Positions 1-64,000 of a stretch of DNA of 64,000 bases are shown piece after piece. The notes under the pieces were generated by a model. It worked only from the letters and a program-made list of their open reading frames with translations, ran no database searches and was not told the origin of the DNA. Each line of letters opens with the position of its first letter. Position 1 is the stretch's first letter. The stretch comes from Spirosoma spitsbergense DSM 19989 (GTDB lineage Bacteria > Bacteroidota > Bacteroidia > Cytophagales > Spirosomataceae), in the NCBI RefSeq assembly GCF_000374085.1, contig NZ_KB893542.1, forward strand, positions 207 to 64,206, in the 5' to 3' direction. Both the position numbers and the translations under genes were made by a program.

Positions 1-32
1 AGTGAGCCATGAGCGGAAATAGAAGCTGCGAG

Positions 33-40
33 CAAAACTA
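33..40 (-). promoter_or_regulatory. -7 promoter box of a gene leaving the window on the left
   Basis: On the minus strand this reads TAGTTTTG, an exact match to the Bacteroidota -7 consensus TAnnTTTG. A minus-strand ATG follows at positions 10-8, about 23 nt downstream, and the frame stays open to the edge. This suggests the 5' end of a gene whose body is outside the window. No clear TTG -33 element is visible, and only three codons of the putative gene can be seen. Confidence 0.35.
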
Positions 41-136
41 CAAAATTTGTGTCACCTTATTTTATCAGCATTCCTTATAATTTATTACTGGGTACGTAAT
101 ATCGCGGAGAAATAACACTGAATTAAAAAGTCTGCA

Positions 137-2566
137 TCACTTTTTAATGGTGATACGCCGTTTAATAGCCGGGTTTTTATCCTGGGCCGATTGCAGATAC
201 AGCAACTCATTTAGTTGCCCGGTTCGCCAGGTTTCCAGCATATTCAGATAGTATGGACTACCCGGATTGCCCGACTGCCCGCCGGGATATACACCATACG
301 CTTTCGGTTGCGGGCCGAGAGCAACGACCATGCGCCAGGAAGGTCCCGTTCGCTCGGTGGTGGCGTTTACAATGCCCGCTCCTCCGCCAATCTGGACGTT
401 GAGGGCACTGAGTGCATCAAGTCGGGCCAGGTGGGCAATACGGGTAGCTTTATGTTTCCCCCATTGCCACGATTCGCCAATGGCCCCGTGCTGTCGGGCG
501 AGTGAATCAACTGCCAGTTGTAGGGTCTGGGTCAATACGTCGCCAATTGTTTCGCGGGCAGGGGTGGTTACGTTATCGAACCAATGGGCAGTGGGGTCCT
601 GCTCGGCCATCTGGAGCGTCCGGTCAAAACTGGGATACCGCAACGTCGTGCTATCGGTAGTGGGAAAATCGTCCCGCCAAACACCATCCATATACTGCCG
701 CATCCATTCGGTAAACAGGGTCGGGCCTATTTCAGCAATGTCGTGGTTGTAATGCCATTTTTTCAGGATATCAACCGCTTTTTTCTGTTCGGCGGTAAGC
801 TTCTGTGTTCGCACATAGGGTAAAAAAACGGGTAGGGCTTGCTGGGCACGCAAATTCAGGTTGTCATTCTGCAACATGCGCAGGCTGTCAGGAGTCGCTT
901 GTTGCATCGCTGTCAGCCGCTGGTTGATGCGCGTGCCACGCTCGGCGGGAGCAAACTGCCAGTTGATATAGTACGGATAAGTTGTATCGGTAGAAGACTG
1001 ATTGGCCGAACTGACAAACCCCCGGGGTGGATTTTTAACGTGTGGATTTTGTTCGGCCGGAATCCACCCCTGCCAGTCGTGGGCGGGATTTGTGCCATCC
1101 AGCAAAAACTTGCCCTGGTCTTTCCACTTCAGCGGAAAACGACCATTTGGCGAGATAGCGATGTCTTTAGCCGCATCGGCAAACACAAAATTTTGTGCCG
1201 GGGCACCATAATAGCTCAGGGCCTTACGATAATCGGCGTGGTTAGCGGCCCGGTCGAGCAGGTAGTAGGTTAGGAAATCGTTCGATTCTTCATGACCAAT
1301 CCAGCGGGCAGCGTACCCCACCGGCACGTTTTTAGCGAAAGGTTTCTGCCCTTCCATGTACATGACCGGCCCATGGTGGGTGTATAATATGGTATCGACT
1401 TTGTCTGGTTGCCCTTTAATTTTTATCCGCTCTATCCGGCGGGTAACGGGCTTCCAGCGGTTGTCGTGCCAGTACTCCAGATGGCGGTTGTCCCGAAACT
1501 GAATCTGATAAAAATCTAGTACGTCGGCACCGACATTGGTAACACCCCAGGCTACCTGCTTATTGAAGCCGATAATAACGCCCGGTGCGCCCGGCATCGT
1601 AGCGCCGTACACGTTCATGGTTGGCGTTACCAACTGCATTTGATACCAGATGGAGGGTAAACTCAGGGTCAAATGCGGGTCATTGGCCAGAATAGGATAG
1701 CCAGTGGCTGATTTCTGCGGCCCAACAGCCCAGTTGTTACTACCAATGGCCGGGTCATGCTCTGCCCAGTTCATACTTATCGAGCCAACAGCCGACACCG
1801 AAGCGGGTGGAATAGCGGGGATGTGAACCGGCTTGAAATCCCACTTCGTACCAACGGGAATGATTGGGTCTTCCCGAAAGGGATAATCGGGAAACAGGTC
1901 GGCCGTTACAATGGGCCCAGCTTTTTGAAGAACATTGCTCATGTTGAGGTCATCGGCCCCAAGCGCCAACACCCCCGACATATATTTCAGGAAGTACGCG
2001 CACTTGATGGGTTGCCAGGGTTCCGGAGCGTAACCGAGTAGTTTATACTCTAGTGGGTATTGCGCCGGTTTTAGCTGACTAATCCAGGCGTTGACACCGG
2101 CCGTGTACGCTTCAACTGACTCGCGCGAGCGAGGGTCCTGCATCATCGCCTTTACGGATTTCTCCGCCCCGAATCCCATGCCGAGACGTCGGTTGTAACG
2201 GTCCAGCTCCAGTGCCCGCTCTCCCACCAGTTCCGACACCCGCCCGGCTGCGGCATGAGTCTGAAACTCCATCTGCCAGAGCCGGTCGCGGGCAGTCAGG
2301 TAACCCTGCGCGAAATAGACATCATGGTCATTCTGCGCGAACACGTGTGGAACGGCTTTATCATCAATAATGACTGTAACGGGTGCTTTTGTGCCACTCA
2401 GGCTTATTTCTTCGTCCGATGTGTTAACAGACTCCGCATTTTGCCAGAAACCAACGAACGGACTCAGTAGAGGCCCAAAAGCGGGAACGCTGCCCCAGGA
2501 GCGGTTTAGTGCCCAAATAAGTAAAAGCGTGAAAACGGGAAGGACAATAGCTTTTGCGTAACGCAT
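137..2566 (-). CDS. Penicillin acylase family protein (Ntn hydrolase)
   Basis: An 809-residue serine Ntn-hydrolase precursor of the penicillin/cephalosporin/AHL acylase family. These enzymes hydrolyse amide bonds after self-cleaving into alpha and beta chains. A hydrophobic segment at residues 3-20 is a signal anchor or export signal, so the enzyme probably acts in the periplasm. The expected cleavage point is visible as AIGSNNWAV, with the nucleophile Ser at about residue 276, followed by the typical NDPHL motif about 20 residues on. The frame extends 33 codons further upstream, but those residues are not hydrophobic and would bury the signal sequence, so I place the start at the ATG at 2566. 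Length is normal for the family. It is a single gene, divergent from the phosphodiesterase. The natural substrate cannot be told from sequence. Confidence 0.9.
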   Translation of the reverse strand: MRYAKAIVLPVFTLLLIWALNRSWGSVPAFGPLLSPFVGFWQNAESVNTSDEEISLSGTKAPVTVIIDDKAVPHVFAQNDHDVYFAQGYLTARDRLWQMEFQTHAAAGRVSELVGERALELDRYNRRLGMGFGAEKSVKAMMQDPRSRESVEAYTAGVNAWISQLKPAQYPLEYKLLGYAPEPWQPIKCAYFLKYMSGVLALGADDLNMSNVLQKAGPIVTADLFPDYPFREDPIIPVGTKWDFKPVHIPAIPPASVSAVGSISMNWAEHDPAIGSNNWAVGPQKSATGYPILANDPHLTLSLPSIWYQMQLVTPTMNVYGATMPGAPGVIIGFNKQVAWGVTNVGADVLDFYQIQFRDNRHLEYWHDNRWKPVTRRIERIKIKGQPDKVDTILYTHHGPVMYMEGQKPFAKNVPVGYAARWIGHEESNDFLTYYLLDRAANHADYRKALSYYGAPAQNFVFADAAKDIAISPNGRFPLKWKDQGKFLLDGTNPAHDWQGWIPAEQNPHVKNPPRGFVSSANQSSTDTTYPYYINWQFAPAERGTRINQRLTAMQQATPDSLRMLQNDNLNLRAQQALPVFLPYVRTQKLTAEQKKAVDILKKWHYNHDIAEIGPTLFTEWMRQYMDGVWRDDFPTTDSTTLRYPSFDRTLQMAEQDPTAHWFDNVTTPARETIGDVLTQTLQLAVDSLARQHGAIGESWQWGKHKATRIAHLARLDALSALNVQIGGGAGIVNATTERTGPSWRMVVALGPQPKAYGVYPGGQSGNPGSPYYLNMLETWRTGQLNELLYLQSAQDKNPAIKRRITIKK

Positions 2567-2801
2567 AAGGAAATAAAGGGAAGCAGATTTTTCGGTATGC
2601 AAGTTTACCATTGCATTCAGCAAATAAAAAGTATTCTTATACCGCCAGAGTAATTCTTTTTGCAAAGTGAATTACTACCGTAGCATTGGATGATAAGCCG
2701 TTTATACTGGTTACAATGGATTGTACATTGACGAACAAGCCCGGAGGTAAGCTGAACTTAAAAAGAAAGTGTATTTTTAGGCCCCAATTCCAGTAAGGTA
2801 T

Positions 2802-3692
2802 ATGCGCTTCAGTCTACTATTACTTTGCATGATTGCTACTGCCTTTGTTTCTTCTGCACCCGTACCGTTCGATATTGAAGGTCACCGGGGGTGCCGGGGG
2901 CTGATGCCCGAAAATACCATTCCAGCCTTCCTGAAAGCGTTGGATCTGGGCGTAACAACGCTTGAGATGGATGTGGTTATCAGTAAAGACCGGCAGGTAG
3001 TTGTTTCGCATGAGCCGTACTTCAACGCGGCTTTCAGTATCAAACCCGATGGAACGCCAGTCGACAAAAAAGAGCAGAAAGACCTGGTGCTCTACCAGAT
3101 GAATTATGTCGATATCAAACAATATGATACAGGTTCTAATGGTAACCCAGCCTATCCTGAACAGCAAAAACTAAAAACCTACAAACCACTCCTCGTTGAC
3201 GTGATTGCACAGGCAGAAGCCTACCGAAAAGCTAAAAACCTGCCTGCCTTTTCGTATAACATCGAGTTGAAAAGTGAACCGTCTGAATACAACAAAAGCC
3301 AGCCGGAACCAGCACCTTTCTGTGACCTGGTACGGGCAATCATTGCCAAACAGCTACCGCCCGAGCGGGTAGTGATTCAAAGTTTTGACTTCGCCGTATT
3401 AAAACAGTGGAAGAAAGGCGTTCAGGAGGGGAAATACCCCGATGTGCGGCTGTCGGCTCTGGTCGAAAATCTGCGTAGCCCGGAAAAGAACCTGGAGGAG
3501 CTGGGTTTCAAACCCGACATCTATAGCCCTTATTTTAAACTGCTTAGTCAGGACAAGATAAACCGGCTACACGAAAAAAACATCAGGGTTATCCCCTGGA
3601 CGGTGAATCAGCGGGATGATATGATCCGATTGAAGGAGTGGGGTGTTGATGGCCTGATTACTGATTATCCCAACCGGGCCGTTGGATTATAA
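2802..3692 (+). CDS. Glycerophosphodiester phosphodiesterase, exported
   Basis: This 296-residue protein hydrolyses glycerophosphodiesters to an alcohol and glycerol 3-phosphate. Residues 1-19 form a signal peptide ending SSA, so it is exported. The GDPD TIM-barrel signature is complete: HRG at 28-30, PEN at 37-39, the metal-binding ExD at 55-57 and the catalytic His in SHEP at 70. The C-terminal VDGLITDYP motif is also typical of the family. It stands alone between the divergent penicillin acylase and the downstream GH3 gene. A role in scavenging phosphate or glycerol from phospholipid headgroups is inferred from the family. Confidence 0.92.
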   Translation: MRFSLLLLCMIATAFVSSAPVPFDIEGHRGCRGLMPENTIPAFLKALDLGVTTLEMDVVISKDRQVVVSHEPYFNAAFSIKPDGTPVDKKEQKDLVLYQMNYVDIKQYDTGSNGNPAYPEQQKLKTYKPLLVDVIAQAEAYRKAKNLPAFSYNIELKSEPSEYNKSQPEPAPFCDLVRAIIAKQLPPERVVIQSFDFAVLKQWKKGVQEGKYPDVRLSALVENLRSPEKNLEELGFKPDIYSPYFKLLSQDKINRLHEKNIRVIPWTVNQRDDMIRLKEWGVDGLITDYPNRAVGL

Positions 3693-3762
3693 ACCTAAAC
3701 CATTGGATTGAGTTTTAACAGGTAACCACTTTAATTTAGTTGGTTTATTGTATTTTAGCCCC

Positions 3763-5295
3763 ATGACTGTCCTCAACACCACGCTCAAATGGCTTCTGCA
3801 ACGGCGACTGCCGCGCATTGAGGCTATGATGCAAAACCCTGGTGCCATACAGCATACCGTTTTTAAACAGCTTATCCGGTCGGGCCGACAGACGGAGTGG
3901 GGGAAAAAATATCATTACAAATCCATCCGGTCTATCCACGATTTTCAGCAACAGGTTCCCGTATCGAGTTACGAAGACCTGTTTCCGTATATTGAGCGGG
4001 TCATGAAGGGGGAAAATAACCTGCTGTGGCCATCGCCCGTTCGCTGGTTCTCTAAATCTTCCGGGACAACGAACGCCCGCAGTAAATTCATTCCCATTAC
4101 CACTGAATCACTGGACGAAAGCCATTTCAAAGGGGGTAAGGATATGATGGCCCTCTACATCGCCAATAATCCTGAAAGCCGGGCCTTTGAAGGCAAAGGG
4201 CTTTCCATTGGCGGGAGTCTCCACCAAAATCCCTATGGTACAAATAGTGCGGCCGGCGATGTATCGGCCGTGGTAATGAAAAATCTACCCAGTTGGGCCC
4301 AGTACATCCGTACACCATCCATCGATATTGCCCTGATGGATGAATGGGAAGCTAAACTGGAACGGATGGCGGAAATCACCTCCCAGGAAAATGTGACCAG
4401 TATGTTGGGCACACCTACCTGGGGCATGGTGCTTATTGATAAAATCCTGGCCTACACCGGCAAATCGAATATTCTGGAGGTGTGGCCTAATTTTGAAGTT
4501 ATGATGCACGGGGCCGTCAATTTTCAGCCCTATCGGGAGTTGTTTCAGCAACAGGTTTTTCCATCGGCAGCGGTTCGATATCAGGAAGTGTATAATGCCT
4601 CAGAAGGGTTCTTTGCCATTCAGGACGATCTGAGCCGCGTGGGAGAAATGTTGCTCATGCTCGACTACGGCATCTTTTACGAATTTGTTCCTTTGAAGGA
4701 TGCGGAACAACCTTTTCCAAAAGCGTACACCATTGATGAAGTTGAGCTGGACAAAAACTATGCGCTGGTTGTCTCAACCAACGGTGGTCTTTGGCGGTAT
4801 AGAGTGGGTGATACGGTTCGGTTTACGTCATTATACCCGCACCGGCTAAAAGTAAGCGGACGAACCAAACATTTTATCAATGCCTTTGGTGAGGAAGTGA
4901 TCGTGGAAAATGCCGAAACAGCCATTACCCGCGCCTGTGAAGCAACCGGTGCCATCATTTCAGATTATACGGCTGGTCCGGTCTATATGAGCAATGGAGC
5001 AAACGGTTCCCACGAATGGGTGATTGAGTTTACTCAGGAACCTGATGACCAGCAACGATTCAACCGGATTCTGGACGAAACACTCCGGCAAATCAACTCC
5101 GATTACGATGCCAAAAGGTACAACGATATAGTGTTAAAACGCCCCCGCATCCACGTTGTGCGGCCTGGAACGTTTTATGCCTGGATGAAGCATCGGGGTA
5201 AAATTGGTGGTCAGCACAAAGTACCCCGCTTAGCCAATTCGCGCGAGTATCTGGATGATATTCTCGCCCGATTCTCTGTCGGCAAGTGGTTGTAA
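3763..5295 (+). CDS. GH3 auxin-responsive promoter family protein (acyl-adenylate-forming)
   Basis: A 510-residue member of the GH3 family, a branch of the adenylate-forming (ANL) superfamily named for plant acyl-amido synthetases. The nucleotide-binding signature SKSSGTT lies near residues 97-103. Later blocks such as YNASEGFFA and LVVSTNGGLWRYRVGDTVRF match the ATP-binding core. The frame can be read from a TTG at 3748, but the ATG at 3763 is the better start. Bacterial GH3 proteins are widespread in Bacteroidota and their substrates are unknown; conjugation of a carboxylic acid to an amino acid is the family expectation only. The stop lies 6 bp from the convergent gene. Confidence 0.88.
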   Translation: MTVLNTTLKWLLQRRLPRIEAMMQNPGAIQHTVFKQLIRSGRQTEWGKKYHYKSIRSIHDFQQQVPVSSYEDLFPYIERVMKGENNLLWPSPVRWFSKSSGTTNARSKFIPITTESLDESHFKGGKDMMALYIANNPESRAFEGKGLSIGGSLHQNPYGTNSAAGDVSAVVMKNLPSWAQYIRTPSIDIALMDEWEAKLERMAEITSQENVTSMLGTPTWGMVLIDKILAYTGKSNILEVWPNFEVMMHGAVNFQPYRELFQQQVFPSAAVRYQEVYNASEGFFAIQDDLSRVGEMLLMLDYGIFYEFVPLKDAEQPFPKAYTIDEVELDKNYALVVSTNGGLWRYRVGDTVRFTSLYPHRLKVSGRTKHFINAFGEEVIVENAETAITRACEATGAIISDYTAGPVYMSNGANGSHEWVIEFTQEPDDQQRFNRILDETLRQINSDYDAKRYNDIVLKRPRIHVVRPGTFYAWMKHRGKIGGQHKVPRLANSREYLDDILARFSVGKWL

Positions 5296-5301
5296 TTCAG
5301 G

Positions 5302-6620
5302 CTACCGATTAGCTTCCGACAACCAGTGAAACTGCCGTTCAGCCAATTGGAAATGGCGTTTCTGCCGTTTAAGGGCAATCATCGCCGAATTACCACGAAT
5401 TTTTCCATTCAATACAATGTGATTGGTATCCGGCATAGTATAGTTCAGGGTAAACAGCGGAATTGAATCACGACTAAATTTTTTGAACGCGATCGTGTGC
5501 TTCGCAGAATCCAGCGTATAGGCGAAATAACCCCGGCGATAGCGTTGCTGCAGCAGTGTATCGCTGGTTTGAATACTACCTGTTCTGCTGGTCTCGAAAA
5601 TCACATCTTTCCAGCGCAGACTGTCTACTACGGGAGCCTCGAAATGCTCAACCTCAAATATACCCGTAGTGAGGATTTGGGATTTCATGACTGCCCGAAC
5701 CTCAGGGCTGTCCAGGCTTTCATAAATCTGGTAGCCCGGTAATACCCCGAACAGAAAGATGAAGGCTGTTTTCAGCGCTATTCGTGTGTGCCGCATCCAT
5801 CGGGTTGGCAGCGTAATGCGGGCAGCTGGTTGCGTTGGTTTATTCAACAGGAAGAAGTTGATCAACCGTTGCGCATCGCCCAGCAACAGTAGATTGCTCA
5901 TCAGGAATAGGTGAATAGAAAACAATTTTACAGGAATATCATAACACAAATTCATCATCACTACATTCAGAAAACGCTGGTGGCTACGAATGCACCCAGC
6001 GTACTGGTTCGTCGAAAAAACAGCAACAACCCTGCAATGACTTCTACAGACCCCGAAAAAAACTGGTAAGGTGCTGAGTAGCCGATGAAAAACCAGGAGA
6101 AGCGCATCGGCAGAAAATCGCCTAGCGGGGTAGCTAACGCACTAAGCGTCGGAAAAATCATTTGCTGTCCAAACAATTTGACGATACCATAACTCAGCGC
6201 ATAAAGTGCCACATAATAACGGACTCCCAGCAGTAGCCAATAGTAGCCGACAGCATAGTTTCGGCGTTTGTCCAGTATCGTCCAGATTATAGTTCCTACA
6301 CCGGCGATAGTCAAAAACAGGCATAGTTGCGCATAACCGTATGATGTATCTCCACTTCCGTTGAGCGGTACCAATACCTCCTTGATATGAAAAAGGTATT
6401 GGTTTCCCAGATTGACCAGCCAGTTTTCGCCCAGCGCGTAGTATTCGGCAATGGTACCAAACACGGGTAAGCTGCCCAGCCACAACCAGGGCGACATATA
6501 CAGGACGAGGTAAATGAAGAAGAAGCGAAACAGGAGTTTACGCCACAAAGGCCAATTGGCAACGGCCTGGTTTGGAACGGTTTGCATAGTGTAGTAGAAG
6601 GAAGACTGGTGATTATGCAA
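5302..6620 (-). pseudogene. DoxX-like membrane protein gene split by a one-base frameshift
   Basis: Two adjacent minus-strand frames, 6620-5967 (217 residues, ending GAFVATSVF) and 5961-5302 (219 residues, opening with GTG-ATG-ATG-AAT), look like one protein of about 435 residues. The first holds four or five hydrophobic segments of DoxX type. The second begins in the middle of what reads as another membrane segment (NLCYDIPVKLFSIHLFLM) and ends in a soluble domain. The break is at a T4 run on the coding strand (A4 at 5971-5974 of the plus strand). One extra T restores SVFLNVVMMNLCYDIPVK without a stop. It may be a true inactivating deletion or a homopolymer error in the sequence. A likely upstream start is the ATG at 6587. 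Confidence 0.7.
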
Positions 6621-6646
6621 GATAACAAATGGCCATTATTCGCCAG

Positions 6647-7138
6647 TTAGCCCCGTACTATTTTTCGGTCGATCAAAAACTGGTTCGTCAGTACGGTTTT
6701 ATCAGGATTTAAAACAACCTGCTTCAGTACTTTGCAGATAAATAACTCATGGTCGCCGGCATCGGTGGTGTGTAATACCTGACACTGAGCGTAGCCAACG
6801 GCTTCGGTCAGGTAAGGACAACCCCGCTCATCCAGTTCATAGGGCAGGTTTTTAAATTTATCCTTCGTCTGGCCCAGTTCAGGGCGGCCCGACTGACGCC
6901 CCAACTTCCGAATCAGGCTAGTCTGGTCTGTTGTCAGCAGGTTAACGTTTAGGAGGCCACTTTCCCGAGCAAGTTCAATGGTATAGTCCGGTTTGTACAG
7001 AGCCACTACGAGATGAGTACCGCCCATTGCCGTTTGCATCACCCAGGTAGCAATATTGGCATTTTGCCGACAATCAGTCGTTCGGGTGGTGATGCTGTGA
7101 ACATCGTAATTTTTGTACTTTAACAGTTTCTTGGGCAT
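6647..7138 (-). CDS. Flavin reductase family protein (FMN-binding split barrel)
   Basis: A 163-residue protein of the flavin reductase-like, FMN-binding split-barrel family. Such proteins reduce flavin with NAD(P)H or bind FMN for a partner oxygenase. The N-terminal strand with IATWVMQTAMGG and the following LVVALYKPDYTIELARESG correspond to the FMN-binding core, and length fits the family. No partner monooxygenase lies next to it. A TACCTTTG box at 7208-7201 gives it its own promoter. The gene is divergent from ispH. Confidence 0.8.
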   Translation of the reverse strand: MPKKLLKYKNYDVHSITTRTTDCRQNANIATWVMQTAMGGTHLVVALYKPDYTIELARESGLLNVNLLTTDQTSLIRKLGRQSGRPELGQTKDKFKNLPYELDERGCPYLTEAVGYAQCQVLHTTDAGDHELFICKVLKQVVLNPDKTVLTNQFLIDRKIVRG

Positions 7139-7200
7139 AACAGTACAGCTGGTCAGTCAGGGAGTCATTGAGTTGGTGGATACGGGATAGTAGCAGTGAA

Positions 7201-7208
7201 CAAAGGTA
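7201..7208 (-). promoter_or_regulatory. -7 promoter box for the flavin reductase gene
   Basis: On the minus strand this reads TACCTTTG, an exact TAnnTTTG match 62 nt upstream of the start codon. No TTG is visible at the expected -33 distance, so this is a half-match. Confidence 0.4.
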
Positions 7209-7272
7209 AAAAAGACATTGTTGCTTATCTGACTGATAAACTCACCGACTAGCCGACTCACCAACTTTATCT

Positions 7273-8520
7273 ATGAAATCGTTCGATATCCCCGAATATT
7301 ACCGTAGTAGCATCATTACCCCACTGAAAGAGTTTCGCCGGAAGCGGGATAAACTTAAGCGTGACTTTACGCCCACACTGCTTGATTTCGGCCCAATCCG
7401 GATATTGATTGCCCGGCACTTCGGTTTTTGCTATGGGGTTGAAAATGCCGTTGAGATTGCGTACAAAGCCATTGCCGAAAATCCTGGCAAGCAAATCTAT
7501 TTGCTTAGTGAGATGATTCATAATCCCGATGTTAATGCCGATTTACAGGAACGGGGGGTACATTTTATTATGGACACAAAGGGAAACCAACTCATTCCCT
7601 GGTCGGTACTGACGGCGGATGATGTTGTGATTATCCCGGCTTTCGGCACAACACTGGAAACTCAGAGTCAACTGTCGGAGCTGGGACTTGATGTGGCCCG
7701 GTACGATACTACCTGCCCATTTGTGGAGAAGGTTTGGAATAAAGCCAGCCAGATTGGTCAGAAAAATTACACGGTTATCGTTCACGGAAAGCCCAGTCAC
7801 GAAGAGACCCGCGCTACCTTCTCGCATAGCAAAGAAGCCGCCCCAACGGTTGTGGTGCGCGACATGGCCCAAACCCAGCGATTAGCCAAATACATCACGG
7901 GTGAGCTGCCTGCCACTGATTTTTACACGGAGTTTGCCGGGCAATATTCCGTTGGATTTGACCCGACTCGTGATTTGAAACGGATTGGTGTAGTCAATCA
8001 GACAACCATGCTGGCCTCGGATACGCAGGGTATTGCCGATTATTTGAAACAGGTGATGGTCAACAAATACGGTTCAACCGGAGAGATGGACGAAACGCAT
8101 TTCGCCAATACCCGCGACACTCTTTGCTACGCCACCAACGATAACCAGGACGCTACCTACGCCCTGCTAAAACATCCGGCCGATTTTGCCATTGTAGCGG
8201 GTGGGTATAACTCCTCCAATACGTCGCACATTGTTGAACTTTGCGAAGAAAAGCTACCAACCTATTTTATAGAATCAGAACAGAAGATCTTGTCTGATAC
8301 ACTAATTCGCCACTTTGATAGCCACAAGAAGCAGGAAATTGTTACGGAGAACTTCATACCAGCTATCCGGCCCGTTATAATGCTTCTTACCTGTGGTGCT
8401 TCTTGTCCTGATATCGTTATTGAGGGTATTCTGCTGAAATTGATTCAGTTTTTTCCTGATGCAGAATCAATAGAGACGGCTATGGGGAAAGTGATGGAGC
8501 AAGCTGAATCTCCGGGTTAG
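7273..8520 (+). CDS. ispH: 4-hydroxy-3-methylbut-2-enyl diphosphate reductase
   Basis: IspH (LytB) makes the last step of the MEP isoprenoid pathway, reducing HMBPP to IPP and DMAPP with an iron-sulfur cluster. The three cluster cysteines are visible: Cys53 in HFGFCYG, Cys148 in TTCPF and Cys285 in RDTLCYAT. The substrate-binding motifs HGKPSHEET, NQTTM and YNSSNTSH are also present. At 415 residues it is the long Bacteroidota form, with about 40 extra N-terminal residues before the core. The stop overlaps the convergent GHL10 gene by 4 bp. It appears monocistronic. Confidence 0.97.
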   Translation: MKSFDIPEYYRSSIITPLKEFRRKRDKLKRDFTPTLLDFGPIRILIARHFGFCYGVENAVEIAYKAIAENPGKQIYLLSEMIHNPDVNADLQERGVHFIMDTKGNQLIPWSVLTADDVVIIPAFGTTLETQSQLSELGLDVARYDTTCPFVEKVWNKASQIGQKNYTVIVHGKPSHEETRATFSHSKEAAPTVVVRDMAQTQRLAKYITGELPATDFYTEFAGQYSVGFDPTRDLKRIGVVNQTTMLASDTQGIADYLKQVMVNKYGSTGEMDETHFANTRDTLCYATNDNQDATYALLKHPADFAIVAGGYNSSNTSHIVELCEEKLPTYFIESEQKILSDTLIRHFDSHKKQEIVTENFIPAIRPVIMLLTCGASCPDIVIEGILLKLIQFFPDAESIETAMGKVMEQAESPG

Positions 8521-10238
8521 CGTTGCGCGTTTACCTTCACTACAACCTCCCGGCTCTCGTTATTCAACCGGTCTAACGCCGTTATCGCGTACACATATTT
8601 CTTGGCAGGATCGGCCGTTTTGTCTATGTACCGGGTTGTTTCTTCCCCAATGCAGTGCGCTACAATGCAACGTGGATCATCCAGGCGCAGGCGTGGCCGC
8701 TGCCCCTCAAACCGATAGACAAGGTAACCATTTGCCACATCGCCGTCGAGTGCTTCAGCCGCTTGTTGCCAGAACAACTCTATACCTTCGGGGGTCATGG
8801 CTGCTTTAAGATCGTGGGGCGGCAGGGGAGGAATACTGTCGAGCCAGGGCATGGTAGGTACCAGGGCTAAGTGGCGGTAGAAATTAGTTTGTAGTGAGTC
8901 CCGAATGGCCAGAGGATTGAGTTTTAAATGCCGGGCACTAAACAAAACACTCCCCTGAACAAGCTGCTGATCCCGATTGTAACGAATCTGATTCGGGAAC
9001 TCCGTCTGTCGCCACCAACCGGGGTCACGTTCAGAACCTCGCCCAACCCGGTAAGCTCCATGCCCAATGTACAACTGGCAGTTGCTATTGGTGCAATTCC
9101 GCGTCCACCATTCTACGAGCGATTTGTAGGGTGCCCTGCCAAACTCCGAACTGAAGTAGACCTGGGGAACAATGTAGTCGATCAAACTATCGCGCACCCA
9201 TTTCCGGGTGTCGGCATAGTTGTCGTAATAGGCCTGCCCGCCATTAGTGGCCGAACCTTCGGGATCATTGCTCTTGTTTTTCCAGATACCGAATGGACTG
9301 ATGCCGAATTTGACCCAGGGCTTGTTGGCCCGGATAGAGTCCCGGAGTTCGGCAACGAGTCGGTTCACGTTATCCCGTCGCCAGTCGCCTTTGGTCATTC
9401 CGGGCAGGAGATTGGGACTTGACTTATACGTGTCATCGTCTTTCAGTGTCTGGCCGGGTTCGGCGTAGGGGTAAAAATAATCGTCGAAATGAATACCATC
9501 TACATCGTATTCGCGCACTACGTTGGCCACGATGCCGGCAATGTAGGAGCGAACAGCGGGCACGCCCAGATTGAATAACTTGCGTCCACCGTAGGTCAGT
9601 ATCCATTCCGGCTTCCGATAAATAATATTGGTGGGTGCTATGCTTGACGATCTGCCAAACGTAGCCCGGTCCAGATTAAACCAGGCGTGAAATTCGAGTC
9701 CGCGCTGGTGAGCCTGATCGATCATGAACTCCATTGGGTCGTAAAATGGCTCCGGTGCCAGCCCTTGCTGACCCGTTAACCACTCTGACCAGGGCTCTGA
9801 GCTTTTCGCATAAAAAGCATCGGCCGCCGAACGAATCTGAAAAATGACCGCATTGAGCCCCATTCGCTGGTGCATATCGAACATCTCGATAAGCTCGCGC
9901 TGCTGGTCGGCAACCGGTAAGCCTTTTTTACTGGGCCAGTCCATATTTTCGACCGTAGCAATCCAGACAGCCCGGAATTCACGCTTGGGCGGAGGTGGTG
10001 TAAGGTCGGTTACTTCATCAAACTCAACCGGTTCTACGGGCGTTTCAACGACGGGCGGCACCGGCTTTGGTGGTGGGCGTTTGACAACTACTGGTTTTTG
10101 AGGAACCGGTTTGGTGGCGGCAATCGCCGGACGGGCAGGACTAACCGGCGGCCTCTTGGTGGCAACCGGCTTTGCCTGACGACAACCAGCCCATCCTAAA
10201 ATGAAAATCAGAAGAAAGAGGTAAGTACTTGACCGCAT
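8517..10238 (-). CDS. GHL10 (glycoside-hydrolase-like 10) family lipoprotein
   Basis: A 573-residue putative glycoside hydrolase of the GHL10/DUF187 family (PF02638, YngK-like). The core runs from REFRAVWIATVENMDWPS through IHFDDYFYPY to PQVYFS. Proteins of this family are thought to act on cell-wall-type glycans; the substrate here is unknown. A promoter box at 10267-10260 overlaps the more upstream ATG at 10262, so that codon is unlikely to be in the mRNA. The ATG at 10238 gives a clean lipoprotein signal, with hydrophobic residues and then GWAGC and Cys19 as the lipid site. A Pro/Val-rich linker (about residues 25-75) follows, and a fibronectin-like C-terminal domain ends the protein. The stop overlaps ispH by 4 bp. 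Confidence 0.88.
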   Translation of the reverse strand: MRSSTYLFLLIFILGWAGCRQAKPVATKRPPVSPARPAIAATKPVPQKPVVVKRPPPKPVPPVVETPVEPVEFDEVTDLTPPPPKREFRAVWIATVENMDWPSKKGLPVADQQRELIEMFDMHQRMGLNAVIFQIRSAADAFYAKSSEPWSEWLTGQQGLAPEPFYDPMEFMIDQAHQRGLEFHAWFNLDRATFGRSSSIAPTNIIYRKPEWILTYGGRKLFNLGVPAVRSYIAGIVANVVREYDVDGIHFDDYFYPYAEPGQTLKDDDTYKSSPNLLPGMTKGDWRRDNVNRLVAELRDSIRANKPWVKFGISPFGIWKNKSNDPEGSATNGGQAYYDNYADTRKWVRDSLIDYIVPQVYFSSEFGRAPYKSLVEWWTRNCTNSNCQLYIGHGAYRVGRGSERDPGWWRQTEFPNQIRYNRDQQLVQGSVLFSARHLKLNPLAIRDSLQTNFYRHLALVPTMPWLDSIPPLPPHDLKAAMTPEGIELFWQQAAEALDGDVANGYLVYRFEGQRPRLRLDDPRCIVAHCIGEETTRYIDKTADPAKKYVYAITALDRLNNESREVVVKVNAQR

Positions 10239-10259
10239 CAATGAAGGAAAGTTAATGGG

Positions 10260-10267
10260 CAAAAGTA
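10260..10267 (-). promoter_or_regulatory. -7 promoter box for the GHL10 lipoprotein gene
   Basis: Reads TACTTTTG on the minus strand, an exact -7 match. It fixes the start codon of the downstream gene at 10238, because the alternative ATG at 10262 lies inside the box. It is embedded in the dyad at 10263-10283. Confidence 0.6.
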
Positions 10268-10283
10268 GTGATAGTCTACTACT
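10263..10283. promoter_or_regulatory. Candidate operator dyad, copy 1
   Basis: An imperfect inverted repeat with AGTAGT on one side and CTACTACT on the other, overlapping the -7 box of the GHL10 gene. Nearly the same sequence lies at 20242-20261 before the GH88-like operon. Its position over the promoter suggests a repressor site, but the regulator is unknown. Confidence 0.45.
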
Positions 10284-10469
10284 ATACCGGTTTGGAGGGC
10301 ATTTTTAGCCGCTATTGAGCTGTTTAGGAAACTAACGATGGGTTGGGTGATAACTGTCCGTAGTGAACGAAATTTATCTGACCTAAGTAAATCGAAACGG
10401 CCACGTTTTTTGTTATTTCATACAAAAGTGTGCCAACGTAGATTATAGGTTGGATAAAAACAATAATTT

Positions 10470-10503
10470 TTGGGCTAACTCTGTCAGTGATAAGTTAACT
10501 TTG
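10470..10503 (+). promoter_or_regulatory. Promoter of odhAB
   Basis: TTG at 10470-10472 and TAACTTTG at 10496-10503 are separated by 23 nt, which fits the Bacteroidota consensus. Transcription would begin about 10 nt later, giving a very short leader before the ATG at 10531. This also rules out the TTG at 10450 as the start. Confidence 0.65.
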
Positions 10504-10530
10504 CGGGTCAAAACAACGACGCGCCCCGTC

Positions 10531-13314
10531 ATGGATCAGTACTCATATATTGCCAACTCCGATGCCGCTTACGTAGATCAACTCTATCAGTCTTTTAAGC
10601 GAGACCCTCAGACAGTTGACGAAAGCTGGCAACAGTTTTTTAAAGGATTTGAGTTTTCACTCGCTTACGGTGAAAAAACCAATGAAAAAACCAATGAAAA
10701 AACGGCTTCAACGGCTCAGAATGGCGTTTCTGCCAACGGAAATGGGCAGGCTACGAAACCGGTAGATGCCACTCATGCAGAGAAGGAAGTATCGGTTGCC
10801 AGTTTAATCAAGGCATATCGTTCCCGTGGTCACCTGTTGGCAAAAACTAACCCGCTCAGAGCGCGTAAAGATCGGCAACCTCGCGTCGACCTGCCTGATT
10901 ACGCGCTGTCAGATGCGGATTTAGATACCGTTTTCGAATCCGGCAAATTACTGGGCATCGGGTCTGCCACGCTCCGTGTTATCATGGAGTCACTACGTAA
11001 GATTTACGCGGGCAATATTGGGTTCGAGTACATGTACATCCGCGAACTGGACGTTAAAAACTGGCTTCGGAATAAAATTGAAAAAGAAGCATTGGTTTTC
11101 ATGCCGTCGCTGGATGAAAAAAAGCGCATTTTTGAGAAACTCAATGAAGCCACCGTTTTCGAAAACTTCCTGGCTACAAAATTCCTGGGGCAAAAACGGT
11201 TCTCGCTCGAAGGGGGTGAAGTAACTATTCCTGCACTCGATACCATCATTAGTCAGGCGGCCGATATGGGCGTGGAGGAAGTGATGATCGGTATGGCACA
11301 CCGGGGGCGACTGAACGTACTGGCCAATATTTTGGGAAAATCCTACGAGTCCATCTTTGATGGATTTGAAGGAAACGTGCCCGATCAGGTTCAGGGCGAC
11401 GGTGACGTAAAATACCACCTCGGCTATTCAAGCCTGACAAAAACGAAATCGGGTAAAAAGATTAGCGTAAAACTGGCCCCTAACCCTTCCCACCTCGAAG
11501 CGGTGAATCCGGTAGTGGAAGGGTTCGTTCGGGCGCAGGCCGATGAAGAATATAAAGGTGATTTCACCAAGATTATGCCCATCCTGATTCATGGCGACGC
11601 AGCCGTAGCAGGGCAGGGCATTGTATATGAAGTAACGCAAATGGCGAAACTGGCGGGCTATCAAACCGGTGGCACCGTTCACTTTGTGATTAATAACCAG
11701 ATTGGCTTCACCACCGATTTTGATGACGCCCGGTCGTCCATCTACTGTTCAGACATTGCTAAGATCATTGACGCGCCAATTTTCCACGTCAACGGCGATG
11801 ATCCAGAAGCCGTAATTTTCTGTGCTAAACTAGCCGTTGAGTTTCGCGAGAAGTTCAACCGGGATGTGTTTATCGACATGGTTTGTTACCGTCGGTACGG
11901 CCACAACGAAGCCGATGAGCCGAAGTTCACGCAGCCAACGATGTACAACATCATCGACAGGCATAAGAACCCCCGCGAAATTTATAAGGAGATTCTAATC
12001 AAGCGTGGCGATGTAGACGCTGAGTTGGCGCAGCGCATGGATACGGAATTTAAGCAGCAGTTGCAGGACCGGCTCGACCGGGTGAAGCAAAAGGCTGAAA
12101 TTCCATACAAACCACTTCGATTGGACCTCGGCTGGGCCGAGCTTCGATTCAGCGAGCCGAAGGATTTTGACCAGTCGCCCGAAACAGGGGTTCCTGCCGA
12201 GGTGCTGGAAACGATTGGCAAGGCGCTGGTGAAAATACCGGAAGGGTTTAAGCCGTTAAAGCAGATCGACAAGTTGCTGAAAGACCGGCAAGCCATGCTC
12301 ACCGATACCAAAATGGTGAACTGGGGTATGGCTGAACTATTGTCATACGGTTCCCTACTGATTGAGGGAAAACCTGTTCGGTTGAGTGGTCAGGATGTAC
12401 AGCGAGGCACGTTTTCGCACCGCCATTCTGTATTGCACGATTCCGAAACCAATGAATCCTATTCTTCCCTCGATTATATTCAGGAAGGGCAGGAAAAATT
12501 TCAGGTGTATAACTCGTTGCTGTCGGAATATGGCGTACTGGGTTTTGAGTACGGGTACGCGATGGCTACACCTAATGCTCTGGTAATCTGGGAAGCGCAG
12601 TTTGGCGATTTCTCAAACGGTGCCCAGTTGATTATCGACCAGTTTATCGCTGCTGGCGAATCGAAGTGGGGTATCGGGAATGGGGTTACGATGCTATTGC
12701 CGCACGGGTACGAGGGGCAGGGTCCTGAACACTCAAATGCCCGGCCGGAGCGCTATCTGCAACTGTACGCAGAATACAACATGGTGGTAGCGAACATAAC
12801 CACCCCCGCCAACCTATTCCATATTATGCGTCGGCAGTTGGCCTGGCAATTCCGCAAGCCACTGATCATTATGTCGCCAAAGTCGCTGTTGCGTCATCCA
12901 AAATGCGTTTCTCCGCTGGAAGACCTCACAAAAGGCTCTTTTCAGGAAGTATTGGATGATACGTATGCACAAGCGAAAAAGGTGAAGAAAGTCCTGCTGT
13001 GTACGGGCAAAATCTATTACGACTTGCTGGAAAAACAGCAGGCTGACAAGCGGGACGATGTTGCCATTGTTCGGCTGGAACAGATTGCGCCGTTGCCCAA
13101 GAAACAACTGGATGCGATACTAGCACAATACAAGAAAGCCGAAGTTTTCTGGGTTCAGGAAGAACCGGAGAACATGGGCGCCTGGACGTACCTACTGCGT
13201 GTTGGGATGATTTTGCCAATTATTTCCCGTAAGGCTGCGGCTTCACCCGCTACTGGATATCCAAAAATACACGCTCAGGAGCAAGCCGAAATTGTTCGAA
13301 GAGCATTTGAATAA
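10531..13314 (+). CDS. odhA: 2-oxoglutarate dehydrogenase E1 component
   Basis: E1 of the 2-oxoglutarate dehydrogenase complex (also called SucA): a thiamine-diphosphate enzyme that decarboxylates 2-oxoglutarate and passes the succinyl group to E2 in the TCA cycle. It has 927 residues, a normal length. The E1o-type N-terminal segment (ADAAYVDQLYQSFKRDP-like) is present, then HRGRLNVLAN, GDAAVAGQG and INNQIGFTT of the active site. The C-terminal transketolase half contains the LLPHGYEGQGPEHSNAR block. Residues 46-57 are a short EKTN repeat encoded by 12-bp DNA units. odhB follows after 94 bp and is probably co-transcribed. The E3 gene, lpdA, lies 16 kb away. Confidence 0.97.
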   Translation: MDQYSYIANSDAAYVDQLYQSFKRDPQTVDESWQQFFKGFEFSLAYGEKTNEKTNEKTASTAQNGVSANGNGQATKPVDATHAEKEVSVASLIKAYRSRGHLLAKTNPLRARKDRQPRVDLPDYALSDADLDTVFESGKLLGIGSATLRVIMESLRKIYAGNIGFEYMYIRELDVKNWLRNKIEKEALVFMPSLDEKKRIFEKLNEATVFENFLATKFLGQKRFSLEGGEVTIPALDTIISQAADMGVEEVMIGMAHRGRLNVLANILGKSYESIFDGFEGNVPDQVQGDGDVKYHLGYSSLTKTKSGKKISVKLAPNPSHLEAVNPVVEGFVRAQADEEYKGDFTKIMPILIHGDAAVAGQGIVYEVTQMAKLAGYQTGGTVHFVINNQIGFTTDFDDARSSIYCSDIAKIIDAPIFHVNGDDPEAVIFCAKLAVEFREKFNRDVFIDMVCYRRYGHNEADEPKFTQPTMYNIIDRHKNPREIYKEILIKRGDVDAELAQRMDTEFKQQLQDRLDRVKQKAEIPYKPLRLDLGWAELRFSEPKDFDQSPETGVPAEVLETIGKALVKIPEGFKPLKQIDKLLKDRQAMLTDTKMVNWGMAELLSYGSLLIEGKPVRLSGQDVQRGTFSHRHSVLHDSETNESYSSLDYIQEGQEKFQVYNSLLSEYGVLGFEYGYAMATPNALVIWEAQFGDFSNGAQLIIDQFIAAGESKWGIGNGVTMLLPHGYEGQGPEHSNARPERYLQLYAEYNMVVANITTPANLFHIMRRQLAWQFRKPLIIMSPKSLLRHPKCVSPLEDLTKGSFQEVLDDTYAQAKKVKKVLLCTGKIYYDLLEKQQADKRDDVAIVRLEQIAPLPKKQLDAILAQYKKAEVFWVQEEPENMGAWTYLLRVGMILPIISRKAAASPATGYPKIHAQEQAEIVRRAFE
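10672..10703 (+). repeat. 12-bp tandem repeat inside odhA
   Basis: About 2.7 in-frame copies of GAAAAAACCAAT encode EKTN repeats in the flexible linker after the E1 N-terminal segment. Copy-number change would keep the frame. Confidence 0.7.
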
Positions 13315-13319
13315 AAACA

Positions 13320-13385
13320 GTTCGACGTTTGTTATTTGACTTTTGTTGTTCCTTAAACGGGGACTAAGAACCTCAAACGACGAAC
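13320..13385. repeat. Imperfect inverted repeat between odhA and odhB
   Basis: Arms at 13320-13331 and 13374-13385 pair over 12 bp with one mismatch. The right side is followed by ACAAACCACAAACTA, a word also seen in other operon gaps of this window. There is no T-run after it, so it is not a typical terminator. Confidence 0.5.
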
Positions 13386-13408
13386 GACAAACCACAAACT
13401 ATAGCGAA

Positions 13409-15055
13409 ATGGCCGTTGATATGAAAATTCCTCCCGTGGGGGAATCCATTACTGAAGTAACTGTTGGTACCTGGAATAAGCAAGAGGGTGACCACGTAAA
13501 GATGGATGACGTTCTGTGTGGACTCGATTCCGATAAAGCAACCTTTGAGTTAACAGCTGAAGCCGACGGCATTCTGCACATTCTGGCGCAGGAAGGCGAT
13601 GTATTGCCCATTGGAGCCAGCATTTGCACAATTGACGATAATGGTAGTGCGCCTGTTGCTACACCCGCTTCTGAACCGGAAAAGGCAGAAGCACCCAAAG
13701 CCAAAGCACTGCAATCAGCCCCGGCTTCGCAACCTGCACCTGCCATGCAGTCCGTTGCTGAGCCAGTACAGGCACCCGTTGCCGCATCGGCTGCCAGCGT
13801 CGTTGAGATGAAAGTTCCAGCGGTGGGTGAATCCGTTACTGAAGTAACCATCGCGTCATGGAGTAAGAAAGATGGCGATCAGGTTGCCCTGGATGAGGTA
13901 CTTTGCGAGCTGGAATCAGATAAAGCAACCTTTGAACTACCAGCCGAAGCCGCCGGAATACTCCGTATCATGGCTCAGGATGGCGAAACACTGCCCATTG
14001 GTGCCCTGATTGCTAAAATTGAAACGGGTACTGCCGCATCGGCTCCGACAACACCATCGGCTCCCCAATCGGCAACGTCGGTACCAGACGCCGAGGTGTC
14101 GGCTAACGGGCAGAACGGCAGTAGTTATGCCGCACACTACCCGTCACCCGCAGCCGCCAAGATACTGGACGAGAAAGGCGTTGATGCCCAGCAGGTTCAG
14201 GGTTCTGGCGTTGGCGGTCGCGTAACGAAAGAGGATGCGATGAAAGCATCGCCCGCCCCGGCTCAGCCTGCTGCCCCGGCCCAGCCAGCTCCAGCACCTA
14301 AACCGACTGCTCCAACTGCATCTGCTCCGGCAACGGATGGCCCCGCACCGGGAAGTCGCAACCAGCGCCGGGAGAAAATGACCTCACTGCGCCGGACCAT
14401 TGCCCGTCGACTGGTAGCCGTGAAAAATGAAACGGCCATGCTGACTACCTTCAACGAGGTAGATATGAAGCCGGTAATGGATTTGCGGAATAAATTCAAA
14501 GACAAATTCAAGGAGAAAAACGGTGTAGGGCTTGGTTTCATGTCCTTCTTTACGAAAGCCGTTTGCATTGCGCTCAAGGATTTTCCGGCGGTGAATGGCC
14601 AGATTGATGGTGACCAGATGATTTTCAATGACTTCTGCGATATCTCCATTGCTGTTTCAACGGAGCGTGGTCTTGTCGTCCCGGTTATTCGGAATGCCGA
14701 GCAACTCAGCTTTGCCGGTATTGAAAAGGAAATTGTCCGGCTGGCTGGTCTTGCCCGCGACAATAAGCTGACCATCGACCAGATGACGGGCGGAACCTTC
14801 ACGATTACGAATGGCGGTACGTTCGGTTCGATGCTTTCGACTCCTATCATCAACGCTCCTCAATCGGCCATTCTGGGTATGCACAACATCGTTGAGCGGG
14901 CCGTCGTCATTAACGGTGAGATTGTGGTTCGGCCTATAATGTATCTGGCTCTGTCCTACGATCACCGTATCATCGACGGGAAAGAATCAGTTAGCTTCCT
15001 GGTACGCGTGAAGCAGATTCTGGAAGACCCCACCCGGATTCTTTTCGATATGTAA
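13409..15055 (+). CDS. odhB: 2-oxoglutarate dehydrogenase E2 (dihydrolipoyl succinyltransferase), two lipoyl domains
   Basis: E2 core of the 2-oxoglutarate dehydrogenase complex (SucB), transferring succinyl groups from lipoate to CoA. Two lipoyl domains are visible, with lipoylated lysines in SDKATFEL at residues 43 and 172. Each is followed by an Ala/Pro-rich linker. An E3/E1-binding domain ([12 protein letters not shown], about residue 245) and the acyltransferase domain (from about 316) follow. The catalytic His is in YDHRIIDG at 519. I chose the ATG at 13409 because the preceding 22 codons belong to the intergenic repeat. E2o proteins usually carry one lipoyl domain; two is more like pyruvate dehydrogenase E2. 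Linkage to odhA supports the 2-oxoglutarate role. Confidence 0.94.
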
Positions 15056-15067
15056 CGGCTATAAAAG

Positions 15068-15124
15068 GGTATAAAAAGACGGAAGGGACTGTTATTGCAA
15101 CAGTCCCTTCCGTCTTTTTATACC
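15068..15124. terminator. Bidirectional terminator between odhB and the oxidoreductase operon
   Basis: A perfect 26-bp inverted repeat (15068-15093 and 15099-15124) with a 5-nt loop. Its arms carry an A5 run on one side and a T5 run on the other, so it can end transcription of odhAB and of the convergent minus-strand operon. Confidence 0.9.
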
Positions 15125-15139
15125 TTCCAAAAATAAAAT

Positions 15140-16444
15140 CTACACCTTTTCCGGTACTACGAAAGGAGCGCGGTACTTACGGGTAAGCATCTGGTTCGCT
15201 TCTTTATCACCTACGAATACTTCATTCTTTGGGTCAAAGTGCAGCGTACGACCCAGCCGGTAAGCAATGTTGCCCAGGTGTGCGATACCTGACGAAAGGT
15301 GCGCTGTTTCGACTGGCCCATTTTGCTTCGACTTGTCTCTGGACCGAACGGCTTCGATAAAATTCGCGTAGTGGTCGCCCCCTTCATTGCGGGCCGGACC
15401 GGGTGCCCGTTCTTTTCCCAGATAGGTTTTATAATCGGAGTAGCCATTGATAACCATGTAGCCTTTGTCGCCGTAGAAAATATTGCCAATCTCAACGCCA
15501 TCTTCCTTGTTGGTCATCCAGGGCCGAACCTCAAATTGTATTACCTTACCCTGAGACGGATACTTGTATACAGATGACAACGTTTCTGGCGTTTCCTTGC
15601 AGTCTTTCCACAGGAATTTACCACCGGCCGACGTGATTTCTTCAGGAAATCCTACATCAAGTCCCCACATGCACAGGTCCGTTTCGTGAATGCCCTGGTT
15701 CCCAATATCACCATTGCCGTAATCCCAGAACCAGTGCCAGTTATAGTGTACGTAATTTTTGCTGAATTCTTTTTCCTGCGCCGGTCCCTGCCACATATTC
15801 CAGTTCAGTTCCGTTGGTACGGGCGATGTGCCTTTGTTGCCAATATCGGGCCGCCATTTGTAGACCAGTCCACGGGCCATGTACACGTTGCCAATCAGCC
15901 CATCGCGCAGGTGCTTGATGGCTTCCTGGATGGCTACTGAACTCCGTAACTGTACACCATGCTGGACAATGCGATTGTAACGGGTAGCGGCCTCAATCAG
16001 TTTACGCCCCTCGTGCAGGTTATGGGCACCGGGTTTCTCAACATAGACATCCTTGCCCGCCTGACAGGCCCAGATAGCTGCCAGTGCATGCCAGTGGTTC
16101 GGCGTGGCAATACTTACGGCATCAATATTTTTATCGTCGTAGACCTGCCGAAGGTCGGTCATCGTCAGTACTTTTCGGTTGTATTTCTTCTCGAAGTCTG
16201 CCGCCCCTTTTTGTAAAACATCGCTGTCGACATCGCACAGGGTAACTACTTCCACGTCTTTTTGCTTTGAAAGCCCCTGAATATGGTCTTTACCGCGACC
16301 ATTAATTCCAATGACAGCCATCCGCACGCGGTCGTTAGCGCCAAACGCATGCGCCGGAATGTAGGTGGGCAGGCCAATGGCTGCCAATGAGCCGACAGCA
16401 CCTGCCTTGAGGACATCGCGCCGGGAAACTTGTTTTAAGTCCAT
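15140..16444 (-). CDS. Gfo/Idh/MocA family oxidoreductase with Tat signal
   Basis: A 434-residue NAD(P)-dependent oxidoreductase of the Gfo/Idh/MocA family, which oxidises or reduces sugars and related polyols. The N-terminus has a twin-arginine motif (SRRDVLKAG, residues 7-15) and a hydrophobic stretch ending near AHA, so it is exported folded with its cofactor. The Rossmann fold follows (VIGINGRG, about 44-51), then the EKPGAH block with the family lysine, and a C-terminal substrate domain with WHWFWDYGNGDIGNQGIHE. It is the last of four minus-strand genes (GH88-like, OYE, SDR, this one), which suggests a shared sugar pathway. The substrate is unknown. Confidence 0.9.
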   Translation of the reverse strand: MDLKQVSRRDVLKAGAVGSLAAIGLPTYIPAHAFGANDRVRMAVIGINGRGKDHIQGLSKQKDVEVVTLCDVDSDVLQKGAADFEKKYNRKVLTMTDLRQVYDDKNIDAVSIATPNHWHALAAIWACQAGKDVYVEKPGAHNLHEGRKLIEAATRYNRIVQHGVQLRSSVAIQEAIKHLRDGLIGNVYMARGLVYKWRPDIGNKGTSPVPTELNWNMWQGPAQEKEFSKNYVHYNWHWFWDYGNGDIGNQGIHETDLCMWGLDVGFPEEITSAGGKFLWKDCKETPETLSSVYKYPSQGKVIQFEVRPWMTNKEDGVEIGNIFYGDKGYMVINGYSDYKTYLGKERAPGPARNEGGDHYANFIEAVRSRDKSKQNGPVETAHLSSGIAHLGNIAYRLGRTLHFDPKNEVFVGDKEANQMLTRKYRAPFVVPEKV

Positions 16445-16514
16445 GAGTGTAACTGATTTAGGAACTGCTTGAGGGTTAACGTAATAGTAAAACCAAAAAT
16501 CCCGACTGAACTAC

Positions 16515-17300
16515 TTATAGCCTGGGTAGGGTCAGGCCGCCATCGACCATAATAACCTGTCCGGTCGAGTAGGGAAAGTCGCCCTTTGCCAGCGATGCTA
16601 CGGCTTTCCCCACGTCGCTTGGGAAACCCCAGCGTTTTTGTACGCAAAGACCATTTTCGATAAGCGAATCGTATTTAGACGTCACACCAGCTGTCATATC
16701 CGTTTTAATTACGCCCGGCCGCACTTCATAAACCGGTATATCATATTCGCCTAACCGAACCGCGAATAGCTGGGTAGCCATGCTCAGACCTGCCTTTGCT
16801 ACGCAGTATTCGCCCCGGTTCACCGAAGCAACCGTTGCCGAAATTGATGATACATTGATAATGCAACCCCAAAAATCGGCTTGCTCCGCCCGTTGACTAA
16901 TCATCCAGTTGGCGGCTGCCTGCGTCAGGAAATACGCCCCATGCAGGTTGGTGGATAGCACATATTGAAAACTTTCTTCGGTCGCTTCCAGAATATCTTT
17001 TCGCTCTTTGGGAGCTACTCCGGCATTATTCACTAACACATTTAATCGCCCGAAATGAGTCCTGATGGCGGTTACCATGTCATTCCGAGCCGTTGCCAGT
17101 GCAATATCACCAGGGCAATACAGCACGTTGCTACCACGATTCCTGAGGGTATCCAATGCCTCCCGAACGGTTTCCTCTGGTCGAACACCGTTGATGGCCA
17201 GGTCAAAACCGGCATCTGCTAACTGCTCAGCAATCCCGTACCCAATACCCCGGCTACCGCCCGTTATGAAGGCGACGGGGCGTTCCTCGCCATTTTTCAT
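16515..17300 (-). CDS. SDR family oxidoreductase (3-ketoacyl-ACP reductase-like)
   Basis: A classical short-chain dehydrogenase/reductase of 261 residues. The cofactor motif TGGSRGIG lies at 13-20 and NNAG at 91-94. Ser152, Tyr165 and Lys169 form the catalytic set (SS and YCVAK). Annotation pipelines would call it 3-ketoacyl-ACP reductase, but its 4-bp ATGA overlap with the upstream OYE gene and its place in a sugar-type cluster argue for a catabolic alcohol or sugar dehydrogenase. The overlap implies translational coupling. Confidence 0.88.
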
Positions 17301-18742
17301 AAGCTGGTTTTTAATTCTTTAAGCTGCTCAGCTTCGGGTCTTTTCTTGTAAAGCGGGTCTAACGGATAGCAACCCGAAATCAGCCCATTCCGGGGAGCCG
17401 TTGTGCAATCGGAAAACGTTCGGCAAATCTGGTTTCGGACTAGTGCCCGACCGGCAATCATATCGGCTGGCATGGTTGGGTACGATAATACCATACGCCC
17501 AAAGCCTACACTATTGGCCATGCCTTTCCGCAACACATACTGCGCAACGTTGGGTAGCCATTCCTGCAGATATGAGTAGCCTGACCCAATGATTACCAGT
17601 TCAGGGAAAGCCTGTTTCAACTCGTTTGTTACGTCGATTTGCCGCTTTACACCCAGAAGCGGGTCTTCGGGGGGCAGGTAACCATCGGAAGGAGGGAACA
17701 GGGCCGGCCGCATCAGGTGTGGATTGTAATAGGGGCTACCGCCGGTAATACATATTAATTGTATGCCGAGCGATTCGGCCAGCGAAAGTAACGCCTTTGT
17801 CTCCGTCAGGTCAATACCCAATCCAGTAGAGTTGCCCCCAAAGGCAAAGGGATATTGCTCCGCATTTTCGGGGATACCCGTGCCCGTGGCTCCTTTTTTG
17901 AAGGGTAACATATCAAACGCACTCAGGCGAATACCAATTTCCAGCCCTGGTGCTGCCTGCCGGATACCGGCCACGATGTTCCGCAGATACCGGGTTCGAT
18001 TCTCGAACGAACCTCCGTAGCGTCCCTCCCGATTAATCGCACTCAAAAACTCGTGCCCCAGATAGCCGTGGCAATGTTTTACATCCACAAAATCAAAACC
18101 CGCTTTTTGAGCCAGCACAGCCGCATCAACGTACTGTTGAATAATATGGTCAATATCAGCATCCGTAAGCAGCGGGTAGTCGGCAGCCATGCCGAACTTG
18201 CTATTCAGAAATGGATGGCTGTACAGAATCTTCGACTCAAAGATCTTATGACTATTGGGCTTGCAAAAACGCCCGGAATGTGTAAGCTGGAGGCCAATTA
18301 ATAAATCATCCGTTTGCCCAAATGCTTCTTCATGATCGCGTAGAAGCGACTGGCGTAACTCGACAAAATCAGGAAACGTTTCGGTATTTAATACCAACTG
18401 GTTTGGGTTGGCTTTGCCCGAATGGCAAACGGCTACCGCTTCACAACCAAACAGGAGCTTGGCTCCGCTGATGGCGAATTTCTTCCAGCGGCTCTTTGTG
18501 AACTCACTTGGCCGACCATCGGTAGTACCATCCCATCCTTCCATCGGCAAAATACAAAGGCTATTGCCAATTGTTTTACCTGATTTAAGCGGGATAGGTT
18601 GATTAAATGGGCTTTCAGCAGGAGGAAGTAGGGTATCGTCAAACAGCAGGTCAATGTCGTTCTTATCCAGGTATGTTCGCAGGTCAGCAGCCGTTTTTAA
18701 CTGGGCCATGCGGGGAAATTGGGGCTTATATTTCTCGCTCAT
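17297..18742 (-). CDS. NADH:flavin oxidoreductase, Old Yellow Enzyme family
   Basis: A 481-residue FMN enzyme of the Old Yellow Enzyme family, which reduces alpha,beta-unsaturated carbonyls. The TIM barrel is visible through LQLTHSGRF, the active-site block [28 protein letters not shown] and the phosphate-binding [11 protein letters not shown] near the end. It is longer than plain OYE (about 370) but lacks the extra FAD/NADH domains of 2,4-dienoyl-CoA reductase. It overlaps the SDR gene by 4 bp and starts 15 bp after the GH88-like gene stop. The link with an unsaturated-uronate-type hydrolase makes an enone sugar derivative a possible substrate; this is inference. Confidence 0.88.
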
Positions 18743-18756
18743 TAAGGTAGTTACGG

Positions 18757-20196
18757 TCAGACGATCGGCGATTCAGTAATTTTTGGTTCGGCAATCCGTG
18801 GTGCGGCAATCCGATTGAAGAAGGTGTAATAGGGTTCGTTACGGATAATTCGCTGGAGGTATAGTGCTACCTCACGGGCATGGTAATCACCCCACATGCT
18901 CGATTCTCCATTGGCAATTTTGCTACCGGGCGGCACATAATCCCAGCCATTAGGCTGGTGATAAATGGAGTGTAAAATCAGCCCCTGATGTGTTGGATTT
19001 GTGCTTAGATACGGTTCGGTGAACAATGTTTTGAGTACCGTCAAGCCTGCCTGCCAGTACCGTTGGCCCTGTTCCGTATTGCCTTTTCCGGTCAGGTAGT
19101 GGCCTAATCGCAACAATCCCTGTGCGCCAATGGCCGCTGCCGAACTATCCACGGGTTCAAAATCATTGTATGGGTCGGCGGGGTGGTTTAGGTAATCGCC
19201 TAAACGGTACAGATTCGGTGCGCCCGTGTCCCAGTAGGGAATACCGTCTGTTGGTGTATGGTCAATATAAAAATCGCAGGTGGCGGTAGCCGCTTTCAGC
19301 ATAAAGGCTTCGGTAGAATCGCGCCCACCAAAAGCTTGTAAGTCAGTTTCATCACAAGTCGCAAGCCATTCCAGTTCTTCGGCGAAGCCGCACATGGCCC
19401 AGGCCAAACCCCGTGTCCAGGTCGTAAAGCCTGAGTATCCCTGTTGAGAGTTGGGACAGCGAAAATTGCCATCCTTTACGTTAAATACGCTCTCGTGGGC
19501 GGTACGGCCCCACAAGTCGTAGGCGTCGCGTCCTTCTCCGTAGAAGACTGAGTAATCGGCGGTGGCTTTCATGTGTTGTAAGGCACGTTCCAACAGACTG
19601 ATTTTTACGTCGCCCTCTCCCTGAAACACATGCCCCAGCGCATGACTCAGTACTAATGCCCGGCAGGAACGAATCGTGTCGACAAACAGGGAATGTTGCC
19701 CATTGAATGAACTGATGAAGCCCGCGCCGGCGTCCCGGCCCTCTTTGATTGAGGTCCACCGGTTGGCCTGTACTGCCCCGGATATTTTAAGGGCCAACTC
19801 ATAAAAATTAGCTTCCCAGTCATTCTGCGCAATTCGCCCCTCCCGCATCAGGCGGAGTAAGTTGCCGTACGTACTGACATTATTGAATCCGTGGTCGTGT
19901 ACACCGATATGGCTAATATGCGGAGCCATAACCGACAGCGTCTTCTGGCGACCCATTTCCAGAAACTTGGTATCGCCGGTAGCATCGAACTGTAAAATAG
20001 CGGAGCCGAACTGAAAGCCCTGTGTCCATTCCGTCCAGCCGCGAGTCGAATAGTTTCCTGCTACTGTAAAAACGGGAGAGCCTTTCGATCCATCGTATTC
20101 TTTATCAATCAGATGAATTTTCTGGCCCGAGACTTCCCAGAAGCGGGCAAGTTTTGATGTAAGGTCGGTGGGTTGTAGGGAGGTGTCAATCTGCAT
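18757..20196 (-). CDS. GH88-like unsaturated glucuronyl hydrolase
   Basis: A 479-residue alpha/alpha-barrel protein resembling glycoside hydrolase family 88. These enzymes remove the delta-4,5-unsaturated uronic acid left by polysaccharide lyases. Visible family features are HDHGF with Asp101, SLFVDT with Asp173 (the two expected catalytic aspartates), [22 protein letters not shown], and IPYWDTGAP followed by [15 protein letters not shown]. No signal peptide is seen, so it acts in the cytoplasm. It heads the four-gene minus-strand set, and a dyad at 20242-20261 lies just upstream. No lyase or SusCD pair is nearby, so the polymer cannot be inferred. Confidence 0.8.
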
Positions 20197-20241
20197 ATTG
20201 CGAAAAGCGCGCGCCTGTATTAGTTCTCCTCCCTAAAGAAC

Positions 20242-20261
20242 AAGTAGTACTGTCTACTACT
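20242..20261. promoter_or_regulatory. Candidate operator dyad, copy 2
   Basis: An inverted repeat with AGTAGT and CTACTACT arms, 46 bp upstream of the GH88-like gene. It matches the dyad at 10263-10283 over the whole of both arms and differs only in the central few bases. A common transcriptional regulator of the two hydrolase genes is the simplest reading. Confidence 0.45.
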
Positions 20262-20271
20262 GAATGGACAC

Positions 20272-20303
20272 AAAAAAGCCGTACACGACAGAATCGGTAC
20301 GGC
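20272..20303 (-). terminator. Intrinsic terminator of gpmI
   Basis: On the minus strand GCCGTAC and GTACGGC form a 7-bp stem with a 12-nt loop, followed by TTTTTT. It lies 20 bp past the gpmI stop. Confidence 0.65.
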
Positions 20304-20322
20304 CCTTTTTGGTTTGTTCTTC

Positions 20323-21900
20323 TTATTCTTTAATTAAACTCACTCCCCCCATTTCTGGTGGCTGTGGAATACCCATCAGTTGTAGAATGGTTGGGGCTAT
20401 ATCTGCCAGTTTACCTTCACTCAGAACTGGATGGTAATCCTTATCGACCAGGATGCAGGGTACCAGATTCGTGGTGTGCGCCGTGTTTGGGGTTCCGTCG
20501 TCATTTTTCATGAATTCGGCATTGCCGTGGTCAGCGATGATAATGGTTGCATATCCGTGAGCAAGGGCGGCTTCCGTAACGGCTTTAGCGCAGGCGTCGG
20601 CGGTTTCAGCGGCTTTGACGACAGCCTCAAATACGCCCGTATGGCCTACCATATCGGTATTGGCGAAGTTCAGGCAAATAAAATCCGTTTCTTCATTCTC
20701 TAGTTCAGGAATAATTTTGTCCCGAATCTCAAAGGCAGACATTTCGGGTTTCTGGTCGTACGTCTTTACGGGAACAACGGTTGGTTCGCCTTTCTCATCA
20801 TAGATGGTCATTTCCTTGGGCGAGGGGCAGAGCAGTCGTTTTTCGCCTGGAAACGGTTCTTCACGACCACCCGAAAAGAAGAACGTGACGTGCGGATATT
20901 TCTCCGTTTCGGCAATCCGTATCTGTTTGTGACCTGCTTCGGAAATGACTTCGCCCAGGGTTTTTTCGAGATTATCCTTATTAAAAATAACCTTCACGCC
21001 AGCAAATTCACTGTCATAGTTAGTCATCGTGATGTAGTCAAGAGCAAGCTTTTTCATACCCTGCTCTGGGAAGTCTTTTTGGGTAAGTGCCTGTGTAATT
21101 TCCCGACCCCGGTCGGTGCGGAAGTTAAAGCACAGCACTACATCTCCATCCTCAATCATAGCTACGGGCGAACCATCGGCTTTGGTGACAATGAGGGGTT
21201 TGATAAACTCATCCGTTACATTGGCATCATACGACTCCTGAAGTGCTTTTGTTACATTGTCAGGCGCTATTTTTTCTCCTACCCCTTTCACCATAGCATC
21301 GTAAGCCACTTTAACGCGTTCCCAGCGATTATCCCGATCCATAGCATAATAACGACCCACCACCGAAGCTATCTGCCCGGTTGTAGTTGCCATGTGTGCC
21401 TGAAGATCAGACAGGTAACCGATGCCACCTTTTGGATCTGTGTCACGGCCATCCGTAAAAGCATGAACAAATACGTCAGTTAAGGCATGCGCATGAGCAA
21501 TAGAAAGCAGCCCTTTCACATGCTCAATATGTGCATGAACGCCACCGTCTGACACTAGACCGATAAGATGGACTTTTTTGCCACTGGTTTTGGCATAGGT
21601 CAGTGCATCGACCAAAATAGGTTCGGTATCGAGTGTATGCTCTTCTACGGCTTTGTTGACTTTTACTAAATCCTGATACACGACCCGGCCGGCGCCTAGA
21701 TTCATGTGGCCTACCTCGGAGTTCCCCATCTGACCCGCTGGCAAACCAACGGCCAGGCCTGACGCTTCGAGTTTACTGTTGGGGTATTTTGGATACAGTG
21801 AGTTCATGAACGGCGTATGGGCCGATTCAATGGCCGATACTTCAGGCTTAAGCGGAATACCCCAGCCGTCCAGGATAATGAGAATGACTTTTTTATTCAT
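20323..21900 (-). CDS. gpmI: 2,3-bisphosphoglycerate-independent phosphoglycerate mutase
   Basis: Interconverts 3- and 2-phosphoglycerate in glycolysis and gluconeogenesis, using manganese and a phosphoserine intermediate. It has 525 residues, the usual size. The metal-binding DGWG lies at 11-14 and the catalytic Ser61 is in GNSEVGHMNLGAGR. Later signatures are GRDTDPKGG, RTDRGREIT, NFANTDMVGHTG and ADHGNAE. The frame extends 18 codons upstream into a repeat, so the ATG at 21900 (MNKKVILIILDGWG) is the real start. Enolase, the next glycolytic step, is 1 kb upstream on the same strand. Confidence 0.97.
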   Translation of the reverse strand: MNKKVILIILDGWGIPLKPEVSAIESAHTPFMNSLYPKYPNSKLEASGLAVGLPAGQMGNSEVGHMNLGAGRVVYQDLVKVNKAVEEHTLDTEPILVDALTYAKTSGKKVHLIGLVSDGGVHAHIEHVKGLLSIAHAHALTDVFVHAFTDGRDTDPKGGIGYLSDLQAHMATTTGQIASVVGRYYAMDRDNRWERVKVAYDAMVKGVGEKIAPDNVTKALQESYDANVTDEFIKPLIVTKADGSPVAMIEDGDVVLCFNFRTDRGREITQALTQKDFPEQGMKKLALDYITMTNYDSEFAGVKVIFNKDNLEKTLGEVISEAGHKQIRIAETEKYPHVTFFFSGGREEPFPGEKRLLCPSPKEMTIYDEKGEPTVVPVKTYDQKPEMSAFEIRDKIIPELENEETDFICLNFANTDMVGHTGVFEAVVKAAETADACAKAVTEAALAHGYATIIIADHGNAEFMKNDDGTPNTAHTTNLVPCILVDKDYHPVLSEGKLADIAPTILQLMGIPQPPEMGGVSLIKE

Positions 21901-21938
21901 AATTTCTAAAGAATGAAAGGGTGAAAGAGTGACAGAGC

Positions 21939-22010
21939 GAACCGGGACGCCCAACCGGAGTGAAAGAGTGGTTTCTCAGCTACTTTCACTCCGGTTGGAC
22001 GTCCCGGTTC
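21939..22010. repeat. 28-bp imperfect palindrome overlapping the end of the phosphatase gene
   Basis: Arms at 21939-21966 and 21983-22010 match over 28 bp with a single mismatch and enclose a 16-nt loop. The right arm encodes the last residues (NRDVQPE) and stop of the phosphatase gene. The flank carries GTGAAAGAGTG twice (from 21921 and from 21960). It resembles a REP-type element more than a terminator, since no T-run follows. Confidence 0.75.
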
Positions 22011-22480
22011 ATTATATAAGCTAGCAATTGTCGGCAGCATCGGAGGGCTATCTGGTACACTTCTTCAAAAACTTCCGTGCCTTCGTAATAAGGATCTGGC
22101 ACGTTAGGCTGATCGCTCACATCCGGATCGAATTCGCGCAAAAGGAATATCGTATCATTGGAGTACAGCCCTGTACTGCGATAATTTAACTTTTCGATGG
22201 CTTCGAGGTTTGTTTCATCCATAGCCACGAAATAATCAAACTGAGCCAGATCATCGCCGGTAAGCCGCCGGGCGCGGTGCGTCAGCGTTAACCCATGTTC
22301 GAGAGCATTTTCGCGGGTGCGTCTGTCGGGTAATTGCCCAATATGGAACGAAGCCGTTCCCGCCGAATCGCAGCTTATCTGTTCTTCTAGACCTGCTTCG
22401 GCCACCAGTTGCCGGAAAATTCCCTCCGCTACCGGCGACCGACAAATATTACCATAACAAACGAAGAGAATATTGAGCAT
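21986..22480 (-). CDS. Low-molecular-weight protein-tyrosine phosphatase
   Basis: A 164-residue cytoplasmic phosphatase of the LMW-PTP family. The P-loop C(X)5R is CYGNICR, with nucleophile Cys8 and Arg14, followed by SPVAEG. The general-acid Asp is in the VPDPYYEG motif near residue 132. Such enzymes often dephosphorylate bacterial tyrosine kinases of polysaccharide export, but no kinase or capsule gene lies nearby. The last eight codons lie inside the palindromic element at 21939-22010, so the C-terminal tail may have been rewritten by that insertion. Confidence 0.93.
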   Translation of the reverse strand: MLNILFVCYGNICRSPVAEGIFRQLVAEAGLEEQISCDSAGTASFHIGQLPDRRTRENALEHGLTLTHRARRLTGDDLAQFDYFVAMDETNLEAIEKLNYRSTGLYSNDTIFLLREFDPDVSDQPNVPDPYYEGTEVFEEVYQIALRCCRQLLAYIMNRDVQPE

Positions 22481-22530
22481 GGGGTTTTGGGGGCGAGGTG
22501 TGGATTATACCCCATGTCCTAAGCCCCGCG

Positions 22531-22845
22531 CTATTTTTCTAACGGATCATTGTGTTCGTCGACGATCACGAATACGTCTTCACCTTCTTTTTTCATCAGG
22601 TATTTTTCCCGGGCGAATTTCTCCCGTAGCTGGTCATTACCCAGCACTTCTCTGCGTTCGTCCTGAACTGCTTTAATTTTTTCCTGATAAAACCTGGCCT
22701 CTTCATCCAGTTCATACAGTTTCCACCGGTTCCGGATTTGAGTAGGTAGGTCATTTGCATCAAAAAACGTCATCCATACCAAAAGCCCCAGGCCGGTAGC
22801 GACATAGAAATTACGAAGGTAGCGCAGAAGACGACGGTAGAGCAT
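22531..22845 (-). CDS. Septum formation initiator family protein (FtsB/DivIC)
   Basis: A 104-residue bitopic membrane protein of the FtsB/DivIC family, part of the divisome FtsQLB-type subcomplex. It has a short cytoplasmic N-terminus, a membrane segment at about residues 14-30 and then a coiled coil (about 36-70). The family's REKFAREKYLMKKEGEDVFVI block follows. The ATG at 22845 is chosen because the codons upstream belong to an inverted repeat between this gene and eno. The eno-divIC order is common in Bacteroidota, as in other bacteria. Confidence 0.88.
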   Translation of the reverse strand: MLYRRLLRYLRNFYVATGLGLLVWMTFFDANDLPTQIRNRWKLYELDEEARFYQEKIKAVQDERREVLGNDQLREKFAREKYLMKKEGEDVFVIVDEHNDPLEK

Positions 22846-22855
22846 AGCAAATAGT

Positions 22856-22932
22856 GAATAGTGTAGCGTGAGCAGTGAAGAAGAACAATTCAATGATTTT
22901 TTTTATTCTTAACTGTCCACGCTACACTATTC
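22856..22932. repeat. Inverted repeat between eno and the divIC gene
   Basis: Perfect 15-bp arms at 22856-22870 and 22918-22932, separated by 47 nt. It fills the gap between the eno stop and the divIC start. The surroundings repeat related words (ATAGTGAATAGTG). Confidence 0.65.
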
Positions 22933-22937
22933 ATTCA

Positions 22938-24341
<1,404 letters not shown>

Positions 24342-24482
24342 CTAAAACGTAAGAGAGGGAACGGGAATGGTATAAGACTTCATGAATTATTCATGGACTT
24401 TATAGTCCCGAAACGGAAGTTATCAGAAAATTTTGTCTATTTGTAGACTTATAAATCGCAGTCAAACTAACCAACCCTATCT

Positions 24483-24992
24483 ATGCGCGGGCTACTGTAT
24501 TTTCTATTGTTTTTACTAATTGTCTTTGGTGTTCTCTATGCCTTAACTGGCTGGAGCTATAGCGATGGTGAACGGGCCGGCACAGTATCTAAATTTAGCC
24601 GACGTGGTTTTGTCTTCAAAACCTACGAAGGTGTCCTAAATGTGGGCGGCTTTTCGGGTGAAACCGGTTCGTTGACGCCCCAGTATTTTGATTTTTCGGT
24701 GAAGGATGAAGCGGTAGCCAAACAAATTACGGATGCTGTTAAAACCGGACAGCGGGTAACGCTCCATTACGAAGAGAAAATAATGAAGCTTCCCTGGAAT
24801 GGGGAAACAAAATACTACATTACAGGGGTAGAAATAGTAGGCCCGCCTACGCGTCCATATGGTGATTCATCCGCCTACCCTGGCTATCAGCCGGGGCAAC
24901 CGCAGCCCGTTCAGCCTCAGCCACAAACGGCACAGCCTGAAATGCCGCAACCTGCCCCTGCACAGCAGCCGGAACGCGTTGATACGTTGTAG
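24483..24992 (+). CDS. Uncharacterised single-pass membrane protein with a Pro/Gln-rich tail
   Basis: A 169-residue protein of unknown function. Residues 1-22 are a signal anchor or uncleaved membrane segment. A conserved-looking globular part follows (SYSDGERAGTVSKFSRRGFVFKTYEG-like, in about 25-115), probably a small beta-rich fold, and then a 45-residue tail dominated by Pro and Gln. Similar Bacteroidota proteins are sometimes mislabelled as 6-phosphogluconate dehydrogenase; nothing here supports that. It is a single gene with its own terminator, divergent from eno. Confidence 0.75.
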   Translation: MRGLLYFLLFLLIVFGVLYALTGWSYSDGERAGTVSKFSRRGFVFKTYEGVLNVGGFSGETGSLTPQYFDFSVKDEAVAKQITDAVKTGQRVTLHYEEKIMKLPWNGETKYYITGVEIVGPPTRPYGDSSAYPGYQPGQPQPVQPQPQTAQPEMPQPAPAQQPERVDTL

Positions 24993-25009
24993 TTTGGGTT
25001 ATTTTAAAT

Positions 25010-25051
25010 CCTGTCAATTGACTCGTTTTTAGGTCATTGACAGGGTTTTTT
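25010..25051 (+). terminator. Intrinsic terminator
   Basis: CCTGTCAAT at 25010-25018 pairs with ATTGACAGG at 25036-25044 and a T-rich run follows. It ends the small membrane protein gene before recA. Confidence 0.8.
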
Positions 25052-25165
25052 CGTGCCTTTTTGTAGCTAAACATTACGGATAAAATCCCGTTTTCTATTT
25101 TCAAAAATAGCTAGGAAATCTGGCCATTTTTGGGTAATTTTAACTGTTTAAACAACCATCCTAAC

Positions 25166-26260
25166 ATGGCGAAATCAGATACGGCGCAAGCCACAGCATC
25201 TGCTAATGACAGTAAATTAAAAGCCCTTCAAACAACCATCGAGAAACTTGACAAAGCATTCGGTAAGGGTACCGTTATGCGCTTGAGCGAAACGAAAGTT
25301 TCCGATGTTCCCGTTATTTCGACTGGCTCTCTTGGGCTTGATATAGCCCTCGGCATCGGTGGTCTGCCCCGTGGTCGCGTCGTTGAAATCTATGGACCGG
25401 AATCGTCCGGTAAAACAACGCTTACGATGCACTGCATCGCCGAGGCACAGAGAGCGGGTGGTCTGGCTGCCTTCATTGATGCCGAACACGCTTTTGACCG
25501 TGTGTACGCTGAAAAGCTGGGCATCGACACGAAAAACTTGTTGATTTCACAGCCCGATAATGGGGAACAGGCACTCGAAATTGCCGAACACCTGATCAGC
25601 TCCGGCGCTATCGACATTATCGTTATTGACTCCGTTGCTGCCCTCGTACCCAAAGCCGAAATCGAAGGCGAAATGGGCGAGAGTAAAATGGGTTTGCAGG
25701 CCCGTTTGATGTCGCAGGCTTTACGGAAGCTAACGGGTACCATTAACAAAACAGGTTGCTGCTGTATTTTTATCAACCAGTTGCGTGAGAAGATTGGCGT
25801 GATGTTTGGTAACCCCGAAACAACAACCGGTGGTAATGCCCTCAAATTCTACGCATCGGTTCGGCTTGATATCCGCCGTATTGGCCAAATTAAAGAAGGA
25901 ACTGATAACGTAGTGGGCAACCGCACGAAAGTTAAGGTGGTGAAGAACAAAATGGCCGCTCCCTTCAAAGTCGTTGAATTTGATATCATGTACGGTCTGG
26001 GTATCTCTAAAGTAGGAGAAATTCTTGACCTGGGTGTCGAGATGGAGATTGTCAAGAAGTCAGGTTCGTGGTTTTCCTATGGTACCAGCCGTCTGGCGCA
26101 GGGCCGTGATGCCGTAAAGGAGCTGTTACTCGACAATCCCGAACTGATGAACGAAATTGAAGGGAAAATCCGGGCAAAAATCGCTACAGATGACGATGCT
26201 CTGGTTGATCCCGTACTTGCCGCCACCGAAGACGACGACGAGGGCGAAATTGATGATTAG
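25166..26260 (+). CDS. recA: Recombinase RecA
   Basis: RecA forms ATP-dependent filaments on single-stranded DNA for homologous recombination and triggers SOS-type cleavage. It has 364 residues. Walker A is GPESSGKT at 77-84, Walker B-type strand [12 protein letters not shown] follows, and loop L2 ([35 protein letters not shown]) is intact. The C-terminal tail is acidic, ending [10 protein letters not shown], as usual. The frame opens 12 codons earlier, but the ATG at 25166 gives the standard N-terminus. It appears monocistronic. Confidence 0.98.
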
Positions 26261-26317
26261 TTAAGCGTACATATTCGAGAAAGGAAGGCGTCAGTGCTCA
26301 TACTTTTTTGCATAAAG

Positions 26318-26373
26318 TCTATCGAAAACGAAAGCGGCAACTTGTGAGAGTTGCCGCTTTTGTTTTCGATAGA
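26318..26373. terminator. Bidirectional terminator between recA and gltA
   Basis: 25-bp arms at 26318-26342 and 26349-26373 with one mismatch and a 6-nt loop. It lies between the convergent recA and gltA stops. Confidence 0.85.
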
Positions 26374-26388
26374 TGTCTGTTCTCAAAA

Positions 26389-27666
26389 CTATCGTTTCTC
26401 AACCGGTACAAAATCCCGGTGAGTAGGACCGGTGTATATTTGGCGGGGACGACCAATAGGTTCTTTATTCTCCCGCATTTCTTTCCACTGTGCAATCCAG
26501 CCAGGTAAGCGGCCAATGGCGAACATGACCGTGAACATGTTTGTCGGGATGCCAAGCGCACGGTAGATGATACCCGAATAGAAATCAACATTCGGATACA
26601 GCTTGCGCGATACGAAATACTCATCGTTCAGCGCTGCTTCTTCCAGGCCTTTGGCTATGTCCAGTATGGGATCGTTGACACCCAGTTTACTTAGTACATC
26701 ATCGGCGGCCTTTTTAATGATTTTGGCCCGTGGGTCGAAGTTTTTATAAACACGGTGCCCAAAACCAAATAACCGGAAACCAGTCGACTTGGCGTTTTTG
26801 GCCATCTCTATATACTTACTAACATCACCACCGTCGGCCTTAATGTTTTCGAGCATTTCAATTACTTCCTGATTGGCTCCGCCGTGAAGTGGTCCCCATA
26901 AAGCGCTTATACCCGCCGAAATAGACGAATAAATATTTGCCTGCGATGAACCCACCAGCCGTACCGTAGAGGTAGAGCAGTTTTGTTCGTGATCAGCGTG
27001 CAGAATAAGCAGTACATTCAGGGCTTCAACCACTACCGGATCAACGGTGTAGTCTTCAACCGGCAATGCAAACATCATATTCAGAAAGTTCTGTATATAA
27101 TCGAGCTTATTTTGTGGATAGTTCATTGGGTGCCCCTTCGAACGCTTGTAAGACCAGGTAGCGATGGTTGGCAATTTCGCCAGTAACCGGATAATGTGAA
27201 GGTCCGTATTGTCTTCATCATTTGAATCCGGATAAAAGGCACTCATGGCACTTACCAGTGAGGACAAAACGCCCATCGGGTGAGCATCAACCGGAAAGCC
27301 ATCGAAGATTTTCCGCATGTCCTCATTCACCATTGTGTGGTGCCGAATATCGCTTTCAAATTTATCGTATTGAGTCTGCGTGGGCAGTTCACCATAAATA
27401 AGCAGGTAAGCGACGCCCAGGAAAGATGCTTTAGCGGCCAGATCTTCAATTGAGTAACCCCGGTACTGAAGAATACCTTTCTCGCCATCTAAAAAGGTGA
27501 TGGCGCTTTTAGTGGCACCAGTATTTTTGTAGCCACGATCCAGGGTAACATAACCAGTTTGATCGCGTAGGTTAGAAATGTCGAAGGCTTTTTCATTTTC
27601 AGTTCCCTCCAATGTTGGAAATGAATAGGTTTTACCATCGACGGTTAAATCAGCAGAGTTTGCCAT
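26389..27666 (-). CDS. gltA: Citrate synthase
   Basis: Condenses acetyl-CoA with oxaloacetate at the entry of the TCA cycle. At 425 residues it is the type II (hexameric, Gram-negative) form, with the N-terminal domain LDGEKGILQYRGYSIEDLA. The catalytic residues are visible in LILHADHEQNCST, GPLHGGANQ and FGHRVYKNFDPRA (His) and in DFYSGIIYRALGIP (Asp). The C-terminus GRPRQIYTGP is standard. It stands alone, although other TCA genes (odhAB, lpdA, sdhCAB) lie in the same window. Confidence 0.98.
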   Translation of the reverse strand: MANSADLTVDGKTYSFPTLEGTENEKAFDISNLRDQTGYVTLDRGYKNTGATKSAITFLDGEKGILQYRGYSIEDLAAKASFLGVAYLLIYGELPTQTQYDKFESDIRHHTMVNEDMRKIFDGFPVDAHPMGVLSSLVSAMSAFYPDSNDEDNTDLHIIRLLAKLPTIATWSYKRSKGHPMNYPQNKLDYIQNFLNMMFALPVEDYTVDPVVVEALNVLLILHADHEQNCSTSTVRLVGSSQANIYSSISAGISALWGPLHGGANQEVIEMLENIKADGGDVSKYIEMAKNAKSTGFRLFGFGHRVYKNFDPRAKIIKKAADDVLSKLGVNDPILDIAKGLEEAALNDEYFVSRKLYPNVDFYSGIIYRALGIPTNMFTVMFAIGRLPGWIAQWKEMRENKEPIGRPRQIYTGPTHRDFVPVEKR

Positions 27667-27841
27667 ATAAGAAGATAGGGTAGAATGAATCTGGGGTAAT
27701 AAATACTGACTTTGCTTCGCAACAAGACCATCCGGGCGAAATTAGACTAAAAATCCAAACGACAGTTGATTTTGTCGCAAAAAAGCCGTGTTACGTTTGT
27801 ATTAAGAGGTAACGGGTGATTTAGGCAATAAGTTTTTTCGG

Positions 27842-29104
27842 TTATTTCCTGTAGAAAATCCCTCCCTTCATGACAACCCGAATCTGTTTGAGACTGGCGA
27901 TTGCTTTCAGCGGATCACCGTCTACTAATATCAAGTCGGCTAGTAAGCCGGGTTTTATACGGCCCCTGTCTGCAAGGTGAAACACATCGGCGTTAACGGA
28001 GGTTGCTGAACGTAACACGTCAAGCGGCTTCATACCGTAATCGACCATCATTATTAACTCGCGGGCATTATCACCGTGGCTGAACACACCTACATCTCCA
28101 CCGGCGCAGATAGTTACGCCCGCATCCAGTGCTTGCCTGAATGTAGCCCGCTTTTGTTTGATACGTTCTGGTTCAGGCTCCTGTCCCTTTTTCCAGCCGC
28201 GATACTGACTCACGGCATCACCTGCCGCGAGCGTCGGACATAAGGCTGTTCCCTGTTTTTTCATTAGGGCAAAGATTTCGGGCGTTCCGGCATCACCATG
28301 TTCAAGCGTTTCACAACCACCCAGAATGGCGCGACGCATCCCTTCGGCAGTGCTGGCATGAGCGATAACTGGCCGACCGCTGCTTTTAGCGACTTCCACA
28401 ATTAGTTTTATCTCATCCAGCGTGTACGTTGGTCGGGCTTCGGCCATCAATCCCCACCGGTAATCGGCGTATATTTTTATAGCATCTGCCCCTTTGCCGA
28501 TCTGTCTTCTTACTGCTTTTATAAGAGCGTCGTGTCCGTCGGCTTCTTCGGCACCCTGTGGCACGTCAATATCAGGACTGAATCCTTTGGGCGCGTAACT
28601 GCCCGTAGCAATGAGTGCTCGTGTTACAACAATCATGCGCGGGCCAGGAATTATACCCTCATTAATGGCTTGTTTCAAGCCTACATCGTCATAATCTGCT
28701 CCTTCGGTGCCGAGGTCACGGATGGTGGTGAAACCGGCCAATAGTGTTTTTTCGGCATGGACTGTGGCCCGTGCCACCCGCAACGAGCGCGCTTCTTTCA
28801 ATACCTGTTCATCCCATGGGGTTTCATTGTAGGGGTGCAGTAATAAATGAGAATGGCCTTCGATGAGGCCGGGCATTAACGTTGTTCCCGGCAGTTCCAT
28901 TACCGAAGCATCGGATGAGTTGGCGCCGTTTGCAGGAAAAGAGTTCGCAGGACCAACGGCGTCAATTTTATCGCCCTTTATGCGAACGACCCAGCCTTCG
29001 TGCATGGTTTCACCATCAAAAACACGGTCTGGTTTGAGAACAACGATTGTCTGGGCAAAAAGCGAGAAGGGTAAAAATACTAACAGGAAGCAGAATTTGT
29101 TCAT
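27842..29104 (-). CDS. Exported amidohydrolase (imidazolonepropionase-like)
   Basis: A 420-residue metal-dependent amidohydrolase with a signal peptide (residues 1-17, ending LFAQ). The metal ligands are HSH in MPGLIEGHSHLLL, the Lys in ADAIKIYADYRW, the His residues in VIAHAST and TLEHGD, and the Asp of CAGGDVG. The C-terminus GRIKPGLLADLILVDGDPL closes the composite beta domain. Related exported enzymes are prolidase- or carboxypeptidase-like; the substrate here is unknown. A minus-strand TATTTTTG box at 29134-29127 may be its promoter. Confidence 0.88.
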   Translation of the reverse strand: MNKFCFLLVFLPFSLFAQTIVVLKPDRVFDGETMHEGWVVRIKGDKIDAVGPANSFPANGANSSDASVMELPGTTLMPGLIEGHSHLLLHPYNETPWDEQVLKEARSLRVARATVHAEKTLLAGFTTIRDLGTEGADYDDVGLKQAINEGIIPGPRMIVVTRALIATGSYAPKGFSPDIDVPQGAEEADGHDALIKAVRRQIGKGADAIKIYADYRWGLMAEARPTYTLDEIKLIVEVAKSSGRPVIAHASTAEGMRRAILGGCETLEHGDAGTPEIFALMKKQGTALCPTLAAGDAVSQYRGWKKGQEPEPERIKQKRATFRQALDAGVTICAGGDVGVFSHGDNARELIMMVDYGMKPLDVLRSATSVNADVFHLADRGRIKPGLLADLILVDGDPLKAIASLKQIRVVMKGGIFYRK

Positions 29105-29412
29105 GAGCTAATGAAGGCAGATACCTCAAAAATACGCAAAAAGTAACCAAAAGGTGCAGTAATTTCAGTTAAACTATATCGTAAACCACGACTGGATAGT
29201 CATAAAAGGAGATTCGTGTAAGTGCTGTTAAATTGGGTTAAACCTGAGTATGGTAGATTTAGTCATGGCCGGTACTTGTCAACTTTTCAGTCTACCTTTG
29301 CGTTCTTTACAGAGGGAGTAAGTGTAACATACAGGCGAAAGGATGAATGACTGCTTAACTCACCTCAGGTTGCCCTTATCGCCGGATTGACAAAAATCAA
29401 CTAAACAGAAAA
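29105..29412. other. Intergenic region between the amidohydrolase gene and lpdA
   Basis: About 308 bp between divergent genes. I see a TATTTTTG box for the minus strand (29134-29127) and a TACCTTTG box for the plus strand (29293-29300), and no gene, tRNA or strong hairpin. Confidence 0.5.
29293..29300 (+). promoter_or_regulatory. -7 promoter box of lpdA
   Basis: Exact TACCTTTG match, giving a leader of about 105 nt before the lpdA ATG. The nearest TTG (29276-29278) is only 14 nt away, so the -33 element is weak. Confidence 0.5.
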
Positions 29413-30813
29413 ATGGCTTCACAGTACGATGTAATCGTTGTGGGTAGCGGGCCAGGCGGTTATGTAGCTGCTATCCGGGCCTCGCAATTGGGTTTGAAAA
29501 CCGCCGTTGTTGAACGCGAAAGTCTCGGTGGTATTTGTTTGAACTGGGGGTGTATCCCCACCAAAGCACTACTAAAATCAGCGCAGGTTTTTGAATACAT
29601 CAAGCACTCGGCTGATTATGGTATTACTATTTCGGGCGAATCGAAAGCTGATTTTAGTGCCGTTATCAAGCGAAGCCGGGGCGTAGCCGACAGCATGAGC
29701 AAAGGCGTTCAGTTCCTGATGAAAAAGAATAAAATCGACATCATCAACGGTTTTGCCAAACTGAAGCCCGGCAAAAAAATTGACGTGACCGATGCGGAAG
29801 GTAAAGCCACCGAATATGCTGCTAAGCATATTATTGTCGCCACTGGGGGGCGCGCCCGCGAATTGCCCAGCGTACCCATCGACGGAAAGAAAGTAATCGA
29901 ATACCGAAAAGCCATGACGCTGGAAAAGCGGCCGGATACGATGCTGATCATTGGTTCTGGGGCTATCGGGGTCGAATTCGCCTACGTATATGCCAGCATG
30001 GGTACTAAAGTAACCATCATTGAATTTTTGCCAAACGTGGTGCCCGTCGAAGACGAAGACATATCCAAAGAGCTGGCCAAGCAGTACAAGAAACTGGGCA
30101 TCGACATCTACACAAAGTCGGAGGTGACTAAGGTAGATACCAGCGGTGCGGGTTGTAAAGTATTTGTAAAAACGCCCGATGGCGAAAAAACCTTCGACGT
30201 TGACATTGTACTTTCTGCCGCCGGTGTGGTTGCTAACATCGAAAAAATTGGCCTGGAAGAAACGGGTATTGCCGTTGATCGGGGCAAAATTGTTACGGAC
30301 GATTTTTACCGTACTAACGTAGAGGGTTACTACGCCATTGGCGATTGTACCAAAGGGCAGGCGCTGGCGCACGTAGCCTCAGCCGAAGGCATTATCTGTG
30401 TAGAGAAGATTGCTGGCCAACCGCACGTTGAGCCACTGAACTATAACAACATTCCGGGCTGTACGTATTGCACGCCCGAGATAGCATCGGTGGGCTACAC
30501 CGAAAAAGCAGCTCGTGAAGCTGGTTACGAATTAAAAGTAGGTAAGTACCCGTTCTCGGCATCGGGCAAAGCTAAAGCAGCCGGTGCGCCGGAAGGCTTT
30601 GTAAAAGTGATTTTTGATGCCAAATATGGTGAGTTCCTGGGGGCGCATTTTATCGGTACTAACGTGACCGAAATGATTGCCGAGGTAGTAGCTGTTCGCA
30701 AACTGGAAACAACGGGCGAAGAAATCCTAAAAACTGTTCACCCGCACCCAACAATGTCGGAGGCCATCAAGGACGCTACTGAAGCCGCCTATGGTGAGGC
30801 TATTCACTTGTAA
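29413..30813 (+). CDS. lpdA: Dihydrolipoyl dehydrogenase (E3)
   Basis: FAD enzyme that reoxidises dihydrolipoate with NAD+ for the 2-oxoacid dehydrogenase complexes and the glycine cleavage system. It has 466 residues. The FAD motif GSGPGGY lies at 11-17 and the redox disulfide is Cys42/Cys47 in GGICLNWGCIPTK. The NAD-binding GSGAIGVEFAYVYASMG follows, and the catalytic His-Glu pair is near the end in HPHPTMSEA. It is monocistronic and separated from odhAB by 14 kb, which fits an E3 shared by several complexes. Confidence 0.97.
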   Translation: MASQYDVIVVGSGPGGYVAAIRASQLGLKTAVVERESLGGICLNWGCIPTKALLKSAQVFEYIKHSADYGITISGESKADFSAVIKRSRGVADSMSKGVQFLMKKNKIDIINGFAKLKPGKKIDVTDAEGKATEYAAKHIIVATGGRARELPSVPIDGKKVIEYRKAMTLEKRPDTMLIIGSGAIGVEFAYVYASMGTKVTIIEFLPNVVPVEDEDISKELAKQYKKLGIDIYTKSEVTKVDTSGAGCKVFVKTPDGEKTFDVDIVLSAAGVVANIEKIGLEETGIAVDRGKIVTDDFYRTNVEGYYAIGDCTKGQALAHVASAEGIICVEKIAGQPHVEPLNYNNIPGCTYCTPEIASVGYTEKAAREAGYELKVGKYPFSASGKAKAAGAPEGFVKVIFDAKYGEFLGAHFIGTNVTEMIAEVVAVRKLETTGEEILKTVHPHPTMSEAIKDATEAAYGEAIHL

Positions 30814-30825
30814 AAGAGGGGTTTC

Positions 30826-30875
30826 GTAACGGAAGTAGCCCGGCCAAAATATTTTGGCTGGGCTACTTCCGTTAC
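30826..30875. terminator. Bidirectional terminator between lpdA and the glycosyltransferase gene
   Basis: Two 25-bp arms (30826-30850 and 30851-30875) abut with no spacer and differ at one position. It lies between convergent stops. Confidence 0.8.
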
Positions 30876-30883
30876 TACGTTAC

Positions 30884-31624
30884 TTATTTTAAAATCTTCC
30901 AGTGCATCAGACCCAGTTTTGTAAAGAAGTAAAGTACTGAGGTCCGTAGAACGCCAAGGCCATAAATGGAGCTACGCCGGAAATTGATGGATGATGCTTC
31001 GTCAAAATACTTGGTTGGACAAGTGACTTCGCCGATTTCGTACCCTTTGTAGAAAATCTGGGCAATCATTTCGTTATCGAAAATGAAATCGTCGGAGTTA
31101 TGGGTGAAGTCCAGACTACGAAGTACCTCGCCTGAGAAAGCCCGATAACCGGTATGGTACTCAGATAGTTTCTGATTCATGAGTACATTTTGCGTTAGTG
31201 TCAGAAAGCGGTTTGCCACGTATTTATACATGGGCATTCCTCCTTTCAATGCTCCTTTCCCCAGAATACGAGAGGCAAACACCACCGGATATAACCCATT
31301 GCCAATGATAGAAATCATAGCAGGCAGTAATAACGGCGTATACTGATAATCAGGATGCAGCATAACGACGATGTCGGCACCAAGTTCGACTGCTTTAGCG
31401 TAGCAGGTTTTCTGATTGCCACCGTATCCTTTATTCTTATCATGCCGGATAACGTGCCGGATTCCCAGATTTCGGGCTATTTCTACGGTATTATCCGGAC
31501 TAGCATCGTCAACCAGAATGATATCATCGACTAAATCAAGCGGAATTTCACGGTAGGTTCGCTCCAGCGTTAGTGCTGCCCGGTAGGCTGGCATCACCAC
31601 AATTACTTTCTTGTCGTTAAACAT
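30884..31624 (-). CDS. Glycosyltransferase family 2 (dolichyl-phosphate-mannose synthase-like)
   Basis: A 246-residue GT-A fold transferase. VVMPAYRAALTLE opens the fold and ILVDDASPDNTVE binds the nucleotide sugar. The metal site appears as MLHPDYQYTP in place of a plain DxD, as in DPM1/GtrB-type enzymes. GAL-rich and acceptor-loop segments (SEYHTGYRAFSGEVL) follow. No separate membrane domain is present, only a hydrophobic C-terminal stretch. It would load a sugar on a polyprenyl phosphate for glycan assembly; donor and acceptor are unknown. No polysaccharide cluster is adjacent. Confidence 0.87.
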   Translation of the reverse strand: MFNDKKVIVVMPAYRAALTLERTYREIPLDLVDDIILVDDASPDNTVEIARNLGIRHVIRHDKNKGYGGNQKTCYAKAVELGADIVVMLHPDYQYTPLLLPAMISIIGNGLYPVVFASRILGKGALKGGMPMYKYVANRFLTLTQNVLMNQKLSEYHTGYRAFSGEVLRSLDFTHNSDDFIFDNEMIAQIFYKGYEIGEVTCPTKYFDEASSINFRRSSIYGLGVLRTSVLYFFTKLGLMHWKILK

Positions 31625-31701
31625 GGGGTAAAATTAAGCGGTCGATAGCAGTCTGCCAATAATTTTAGTAATCTCAGCCAATTCCTTGGTCATATTGGGC
31701 G

Positions 31702-31709
31702 TAGATTTG
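31702..31709 (+). promoter_or_regulatory. -7 promoter box of the terC-like gene
   Basis: Exact TAGATTTG match, 38 nt upstream of the ATG at 31747. A TTG at 31686-31688 is only 13 nt upstream of it. Confidence 0.45.
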
Positions 31710-31746
31710 TTTCATAATTTGCAGCACTGTCGATTTCAGGCCTTAA

Positions 31747-32823
31747 ATGGCTCTACATTTTTCAATTATGTTTTCAAGCGAAACGGTATTTTTTCTTGCT
31801 TTTGCAACCTTTGTTCTTCTTATTATGGCCGTCGACCTGGGCCTTTTTTCGAAGCAAAAAAGTCATGTTGTCAAATTTAAAGAGGCTGCTATATGGAGTG
31901 CTATCTGGGTCGCTTTATCTATTTGCTTTTATTTCTTCCTTAAGGATTTCGGGTATCTGGTTCATGGAATCGACACGTTTGCCCGATTAAAGGAAGTGCG
32001 CGATATGTATGCCGACCACGTCCAGTTTGTAGCAGGTAATTTTCCGGCAAGTCTCGCTCGTTTTCAGAATAATATGGCCCTCGAATACATAACAGGCTAC
32101 CTGGTTGAGTATTCACTTTCGGCGGATAATATTTTTGTATTTATTCTTATTTTCAACTCATTCGGTGTTCAGGAACGGTTTTACAAAAAGATTCTGGTGT
32201 ATGGTATTCTTGGTGCCATTATCCTGCGCTTTATCTTCATCTTCGTGGGTTCGGCACTGATTCAGGAGTTTGAATGGGTTATGTATTTGTTTGGTGCTTT
32301 TCTGGTCTACACAGGTATTCAGCTATTTTTTCAAAAAGAAGAAGATGAAAAAATTGATCCAAATGAGCATCCTGTCGTTCGGTTTGTCAGTAAATACTTG
32401 AACGTATACCAGCGTAACGTAACCGATAATTTCTTCGTCCGGCGGAAGTCTGACCGGAAAGTATTTGTAACGCCCCTGTTCATTATTGTTATCGTCGTTG
32501 CCGTAACGGATTTGGTTTTTGCTGTTGACTCTATACCTGCCATTTTTTCCATCACGAAGGACCCGTACATCGTCTTTTTCTCGAATGTATTCGCCATCAT
32601 GGGCTTACGCTCCATGTTTTTCTTCCTGTCGAGTATTATGAGTCAATTCCGTTTCCTGAAGATAGGATTGGCGGTGTTGTTAACATTCATTGGTGTCAAG
32701 ATGCTGGCCGAACACTGGCTGGCTGATCAGGGCTTTAAACCCGTTTATTCGTTGTACATTATCGTTGGTATTTTGAGTGTTAGTATTCTTGCCTCGTGGT
32801 TGATTCCCGAAAAAAAGGCCTAA
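31747..32823 (+). CDS. TerC family integral membrane protein
   Basis: A 358-residue polytopic membrane protein of the TerC/Alx family, with about nine hydrophobic helices. The family's acidic signatures are present: EYSLSADNIFVFILIF in the first half and VTDLVFAVDSIPAIFSITKDPYIVFFSNVFAIMGLRSMFFFL in the second, with the membrane aspartates implicated in metal (manganese) export. A charged loop (EEDEKIDPNEHPVVRF) joins the halves. No other ter genes are near, so tellurite resistance is not implied; manganese homeostasis is the better family-based guess. Confidence 0.92.
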   Translation: MALHFSIMFSSETVFFLAFATFVLLIMAVDLGLFSKQKSHVVKFKEAAIWSAIWVALSICFYFFLKDFGYLVHGIDTFARLKEVRDMYADHVQFVAGNFPASLARFQNNMALEYITGYLVEYSLSADNIFVFILIFNSFGVQERFYKKILVYGILGAIILRFIFIFVGSALIQEFEWVMYLFGAFLVYTGIQLFFQKEEDEKIDPNEHPVVRFVSKYLNVYQRNVTDNFFVRRKSDRKVFVTPLFIIVIVVAVTDLVFAVDSIPAIFSITKDPYIVFFSNVFAIMGLRSMFFFLSSIMSQFRFLKIGLAVLLTFIGVKMLAEHWLADQGFKPVYSLYIIVGILSVSILASWLIPEKKA

Positions 32824-32907
32824 GTGGGATGGTAAACCAATGGGATTTCTACTATTTAGACGATTTTCTGGGTTTTACGTTATAATGCTGTAAGTCCTTA
32901 AAATTCC

Positions 32908-35900
32908 GTGAAAACTTCGCAAGGTCGCCCGGCAATTTCTACGTCTGTTCTTAAAACGTTTCGCCGACGGCTAACTAACTTGAGCAGTCGCAATCGTTCG
33001 CTTTTGTTGACTAGCCTGCCTGCCCGTCAGTTTCTGGATCTCCACGAAACGGATTTTCTGCTTAACAAACCGTCGTTTACGCTGATTGCAGATCTGATAA
33101 GTCAGAAACTATCGGTCACGTTGTGCGAAGTACTGGATGCCCGGCAGGGGCGTAGCAATGAGGTGAGCCGTAAACTTCGTCAAATTAACCGTACGGCCCG
33201 GTTTATTGAAGAGGAGCGCGGCACAGAGGATTTGTATGTTGGCTGGCCGTTTGTGAAAGGTAAATTCATGGATGATACCGTCGTTCACGGGCCGTTGCTG
33301 TTTTTTCCGGTTCAGCTTTCACACCAGGGGAAATTCTGGAAACTTACGCGCCGGGGTGATGAGATGGCTTTTTTGAACCCCACCTTAGCACTGGCTTATG
33401 GCCAGTTCAATCAGGTAAAACTGCCCGATGAAATAGTGGAGAAAGCAATGGATGACTTTGATCGCGATCCATTGACTTTCCGCACACAATTGTACGAGTG
33501 GCTCAAAACTACCCCGCTCGAAATCAACTTCAACCAGGACTTGTTTACTGACAAGCTCCAGTATTTTACCAAACAAACAGCTAAAGACCTCGCACAACTG
33601 GAGCGTACCGGTGAGCTGAAACTCTATCCGGAAGCCGTATTGGGCATATTTCCCCAGGCTGGCTCCTTTTTGGTACCGGACTATGATGAGTTGATAGCTA
33701 GGCAGGAAGGGGAGGAGCAGGGAGAAGAAACCGATACCATCTCCCACCCTATCACTTTTCCCTTCCTACCGGAAAAAAATATCCACACGCCCCTGCCAAT
33801 GGATGCATCGCAGGAGGCAGCCGTACGAGCCGTAAAAGCCGGTCAGTCATTAGTCGTTCAGGGACCTCCCGGAACGGGAAAATCACAGCTAATTGCTAAC
33901 CTTATGGCCGATGCCGCTGCGTCGGGAAAACGAGTGCTGCTCGTATGCCAGAAACGGGCTGCGCTCGATGTAGTACAGGAACGACTACGGCAGGTAGGAA
34001 TGGCTCCATTTCTGGCTCTGATACATGATTTCCAGGATGATCGTCGGGTATTATACGCTCAAATTGCTGCCCAGATAAGCCAGATAGATGTTTATCGGCA
34101 ACTGAATAATAGCCTGAATGCGGTATTGCTTGAGCGGGATTTTGATGTTGAGAGCCGCCGGATTGACGAAACGGTAGCTGAGTTACAGGTATTTAAAACG
34201 GCTTTATTCGATACGAATGAGTGCGGTCTTTCTGCTAAAGAACTATACCTGACCACTACGGCTAATCATACGCCATTACTATTGAATGAAGTATATCAGC
34301 AGTTTAATCTGGCAGAAATGGATGATTTTGCTGGTCGACTGAGCGATTACGCAGCGTATCAGCAACGGGTAGGCGCTGGACATCATTGGGCCAAACGAGT
34401 GTGTTTTTCTCAGTTCACGAATGGTGATTTAGGGGAAATTGACCAGCGTATTGTTAGTTGGGACGAATTGCGAAGGAATACTAATGAGCGGTGTAAAATA
34501 GTATTGGGTAAAACCCTTTCGTTTAGTGAATTAGCTAACTGGCAGGCTCACGATTGTGAAATCACTTCGATTATAACGTTGATAGATGCCGGATCGCCAG
34601 ATACACTAGCAGTATGGAAAGTTATCAATCAGCTACGAGACAATCCCAGCCATTCTGTCTTAACGACTGCCGAAGCTAGAATAGAGCAGTTGGCCAACGC
34701 TTGGGAACAAACGCTGGCCTTGCCTGGTCCAGAAAACTCATTATCTACTACCGATCTCCGCGCATTTCGCGATCTGTTGGCGGGGGCGTTAGCTGTACGT
34801 TCTTCCTGGATACAGTGGAACTGGTGGCAGCTCCGGAATTCGGGTAAAGCTCAACTACAGGAGGTACTAGCGTCCAATGGGCTTTCTACTTCGGAACAGG
34901 ATTTAAAAACCCTGATGATCAGGGTTAATCAGCGAATTAAGCTGGAAGCGATACGCTACGAAGTGCAACCGCTGTTGGCTGATTTATCACTCGCAGAATC
35001 GCCCGAAGGAATGCGGTTACTCCGGCGTGCCCAGCACCTGACTGAACGCATAAATACCCTGGAATCGTTTTGTCAACTCCCTGCTTCTATATGGAAAAAA
35101 AGCCAGATGGCCTTTGTTGACGATGTTTCAACGATTCTGACCCTGTCCACTACTATAACCCGGCAACAAACAGATGCGCAAGCATACCTGACTACAAATC
35201 AACTGCTTAAACTGTGGGAAGAAAACGATTGTGTTGAACCGCTTCGGCAATCGCTTAGGAACGATTTTGACCTAATAGTCGAGTCTGACCGGTTGTATGA
35301 TGGGTTTTCGGAAGTTGAAAAAACAGTAATTCAGCGACTTGCTGATCAATCTCCAGAAAGCTGGACAGTGTTATTTCAAAAAAATATCCGTTGTGCCTGG
35401 CTTGACCATCTCGAAATGTTACATCCGGAATTGCGAAGTGTATCTTCACTCAAAATGGGTCAGTGGGAGCAGCAATTGCAGGAGAGTATTGTACGGAAAC
35501 AATCGCTGAGCCGGGATATTTTGTTAGTTAAACTTCGCGAACAGACGTATCGAAACTTAACGCTCAATCGACTGAACAACGTAGTTTCATACCGCGATCT
35601 GTTACATCAAACGACCAAAAAACGTAATGTCTGGCCAGTACGTAAGCTAATGGACATGTTTGCCGACGAGGTATTTAAATTGGTACCCTGTTGGTTAGCC
35701 TCGCCTGAGTCGGTTTCGGCCATGTTTCCCCTCCGTGAGGATCTGTTCGATCTGGTTATTTTTGACGAAGCTTCTCAGTGCTTTGCTGAAAACGGTATTC
35801 CGGCCATGGCTCGGGGCAGCCATGTTGTTATTACGGGCGACAATCAGCAACTTCGCCCTAGTGATTTATACCGTATTCGTCTGGACGATACAGAGCCAGA

Positions 35901-36879
35901 CGAAGAAATACCAGCCGCTCTGGAGGTAGAGTCTTTGCTGGAACTGGCGGCTCAGAATCTGCCACAACTATCATTGACTGAACACTACCGCAGTCGCTCA
36001 CTGGATCTGATTACCTTTTCAAATGAGCATTTTTATCAAAGTAAACTCACGCTATTACCCCACTTTGATGAAATCAACCAACACCAGCCTGCTATTCGCT
36101 ACCACAACGTCAAAGGTGTGTGGCAACAGAACACGAATCCGATTGAAGGGGAAGCTGTCCTTCAGATATTAGACCAGATAGGTACCGAATTACCAGGCCG
36201 ATCGGTTGGCATTGTAACGTTCAATTACCAGCAACAGCAATTAATTCAGGATATGCTGGAAAGTATAGCAGGGGTAGAATTGGCAAAGAATAAGAAGGAA
36301 TTGCCACCCGGACTTTTTGTCAAAAATATTGAAAACGTACAGGGTGATGAACGTGACATCATTATTTTTTCTGTTGGTTATGCAGCTGATGAACGTGGCC
36401 GGTTATCGATGCAGTTCGGGAGTCTGAATATGCGTGGGGGCGAAAATCGACTAAATGTGGCGATTACGCGCGCGCGGGAACGGGTGTATGTTGTCACGAG
36501 TTTGTGGCCAGAACAACTTAACGTAGCTAATACAGCGAATGAAGGGCCTAAACTCCTCAAATCCTACCTAATGTATGCCTTCAATGTAGCGCAGGGGCAG
36601 TTTGAGCCGATTCCCCAACCACAACAGACACTGATCGCCACTACATTATTAAAAACTAAACTGGCCGCTAACCATTCTAACTGGCAATCGGAACTCCCTT
36701 TCGCCGATTTGACCATTAAATCGCATGAAGCCTATGAATCACTAATCCTTACGGACGATGACGCGTATTATCAGCAAACAGGTAAACAGGCACATGCTTA
36801 TTTACCCATCGCGCTTCGAGCACGAAACTGGCCTTTTGAACGCATCTGGAGCCGACAGTTCTGGCGAAAGGAGATTTAG
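32908..36879 (+). CDS. DUF4011-type AAA/SF1 (Upf1-like) helicase, 1323 residues
   Basis: A large superfamily 1 helicase-like ATPase. An N-terminal DUF4011-type region (about 1-270) precedes Walker A GPPGTGKS at 319-326. The DEAS Walker B is not reached until 953-956, so about 600 mostly helical residues are inserted between motifs I and II. Motif III-type GDNQQLRPS follows, then VQGDERDIIIFSVGY, and motif VI NVAITRARER lies at 1183-1192. The C-terminal 100 residues end in WPFERIWSRQFWR, which resembles the last strand and helix of the Vsr-like nuclease domain found in relatives, but no nuclease active site is seen. The start is GTG. It is an isolated gene; a role in nucleic-acid metabolism or defence is inference. 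Confidence 0.85.
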   Translation: MKTSQGRPAISTSVLKTFRRRLTNLSSRNRSLLLTSLPARQFLDLHETDFLLNKPSFTLIADLISQKLSVTLCEVLDARQGRSNEVSRKLRQINRTARFIEEERGTEDLYVGWPFVKGKFMDDTVVHGPLLFFPVQLSHQGKFWKLTRRGDEMAFLNPTLALAYGQFNQVKLPDEIVEKAMDDFDRDPLTFRTQLYEWLKTTPLEINFNQDLFTDKLQYFTKQTAKDLAQLERTGELKLYPEAVLGIFPQAGSFLVPDYDELIARQEGEEQGEETDTISHPITFPFLPEKNIHTPLPMDASQEAAVRAVKAGQSLVVQGPPGTGKSQLIANLMADAAASGKRVLLVCQKRAALDVVQERLRQVGMAPFLALIHDFQDDRRVLYAQIAAQISQIDVYRQLNNSLNAVLLERDFDVESRRIDETVAELQVFKTALFDTNECGLSAKELYLTTTANHTPLLLNEVYQQFNLAEMDDFAGRLSDYAAYQQRVGAGHHWAKRVCFSQFTNGDLGEIDQRIVSWDELRRNTNERCKIVLGKTLSFSELANWQAHDCEITSIITLIDAGSPDTLAVWKVINQLRDNPSHSVLTTAEARIEQLANAWEQTLALPGPENSLSTTDLRAFRDLLAGALAVRSSWIQWNWWQLRNSGKAQLQEVLASNGLSTSEQDLKTLMIRVNQRIKLEAIRYEVQPLLADLSLAESPEGMRLLRRAQHLTERINTLESFCQLPASIWKKSQMAFVDDVSTILTLSTTITRQQTDAQAYLTTNQLLKLWEENDCVEPLRQSLRNDFDLIVESDRLYDGFSEVEKTVIQRLADQSPESWTVLFQKNIRCAWLDHLEMLHPELRSVSSLKMGQWEQQLQESIVRKQSLSRDILLVKLREQTYRNLTLNRLNNVVSYRDLLHQTTKKRNVWPVRKLMDMFADEVFKLVPCWLASPESVSAMFPLREDLFDLVIFDEASQCFAENGIPAMARGSHVVITGDNQQLRPSDLYRIRLDDTEPDEEIPAALEVESLLELAAQNLPQLSLTEHYRSRSLDLITFSNEHFYQSKLTLLPHFDEINQHQPAIRYHNVKGVWQQNTNPIEGEAVLQILDQIGTELPGRSVGIVTFNYQQQQLIQDMLESIAGVELAKNKKELPPGLFVKNIENVQGDERDIIIFSVGYAADERGRLSMQFGSLNMRGGENRLNVAITRARERVYVVTSLWPEQLNVANTANEGPKLLKSYLMYAFNVAQGQFEPIPQPQQTLIATTLLKTKLAANHSNWQSELPFADLTIKSHEAYESLILTDDDAYYQQTGKQAHAYLPIALRARNWPFERIWSRQFWRKEI

Positions 36880-36940
36880 CGTGTAACGAATCTATCGTTT
36901 GTATAAAAAAGAAGCCTGAGTTTCCCCAAGCCTCATTTTT

Positions 36941-38044
36941 TTACTCCTGCATCATTCCGATGAACTGGTCAAATAGATAATGCGAATCATGGGGACCAGG
37001 AGATGATTCGGGGTGGTACTGTACCGAAAAAGCGGGTTTATCTTTCAGCCGTATACCCTCGATTGTTTTGTCATTAAGGTTAATGTGCGTGAGTTCCACA
37101 TTGTCCATGTCCATTACTTCGTTGGCTTTAACGGCAAAACCATGATTTTGTGAAGTCACCTCACAATGACCGGTAATCAGGTTTTTAACCGGGTGGTTCA
37201 GGCCCCGGTGCCCATTATGCATTTTGTAAGTCGAGATACCACTAGCCAATGAAAGAATCTGATGTCCCAGACAAATACCGAATAATGGTTTATCCGTATC
37301 TAATGCCTGTTTGACAGTTTCTACGGCGTAAGGCATAGCGGCCGGGTCGCCGGGGCCATTAGCGATGAAGTAGCCATTGGGTTTCCAGGCTGCTAAATCA
37401 GCATGCGATGTACGGGCAGGAAATACTTTGCAGAATACACCCCGCTGATTAAAGTTACTCAGAATGCTCCGCTTAACGCCTAAATCCAGCACAGCCACAC
37501 GAAGTTTTGCTTCCGGGTCTCCCTGTTCATAGGCTTCCTGTGTACAAACCTCCGATGAAAGTTCAAGGCCATCCATATCCGGAACTTTCTGTAATTCGGC
37601 AAGCAGTATGGCTGGGTCAAGTATCTCCGACGAAATAATGCAGTTCATTACGCCCTTCGAGCGGATATAACGCACTAACTGACGTGTATCGACTCCGTGG
37701 ATACCAACAATATTGGCCTGCTCAAAGTAATCCTGCAATGACCCGTCGGCTGTATAGCGAGAGTGGATATTAGAAAAGAAATTACAGACCATAGCCCGTA
37801 TTTTTACTCCACCGGACTCTTGTTCTGCCGTATTTAATACCCCATAATTACCAATATGTGAGGTTGTATTTATAATTACCTGGCCATAATAGGAGGGGTC
37901 TGTATAAATTTCCTGGTAGCCGGTCATGCCGGTATTAAAACAGATTTCGCCACCGGCTGTACCAATTTTACCAAGAGCCAGACCCCGGTAAACTGTTCCA
38001 TCCTGTAAAACCAGTAGTGCTTCAGGTTGCTGCGTATGTTTCAT
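36941..38044 (-). CDS. carA: Carbamoyl-phosphate synthase small subunit
   Basis: Glutamine amidotransferase subunit that hydrolyses glutamine and channels ammonia to CarB for pyrimidine and arginine synthesis. It has 367 residues. The N-terminal CPSase small-chain domain (LVLQDGTVYRG, NTGMTGYQEIYTDPSY) is followed by a class I amidotransferase domain. The nucleophile Cys is in PLFGICLGHQILSLA and the His/Glu pair in VQYHPESSPGP. It follows the ribosomal operon on the same strand but is separated by a terminator, so it probably has its own promoter. carB is not in the window. Confidence 0.97.
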   Translation of the reverse strand: MKHTQQPEALLVLQDGTVYRGLALGKIGTAGGEICFNTGMTGYQEIYTDPSYYGQVIINTTSHIGNYGVLNTAEQESGGVKIRAMVCNFFSNIHSRYTADGSLQDYFEQANIVGIHGVDTRQLVRYIRSKGVMNCIISSEILDPAILLAELQKVPDMDGLELSSEVCTQEAYEQGDPEAKLRVAVLDLGVKRSILSNFNQRGVFCKVFPARTSHADLAAWKPNGYFIANGPGDPAAMPYAVETVKQALDTDKPLFGICLGHQILSLASGISTYKMHNGHRGLNHPVKNLITGHCEVTSQNHGFAVKANEVMDMDNVELTHINLNDKTIEGIRLKDKPAFSVQYHPESSPGPHDSHYLFDQFIGMMQE

Positions 38045-38070
38045 GTATACTTTCTTCGGCTTTAAAGACT

Positions 38071-38100
38071 AAAAAAAAAGGCTAACCATTGCGGTTAACC
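38071..38100 (-). terminator. Intrinsic terminator of the ribosomal protein operon
   Basis: On the minus strand GGTTAACC and GGTTAGCC form an 8-bp stem with one G-U pair and a 5-nt loop, followed by nine T residues. It lies 34 bp after the rplQ stop and just before carA. Confidence 0.85.
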
Positions 38101-38133
38101 CATTTCAATATGACGCTTTTATAAGTCAATTCG

Positions 38134-38952
38134 TTATTCTTCTTTACCACCTTTTAAACGATCCTGCAACGCCTGCAACTCATCCCATTTGCCATCGCGG
38201 GCCAGGGCTGCCTGTTCATTCCAGGTTGTTGCATCGTGTACGTTAAACCGTGGACCTGCATCAACCAAAACCTGTTGTACGGTTTCGTCTTCTGCAGAAG
38301 CCAACTGGGCAAAGGTAGTAATGCCGGCGTTATTGAGCAACTCAGCTATTTTAGGACCGATTCCCTCAACTTTCGTTAAGTCATCGCCCTTATCTGTCGT
38401 TGCAGCAGGCGCTTGTTCGGTTTCAACAACTTCGGCAGATGGCTGCTCTTCAACCACAGGTGCTTCCGTTTCGGTAGCTTCTGCAACCGGGGTTTCTGTA
38501 GTTGTAACGGGCTTAGCAGCACTACCACCCCGACGACTCCGGCGAGTTTTGGTTGTAGCAGTCGCTTTTTCAGCGGCAGCAGCGATTAACAATTCGTTGA
38601 AATCAACTAGCTCAATCAGGCAGGTTTCGGCATTGTCGCCTAACCGGTTACCTAATTTGATGATGCGTGTGTAACCGCCTGGACGAGCAGCTATTTTATC
38701 CGCCACCATCCCAAACAGTTCTTTCATCGTTTCTTTGTCGTTCAACGACCTGAATACGATACGACGATTTTGGTAGGTGTCATCCTTAGCGCGGGTCAGA
38801 ATTGGCTCTACGAATTTGCGAAGTTCCTTGGCCTTGGCTACTGTTGTCTCGATACGCTTATGCAGGATCAGCGACGAAGCCATGTTTTGCAGCATTGCCT
38901 CGCGGTGCGAGTGTGTGCGGCTGAGGTGATTATCTTTTTTACCGTGTCTCAT
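38134..38952 (-). CDS. rplQ: 50S ribosomal protein L17 with C-terminal helix-hairpin-helix extension
   Basis: L17 proper occupies residues 1 to about 120, starting [21 protein letters not shown]. About 70 residues of Ala/Thr/Glu-rich low complexity follow. The protein ends in a helix-hairpin-helix domain ([21 protein letters not shown] and [17 protein letters not shown]). Total length is 272 residues, against about 120 for most L17. The same C-terminal domain type is known on L21 of Bacteroidota. I use the ATG at 38952 because the 28 codons before it are repeat DNA. It is the last gene of the operon, after rpoA. Confidence 0.93.
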
Positions 38953-38965
38953 TATAGTAAGTGTG

Positions 38966-39034
38966 TGCGGTTCCCCGCTGGGATTTGTAGTTTGTAGTTT
39001 GTAGTCACGAACCGTAAACCACAAACTACAAATC
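38966..39034. repeat. Hairpin-plus-core repeat element before rplQ (copy 1)
   Basis: Inverted arms at 38982-38995 and 39021-39034 (14 bp, perfect) with a 7-bp word TTTGTAG repeated three times. The arm facing rplQ is followed by a core, TGCGGTTCCCCGC on the plus strand from 38966. The core ends 13 nt before the rplQ ATG. A second element with the same core and spacing precedes sdhB at 55291-55365. Confidence 0.7.
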
Positions 39035-39044
39035 ACAAACTAGC

Positions 39045-40034
39045 TTAGTCTTCGTCTAATCTGTACTTTGCAACGTCCATACCGAACGTTAAATTTTTCT
39101 CGGCAACCAATTGCTCAAGCTCCGTAAGTGACTTCTTTCCAAAGTTGCGGAACTTCATCATATCCGAAATCTCTAACCGGACAAGGTCACCCAGCGTCCG
39201 TACATCAGCTGATTTTAAACAGTTATACGCCCTTACTGACAGGTCAAGATCTGCCAATGACGTCTTCAGAAGTTTCCGCATATGCAGTACTTCTTCGTCT
39301 ACTACATTTTCTTCTTCTGCTTTCGCCGTTTCAAACGTCATCGTTTGGTCCGAGAAAAGCATGAAGTGTTGAATCAGGATGTAAGCGGCTCCCTTTAAAG
39401 CTTCTTCTGGGTGAATAGACCCGTCCGTTTCAATGTCCAGCAACAAACGCTCGTAGTCCGTTTTCTGCTCAACCCGGGTGTTCTCAACACTGTATTTTAC
39501 GTTTTTTATTGGCGTATAAATAGCATCGATAGGGATGTGCCCAAACGGCAACTCATTGGCACGTGGTTCATCGGCCGGAACGTATCCGCGACCTTTCTCC
39601 ACGAAAATCTCCATTTCCAGATCTCTCGTATCATCAATGTGGCAGATTTCCAGTTCTGGATTCAGCACTTCGAAGGATGGAGAAAATTTGGATATATCAC
39701 CCGCTTTAAGAACCGATTGTTTCTTTATGTTGACGGTGATTTTGTTGTCGACCATATCGTTGATCTTCTTAAAGCGAACCATTTTTAGGTTCAGAATGAT
39801 CTCCGTTACGTCTTCAACTACGCCCTCGATAGACGAAAACTCGTGTAGAACACCCGGGAATTTTACGCTTGTGATGGCGTATCCTTCCAGGGATGATAAC
39901 AGAATGCGACGAAGCGCATTACCGATTGTTACACCATATCCTTTTTCGAGGGGTTTAAATTCAAACACCCCGTGAAAGTCGTCAGCTTTCTCCACTACGA
40001 CTTTGTCGGGCATTTGGAACGCTAAAATTGACAT
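39045..40034 (-). CDS. rpoA: DNA-directed RNA polymerase subunit alpha
   Basis: Alpha subunit (329 residues) that nucleates RNA polymerase assembly. The N-terminal dimerisation domain has [22 protein letters not shown] and GYVPADE. An acidic linker (EEENVVDEE) joins it to the C-terminal DNA- and activator-binding domain, with [23 protein letters not shown] and [19 protein letters not shown]. It is in its standard place between rpsD and rplQ. Confidence 0.98.
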
Positions 40035-40086
40035 ACGTTTCGTATTTTAACAGCAGTTCTCTGCCTGGCGTGAAGACTGAAATTTA

Positions 40087-40213
40087 TTTACGGTTTTCAG
40101 TACTTCGGTTCTGGGTATTCACTTGGACTGAAGACCAGCTTTCTACCGAAAACCAATCGACTTTAAACCGTAAACTATAGAAATCCAGCAAAACCCAAAA
40201 CGGGTTCTGCTGG
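40087..40213. repeat. Two nested or adjacent inverted repeats between rpsD and rpoA
   Basis: The 185-bp gap contains TTTACGGTTT at 40087-40096 pairing with AAACCGTAAA at 40165-40174. A compact hairpin follows at 40185-40213 (12-bp stem, one mismatch, 5-nt loop) just after the rpsD stop. Neither has a T-run on the transcribed strand. The second could act as a processing or attenuation structure. Confidence 0.6.
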
Positions 40214-40219
40214 TAAAGC

Positions 40220-40825
40220 TTACTTCGAATACAATTCGACGATGGCCTGCTCGTTGAAGTTCTCTGGAATCTGGTCACGCTCCGGGAAGCTGATAAATTT
40301 GCCTACCATTTGTTGACCATCCCACTCAACCCAGTTATACCGCTTCGTACTACGAGCTGATAAACTAGATGTAACAGCCTCCAGTGATTTCGATTTTTCC
40401 CGAACGCCGATCAGCTGGCCGGGCTTTAACGAATAAGAAGGAATATTTACAACCTCGCCATCTACGATGATATGCTTGTGCGATACCAATTGGCGGGCTG
40501 CCCGCCGGGAAGAAGCAATACCCATACGATAAACCGTATTATCAAGACGGGCTTCGCACAATTTGAGGAGGTTTTCCCCCGTGATTCCTTCACGAACCTG
40601 TGCCCGGTGAAATAGTGCGCGGAACTGACGTTCCAGAATACCATAGGTATACTTTACCTTTTGTTTTTCCAGAAGTTGTAACGCATATTCGGATTGTTTC
40701 CGTTTGCGACCACGGCCGTGCATACCCGGTCCGTAATTTTTCTTTTGGAGCGCTTTGCTCGGTCCCATAATGGGCTCGCCGAACTTGCGCGAAATTTTGG
40801 CTTTGGGGCCTGTGTAACGTGCCAT
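40220..40825 (-). CDS. rpsD: 30S ribosomal protein S4
   Basis: Primary 16S rRNA-binding protein of the small subunit, 201 residues. It starts [19 protein letters not shown], and the S4 RNA-binding domain [27 protein letters not shown] is intact. No zinc-binding cysteines are seen at the N-terminus. It lies between rpsK and rpoA, as in most bacteria. Confidence 0.98.
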
Positions 40826-40903
40826 TCTTCAATGAATGAATAAAGTGAAACATTGGACAGACACAACTAAATGTCGCCTGCCCCTATTCATGCCATCCGT
40901 AAA

Positions 40904-41299
40904 TTATACGCGACGACGTTTTGGCGGCCGACATCCATTGTGCGGCAGCGGGGTAATATCACGAATTGTCGTTACTTCGATACCCGAGTTCTGAATGGTA
41001 CGAATAGCCGACTCACGGCCTGAACCGGGACCTTTAACAAACACTTCTGCTTTGCGCATTCCCAGATCGTGGGCTACGGCAGCACAGTTAGACGCGGCAG
41101 TCTGAGCAGCATAGGGGGTATTTTTCTTAGAACCCCGGAAGCCCATTTTACCTGCTGATGCCCAGGATATAACCTGGCCATTCATGTTTGTGATCGAAAT
41201 GATGATGTTATTGAACGTAGCCCGAATGTGAATCTGACCAACAGGTTCAACAACGACCACCCGCTTTTTCGCTTTGTCTTTGCGTTTTGCTTGAGCCAT
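40904..41299 (-). CDS. rpsK: 30S ribosomal protein S11
   Basis: 131 residues, with a lysine-rich N-terminus and the conserved [18 protein letters not shown] and [40 protein letters not shown] blocks. It forms part of the 30S platform. Standard alpha-operon position between rpsM and rpsD. Confidence 0.98.
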
Positions 41300-41399
41300 C
41301 TTTTGTAGGTAATCGTCAATGTGTCACGGGTTATCATTACTTGCCATTCAGCTATTAAATGACCACAAATGAACCTTGTGACGATGAGCGACCGATTAA

Positions 41400-41777
41400 T
41401 TATTTTGTTACTTTCTTTTTGTTAGCAACAGTCTTCCGCTTCCCTTTCCGGGTGCGAGAGTTGTTCTTTGTGTGCTGACCACGAACTGGTAGACCTTTAC
41501 GGTGACGCAGCCCACGATAGCAACCGATATCCATCAAGCGCTTAATGCTTAACTGAACTTCTGAACGAAGCTGACCCTCTACTTTGTACTCGTTCGATAT
41601 AGCATTACGCACAGCGCTCGCTTCATCGTCCGACCACTCACTAGCTTTCTTATCGACACTGATACCAGCGTCGGTCAGGATTTTCTTAGCTCGGCTACGA
41701 CCAATGCCGTAGATGTACGTCAGCGCAATTTCGCCACGCTTCTTGTCTGGAATATCAACACCTGCAATACGTGCCAT
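41400..41777 (-). CDS. rpsM: 30S ribosomal protein S13
   Basis: 125 residues. It opens [26 protein letters not shown] and ends in the basic tail with [26 protein letters not shown]. It contacts the 50S subunit and tRNA at the 30S head. The start lies 2 bp after the rpmJ stop, so translation is probably coupled. Confidence 0.98.
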
Positions 41778-41779
41778 AC

Positions 41780-41896
41780 TTATCCTTGTCTTTGTTTGTA
41801 ACGGGGATTCTTTTTGTTGATCACGTACAGCTTCCCTTTCCGCCGGATCACTTTGCAGTCTTCGCTGCGTTTCTTAATTGACGCTTTAACTTTCAT
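41780..41896 (-). CDS. rpmJ: 50S ribosomal protein L36
   Basis: A 38-residue protein reading [20 protein letters not shown] at its start and ending NPRYKQRQG. The zinc-ribbon form would have three cysteines and a His; only one Cys is present, so this is the zinc-independent type. It sits between infA and rpsM as expected. Confidence 0.95.
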
Positions 41897-41982
41897 GATT
41901 TTGGTTTCGTTTGATATCCAAATCTCCGAAGTTTAACGCTTGACTTTGTCAGGTCAAACTTCAAATTGTACATGCCAAACTG

Positions 41983-42201
41983 TTACTTGTACCGATAAAC
42001 AATTCTTGCCTTACTCAAGTCATAAGGCGACATCTCTAACTTTACGCGGTCTCCTGGCAAAATCTTGATGTAATTCATCCGCATTTTGCCCGAGATGTGA
42101 GCAATTACCTCATGTTTGTTAGCCAACTCGACCCGAAACATTGCATTTGACAATGCTTCCAAAATTATACCGTCCTGTTCTATAGAATTCTGCTTTGCCA
42201 T
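41983..42201 (-). CDS. infA: Translation initiation factor IF-1
   Basis: A 72-residue OB-fold protein starting [26 protein letters not shown] and containing [28 protein letters not shown]. It binds the ribosomal A site with IF-2 and IF-3. The start is 7 bp after the map stop. Confidence 0.97.
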
Positions 42202-42208
42202 ATTCGCT

Positions 42209-43048
42209 TTAAGCTGCCATCAGTTCATTTTTATCGACCATCAGGCTTGTATTGGCGGTAACTTCTTCGATATATTCAAAGGTTGTCAGGATTTCCGGTT
42301 TCCCTTTCCGCACGGCCACCGTATGTTCAAAGTGCGCTGAAGGTTTGTGGTCTACCGTTCTAATTGTCCAGCCATCACGTTCCTGAACAACTCCTTTCTT
42401 TCCAAAATTGATCATCGGTTCAATTGCCAGAATCATTCCCTCATGCAATCGCGGTCCCTGACCTCTTTTACCGTAGTTAGGAACTTCAGGAGCTTCGTGC
42501 AAATCCTGCCCAACCCCATGACCCACTAGCTCACGAACAACTGAATAACCAAATTTCTCCGTATAGGTCTGAATAGCATATCCAATATCACCAACTCGAT
42601 TTCCTTCTACAGCCTTTTCAAGACCAACGTAAAGGGATTGCTTTGTTCGGCTAAGCAATCGGCGCACAGCAGGACTTACTTCGCCAATCGGATACGTATA
42701 AGCACTATCACTATGGTATCCGTTTAACTTAACGCCACAATCAATCGATACAATGTCACCATCACGAAGCTCATAACGGCTTGGGAATCCGTGAACCACT
42801 ACGTCATTCACGGAAATACAAAGCGAGGCTGGGAATTTGTTGTAACCTAAGAATGAAGGGGTTCCACCATTATCCTTAATAAACGTTTCAGCCACTATGT
42901 CCAGTTCCTTCGTTGTTATACCAGGCCGGATAATCTTAGCCACTTCGGCATGCGCTTTCCCAAGTACCTGAGAACTGATTTTTATCAGAGCGATTTCTTC
43001 ATCGCTTCTGAAATAAATCATTTTATCTTTTTTGTCAGAACCAGCCAT
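42209..43048 (-). CDS. map: Methionine aminopeptidase, type I
   Basis: Removes the initiator methionine from nascent proteins. It has 279 residues and lacks the N-terminal zinc finger, so it is a type Ia enzyme. Metal ligands are visible in [19 protein letters not shown] (Asp, Asp), [12 protein letters not shown] (His), GMILAIEPM (Glu) and the later HFEHTVAV with the terminal Glu. It starts 5 bp after the secY stop. The secY-map-infA order is classical. Confidence 0.96.
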
Positions 43049-43053
43049 TTCGT

Positions 43054-44373
43054 TTAAGCTGCTACCGTTTCGCTACTCGTACGTCCCTGAAGACGGCCTG
43101 ATTTCATAAGGCCTTCATACCGACGCATCAGTAGATAGCTTTCAATCTGCTGAAGCGTATCAAGCACTACACCAACCATAATAAGGAGTGATGTACCGCC
43201 AAAAAACTGGGCGAACCCACTGGTCATCCCAAATATGTTAGCGATGGCTGGTAGTATAGCCACAATGGCCAGCATGATAGCACCTGGTAATGTGATTCGG
43301 TCGAGAACAGTACCAATGTATTCGGATGTTTGAAATCCTGGTTTTACACCCGGAATAAATCCACCACTCCGCTTCATGTCATCAGCAATCTGAACCGGGT
43401 TAACCGATATAGCTGTGTAGAAGAACGTGAAAACGATAATCAGTAGAGCAAACAGCACATTGTATTGCCACGTTGTATAGCTCTGAAAAGCGTTTTGTAT
43501 ACCAGCCGCAAAATCGCTTTTCTCCGAAAACAGCCCAGCTACGTACGTAGGGATAAACATCAGCGCCTGAGCGAAGATAATTGGCATCACACCCGCAGCG
43601 TTGAGTTTCAGTGGCAGATATTGACGCTGTCCACCTACTACTTTATTCCCAATAACCTGTTTGGCATACTGAATCGGAATTCGACGAACGGCCTGGGTGA
43701 GTACAACTGCTCCCATAACCACAAAGTACAGGGCTACCAGTTCCAGAACGAAGATCAGAATACCGCCTGACCCTCTCGACTGTTGTTCGCCGATCAACGC
43801 ACCCGGAAGCCGGGAAACTATTCCAATCATGATAATCATTGAAATACCGTTTCCGATTCCTTTATCCGTAATTCGTTCTCCCAGCCACATACAAAATATG
43901 GTACCTGCTGTAAGAATGAATAGGGAAGAAATGGTAAACAGCCCCTGATCAATCAGTAACGCTTCTTTCGGAATTGTTGTACGGACGTAAGTCAGAGCCT
44001 GCACCGCAGTAACTACAATAGTTAGTATCCGCGTAATTTGATTCAGCCGCTTCCGCCCCGACTCACCTTCTTTTTGCATCTTCTGAAAATAAGGAAGTGC
44101 AAGTGTGAGTAGCTGAATGGCAATCGATGCCGAAATATACGGCATGATACCCAGTGCGAAAATTGACGCTTTACTGAATGCTCCACCCAAAAAAGTGTCT
44201 AACAAACCAAGTAACCCCTGAGGATTCAAATTTAGTTTGTTAGGATCGACACCCGGCAACACAATAGCTGAACCAAGACGGAAGGCCGTGATGAACAGTA
44301 GCGTGTTGAGGATTCGACTCCGCAACTCGTCAATCGCAAAAATATTCTTAAACGTGGTGATGAGTCGGTTCAT
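43054..44373 (-). CDS. secY: Protein translocase subunit SecY
   Basis: The channel-forming subunit of the Sec translocon, 439 residues with ten membrane segments. Conserved regions include ALGIMPYISASIAIQLLTLALPYFQ (TM2, plug side), GERITDKGIGNGISMIIMIGIVSRLP, the cytoplasmic loop with QAVRRIPIQYAKQV, LPLKLNAAGVMPIIFA and GTSLLIMVGVVLDTLQQIESYLLMRRYEGLMK. Located between rplO and map. Confidence 0.98.
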   Translation of the reverse strand: MNRLITTFKNIFAIDELRSRILNTLLFITAFRLGSAIVLPGVDPNKLNLNPQGLLGLLDTFLGGAFSKASIFALGIMPYISASIAIQLLTLALPYFQKMQKEGESGRKRLNQITRILTIVVTAVQALTYVRTTIPKEALLIDQGLFTISSLFILTAGTIFCMWLGERITDKGIGNGISMIIMIGIVSRLPGALIGEQQSRGSGGILIFVLELVALYFVVMGAVVLTQAVRRIPIQYAKQVIGNKVVGGQRQYLPLKLNAAGVMPIIFAQALMFIPTYVAGLFSEKSDFAAGIQNAFQSYTTWQYNVLFALLIIVFTFFYTAISVNPVQIADDMKRSGGFIPGVKPGFQTSEYIGTVLDRITLPGAIMLAIVAILPAIANIFGMTSGFAQFFGGTSLLIMVGVVLDTLQQIESYLLMRRYEGLMKSGRLQGRTSSETVAA

Positions 44374-44405
44374 AAAAGTAGGTCGGTCGTTACTACAATC
44401 ACAAC

Positions 44406-44882
44406 TTAGTTAGCTGCTTCTTCTTTCGCTTCTTTTGTAGGCACTATTGCCTTCCCACCTGCTTTTTCGATAGCTTCGATGGCACTGGCCGAAAACGCGT
44501 GAGCGTGAATTTCAACAGCAGTTTTCAACTCACCGCGACTTAAAACCTTGACAAGATCTTTTTTGCCTACCAGTCCATGCTGGAGCATAAAATTCATATC
44601 AATTACAGTTGCGTTGGTTTCATCAATCAACGTTTGGATGGAATCCAGATTGAGAGGCTTGTATTCGACGCGGTTAATATTCTTGAAACCGAACTTCGGC
44701 ACCCGACGTTGTAGCGGCATTTGGCCACCTTCGAAGTGCGTTTTACGGCTATAACCTGAGCGCGATTGCGCTCCTTTGTGACCACGCGTAGACGTCCCGC
44801 CCATGCCTGATCCTTGCCCGCGTCCGACTCGCTTGCGCTCTGTGACGGAACCTTTTGCCGGTCTAAGGTTGCTTAAATTCAT
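44406..44882 (-). CDS. rplO: 50S ribosomal protein L15
   Basis: 158 residues. The N-terminal MNLSNLRPAKGSVTERKRVGRG and glycine/arginine-rich segment (GSGMGGTSTRGHKGAQSRSG) are typical of L15. The globular C-terminal half carries VHAHAFSASAIEAIEKAGG. Located between rpmD and secY. Confidence 0.97.
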   Translation of the reverse strand: MNLSNLRPAKGSVTERKRVGRGQGSGMGGTSTRGHKGAQSRSGYSRKTHFEGGQMPLQRRVPKFGFKNINRVEYKPLNLDSIQTLIDETNATVIDMNFMLQHGLVGKKDLVKVLSRGELKTAVEIHAHAFSASAIEAIEKAGGKAIVPTKEAKEEAAN

Positions 44883-44977
44883 GTCTATATTATTAAAAAG
44901 ATGATTCTTTCAGTCTTTCAAAACGTCTCTGACAGATAGTTAGAACGGTCTGAAAACCAAAAGAATCGCAAAGATAC

Positions 44978-45157
44978 TTAAATTTCTTCAACCTTCACTA
45001 AGTGCTGCACCTTATTGATCGCACCTTTCAGCGAGTCATTGTATTCCAATTCGACACTGTGGTTGATTTTGCCCAAGCCTAACGACTTAATGGCATTTTT
45101 CTGAGATAACGGCCGCTTAATAGTGCTGCTAACCTGCGTAATGCGTACTTGTGCCAT
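44978..45157 (-). CDS. rpmD: 50S ribosomal protein L30
   Basis: A 59-residue protein starting MAQVRITQVSSTIKRPLSQK and continuing NAIKSLGLGKINHSVELEYN, the L30 ferredoxin-like fold. It sits between rpsE and rplO as expected. The 95-bp gap after it has no recognisable gene. Confidence 0.95.
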   Translation of the reverse strand: MAQVRITQVSSTIKRPLSQKNAIKSLGLGKINHSVELEYNDSLKGAINKVQHLVKVEEI

Positions 45158-45174
45158 GTCTGTTGCTCCGTTTG

Positions 45175-45693
45175 TTAACCGTTAAATACTTTTGCCAAAC
45201 TTACCTGACGCTGAAATGCTACCTGGTGTGGCAAACGCATTTTCAATAACGCATCAAGCGTAGCTTTTACCACGTTGTGTGGGTTTGATGATCCCTTTGA
45301 TTTCGCCAGGATATCATGCACACCGGCAGATTCCAGGACGGCGCGCATAGCACCACCGGCAATTACACCCGTACCCGGAGCGGCTGGTTTCAGCAGGACA
45401 AAACCACCGCTGAACTTACCTTCCATTTCATGAGGTACTGTGCGCTTTAAGAGGGGAATCTGTACCAAGTTCTTCTTGGCATCTTCTACTCCTTTGGCAA
45501 TTGCATCTGTTACTTCGTTGGCCTTACCCAATCCATAACCTACAACACCGTTACCATCGCCGACGACGACAATTGCCGAGAAACTAAACCGGCGACCACC
45601 TTTTACTACTTTCGCGACACGATTAATAGCTACGACCTTTTCCTTGAGGTCAGCTTCGTTAAACTTTGTCGGTCTTGCTGAATTGATATTCAT
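45175..45693 (-). CDS. rpsE: 30S ribosomal protein S5
   Basis: 172 residues. The double-stranded RNA-binding N-terminal domain contains [41 protein letters not shown], and the second half has [22 protein letters not shown]. It is involved in decoding accuracy and helicase activity of the 30S entry tunnel. Located between rplR and rpmD. Confidence 0.98.
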
Positions 45694-45710
45694 CTTTTCG
45701 CAGTTAATGC

Positions 45711-46064
45711 TTAGAACTTAAGGCCACCCTCACGGGCTGCATCGGCCAATGCTTTTACTTTACCGTGATACAGGTAACCATTGCGATCAAACACGGCTGC
45801 GCTGATATTTTGCGCAACTGCTTTTTCGGCCAGACGCTGACCAACTTTCTTCGCTGTTTCTATCGTGTTGCCTTCTGCTTCGCTTTTCAACTCTACTGAC
45901 GAGGCTGCTGCCAATGTACGACCGGCTATGTCGTCAATCAGTTGGGCGTAGATCGCTTTGTTTGAGCGAAAAACCGATAAGCGGGGGCGCTCAGCCGTAC
46001 CTGACAATTTTGCACGGATGCTGTATTTAATCCGTTGTCTTCTTTCTTGCTTGTTCGTTGCCAT
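45711..46064 (-). CDS. rplR: 50S ribosomal protein L18
   Basis: 117 residues, including [18 protein letters not shown] and [28 protein letters not shown]. It binds 5S rRNA with L5. The 101-bp gap upstream, towards rplF, contains a 19-bp hairpin. Confidence 0.97.
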
Positions 46065-46110
46065 CTTATTTGATTCCGACCAAATAGGCGTTTAAGTAAT
46101 TTGATGCTTG

Positions 46111-46159
46111 TTGTTTGAAACCTGATCGTAGCGTTTTTGCACGATCAAGTTTCAAACAA
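46111..46159. repeat. Inverted repeat between rplF and rplR
   Basis: Arms of 19 bp at 46111-46129 and 46141-46159 with one mismatch (G-U on RNA) and an 11-nt loop. It fills an unusually wide gap inside the operon. No T-run follows on the transcribed strand. Confidence 0.75.
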
Positions 46160-46165
46160 TAAACT

Positions 46166-46723
46166 TTATTTTTTAGACGAGGACTTACCCGCTTTACGGC
46201 GAACTTGCTCACCAACAAAACGAATACCTTTGCCTTTGTAAGGTTCTACTTTACGCAGTGAGCGGATTTTAGCCGCTACGTCGCCAAGAAGTTGCTTGTC
46301 CGAACCTTCCAGATATACCTTGGGGTTCTGTCCTTTCTCTGTTACAGCAGTTACTTTAATCTCCCCCGGTACTGCTACATACACATTGTGCGAATAGCCA
46401 AGTTGTAACTCGAGGATGTTGTTTGTAACGGAAGCTTTATAACCAACCCCGATAACTTCAAGATCAAGTTTATAGCCTTCGCTTACGCCCTGTACCATGT
46501 TACTTACCAGGGAGCGATACAGGCCGTGCAATGCTTTGTGGCGTTTCTGCTCTGTGGGGCGGGATACTTGTATCTGACCTTCTTCGATTGCTACCGAAAT
46601 GTCCGGATCAACCGACTGGGTCAGGGTGCCTTTAGGCCCTGTCACCGTAACTACGTTCTGCGCGTCAACAGACAGCGTAACGTTGCTTGGGAGGGCGATG
46701 GGTTTCTTACCTATGCGTGACAT
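46166..46723 (-). CDS. rplF: 50S ribosomal protein L6
   Basis: 185 residues. It starts MSRIGKKPIALPSNVTLSVD and carries the second-domain signature GKGIRFVGEQVRRKAGKSSSKK at the C-terminus. It binds 23S rRNA near the factor-binding site. Located between rpsH and rplR. Confidence 0.98.
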   Translation of the reverse strand: MSRIGKKPIALPSNVTLSVDAQNVVTVTGPKGTLTQSVDPDISVAIEEGQIQVSRPTEQKRHKALHGLYRSLVSNMVQGVSEGYKLDLEVIGVGYKASVTNNILELQLGYSHNVYVAVPGEIKVTAVTEKGQNPKVYLEGSDKQLLGDVAAKIRSLRKVEPYKGKGIRFVGEQVRRKAGKSSSKK

Positions 46724-46736
46724 CGTTCAGTTCGAA

Positions 46737-47135
46737 TTAATATACGTAACACAATACCTCTCCGCCGACATTCAATGTCTTCGCTTCTTTATCCGTCATC
46801 ACACCTTTAGAAGTTGAGATGATAGCTACACCTAATCCATTCAGGATACGCGGCAGGTTGTCGGCACCCCGATACTGGCGTAATCCTGGACGGCTGATGC
46901 GTTGGAGGTCAACGATAGCGGGTTGCTTCGTCGTTGGATTGTACTTCAGCGCAATTTTGATGATGCCCTGTGGCGTACTATCGTCGAACTTATAGTTCTG
47001 GATAAACCCCTTGTCGTACAAAACCTTGGTAATCTCTTTCTTTATATTCGAAGCAGGGATTTCGACAACCCGATGCTTGGCCCGGATGGCATTTCTAACA
47101 CGAGTTAGGAAATCTGCTATTGGATCTGTATTCAT
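46737..47135 (-). CDS. rpsH: 30S ribosomal protein S8
   Basis: 132 residues, starting [19 protein letters not shown] and containing [40 protein letters not shown]. It is a primary 16S rRNA-binding protein and, in enterobacteria, the repressor of the spc operon. Located between rpsN and rplF. Confidence 0.98.
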
Positions 47136-47225
47136 TCTTAGCGTTGCGTTACTTACAAACCCCTGTTTTTGAGAGAGTTCGCAAAATTACGGAAACTGAA
47201 TTGCAAATAGAAATGGAAACTGGAA

Positions 47226-47495
47226 TTACCAGCTCGCCTTTGTTACACCTGGAATTTTACCCGCTGATGCCATTTCCCGGAATGTTACCCGGGAGATACC
47301 AAATTTGCGCATATAACCCCGGGGACGACCCGTTAATTTACAACGGTTATGCAGCCGGACAGGCGATGCATTTTTAGGTAGCTTGTCAAGACCGATATAG
47401 TCACCGGCGGCTTTCAGAGCTGCCCGCTTCACGGCATATTTGGCTACTAACGCTTCACGTTTCCGCTCTCGTGCTTTGATTGATTCTTTTGCCAT
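47226..47495 (-). CDS. rpsN: 30S ribosomal protein S14
   Basis: An 89-residue S14 of the zinc-independent class. It lacks the two CxxC pairs and carries [26 protein letters not shown]. Located between rplE and rpsH. The 90-bp gap downstream shows no gene. Confidence 0.97.
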
Positions 47496-47518
47496 TATTT
47501 TAGCCTTTGTGTCGGTTA

Positions 47519-48073
47519 TTATTTACCACTCTTAGCAAACGGCATTCCCATTGCCTTCAGCAGCTCATAGCTTTCGTTATCGGTATTAGCAGTTGTCACA
47601 AACGTGATATCCATGCCCGAAATCCGTGCTACTTTATCGATGCTGATTTCCGGGAAGATGATCTGCTCCTGCACGCCAAACGTATAGTTGCCACGGCCAT
47701 CAAATCCCTTATCGCTAATGCCTTTGAAGTCACGAACCCGTGGCAACGCTACCGTTGTCAACCGGTCAAGGAATTCATACATCTTCACACCACGCAGCGT
47801 AACTTTCGCACCAATGGGCATTTTCTCCCGCAGTTTGAAGTTAGAAACGGCTTTCTTCGACATTGTCGGAACAGCCTTCTGGCCTGTGATAGTCGTCAGT
47901 TCATCTACACCGACGTCAACCAACTTTTTGTCGGCAACAGCGGCTCCGATGCCCTTATTGATGACAATTTTGTTCAGACGCGGCACTTGCATAACCGACT
48001 TATACTGAAACTTGTCTTTCAATTGAGGTACAATCTCACTTAGGTACTTTTCTTTCAGTCTTGGCGTTGCCAT
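47519..48073 (-). CDS. rplE: 50S ribosomal protein L5
   Basis: 184 residues, including [20 protein letters not shown] and [27 protein letters not shown]. It binds 5S rRNA and the P-site tRNA. Located between rplX and rpsN. Confidence 0.98.
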
Positions 48074-48088
48074 CTTTTTCGACCTTTA

Positions 48089-48460
48089 TTATTTACGACC
48101 CGCATCGGCGGACCGATCAGGAATGAAGTTGCCCGTCTTCTTGGAGAAGCGCTGCAGTTTGCCTTTGTCGTTCAGTTTGCGACCAGTGCGGGTGGGTTCG
48201 CCTGTAGCGGGATCAACCAGTTTCAAATTACTGATATGAACTGAACCTTCCGTTTTCTCCAGGCTTCCCTGCGGGTTAGACGCGGTAGGTTTCAGGTGTT
48301 TAGTAATCATGGCTACACCCTCTACGCGGGCACGGTCCTTTTCTACAATAACTTCCTGCACTACTCCACGCTGTCCTTTCGAGTTTCCACCAATAACGAC
48401 GACTGTGTCGCCCGTCTTTACGTGGAATTTATGTTTCGGTAGCGTTATTTTCTTCTCCAT
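48089..48460 (-). CDS. rplX: 50S ribosomal protein L24
   Basis: 123 residues with the KOW motif KTGDTVVVIGGNSKGQRGVVQEV near the N-terminus and GSLEKTEGSVHISNLKLVDP after it. It is an early assembly protein of the large subunit. Three base pairs separate it from rplN. Confidence 0.97.
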   Translation of the reverse strand: MEKKITLPKHKFHVKTGDTVVVIGGNSKGQRGVVQEVIVEKDRARVEGVAMITKHLKPTASNPQGSLEKTEGSVHISNLKLVDPATGEPTRTGRKLNDKGKLQRFSKKTGNFIPDRSADAGRK

Positions 48461-48463
48461 GGC

Positions 48464-48832
48464 TTACAATACTTCCGGGGCTAACGATACAATTTTCATA
48501 AACTGCTTCTCGCGCAATTCGCGGGCTACGGGTCCAAAAATGCGGGTACCACGTGGCTCGTCATTGTTGTTGAGCAACACCGCTGCGTTATCTTCAAAAC
48601 GAATATACGATCCATCTTTCCGACGTACTTCTTTCTTTGTCCGAACAACAACAGCTTTCGACACTGTACCTTTCTTCATGCTGCTGGACGACAGGGCTTG
48701 CTTCACCGTCACGACAATCTTGTCACCGACTGATGCATACCGCTTACCCGTACCGCCCAGGACGCGGATAACAAGCACTTCTTTAGCGCCACTGTTATCG
48801 GCTACTCCTAATCTTGATTCTTGCTGTACCAT
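48464..48832 (-). CDS. rplN: 50S ribosomal protein L14
   Basis: 122 residues, starting [27 protein letters not shown] and ending [17 protein letters not shown]. It is a conserved interface protein of the large subunit. Located between rpsQ and rplX. Confidence 0.98.
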
Positions 48833-48835
48833 GGC

Positions 48836-49243
48836 TTACTTCGCTTTTTCGATGATTTCGATTAAACGCCAACGCTTATTTTTGCTCAGGGGACGGGTTT
48901 CCATCACACGAACAGTATCACCGATACCACACTCATTTTTCTCGTCATGAACAGTCAGTTTTTTCGTCTTGTTCATGAACTTGCCATACATTGGGTGCTT
49001 TACCTTACGATCAATGGCAACAGTGATCGTCTTTTGCATCTTATTGCTTGTCACCCGTCCGATACGCTCTTTCCGGGCGTTCCGTTCAGATACCGACTTT
49101 GCTTCTCCACTTGTTGGAGTGGCTGCTTTCGGTTCTTCTTTTGCTGCTTCCACAGGAGCTTCTGCTTCCTCGGGTAGTGCTGTTTCTGCTACCACTGGTG
49201 TAGTTACTTCTTCCTGCGGTTCTGGTGCTTGTTGCTCTTCCAT
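48836..49243 (-). CDS. rpsQ: 30S ribosomal protein S17 with acidic N-terminal extension
   Basis: The S17 OB-fold starts only at about residue 50 ([38 protein letters not shown]). Before it lies an acidic, Pro/Ala/Glu-rich stretch beginning [13 protein letters not shown]. Total length is 135 residues against about 85 for standard S17. There is no ATG between the first codon and Met69, which lies inside the OB-fold, so the extension is very probably translated unless a non-ATG start is used. Located between rpmC and rplN. Confidence 0.93.
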
Positions 49244-49255
49244 CGTCGTTTCTTA

Positions 49256-49450
49256 TTAGGCTTGCTGCGATTTAACTGTCAGTTCCGTGTGCAGGCGAGC
49301 AATCCGTTTGCGGCTTTCGCGGATGCGCATTGGGTTCTCAATGGGAGATACTGCATGCGCAAACTTTAGTTTCAGCAGGCGATCCTGTTCCGTACCTATT
49401 TCAGTTCGTAACTCATCAGCCGATAACCCTTTCAAATCTTCTTTTTTCAT
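49256..49450 (-). CDS. rpmC: 50S ribosomal protein L29
   Basis: A 64-residue helical hairpin protein starting MKKEDLKGLSADELRTEI, with LKLKFAHAVSPIENPMRIRESRKRIARL. It lies at the polypeptide exit tunnel. Located between rplP and rpsQ. Confidence 0.97.
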   Translation of the reverse strand: MKKEDLKGLSADELRTEIGTEQDRLLKLKFAHAVSPIENPMRIRESRKRIARLHTELTVKSQQA

Positions 49451-49471
49451 CTTGTTCGTCGCTTAAGGATA

Positions 49472-49903
49472 CTATTCTTCGCCTTGCTCCTGATAATCGC
49501 GCCGGACTACAAACTTTGTCCGAACGGGCAACTTTTGTGCGGCCAGACGCAGGGCTTCCATTCCCGTTGCCAGATCAACACCTGTCGCTTCGAACATAAT
49601 CGTTCCGGGTTTAACTACGGCTACCCAATACTCAGGGGCACCTTTACCCTTACCCATCCGTACTTCAGCCGGTTTCTTGGTAATTGGCTTATCGGGGAAA
49701 ATCCGAATCCAAACCTGACCTTCGCGTTTCATTGCTCTGGTTACGGAAATACGGGCAGCTTCAATTTGACGGGCGGTTATCCGGCCAGGCTCAAGCGATT
49801 TGATACCGAATGTACCGAAAGCAATTTCATGGCCGCGTGACGCAATGCCTGGAATCCTTCCTTTGTGCTGTTTGCGAAATCTTGTTCTTTTTGGCTGTAA
49901 CAT
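49472..49903 (-). CDS. rplP: 50S ribosomal protein L16
   Basis: 143 residues, starting [24 protein letters not shown] and containing [38 protein letters not shown]. It organises the A-site region of the large subunit. Located between rpsC and rpmC. Confidence 0.98.
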
Positions 49904-49917
49904 AGCTCAATATCAGT

Positions 49918-50018
49918 TAATCAGTTAGCCAGTAGTTGAGTCAGTCAGTTATTAAGTCGGGGAACAAATTTTTTCTATTAATTTCCGACTGACAGACTGA
50001 TTGACTACCTGACTGAAT
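49918..50018. repeat. Degenerate inverted repeat between rpsC and rplP
   Basis: The gap is rich in CAGT/GTCA words on one side and ACTGACTG words on the other, forming a long imperfect inverted repeat around an AT-rich centre. A similar text lies at 7150-7262 before ispH. It has no coding capacity. Confidence 0.5.
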
Positions 50019-50897
50019 TTATCGTCTTGGTCCTCCACCGCCACGGTTACCACCGCCCTGGCCTCCGCCACCACGGTTACCACCGCCCTGGCCTCCACCA
50101 CCACGGTTGCCACCACGGTCATTTGCACCACGCTCACCCCGGCCACGACCACCGCGGTCATTGCCATCACGGTCACCACGAGGGCCACGGCGATCTCCAC
50201 GATCATTTGATGATGTAGAGCGCTCACCTGCCTGTGCCTGACTCATCATTGCTGCTGGGGATAAATCACGTTTTCCGTACACTTCACCTTTAAAAATCCA
50301 CACCTTAATGCCGATTTTACCATATACAGTTTGTGCTTCAGAAATAGCGTAATCAATATCAGCACGAAGCGTGTGCAGAGGGACACGTCCTTCCTTATAT
50401 TGCTCCGAGCGGGCAATTTCTGCTCCACCTAAACGGCCTGATACTTTTACTTTGATACCTTGTGCACCTACCCGAAGAGCTGATTGAATAGCCTGCTTCA
50501 TGGCACGACGGAACGAAATACGAGCCTGTAACTGCTGAGCAATTGCTTCGCCAACCAGTTTCGCATCAACTTCCGGGCGCTTGATCTCGAATATATTGAT
50601 CTGGACATCTTTGCCCGTGATCTTTTTTAATTCTTCTTTGATCTTATCTACTTCGCCCCCTCCCTTACCAATAACAATGCCCGGACGTGCCGTATGAATG
50701 GTAAGAGTAACACGTTTGAGGGTGCGTTCGATTACAACCCGTGCAATGGCACCCTTAGGGATACGGGCGGCTACATATTTACGGATCTTCTCGTCTTCAA
50801 CGAGTTTCTCTGCAAATTCTTTACCTCCGTACCAGCTTGACTCCCAGCCACGAACTATACCAAGTCGCAGGCCAATTGGATTTATCTTTTGTCCCAT
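50019..50897 (-). CDS. rpsC: 30S ribosomal protein S3 with Arg/Gly-rich C-terminal tail
   Basis: S3 proper covers residues 1 to about 215: [24 protein letters not shown], the KH domain with [18 protein letters not shown], and the C-terminal domain with [10 protein letters not shown]-like sequence ([15 protein letters not shown]). About 70 further residues are almost all Gly, Arg, Asn and Asp and end in [10 protein letters not shown] repeats, a disordered RGG-like tail. Total length is 292 residues. The tail is encoded by 30-bp tandem repeats. Located between rplV and rplP. Confidence 0.95.
50041..50100 (-). repeat. 30-bp tandem repeat encoding the rpsC tail
   Basis: Two adjacent 30-bp units (50041-50070 and 50071-50100) differ at a single base, and a decayed third begins at 50101. 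Each encodes ten residues of the Gly-rich tail, so copy-number change keeps the frame. Confidence 0.9.
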
Positions 50898-50900
50898 CTC

Positions 50901-51293
50901 TTAATTCTCGTTTTCAGGGGTTTCTGCTTCTGCTGATTCCAACAGGGGTTGCGCTGCGCTGTCAACCACGATGGTGATGTGATTGGAACGCTTCCGAATC
51001 CGATGACCACGACCCTGGGGGGCCGGGCGCAAACGCTTCAGCATGGGACCACCATCAACAAAAATAGTTTTTACATAAAGGTCAGCGTCTTCAATCCGCT
51101 CATCTTCATTTTTCTGCTGCCAGTTGGCAACGGCCGACAAAAGCACTTTCTGCAACACGTCGGCACCAGCCTGAGGCTGATATTTCAACAGGCCCAACGC
51201 CCGGCTAACGCGTTGACCACGAATCAGATCGGCGATTAACCGCATCTTACGGGGCGACGTGGGCACATCTTTAAGTTTTGCTACTGCTTCCAT
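50901..51293 (-). CDS. rplV: 50S ribosomal protein L22
   Basis: 130 residues, containing [29 protein letters not shown] and the exit-tunnel loop region [29 protein letters not shown]. The stop is 3 bp before rpsC. Located between rpsS and rpsC. Confidence 0.97.
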
Positions 51294-51302
51294 TTTTTTG
51301 GT

Positions 51303-51360
51303 TTTCGGTTTTGGTTCACGGTTTACAGTTCGCTAAAACCGTAAATCGAATACCGTAAAC
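51303..51360. repeat. Word-rich imperfect inverted repeat between rpsS and rplV
   Basis: CGGTTTT-type and AAAACCG-type words and TTTACGGT/ACCGTAAAC words pair imperfectly across a 70-bp gap. The words recur in the gaps before rpoA and rplQ. Confidence 0.4.
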
Positions 51361-51363
51361 TAC

Positions 51364-51642
51364 TTATCGTTTGCCCTTGTCTTTTTTTGCGGTGTGTCCA
51401 CGGAAGTTACGCGTTGGTGAGAACTCACCAAGTTTGTGACCAACCATGTTCTCCGTTACGTAAACCGGAATAAACTTGTTGCCGTTGTGAACAGCGAAGG
51501 TGTGGCCTACAAAATCCGGCGAAATCATCGAACGACGCGACCAGGTTTTGATGACCGATTTCTTGCCCGAGTCATTCTGTGTCTGAACTTTATTATCCAG
51601 ACGGAAATCAATATAGGGGCCTTTTTTGAGTGAACGTGCCAT
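51364..51642 (-). CDS. rpsS: 30S ribosomal protein S19
   Basis: 92 residues, starting [15 protein letters not shown] and containing [46 protein letters not shown]. It is part of the 30S head. Located between rplB and rplV. Confidence 0.98.
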
Positions 51643-51651
51643 TTTTATCTG

Positions 51652-52476
51652 TTACTTTTTGCGTCGGCTAATAATCATGCTTTCAGATGCCTTGTTCTTG
51701 CTACGGGTTTTCTGACCTTTGGCAAACTGTCCATTGCGCGAACGTGGATGTCCACCGGATGCCCGGCCTTCACCACCACCCATTGGGTGATCGACTGGGT
51801 TCATAACCACGGCACGAACCCGGGGGCGACGACCTAACCAACGGCTCCGGCCAGCCTTACCCACTACTACGTTCATGTGATCCGGGTTGGATACAGAACC
51901 CACCGTTGCCATGCCTGCGCTCAGGACCCGGCGGGTTTCGCCTGAAGGCAAACGCAGGATAGCGTACTTGTCTTCACGACCAACCAACTGAGCGTATGTG
52001 CCAGCCGAACGGGCCATCGAACCGCCTTTTCCTGGTGTCAGTTCAATGTTGTGAACGATAGTACCGATAGGCATTGCAAACAGAGGCATTGCGTTACCAA
52101 CATCGGGCGTAACACCTTCGCCTGACTGAATGGTCTGACCTACAGTGATACCCTGTGGTGCAATGATGTAGCGTTTCTCGCCATCGGCGTATTGCACTAA
52201 AGAAATACGCGCCGAACGGTTTGGATCGTATTCTACAGTCAAAACTTCGGCTGTCTGGCCGACTTTATCGCGCTTGAAGTCAATAATACGGTAATGCCGC
52301 TTATGACCTCCTCCAATGTAGCGCATAGTGCGGTGACCTTCGTTGTTCCGGCCACCGGTTCTCTTAATGGGCTCCAGCAGACTCTTCTCTGGCTTGGAGG
52401 CTGTTATTTCCGCAAAGTCGGGTGCCACGCGAAAACGTGTACTCGGCGTTATTGGTCTTAGTTTTTTAACTCCCAT
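51652..52476 (-). CDS. rplB: 50S ribosomal protein L2
   Basis: 274 residues. The N-terminal RNA-binding domain has [27 protein letters not shown], and the C-terminal peptidyl-transferase region has [11 protein letters not shown]-like sequence ([24 protein letters not shown]). Located between rplW and rpsS. Confidence 0.98.
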
Positions 52477-52506
52477 GACTGATTTATTGGTAGAGCTAGG
52501 CTCGGT

Positions 52507-52794
52507 TTACAGGTCTGCGTAAATATCGATTACTTCGCCCTCTGCAACCGTAACGATTGCTTTTTTCGTAGTTGGGGTCTTACCCGATACAACACGTCCA
52601 TTGATATTCTTGCTGCGCTTCTTTCCGTACACACGGAAGGTGTTAACAGCTTCAACGTTTACGCCGTACATTTTCTCGATGGCTTTGCCAATTTCGAGTT
52701 TGTTGGCCTTCAATTCGACCTCAAAAGCATATTTCCCCTGCTTGTTCAGGCCCGTCATTTTCTCCGTGACGATTGGTCGTTTCAGTATGCTCAT
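52507..52794 (-). CDS. rplW: 50S ribosomal protein L23
   Basis: 95 residues, starting MSILKRPIVTEKMTGLNKQGKYAFEVE, with NKLEIGKAIEKMYGVNVEAVNT. It is the docking site for SRP and trigger factor at the tunnel exit. Three base pairs separate it from rplD. Confidence 0.97.
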   Translation of the reverse strand: MSILKRPIVTEKMTGLNKQGKYAFEVELKANKLEIGKAIEKMYGVNVEAVNTFRVYGKKRSKNINGRVVSGKTPTTKKAIVTVAEGEVIDIYADL

Positions 52795-52797
52795 GGT

Positions 52798-53427
52798 TTA
52801 TTTGTCGAACAAGGTTTGAATGGTTGACAAAGCTCCTTCGCTAATAAGCAGTTGATCGGCATTCATCAGGTCATAGGTGTTTACCTGCGAAGCGGTAGTT
52901 ACTTTTGCCTTCTGTACGTTCCGGCTGGATAGAACAACATTCAGGTTCACATCGGGCAGGATGAGTAACGTTTTGCGGCCCGTTAGGTTCAGATCATTCA
53001 GAAACTGAATGTAATCTTTCGTGCGGGGTGCCTCAATTGTGATGTTGTCAATAACCGAAATTTTTTCTGCCTTTGCTTTCACGGCATATGCCGACTGACG
53101 GGCAAGCGATTTCACCTTTTTATTCAGTTTGAAACTATAATCACGGGGACGTGGGCCAAAAATAGTACCACCACCTATAAATACAGGGGACTTGGCACTA
53201 CCTGCACGCGCACCGCCCGTACCTTTTTGTTTCTTCAGTTTGCGGGTCGAGTGAGCATTTTCAGCCCGTTCTTTCGCTTTATGCGTTCCCTGACGCTGGT
53301 TGGCCAGGTATTGTTTCACGTCGAGGTAAATCGCGTGCTGGTTCGGTTCGATTCCGAAAACCTCTTCCGGCAGAGTGACCTTTTTGCCTGTGTCCTCGCC
53401 TTTGCTGTTATATACGATTACTTCCAT
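52798..53427 (-). CDS. rplD: 50S ribosomal protein L4
   Basis: 209 residues. The long tunnel loop is visible (GTHKAKERAENAHSTRKLKKQKGTGGARAGSAKSPVFIGGGTIFGPRPRDYS). In enterobacteria L4 represses its own operon by attenuation, which is relevant to the structured leader upstream of rplC here. Located between rplC and rplW. Confidence 0.98.
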   Translation of the reverse strand: MEVIVYNSKGEDTGKKVTLPEEVFGIEPNQHAIYLDVKQYLANQRQGTHKAKERAENAHSTRKLKKQKGTGGARAGSAKSPVFIGGGTIFGPRPRDYSFKLNKKVKSLARQSAYAVKAKAEKISVIDNITIEAPRTKDYIQFLNDLNLTGRKTLLILPDVNLNVVLSSRNVQKAKVTTASQVNTYDLMNADQLLISEGALSTIQTLFDK

Positions 53428-53430
53428 GAC

Positions 53431-54051
53431 CTATTTCTCGATAATAACGTATGAATTTTTAGCTCCGGGAACCGAACCACTCACAACGAGCAAATTCTGC
53501 TCAGGCATAACCCGTAAGACACGCAGGTTCTGAACCTTTACGCGGTTACCGCCCATGCGGCCACCCATACGAATACCTTTGAACACGCGCGACGGAAAGG
53601 AGCAGGCACCAATCGAACCTGGGTGACGACCCCGGTTATGCTGACCGTGGGTTTGACCACCCACACCACCGAATCCATGACGCTTTACAACACCCTGGAA
53701 ACCACGACCTTTCACTGTGCCAACAACGTCAACGAAGTCCAACTCAGTAAATACATCGGCAACCGTGAGTGTTGCTCCCAAACTTAACTCCTGCTCAAAT
53801 TCTTTGAATTCGACCAGTTTACGCTTGGGGGTAGTACCAGCCTTTTTAAAGTGGCCAATCTCCGGTTTGTTACTGTGCTTCTCTTTCTTGTCGCCATAAC
53901 CCAGCTGCACAGCTGTGTAGCCATCTTTCTCGATGCTACGAACTTGTGTTACGACACAGGGACCCGTCTCAATCACTGTACATGCCAGAGCCTGCCCGTC
54001 CGCATTGTACACGCTGGTCATCCCGATTTTCTTGCCAATTAAACCAGACAT
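53431..54051 (-). CDS. rplC: 50S ribosomal protein L3
   Basis: 206 residues, starting [19 protein letters not shown], with [47 protein letters not shown] near the peptidyl-transferase centre. It is the first gene of this ribosomal cluster; rpsJ, which normally precedes it, is absent. Two -7 boxes and an attenuator-like leader lie upstream. Confidence 0.98.
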
Positions 54052-54123
54052 TTTTGTTTGTTTAAAGTAAGCAGGTAAAAAATTAGGTAAATATTCCCCG
54101 ATTCAAATCGCTGAATGGGGCCG

Positions 54124-54131
54124 CAAATGTA
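54124..54131 (-). promoter_or_regulatory. Proximal -7 promoter box of the ribosomal operon
   Basis: Reads TACATTTG on the minus strand, 73 nt before rplC and downstream of the leader terminator, so it would bypass attenuation. A small hairpin at 54096-54120 (CCCC/GGGG-type stem) lies in the resulting leader. No good -33 TTG is visible. Confidence 0.5.
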
Positions 54132-54188
54132 GGCAAATAATCAGGAGAATCCTATATGTGCTTAACAATCAGGCCCGGAAATGACATT

Positions 54189-54217
54189 AAAAAAGGCCGG
54201 ATGCACAGCATCTGACC
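54189..54217 (-). terminator. Leader terminator (attenuator) upstream of rplC
   Basis: On the minus strand GGTCAGATGC and GCATCCGGCC form a 10-bp stem with one mismatch, one G-U pair and a 3-nt loop, followed by six T residues. It is 138 bp upstream of rplC. Two upstream segments can pair with its arms instead: CATCTGAC (54272-54265) with GTCAGATG (54216-54209), and ATGCACGGC (54247-54239) with GCTGTGCAT (54209-54201). Confidence 0.65.
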
Positions 54218-54265
54218 TTGAATGACACATAAAGCCAAGCCGTGCATGGTTTATTTGCCGAAAAG

Positions 54266-54301
54266 TCAGATGTGGTTTCTGTTGTAGACCTTCATCTTCA
54301 T
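54266..54301 (-). CDS. Putative 11-residue leader peptide
   Basis: A short ORF reading MKMKVYNRNHI and ending in TGA, 35 nt downstream of the distal -7 box. Its last two codons and stop lie inside CATCTGAC, the segment that can pair with the terminator arm. A ribosome at the stop codon would therefore block that pairing and favour termination. Translation is not proven and no homologue is claimed. Confidence 0.4.
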   Translation of the reverse strand: MKMKVYNRNHI

Positions 54302-54335
54302 ATGTCATCAACTCGTTGTTCTGAGTTTGGGACTG

Positions 54336-54343
54336 CAAAAGTA
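54336..54343 (-). promoter_or_regulatory. Distal -7 promoter box of the ribosomal operon
   Basis: Reads TACTTTTG on the minus strand, an exact match, about 290 nt upstream of rplC. It would produce the leader RNA containing the short ORF and the attenuator. The -33 region is T-rich without a clear TTG. Confidence 0.55.
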
Positions 54344-54449
54344 TAGAATTGCCGGGAGAAAAGAAAAAATATTTTAAAGAAAGTTTATCAACCAGGCTTC
54401 TGTCGGGCAATTATGTTCCATTTATCAGGACTGTGGATAATCCTTCATT

Positions 54450-54507
54450 CCCCCATAAATGAACAAATCCCGGTTAACACTAACCGGGATTTGTTCATTT
54501 ATGGGGG
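54450..54507. terminator. 27-bp perfect hairpin after sdhB
   Basis: Perfect 27-bp arms at 54450-54476 and 54481-54507 with a 4-nt loop, 10 bp past the sdhB stop. It most likely ends sdhCAB and insulates the ribosomal operon leader. There is no long T-run after the stem. Confidence 0.75.
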
Positions 54508-54517
54508 CAGTACTCAA

Positions 54518-55276
54518 TCAACCCTGTACATTTTCGGTAGTTAACTGGGCACCTAAGTACTCACGGTTCATACGGGCAATATGGTCAAGCGAAATTGATT
54601 TTGGACATTCAACAGAGCAGGCACCCGTAAACGAGCAGGCTCCAAATCCTTCAGCATCCATTTGTGCAACCATACGTTCTGCCCGCTCTTTGTGTTCGGC
54701 TTTACCTTGCGGTAAAATGGCTAACTGCGATACTTTAGCCGACACAAACAGCATTGCTGATGCATTTTTACAGGCGGCCACACAGGCACCACAACCAATA
54801 CAGGCTGCGGCATCCATTGCCTCGTCGGCAATGCTACGTGGAATAAGGATTTCGTTAGCATCAGGTGCAGAACCGGTATTGACCGATACATACCCACCTG
54901 CCTGGATAACGCGGTCAAAAGCAGTCCGGTCAACCATCAAATCTTTAATGACCGGAAAAGCCCGCGCCCGCCAGGGCTCTACCACAATGGTATCGCCATC
55001 GCTAAACGACCGCATGTGTAGCTGACAGGTGGTCGCACCCGTTTGGGGGCCGTGGGGACGGCCATTAATGTACATCGAACACATACCACAGATGCCCTCC
55101 CGGCAGTCGTGGTCGAAAGTAACGGGGTCTTCTCCTTTCCGGGTCAACGAATCGTTTAATACGTCGAACATCTCCAGGAATGACATGTCTTCTGAGACAT
55201 TGTCTAGCTGGTACTCCACCAGTTTTCCGGCCGCATTACTACTCTTTTGTCTCCAGACCTTTAAATTGATCTTCAT
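54518..55276 (-). CDS. sdhB: Succinate dehydrogenase/fumarate reductase iron-sulfur subunit
   Basis: A 252-residue electron-transfer subunit. The [2Fe-2S] site is [27 protein letters not shown]. The second half holds [11 protein letters not shown] and [15 protein letters not shown], the ferredoxin-like ligands of the other clusters. It links SdhA to SdhC and the menaquinone pool. It follows sdhA after 95 bp, a gap occupied by a repeat element with the same core as the one before rplQ. Confidence 0.97.
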
Positions 55277-55290
55277 TTTTGACGGATTTA

Positions 55291-55365
55291 TGCGGTTCCC
55301 CGCCGGGATTTATGGTTTACTGCCGCCAGTCCACTAATGCGACGGGCAAGTATAAATCATAAATC
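55291..55365. repeat. Hairpin-plus-core repeat element before sdhB (copy 2)
   Basis: Arms at 55307-55319 and 55353-55365 pair over 13 bp with one mismatch. The core TGCGGTTCCCCGC starts at 55291 and is followed by GGGATTT, matching 25 of 28 positions of the element before rplQ (38966). The core ends 14 nt before the sdhB ATG, against 13 nt at rplQ. Confidence 0.7.
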
Positions 55366-55371
55366 CATCAT

Positions 55372-57309
55372 TTATTTATAACTTCTTTGTGTCAGTTTTA
55401 CGTTTTCAAACTCAAGCATTTCCTTGTTGAGTAATTCGGGCATATTTTCACCCTGAAACTCCCAGGCGGCTACGTAGGCATAATCGGCATCATCACGAAG
55501 TGCTTCACCGTCGGGCGTCTGGTATTCTTCCCGGAAGTGCCCGCCACAGGATTCATTCCGGTTCAGCGCATCATCGATCATCAGTTCGCCTAACTCGATA
55601 AAATCAGCTACACGCGATGCCTGCTCCAAAGCCTGATTCATCTCCTCTGGTCCGCCCAGTATCTTCACATTCGACCAGAACTCCTTCTTTAACTCCTGGA
55701 TTTTCTGCTTGGCAATCTGCAATCCTTCTGCATTACGCGACATACCACAGTATTCCCACATGATATGACCCAATTCCTTGTGCAGTTCATCTACAGGTCG
55801 CTCTCCTTTAATGGATAAAAGCCGGTTGATCTGAAGATTTATTTTTTCCTCCGCTTCTTTAAAGACGGGAGAATCAACGGGAATCTTGTCCGCTGGACCG
55901 ATAGTTGCCAGATAATCACCAACAGTGTAAGGAATCACGAAGTAACCATCAGCCAAGCCCTGCATAAGGGCTGAAGCACCAAGTCGGTTGGCACCGTGGT
56001 CGGAGAAATTAGCTTCGCCGAGGGCATATAGACCCGGAACGCTGGTCATCAGATTGTAATCTACCCACAAGCCACCCATCGTGTAGTGAACGGCGGGGTA
56101 AATCATCATTGGCAATTCGTACGGATTTTCGCCAGTGATCTTTTCGTACATCTCAAAGAGGTTGCCGTACTTGGCCTCAATCGTTTTCTGACCGTCACGC
56201 TTGATTGCATCGGCAAAATCCAGATAAACAGCCAGTCCCGTTTTACTTACGCCCCGGCCTTCATCGCAGACATATTTGGCATTTCGAGAAGCTACATCGC
56301 GTGGCACGAGATTACCAAAAGCAGGGTATTTGCGTTCTAGAAAATAATCCCGGTCGGCTTCAGCCAAATCGGTCGGTTTCATCTGACCTTTCTGGATTTT
56401 CTCCGCATCTTCTTTTGATTTGGGTGCCCACACTCGTCCGTCATTCCGCAACGATTCCGACATCAGGGTCAGTTTCGACTGGTAATGACCGGATACGGGA
56501 ATACAGGTCGGGTGAATCTGGGTAAAGCAGGGATTGGCGAAGGCCGCTCCTTTTTTATGTGCCCGCCAGGCCGCCGTAACATTGCTACCCATTGCATTGG
56601 TTGACAGGTAAAACACGTTACCATATCCACCGGTGCAAAGTAGTACTGCATGCCCTGAATGCGATTCTATTTTGCCCGTAATAAGATTACGGGTAACGAT
56701 ACCCCGTGCTTTACCATCCTGAACAACCAGGTCCAGCATTTCGGTGCGAGGATACAATTTGACTTTTCCGTTAGCTACCTGGCGGCTGAGGGATGAATAG
56801 GCACCCAACAGCAATTGCTGACCTGTTTGGCCACGAGCATAAAATGTACGGGAAACCTGCGCTCCACCAAAAGACCGATTCGCTAACGTGCCGCCGTATT
56901 CACGGGCGAAAGGAACCCCCTGCGCTACACACTGGTCAATAATGTTGACACTCACTTCGGCTAACCGGTGTACGTTACCTTCGCGGGAACGGTAGTCACC
57001 ACCTTTTATGGTGTCGTAGAATAGCCGGAACACGCTGTCGCCGTCATTCTGGTAGTTCTTAGCCGCATTGATTCCTCCCTGAGCCGCAATGGAGTGTGCC
57101 CTGCGGGGACTATCCTGGAAGCAAAACGCTTTGACGTTGTAGCCCAGTTCTGCCAGCGATGCTGCTGCTGAAGCGCCAGCCAGACCCGTTCCTACTACGA
57201 TTATATCGTATTTCCGCTTATTGGCTGGATTGACCAGTTTTAATGCGAACTTTTGCCGTGACCATTTTTCGGCTAGCGGACCTGCAGGGATTTTAGATTC
57301 CAGTTTCAT
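55372..57309 (-). CDS. sdhA: Succinate dehydrogenase/fumarate reductase flavoprotein subunit
   Basis: The catalytic FAD subunit, 645 residues, of the SdhA/FrdA form found with a single five-helix SdhC. The FAD-binding GTGLAGAS lies at 40-47. The covalent flavin His72 is in [10 protein letters not shown]. The substrate and proton-transfer region includes [22 protein letters not shown], and later [46 protein letters not shown]. Gene order sdhC-sdhA-sdhB is the Bacteroidota/Bacillus type. Confidence 0.97.
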
Positions 57310-57328
57310 AATTCAATTGTGAAGTGTG

Positions 57329-57367
57329 AATGGGCGAATGACAGGATGAGACAATCATTCGCCCATT
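57329..57367. repeat. Inverted repeat between sdhC and sdhA
   Basis: Perfect 13-bp arms at 57329-57341 and 57355-57367 around a 13-nt spacer, filling the sdhC-sdhA gap. Confidence 0.65.
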
Positions 57368-57373
57368 TACTAA

Positions 57374-58069
57374 TTAGATTATATGGTGAACCTGTAAATA
57401 CACGTAAATAGGCATGGAGGCAAAAGCCGCCGGTATGATAATGGCAAAGAAATATTTACCCAGAAACTCAATAATGGGCGTGTATTTCCTGTGCCTGATA
57501 CCCAACGTCTGAAAACCGCTCTGGAAACCATGCGCCAGGTGATATCCTACAGCTACCATGCATATAACGTACAATACTACGTACCAAAGTTCGCCAAAGG
57601 CTGCCTGCACAACTGAGTAAAGGTCTTTGTATTCTTTACCATCATATTCAGCCATGGGTACTGACCCAAAGTGCATTTCGTACCAGAACGTACGCATATG
57701 GATAATGATGAACAACAACAGTACAGTTCCCAGAATACCCATGTTGCGCGACGACCAATCACTATTGGCTTCGGGCCTGCTGTACGCGTATTTGACGGGA
57801 CGGGACGACTGATTATAGCGGGTAAGAATAAACGCCATCAGTGCGTGGACCAGAATAGACGTGTAAAGCAAATACGAAACTGTCATGATAAGCGGGTTGT
57901 GCGTCATGAAGTACGTGTACTCGTTGAAGGCGCGACCGCCATCTCCTTTAAATAGCTGCAAATTGCCAGCCATGTGAATAATTAAAAAACTACTCAGAAA
58001 CAGCCCTGTCAGTGACATAATGACCTTGCGGCCAAGCGAGCTGGATAGTGTTTGTGTTACCCAAGCCAT
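57374..58069 (-). CDS. sdhC: Succinate dehydrogenase cytochrome b subunit
   Basis: A 231-residue membrane anchor with five predicted helices, the cytochrome b558 type that binds two hemes and replaces separate SdhC and SdhD. Candidate heme-ligand histidines are in FLIIHMAGNLQLF, ILVHALMAFI, IHMRTFWYEMHFG and YHLAHGFQSGFQTLG. Menaquinone reduction is inferred from the family. It is the first gene of sdhCAB and has a strong promoter upstream. Confidence 0.95.
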   Translation of the reverse strand: MAWVTQTLSSSLGRKVIMSLTGLFLSSFLIIHMAGNLQLFKGDGGRAFNEYTYFMTHNPLIMTVSYLLYTSILVHALMAFILTRYNQSSRPVKYAYSRPEANSDWSSRNMGILGTVLLLFIIIHMRTFWYEMHFGSVPMAEYDGKEYKDLYSVVQAAFGELWYVVLYVICMVAVGYHLAHGFQSGFQTLGIRHRKYTPIIEFLGKYFFAIIIPAAFASMPIYVYLQVHHII

Positions 58070-58448
58070 ATGGTGAACGACACGAAATTTTAGTGTAAAT
58101 AATTGAACAGAAGCCTAATTAAACGGCGCGTCAAAGCTAAATCACAAACGGCAGGGAAACAACATTAAGCACCTTTATCACGCTGTTTGTAACTTATTTT
58201 TGCACGCAAACCAAATAACTAAACCCTGTATTTTTTCAACAGCCTGTTTGATTTAATGGTTTTACGAATAACAACTTTTTAAAAAATAATGAACGACAGA
58301 GCAGATTCCTGAACGGTTCTTTTTTCTCCCGGCTATAAATCACTGACGGTAAGATTTTTACGGCTAAACATCACTTTCCCTTTTTGAACAACGTCAATAA
58401 TGGCTCTAATTTGCACCTGCTTGGATTTAATCACCAACTAGTATTTAC
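58070..58448. other. Intergenic region between sdhC and fabD
   Basis: About 379 bp between divergent genes. It holds the sdhCAB promoter, a plus-strand TATTTTTG box at 58195-58202 and a weaker TTG-N19-CTAATTTG candidate for fabD (58384-58413). No gene or structured RNA is evident. Confidence 0.45.
58132..58162 (-). promoter_or_regulatory. Promoter of sdhCAB
   Basis: On the minus strand TTG at 58162-58160 and TAGCTTTG at 58139-58132 are 20 nt apart, a full consensus match, 63 nt upstream of the sdhC ATG. Confidence 0.65.
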
Positions 58449-59339
58449 ATGAAAGCATACGTATTCCCTGGACAGGGTTCGCAATTTCGGGGTATGGGGC
58501 AGGACCTTTACCAACACTCGGAAGCTGCCCGCCAGCTTTTTGAACAGGCTAACCAGATACTTGGCTATAGTCTGACCTCTATTATGTTTGAAGGAACGGA
58601 CGATGACCTCAAGCAAACTATCTATACACAACCAGCTGTTTTTCTGCACGGTGTTGTGCTTGCCCTGACGTCCGACTCTTTTGCCCCTGATCGGTTCGAC
58701 GTTTCGATGGTGGCTGGGCACTCACTCGGCGAATTGTCGGCACTAACGGCTGCGGGCGTACTTTCCTTTGAAGACGGGTTGAGTCTGGCATCCGTTCGGG
58801 CAACGGCAATGCAGCGAGCCTGCGAATTAACTCCATCAACTATGGCTGCCGTACTGGGGTTGGCCGATTCTGTCATTGAAGAGGTATGTGCGGCTATAAC
58901 GGAGGAAATTGTCGTCCCTGCCAATTACAACTGTCCGGGTCAGGTCGTTATTTCGGGAAGTGCGGCTGGTATTCAACTGGCTGAAGAGCGGCTGAAAGCG
59001 GCCGGCGCCAAACGTGTTGTGCCATTAGCCGTGAGTGGTGCCTTCCACTCGCCTTTTATGGAGCCAGCCCGAACGGAATTTGCCGAAGCAGTTCAGAACA
59101 TGCTCTTTTCGGCACCCCACTGTCCGGTTTACCAAAATGTGAACGCACAGGCTACAACTGATCCAGAGCAGTTAAAAGCCAATCTAATTGCCCAGCTTAC
59201 GTCGCCTGTGCGCTGGACACAGTCGGTAGAACGAATGGTGGCCGATGGAGCTACCGGGTTTTTAGAGTGTGGCCCTGGTAAAGTGCTTCAGGGATTGATT
59301 AAAAAGATTAGTCCTGCTGTTCCCGTTACGGGAATTTAG
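58449..59339 (+). CDS. fabD: Malonyl-CoA:ACP transacylase
   Basis: Moves malonyl groups from CoA to acyl carrier protein at the start of fatty acid elongation. It has 296 residues. The N-terminal VFPGQGSQFRGMG is standard, the nucleophile Ser92 is in AGHSLGELSAL, and the catalytic His is in VSGAFHSPFM. The conserved Gln (PGQGSQ) forms the oxyanion hole. No other fab genes are adjacent. It is followed by tRNA-Gln. Confidence 0.97.
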   Translation: MKAYVFPGQGSQFRGMGQDLYQHSEAARQLFEQANQILGYSLTSIMFEGTDDDLKQTIYTQPAVFLHGVVLALTSDSFAPDRFDVSMVAGHSLGELSALTAAGVLSFEDGLSLASVRATAMQRACELTPSTMAAVLGLADSVIEEVCAAITEEIVVPANYNCPGQVVISGSAAGIQLAEERLKAAGAKRVVPLAVSGAFHSPFMEPARTEFAEAVQNMLFSAPHCPVYQNVNAQATTDPEQLKANLIAQLTSPVRWTQSVERMVADGATGFLECGPGKVLQGLIKKISPAVPVTGI

Positions 59340-59414
59340 TAAGGTATTATCTCTTGTGAATCAGCGAATAAGACTGTTCGCATCACAACATGCCCTTTTT
59401 TTTTGAATCAGTAT

Positions 59415-59446
59415 TTGTTTTTGACACCGGGTAACCGTTATCTTTG
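59415..59446 (+). promoter_or_regulatory. Promoter of tRNA-Gln
   Basis: TTG at 59415-59417 and TATCTTTG at 59439-59446 with a 21-nt spacer, a full consensus match. It lies 20 nt before the mature tRNA 5' end. Confidence 0.7.
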
Positions 59447-59465
59447 CACTCGCAATTGCAAAAAC

Positions 59466-59536
59466 AGCCCGATAGTATAAGGGTAGTACGACAGATTTTG
59501 GTTCTGTTTGTGGAGGTTCGAATCCTTCTCGGGCTA
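59466..59536 (+). tRNA. tRNA-Gln (anticodon TTG)
   Basis: A complete cloverleaf can be drawn. The acceptor stem is AGCCCGA/TCGGGCT, with a D arm GTAT/GTAC and an anticodon stem ACAGA/TCTGT around the loop TTTTGGT (anticodon TTG). The T arm is GGAGG/CCTTC around TTCGAAT. The 3' CCA is not encoded. The gene marks the boundary between core chromosome and an element-like region. Confidence 0.93.
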
Positions 59537-59542
59537 CAAGAA

Positions 59543-59581
59543 AAAACCCTAATTAACTGTAAAATAGTTGGTTAGGGTTTT
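59543..59581 (+). terminator. Terminator after tRNA-Gln
   Basis: Arms of 16 bp (59543-59558 and 59566-59581) including two G-U pairs around a 7-nt loop, closing with AAAACCCTAA/TTAGGGTTTT. Confidence 0.8.
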
Positions 59582-59594
59582 CTCGTTTCAAGCG

Positions 59595-59614
59595 GTGTAC
59601 GGGTTAGTGTACGG
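59595..59614. repeat. Short direct repeats GTGTACGG
   Basis: Two copies of GTGTACGG start 12 bp apart (59595 and 59607), just inside the putative element. Spaced repeats of this kind could be integrase or excisionase arm sites, but this is only a guess from position. Confidence 0.25.
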
Positions 59615-59667
59615 AATAGAATATTTTCGAAAAAAAAATGTGGCGTTCTAAGCCTGCTAAAATGCTA

Positions 59668-59700
59668 TTGGGGTGAAAGAACTTGAATGCGTTATCTTTG
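59668..59700 (+). promoter_or_regulatory. Promoter of the excisionase-like operon
   Basis: TTG at 59668-59670 and TATCTTTG at 59693-59700 with a 22-nt spacer. It would give a leader of about 140 nt before the small ORF at 59847. Confidence 0.6.
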
Positions 59701-59846
59701 GTCTTACTTGCTTAGAATAAGAAAGAACAAAGCAAGGTGCTGATATTCAGAAGATTAGTGCTTGCTTGGAAAAGTGACGAATTTAGAACGGAAACCTTTG
59801 CGTCTCTTAAACTCTCTTAGTCTCTCTTAACCAAGCGAGGTAAAAA

Positions 59847-59939
59847 ATGAGGGACCGACTTTGTTTATTAGTCCTCATCACCGTACCAAAAAATACGGGC
59901 GTAGTACATTGTGAATCAATCACCTTAAACTTCATATGA
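59847..59939 (+). CDS. Putative 30-residue leader ORF coupled to the HTH gene
   Basis: A small ORF reading MRDRLCLLVLITVPKN at its start, whose TGA overlaps the ATG of the next gene in an ATGA arrangement (59936-59939). Its own start codon lies in a hairpin (ATGAGGGAC with GTCCTCAT). Translational control of the downstream HTH gene is plausible. Expression is unproven. Confidence 0.35.
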   Translation: MRDRLCLLVLITVPKNTGVVHCESITLNFI

Positions 59940-60229
59940 CTTTCACTATCGAAGGCCAATTACTGGGAACCCTAATGAACACGCTGGCAGAAGCCACCAG
60001 CGAACTGGCCAGAACACGGCAGGCACTGGAACAGGCACGGGAAAGCCAGCTATTAAATGAAGATGAAGCCTGTGCCTATTTAAAGCGGGATGCCGAAACG
60101 CTGAGGTATTACCGGACACTGGGCCTGGACAGCTTTAAAAAAGGCCAGTACCGATGGTACATGAAAAGTGAAATAGACAACTGGCTGGCATCAGGGAAAG
60201 TAACAAGGAAGAAAAAAACAAAGCCCTGA
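59936..60229 (+). CDS. Excisionase-like helix-turn-helix protein
   Basis: A 97-residue DNA-binding protein. The first 50 residues form a probable coiled coil (TLAEATSELARTRQALEQARES). The C-terminal half is a MerR-type/excisionase winged helix (LLNEDEACAYLKRDAETLRYYRTLGLDSFKKGQYRWYMKSEIDNWL) with a basic tail. Proteins of this shape direct excision or regulate transcription in Bacteroidota integrative elements and prophages. It lies 400 bp from tRNA-Gln, which supports a mobile element. Its stop codon is part of the following terminator stem. Confidence 0.8.
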   Translation: MTFTIEGQLLGTLMNTLAEATSELARTRQALEQARESQLLNEDEACAYLKRDAETLRYYRTLGLDSFKKGQYRWYMKSEIDNWLASGKVTRKKKTKP

Positions 60230-60244
60230 CTTATGCCAGGGCTT
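60221..60244. terminator. Hairpin at the end of the HTH gene
   Basis: AAGCCCTG (60221-60228) pairs with CAGGGCTT (60237-60244) around an 8-nt loop. The stem includes the HTH gene stop. It may also serve the minus-strand gene that ends at 60262. Confidence 0.6.
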
Positions 60245-60261
60245 CACGCTGTTGAGGGTTC

Positions 60262-60660
60262 TTAACCGTTCATGGATTCACTGCGAAGCCTGTTAATATG
60301 TTGCCACTGTTCCGAAAGTCTTACTAGAAATCCGGTTAACTGGTTTGCACTGAACATCCGGTTTAAATCAGCCTGGGTAACGGTGTGTTGCTTTGTTGGC
60401 TCGTGATCCGCTTCGGGGTCAAGTCCTGCTGAATGGTTTACAGAATCCATTAGTAAGCCATTAACCAGATCAACCGGGCCGGATGTACCAGCTTCCATTA
60501 GAAAGTTACTCACAAGCCGGTAAAGTGACTGATATTCCCGGTCAAGGTTGGCGGCTGGCTGCTCTGTTGCCTGGGTAACGGATTGACCTAAGCTTTGCGC
60601 CCGTTGTACTGCGGTGGTTGCGTGGTCTGTTTGACCTGCGTAGTTTTGCTCGGTGTTCAT
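60262..60660 (-). CDS. Hypothetical element protein
   Basis: A 132-residue protein with no domain I recognise. It is polar and rich in Gln, Ala, Ser and Thr, with predicted helices (REYQSLYRLVSNFLMEAG and FLVRLSEQWQHINRLRSES) and no membrane segment or signal. I start it at the ATG at 60660 rather than 60711, since the upstream codons read into non-coding sequence. It lies downstream of the XRE gene on the same strand, with a perfect palindrome between them, so it may be regulated by that protein. Confidence 0.6.
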   Translation of the reverse strand: MNTEQNYAGQTDHATTAVQRAQSLGQSVTQATEQPAANLDREYQSLYRLVSNFLMEAGTSGPVDLVNGLLMDSVNHSAGLDPEADHEPTKQHTVTQADLNRMFSANQLTGFLVRLSEQWQHINRLRSESMNG

Positions 60661-60764
60661 TTGATTGTAGAATTTTAAGTGTAACACTGGCCCCTTTGCT
60701 ACTTCCGCCAAGTCCTAGCATTGGGGTTTTCCTGCTTCTTATTGATAGGCCAATATTACACAAA

Positions 60765-60782
60765 CTTTGTATATATACAAAG
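60765..60782. promoter_or_regulatory. Perfect 18-bp palindrome, candidate XRE operator
   Basis: CTTTGTATATATACAAAG is its own reverse complement. A half-site TATACAAAG recurs at 61050-61058 upstream of the XRE gene. A dimeric repressor such as the adjacent XRE protein would fit. Confidence 0.55.
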
Positions 60783-60794
60783 AAAGTATATGAA

Positions 60795-61001
60795 CTATTT
60801 GAAAAAAGTAGTGATGTCAACATTTAGTGCATCCGCTACTTTCTGTAAGGTTTCAATCGTGAGGTTCTGATTACCGCTTTCGTACAAACTAACCGTTGAT
60901 TCTGCAACGCCTAACTTCTCTCCCAGTTGCTTAAGGGTCATACCCTGTGCTTTTCTGGCATCACGAATCTGCTGGCTTACTTTCTGCTTAATTTCTGACA
61001 T
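60795..61001 (-). CDS. XRE-family helix-turn-helix regulator
   Basis: A 68-residue single-domain HTH_3 protein with QIRDARKAQGMTLKQLGEKLGVAESTVSLYESGNQNLTIETLQKVADAL. It is of the Cro/C1 type that represses prophage or plasmid genes. The palindrome at 60765-60782 and the half-site at 61050-61058 flank the gene, suggesting autoregulation and control of the neighbour. No peptidase or sensor domain is present. Confidence 0.88.
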   Translation of the reverse strand: MSEIKQKVSQQIRDARKAQGMTLKQLGEKLGVAESTVSLYESGNQNLTIETLQKVADALNVDITTFFK

Positions 61002-61567
61002 GGTAATAGCGGTTATAAAAGTGAACTGATACTTTTTAGACTTAGTACCTATACAAAGTCACGTATACGCTTTACCGTTCAATAGGGAGGTGGAGTGACG
61101 AACAGATTATGATTTACTGTCCAATGTGTAGCAGAACGCGCAACAATTGCTTGGGATGAGAGTGGATTAGATTGGATACTGGCAAGATTTGATTTGTAGC
61201 ATTCATCAAGAAATCAAAGATAATACAGGAGAGACATGAACGTAAATTGATTACGTTCTAGAATTGATAAAATATTAATAGTGAGAAGCTATTTTCAAAT
61301 GAATGTATGTCTTGCGCGCGCGCGTATTTTATATATACTATACTTTTTATTATAAAACAAGTATAACGATGAAAATATTTTTCATAAGAGGGTAATCGTA
61401 TGTGAAAAGTGCAAAAGAGAAGAACGTAAAAAGGTATTTTAGCCCAAATAATCCTAAAAAATAAATGTTGTATTGTATCAAACTGTTAATAAATATTATC
61501 GTTTATTTGAATGTATACATACTTTTTTTGTACCAGACTTTATGTATTACGTGCAAAAACTACATAT
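61002..61567. other. AT-rich non-coding region
   Basis: About 566 bp with no convincing gene on either strand and visibly lower GC than the rest of the window. It contains the half-site at 61050-61058, the left 15-bp direct repeat at 61031-61045, an alternating purine-pyrimidine tract at 61313-61326 and several TATA-rich stretches. The sequence from 61046 on appears to belong to the inserted two-gene module. Confidence 0.5.
61031..61045. repeat. 15-bp direct repeat, left copy
   Basis: ACTTTTTAGACTTAG, identical to 62421-62435. The pair brackets the AT-rich two-gene module. Confidence 0.7.
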
Positions 61568-61990
61568 ATGGTTGAGGAAATAGAGGATACTATACAGAGG
61601 GTTACTAAGGAAAACGATAGTGCTAATCAAGCATTGAGCAGTCCCGAAAAAGGCTGTGATGAGTACTTAGATCGCGCCAATGAGCAGATGCGTAGGTTTG
61701 AAGAAATTACTTCGCACCTACGGGTATTAAACGAGAATACAATTATCGCATTCAACAACAATCAGGATGAGGCTTATGGACTTTTACCAGCCATGAGGAC
61801 TCTACTTGAAGCGTGTAATCGTAACTTAGTTTCTCTTGGCGAAAGTGAGCTTAAAGATGCAATGTTATCTACAGTTGAAAGATTTCAAGACGAGGCAAGC
61901 CAGTTGCAGGAGAATATTGATGACTTTATTCTTATTCATGACAAAATGCCTCTTGATGCCGAATTACAATCACTCTTAAGCCAGTTATAA
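61568..61990 (+). CDS. Acidic coiled-coil protein, candidate antitoxin
   Basis: A 140-residue, strongly acidic helical protein starting MVEEIEDTIQRVTKEN, with coiled-coil propensity across most of its length (YLDRANEQMRRFEEITSHLRVL and FQDEASQLQENIDDFILI). I see no ribbon-helix-helix, PHD or HTH domain. The ATG at 61568 is preferred over 61511, since the upstream codons look like AT-rich leader. The RelE-like ORF begins 3 nt after its stop, so it has the place of an antitoxin. Codon use is AT-rich, unlike the chromosome. Confidence 0.6.
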   Translation: MVEEIEDTIQRVTKENDSANQALSSPEKGCDEYLDRANEQMRRFEEITSHLRVLNENTIIAFNNNQDEAYGLLPAMRTLLEACNRNLVSLGESELKDAMLSTVERFQDEASQLQENIDDFILIHDKMPLDAELQSLLSQL

Positions 61991-61992
61991 GC

Positions 61993-62421
61993 TTGGTTGT
62001 ATCCTCTACCTCAACGTTTCGAAATTCATTAAAAAAGCTTAGTCGAAGATATAAAAACCACTACGGTTCATGTCCAAATGACATTTGCAATGAACTTAAT
62101 GGATCAACGATAGAGCATTTGTCTCAAAAACCCAATACTAGACTTTGCGGAGCCGGGCAATATTCAATATTGAAGATACGTATTGCTAACTCATCTGCTA
62201 GTATTGGCCAATCAGGTGGTTTTCGGCTGATTGCAGCAGCCAATAATGAAGCTGGCGAAATAGTCGCGCTATACATATATCCCAAGCGCGGGCCTAAAGG
62301 GATTGGTGATATAAGTGATTCTTATCGAAACGAGTTGATTAAAGAATTCATAAAGGAGAGAAACGATAAAAAATTGATAGTGCTGGATGTTCTTAATGAG
62401 TTGAGTGAAATAGTTCATTAA
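61993..62421 (+). CDS. RelE/ParE-like toxin
   Basis: A 142-residue protein with the layout of RelE/HigB/YafQ ribonucleases: an N-terminal strand and helix STFRNSLKKLSRRYKN, then YSILKIRIANSSASIGQSGGFRLIAAAN, VALYIYPKRGPKGI, and a C-terminal helix SYRNELIKEFIKE. The IR-S-GQSGGFR core is characteristic of the superfamily. No ATG is available; the start is the TTG at 61993 or a rare codon slightly upstream (the frame is open from 61957), which implies coupling to the preceding gene. The nuclease activity is inferred from fold only. Confidence 0.65.
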   Translation: MVVSSTSTFRNSLKKLSRRYKNHYGSCPNDICNELNGSTIEHLSQKPNTRLCGAGQYSILKIRIANSSASIGQSGGFRLIAAANNEAGEIVALYIYPKRGPKGIGDISDSYRNELIKEFIKERNDKKLIVLDVLNELSEIVH

Positions 62422-62435
62422 CTTTTTAGACTTAG
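62421..62435. repeat. 15-bp direct repeat, right copy
   Basis: ACTTTTTAGACTTAG, beginning at the last base of the RelE-like stop codon and identical to 61031-61045. Confidence 0.7.
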
Positions 62436-62440
62436 ACTGC

Positions 62441-62465
62441 TAGGGCTTCTCTCTGTTGAGGTTCC
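62441..62465. repeat. Degenerate copy of the 60238-60261 sequence
   Basis: AGGGCTTC-x-C-x-CTGTTGAGG-TTC is shared between 60238-60260 and 62441-62462, about 20 of 23 positions. Both copies lie right at the end of a minus-strand gene. Confidence 0.55.
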
Positions 62466-62468
62466 CTT

Positions 62469-64000
62469 TTATACAGCGATCAAAACAGCCGTTGCAGGTT
62501 GGCCGGATCGGTAAGGGCCAAACCGGTTGAGGTAAAAATAATTGTCGTTTACATCAAGGCTGCCAATACGAACTTTCTGCAGCCGAATAGGTAAGGAAAG
62601 TTTCAGGCTGGCAACGTCGGCAGGTTGCAGGTAGATTGAGGTATTCAGCATTTTTGGTTTCCTCAACACTCGCTGCAGTGCTTTGAAATAGCGGTCAATT
62701 AGTGGCTGCTCATTTTGGCCGAATACCGGAGAAAAAGCCAGACTGAATGCGTTGGCATCCGTTCGGATACCGGCCGGACGTTTGGCAAACCAGCAACCGG
62801 TTAATGTTATGGGTACGGCTACCACATCACCACTGGCTGAAAGTGTTTCGGTTTGTACCGTTGCAACCTTTGCAGGCTCCATCAGGATAAGCCTTGGGGC
62901 TGCATCCATCTTATTGATGGTCTTGTTTTCCCCTGTTCCACTTAACGACCTGGTAAGAATCTGTATCGGGTTGCCATATCCACCAATAACGCTACCTGAT
63001 TCGATACAGGCCATAAACGGCAACTCAAATAAGGTGGCTTCTTTGGGACTGGTGAGGGCGGGACTGGTAAGGATTCCATCAGCATAACCAATGTTAGCCT
63101 TTTGATCGTGTTCCTTCCATTTGCAAAGGTTGGCTTTCCCGTATCCCTCAAACTGTACAACAATTTCCGGCTCTGTGCTTTCATCAATTTTGGTTGACCA
63201 ATCAGAAGCCAGTGGAATGTTATCGATTACCGTATCCAGTGGAACGAGTTCAACCGTCTTGCGCCGTTCATCGACTTCATAAGTACCCTGCATCATTTTG
63301 GCTAGGGTCAATGCCAGATCACTACAGGATACATCAGGCAGGTTAGGCGCAACCGGCCAAATGTCCCCAAGCCGTACAGTAGCATCAGGCACGAATGAAG
63401 CCCAAACTTCACCACTGGCAAGACTGAAATAATACGAATAGTCTGCCAGGGTGGTACGGCTGTTCCCTGTTAGCCGTAAGGTTAGTTCATCACCTGGCTG
63501 GCAGTCTATGGCTTCATCAATCTGCAATGATTCGGGTGTGTCCAACTTATCTGAATAACCGGCTACACTGTAGTAATCTTCTGCAATGGGTTGGCCGTTG
63601 CGTTCAAGAATCAATCTTACTTCTGCTGCGCCAAACTTGGTAATACTGGTAAACAGAATTTGGGCCTGTACATTTACCCTCATCCTGTTCAGGCAGACGT
63701 AAGCGTATCTGTCCGTTTTGAACGGCTTTAGCTTTCCCTGGGTGAAGTCATCCAACGGTAAGTTATCCACTGCCAGGGGTAACACTACGTTGATCGGGCT
63801 GCCGTTCTTTAGTATTATGCTGTTGGTGGTTCCATCGGCTGTAACGCGTGCTGTACGGTCGTCAATCCACTGTTGATCGTGTGCCTTTGGGTCACTGCCT
63901 ACAAACGGCACTGCCAGTTGCAGGAATAGCGGATCCGTTAGCCAGTCCCCTATTGGTGTGTAACCTGCTTCTGCACACATTTGACCAATCAGGGTCTTTG
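62469..64000 (-). CDS. Phage structural-like protein, 5' end outside the window
   Basis: At least 510 residues with the frame still open at the right edge (KTLIGQ precedes the first visible Met). The sequence is rich in beta strands and has no signal peptide. The C-terminal pattern KVRIGSLDVNDNYFYLNRFGPYRSGQPATAVLIAV resembles the end of large tail or baseplate proteins in Bacteroidota prophages. The fold is not certain; a tail-associated role is inferred from this and from the prophage-like neighbours. It is the largest gene of the element visible here, transcribed towards the toxin module. Confidence 0.55.
   Translation of the reverse strand, partial: KTLIGQMCAEAGYTPIGDWLTDPLFLQLAVPFVGSDPKAHDQQWIDDRTARVTADGTTNSIILKNGSPINVVLPLAVDNLPLDDFTQGKLKPFKTDRYAYVCLNRMRVNVQAQILFTSITKFGAAEVRLILERNGQPIAEDYYSVAGYSDKLDTPESLQIDEAIDCQPGDELTLRLTGNSRTTLADYSYYFSLASGEVWASFVPDATVRLGDIWPVAPNLPDVSCSDLALTLAKMMQGTYEVDERRKTVELVPLDTVIDNIPLASDWSTKIDESTEPEIVVQFEGYGKANLCKWKEHDQKANIGYADGILTSPALTSPKEATLFELPFMACIESGSVIGGYGNPIQILTRSLSGTGENKTINKMDAAPRLILMEPAKVATVQTETLSASGDVVAVPITLTGCWFAKRPAGIRTDANAFSLAFSPVFGQNEQPLIDRYFKALQRVLRKPKMLNTSIYLQPADVASLKLSLPIRLQKVRIGSLDVNDNYFYLNRFGPYRSGQPATAVLIAV

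Follow-up and report, generated by a model that had tools for sequence, protein, structure and literature searches.

A cis-acting non-coding leader RNA, here called type A, likely controls transcription of the rplC–secY operon of Spirosoma spitsbergense DSM 19989 by attenuation and probably senses a protein encoded in the operon itself. The RNA contains three mutually exclusive helices, which are conserved, and it has a fixed place before rplC. It is best read as an undescribed leader RNA of a known kind; it combines a constant place upstream of ribosomal-protein genes with a covarying structure, as r-leaders generically do. An earlier note on this DNA had proposed an attenuator-like leader before the ribosomal operon, with CATCTGAC in competition with a terminator, and a comparison across the family backed this proposal. 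How the largest ribosomal-protein operon is regulated has been worked out in detail in few lineages, and the type A RNA provides a concrete, testable switch at the rpsJ–rplC junction in one Bacteroidota family.

The window, the whole stretch of 64,000 nucleotides analysed here, carries the leader on the minus strand between sdhB (54518–55276) and rplC (53431–54051, minus strand). rplC, encoding L3, heads a joined S10-spc type operon that includes rpsH and ends with secY (43054–44373); Pfam confirmed the identities of L3, L4, S8, SecY, and the iron-sulfur subunit. The parts of the leader, all on the minus strand, are the putative promoter P1 with its −7 element TACTTTTG (54336–54343), a sensor (aptamer-like) hairpin (54269–54296), segment 2 CATCTGACTTTT (54261–54272), segment 3 AAGGTCAGATG (54209–54219), segment 4 GCATCCGGCCTT (54193–54204), and a T6 run (54189–54194) that completes a predicted intrinsic terminator. 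TAnnTTTG is the −7 promoter consensus of Bacteroidota, and TACTTTTG, which is of this type, was found where the earlier note had placed its promoter (54343–54336). The folding of the window leader was more stable than that of all 200 dinucleotide shuffles (z −3.1). Directly after sdhB, at 54507–54450, is an inverted repeat whose arms match perfectly over 27 bp around a loop of four bases; it is perhaps the sdhB terminator, and as such would shield P1 from transcription that arrives from upstream.

A covariance model built on 36 sequences matched 129 of 222 family genomes at E ≤ 0.001, of which 124 had strong matches and five weak matches only. A search of the order gave matches in 51 of 341 genomes, 49 of them from the same family and the other two weak. 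Both searches used stricter filters, which lose weak matches, and strong matches were confined to one family. The sequences analysed below are 122 of the 124 strong matches, the window included; two on short contigs (G026 and G206) were left out. In all 122, rplC lay directly downstream of the leader, with its start codon 100–157 nt from the match end in the T run, and the rpsJ stop lay 22–186 nt upstream of the leader in 77. Among the first 40 loci, all 35 strong matches preceded rplC, and the five weak loci had no rplC. The exact core pattern was found in 122 of the 222 genomes, in one copy each, against 18 of 222 for the reversed control. Named records carrying the type A leader include Dyadobacter, Runella, and Persicitalea. 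The weak model matches (30–42 bits; L160, L171, L195, L196, and L197), which include the two from outside the family in the order search, were rejected: all five lack rplC, and four of them give a score on the opposite strand as well, so they were taken as chance. One locus (L002, NZ_JAPQNS010000010.1) titled Flavobacterium sp. SUN052 has a type A leader and an L3 that is 86% identical to that of the window; the title may be wrong.

The conserved core begins with the hairpin GRUG-AA-GGU-CC(variable stem)GG-AA-ACC-A-CAYC and continues with segment 2 (CAYCUGAC), a variable spacer, segment 3 (GGUCAGRUG), and segment 4 with the T run. The 3′ strand of the hairpin doubles as an arm of the antiterminator. 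This covarying hairpin, which contains CATC, had been overlooked in the earlier note. Counts for the hairpin and the antiterminator, including those of the pseudoknot discussed below, refer to an alignment of 100 of the 122 sequences (99 distinct). All eight core pairs of the hairpin were kept in all 100 rows, the unpaired letters of the compact hairpin were invariant, and the variable stem contained two-sided changes. RNAalifold returned the hairpin and the terminator when no structure was supplied. When it was applied in stages to the 33 sequences from the genus of the window and to 26 of genus g8, it returned the hairpin, then the antiterminator with the lower hairpin opened, and then the hairpin with the terminator. 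Of the 36 genomes of the genus, 33 yielded an L3, and the stretch from the promoter to the T run was strongly conserved among the 30 upstream regions that were aligned.

The competing helices proposed in the earlier note were both present. CATCTGAC (54272–54265) matches GTCAGATG (54216–54209) in a perfect 8-bp antiterminator, whose 7-bp core was paired in 98 of the 100 rows; 93.9% of the antiterminator cells were paired, against 17–42% in slid controls. The terminator hairpin (54219–54193), followed by T6, was conserved beyond chance with two-sided changes. In the window it reads CAAGGTCAGATGCTGTGCATCCGGCCTTTTTT, with one internal A·C mismatch. It is a GC-rich hairpin with a T run, at least five T stand at the match end in 94 of the 100 rows, at least nine of ten terminator pairs were kept in 99 rows, and seven of the 12 pairs had two-sided changes. 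For the hairpin and terminator together, 96.7% of cells were paired, against 34–47% in slid controls, in an alignment that had been fitted to this structure and favours it.

Two-sided changes occurred in nine pairs of the hairpin and terminator, versus 3.5 in shuffles, and none of 500 shuffles reached nine. The antiterminator had two such pairs, in two cells, and 3 of 500 shuffles reached the same; this covariation is thin perhaps because segment 2 must suit two partners. When the 36 rows of alignment A2 were taken by themselves, shuffles often had as many pairs with two-sided changes (73/500 for the hairpin and terminator, 439/500 for the antiterminator), while the number of cells with such changes did exceed that of shuffles (0/500 and 11/500, respectively). 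Parsimony on the rplC tree gave 4, 4, and 6 double changes at terminator pairs 147–175, 153–169, and 156–166, five at hairpin pair 26–49, and one each at antiterminator pairs 60–152 and 65–147. In one sequence (L170), columns 16, 60, 152, and 170 read A, T, A, and T, where the other 99 rows read G, C, G, and C: one change in segment 2 is matched in both of its partners and in segment 4, so that concerted changes preserve three alternative helices at once. Another (L172) has T, A, and T at columns 64, 148, and 174. It speaks against the scheme that columns 64 and 148 form a pair in no more than 55 of 99 rows. An A that faces U61 of the antiterminator, at column 151 (alignment A4; window 54213), was invariant in 100 of 100 rows. 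It had no terminator partner in 32 of these, and its invariance despite this mismatch is likely a trace of selection on the antiterminator.

From these structures we infer an order of events during transcription. The sensor hairpin (54296–54269), a presumed anti-antiterminator, would fold first as RNA polymerase moves off. Once segment 3 emerged, segment 2 could quit the hairpin and pair with it as the antiterminator, and transcription would read through, which is presumably the default state. If the hairpin were held closed, probably by an excess of an operon protein, segment 3 would be freed to pair with segment 4, and transcription would stop at T6. The leader would be driven by its own promoter P1 in the genus of the window. 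In many sister genera its place is immediately behind rpsJ, so that it would there gate the read-through that arrives from upstream of rplC. Calculated energies are compatible with this scheme. In 121 of the 122 sequences (L170 left out), the appearance of segment 3 brought a mean gain of 9.9 kcal/mol, and the structure with the hairpin region and the terminator exceeded the minimum-energy fold by a mean of 1.4 kcal/mol, and came within 1 kcal/mol of it in 66. Such energies would meet the needs of a bistable switch, short of proof. The minimum-energy fold of the window depends on the stretch that is folded, and has either segment 2 paired with segment 3 or the terminator. It also suggested a pairing of AAGGTC (54292–54287) with the 3′ arm of the terminator, which was rejected: although 98.8% of cells pair, two-sided changes are absent and shuffles do as well.

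A metabolite aptamer could likewise have a compact hairpin whose unpaired letters are invariant, and switch states of close energy. We nevertheless regard a riboswitch for a small molecule or ion, such as an alarmone sensor, as improbable compared with a protein-binding leader, because the RNA stood before rplC in all 122 of the 124 strong matches that were examined and occurred in a single copy in each of the 122 pattern-positive genomes among the 222. Moreover, known ribosomal leaders bind a protein of their own operon, with some possible exceptions, according to the part of PMC7247131 used here.

The earlier note had assigned the choice between the helices to a ribosome translating a leader peptide. 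The frame MKMKVYNRNHI (54266–54301, minus strand; 11 codons) does exist in the window, with its stop overlapping segment 2, and mutually exclusive antiterminator and terminator helices, as such a mechanism needs, are present. Frames that start with ATG, GTG, or TTG and end at that TGA were found in 65 of 122 sequences. However, the peptides vary in start codon, length, and reading frame, and only 24 of 122 sequences, and 3 of the 33 of the genus, have an ATG whose frame closes at the TGA of CATCTGA (121 of the 122 cores were parsed in this analysis). In most genus sequences, the ATG of the proposed frame is replaced by ATAC-GAG or similar, and the frame is broken by a loop that varies in length from 6 to 24 bases. 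The lengths of the loop between TGAAGGTC and GAAACC in the 122 sequences were distributed modulo 3 as 56/42/24, so that 66 were not multiples of three. The frequent lack of the ATG and the variable loop length modulo 3 indicate that the leader peptide is not what is conserved, and the helices account for the conserved letters. We judge the frame to be non-functional, and a leader-peptide attenuator is a very improbable reading of this leader. In trp-type leader-peptide attenuators, antiterminator and terminator helices compete; type A has the same competing helices without a conserved leader peptide.

A second pairing, between ATGCACGGC (54239–54247, minus strand) and GCTGTGCAT, had been thought to join the first in a pseudoknot that excludes the terminator. 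In the 100 rows, 50.3% of its cells were paired, against 52.2% and 48.5% when it was slid by −3 and −2; in the 36 rows, the value was 60.1% against 60.4% when slid by −2. Its covariation score topped every slid version in both alignments and was reached by 2 of 500 shuffles with 36 rows and 1 of 500 with 100 rows, a weak signal that can be explained by the relatedness of the sequences. ATGCACGGC is probably non-functional as a pseudoknot arm, since slid controls pair as often. A lack of covariation or conservation in the pairings, which the earlier note itself had said would speak against it, was thus largely found in the pseudoknot arm and not in the antiterminator or the terminator. Since both the peptide and the pseudoknot failed, the ribosome-sensing logic built on them is unsupported.

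Sites of the promoter consensus occur on both sides of the leader. Upstream of the leader core, at a distance of up to 70 nt, TAnnTTTG was found in all 33 genus sequences and in 18 of the 89 others; seven of the 33 with this P1-type site also retain rpsJ. A second site, P2, which the earlier note did not mention, lies between the T run and rplC: TAnnTTTG was found there in 111 of 122 sequences, and the 11 without it all belong to genus g30, of which one locus (L003) has GACCTTTG. In the window, TAGGAT, 17 bases, and the P2-like −7 element TACATTTG (54124–54131) follow one another at 54154–54124 on the minus strand and are conserved in the genus alignment; they probably form a second promoter, from which transcription would escape the attenuator. 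As this promoter-like site is downstream of the terminator, P2 would give unregulated transcription of rplC, and the attenuator would govern only part of the transcription of the operon.

These sites also bear on the idea that the element does not switch and is either a simple terminator that ends the rpsJ operon or an independent small RNA gene from P1 to T6. The rpsJ end lies close upstream in the 77 sequences mentioned above, P2 could drive rplC alone, and P1 and the terminator enclose a separate unit some 150 nt long in the genus of the window. A terminator has no need, however, of a sensor hairpin and a conserved antiterminator, concerted changes preserve three helices, and rplC follows even where rpsJ is absent. 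Thus, we give little credence to this idea and retain an attenuating leader as the preferred reading.

No match above the gathering threshold of Rfam 15 was found in the window leader or in 20 loci, 19 of which have the type A leader. Among the 20 sub-threshold matches in the window, 16 were on the inverted repeat on the sdhB side and the other four on the strand opposite to the leader. No leader of rplC or of the S10 operon in Bacteroidota was found in the literature searched, with supplements and most subscription papers outside reach. Table 1 of PMC7247131, within the part of that paper used here, contains no Bacteroidota rplC leader, and its sole rplC entry is from Archaeoglobi; rplC is unmentioned in the main texts of PMC2864571 and PMC2965389. 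As the part of PMC7247131 used here describes them, the predicted r-leaders of Eckert and Weinberg (2020) resemble type A in being lineage-confined, covarying structures before ribosomal-protein genes. The rplJL (L10) leader of Bacillus subtilis has an anti-antiterminator, an antiterminator, and a terminator, and, like the switch proposed for type A, it applies three-state logic upstream of ribosomal-protein genes (PMC10931766, in part). It belongs to another operon (rplJ versus rplC here), and the likeness is one of switching logic alone and carries no claim of membership. The uL4-responsive S10 leader of Escherichia coli controls the equivalent operon, partly by termination within the leader (PMC10931766, in part), much as type A would, but type A sits after rpsJ or directly before rplC. 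In the same partial source, the E. coli mechanism consists of NusA and uL4 acting at the attenuator hairpin, with no antiterminator mentioned in that part, and the leader site is not conserved even through the gamma-proteobacteria (PMC10931766).

The ligand of such a leader is most likely to be one already known for the operon concerned (PMC7247131, in part). The candidates by this rule are uL4 and, because the spc genes are joined to the operon here, uS8. Ribosomal leaders often, though not always, imitate the rRNA site of their ligand. rpsH is in the operon, and S8 is a known autogenous repressor (PMC10931766, in part). The best rRNA match of the 3′ strand of the hairpin, RGAAACCRCAYCTGA, was nt 626–640 (h21) of E. 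coli 16S rRNA, a match equalled by 3 of 300 and 3 of 400 shuffles, and no shuffle of 400 reached the joint two-strand score; this test was devised after the resemblance had been noticed, and the rRNA was that of E. coli, not that of the leader family itself. On the other hand, the 5′ strand alone was not above chance (247 of 300 shuffles), and an earlier joint test against rRNA gave no excess. The core internal loop of the S8 site with its invariant A642 (GAUACU strand; PMC4176348, in part) is absent, GATACT occurring in none of the 122 leaders. Since this core is absent and the 5′ strand is at the level of chance, S8 is only a lead, and the leader does not belong to the S8 operator class. Within the attenuator reading, we consider it possible though unlikely that S8 is the ligand and that the hairpin partly imitates h21. 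In that earlier joint test, a resemblance to 23S domain I (GAUGAAGG/GGAAACC) was rejected, as its joint score against E. coli rRNA was reached by 181 of 200 shuffles. This first rRNA comparison was at chance, and naming the ligand is therefore a guess.

Sister genera without type A carry an unrelated conserved RNA, type B, at the same position upstream of rplC, with conserved blocks near GGTTGGCAGAACT, GTGTYAGAACTGNTAYTG, TGAATGCCCA, and TAAGCT. The type B search pattern was found in 56 of the 222 family genomes and had no overlap with the 122 genomes with the type A pattern or with the 124 strong matches. rplC followed type B in 27 of 28 loci (24 distinct), namely L008, L009, L010, L025, L259–L267, and L269–L282; the exception was the lone match in genus g9 (G137). 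This mutually exclusive distribution of types A and B is a natural experiment on the replacement of ribosomal leaders. In genera g4, g16–g18, g20, g21, g23, and g34, where some genomes are incomplete, neither leader pattern matched.

CUGNUAYUG, which is part of the search pattern, and UAAGCU were present in 27 of 27 type B loci; between them they are similar to both strands of the S8 site in h21 of 16S rRNA. For this sub-core, which was picked post hoc, 3 of 300 shuffles were as good, and the whole block B2 did not match the S8 site significantly (163 of 300 shuffles). In Rfam, L008 had no gathering-level match and L009, L010, and L025 had none that was convincing. It is conceivable, and rather unlikely, that types A and B replace each other at rplC and respond to one and the same ribosomal protein, perhaps S8, by way of parts of its h21 site. 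If so, a 30S protein would control the whole joined S10-spc operon by transcription attenuation, unlike in E. coli, and leaders would turn over around a fixed regulatory need. Three type B genomes (G152, G154, and G155) have a weak type A model match, which is located on another contig.
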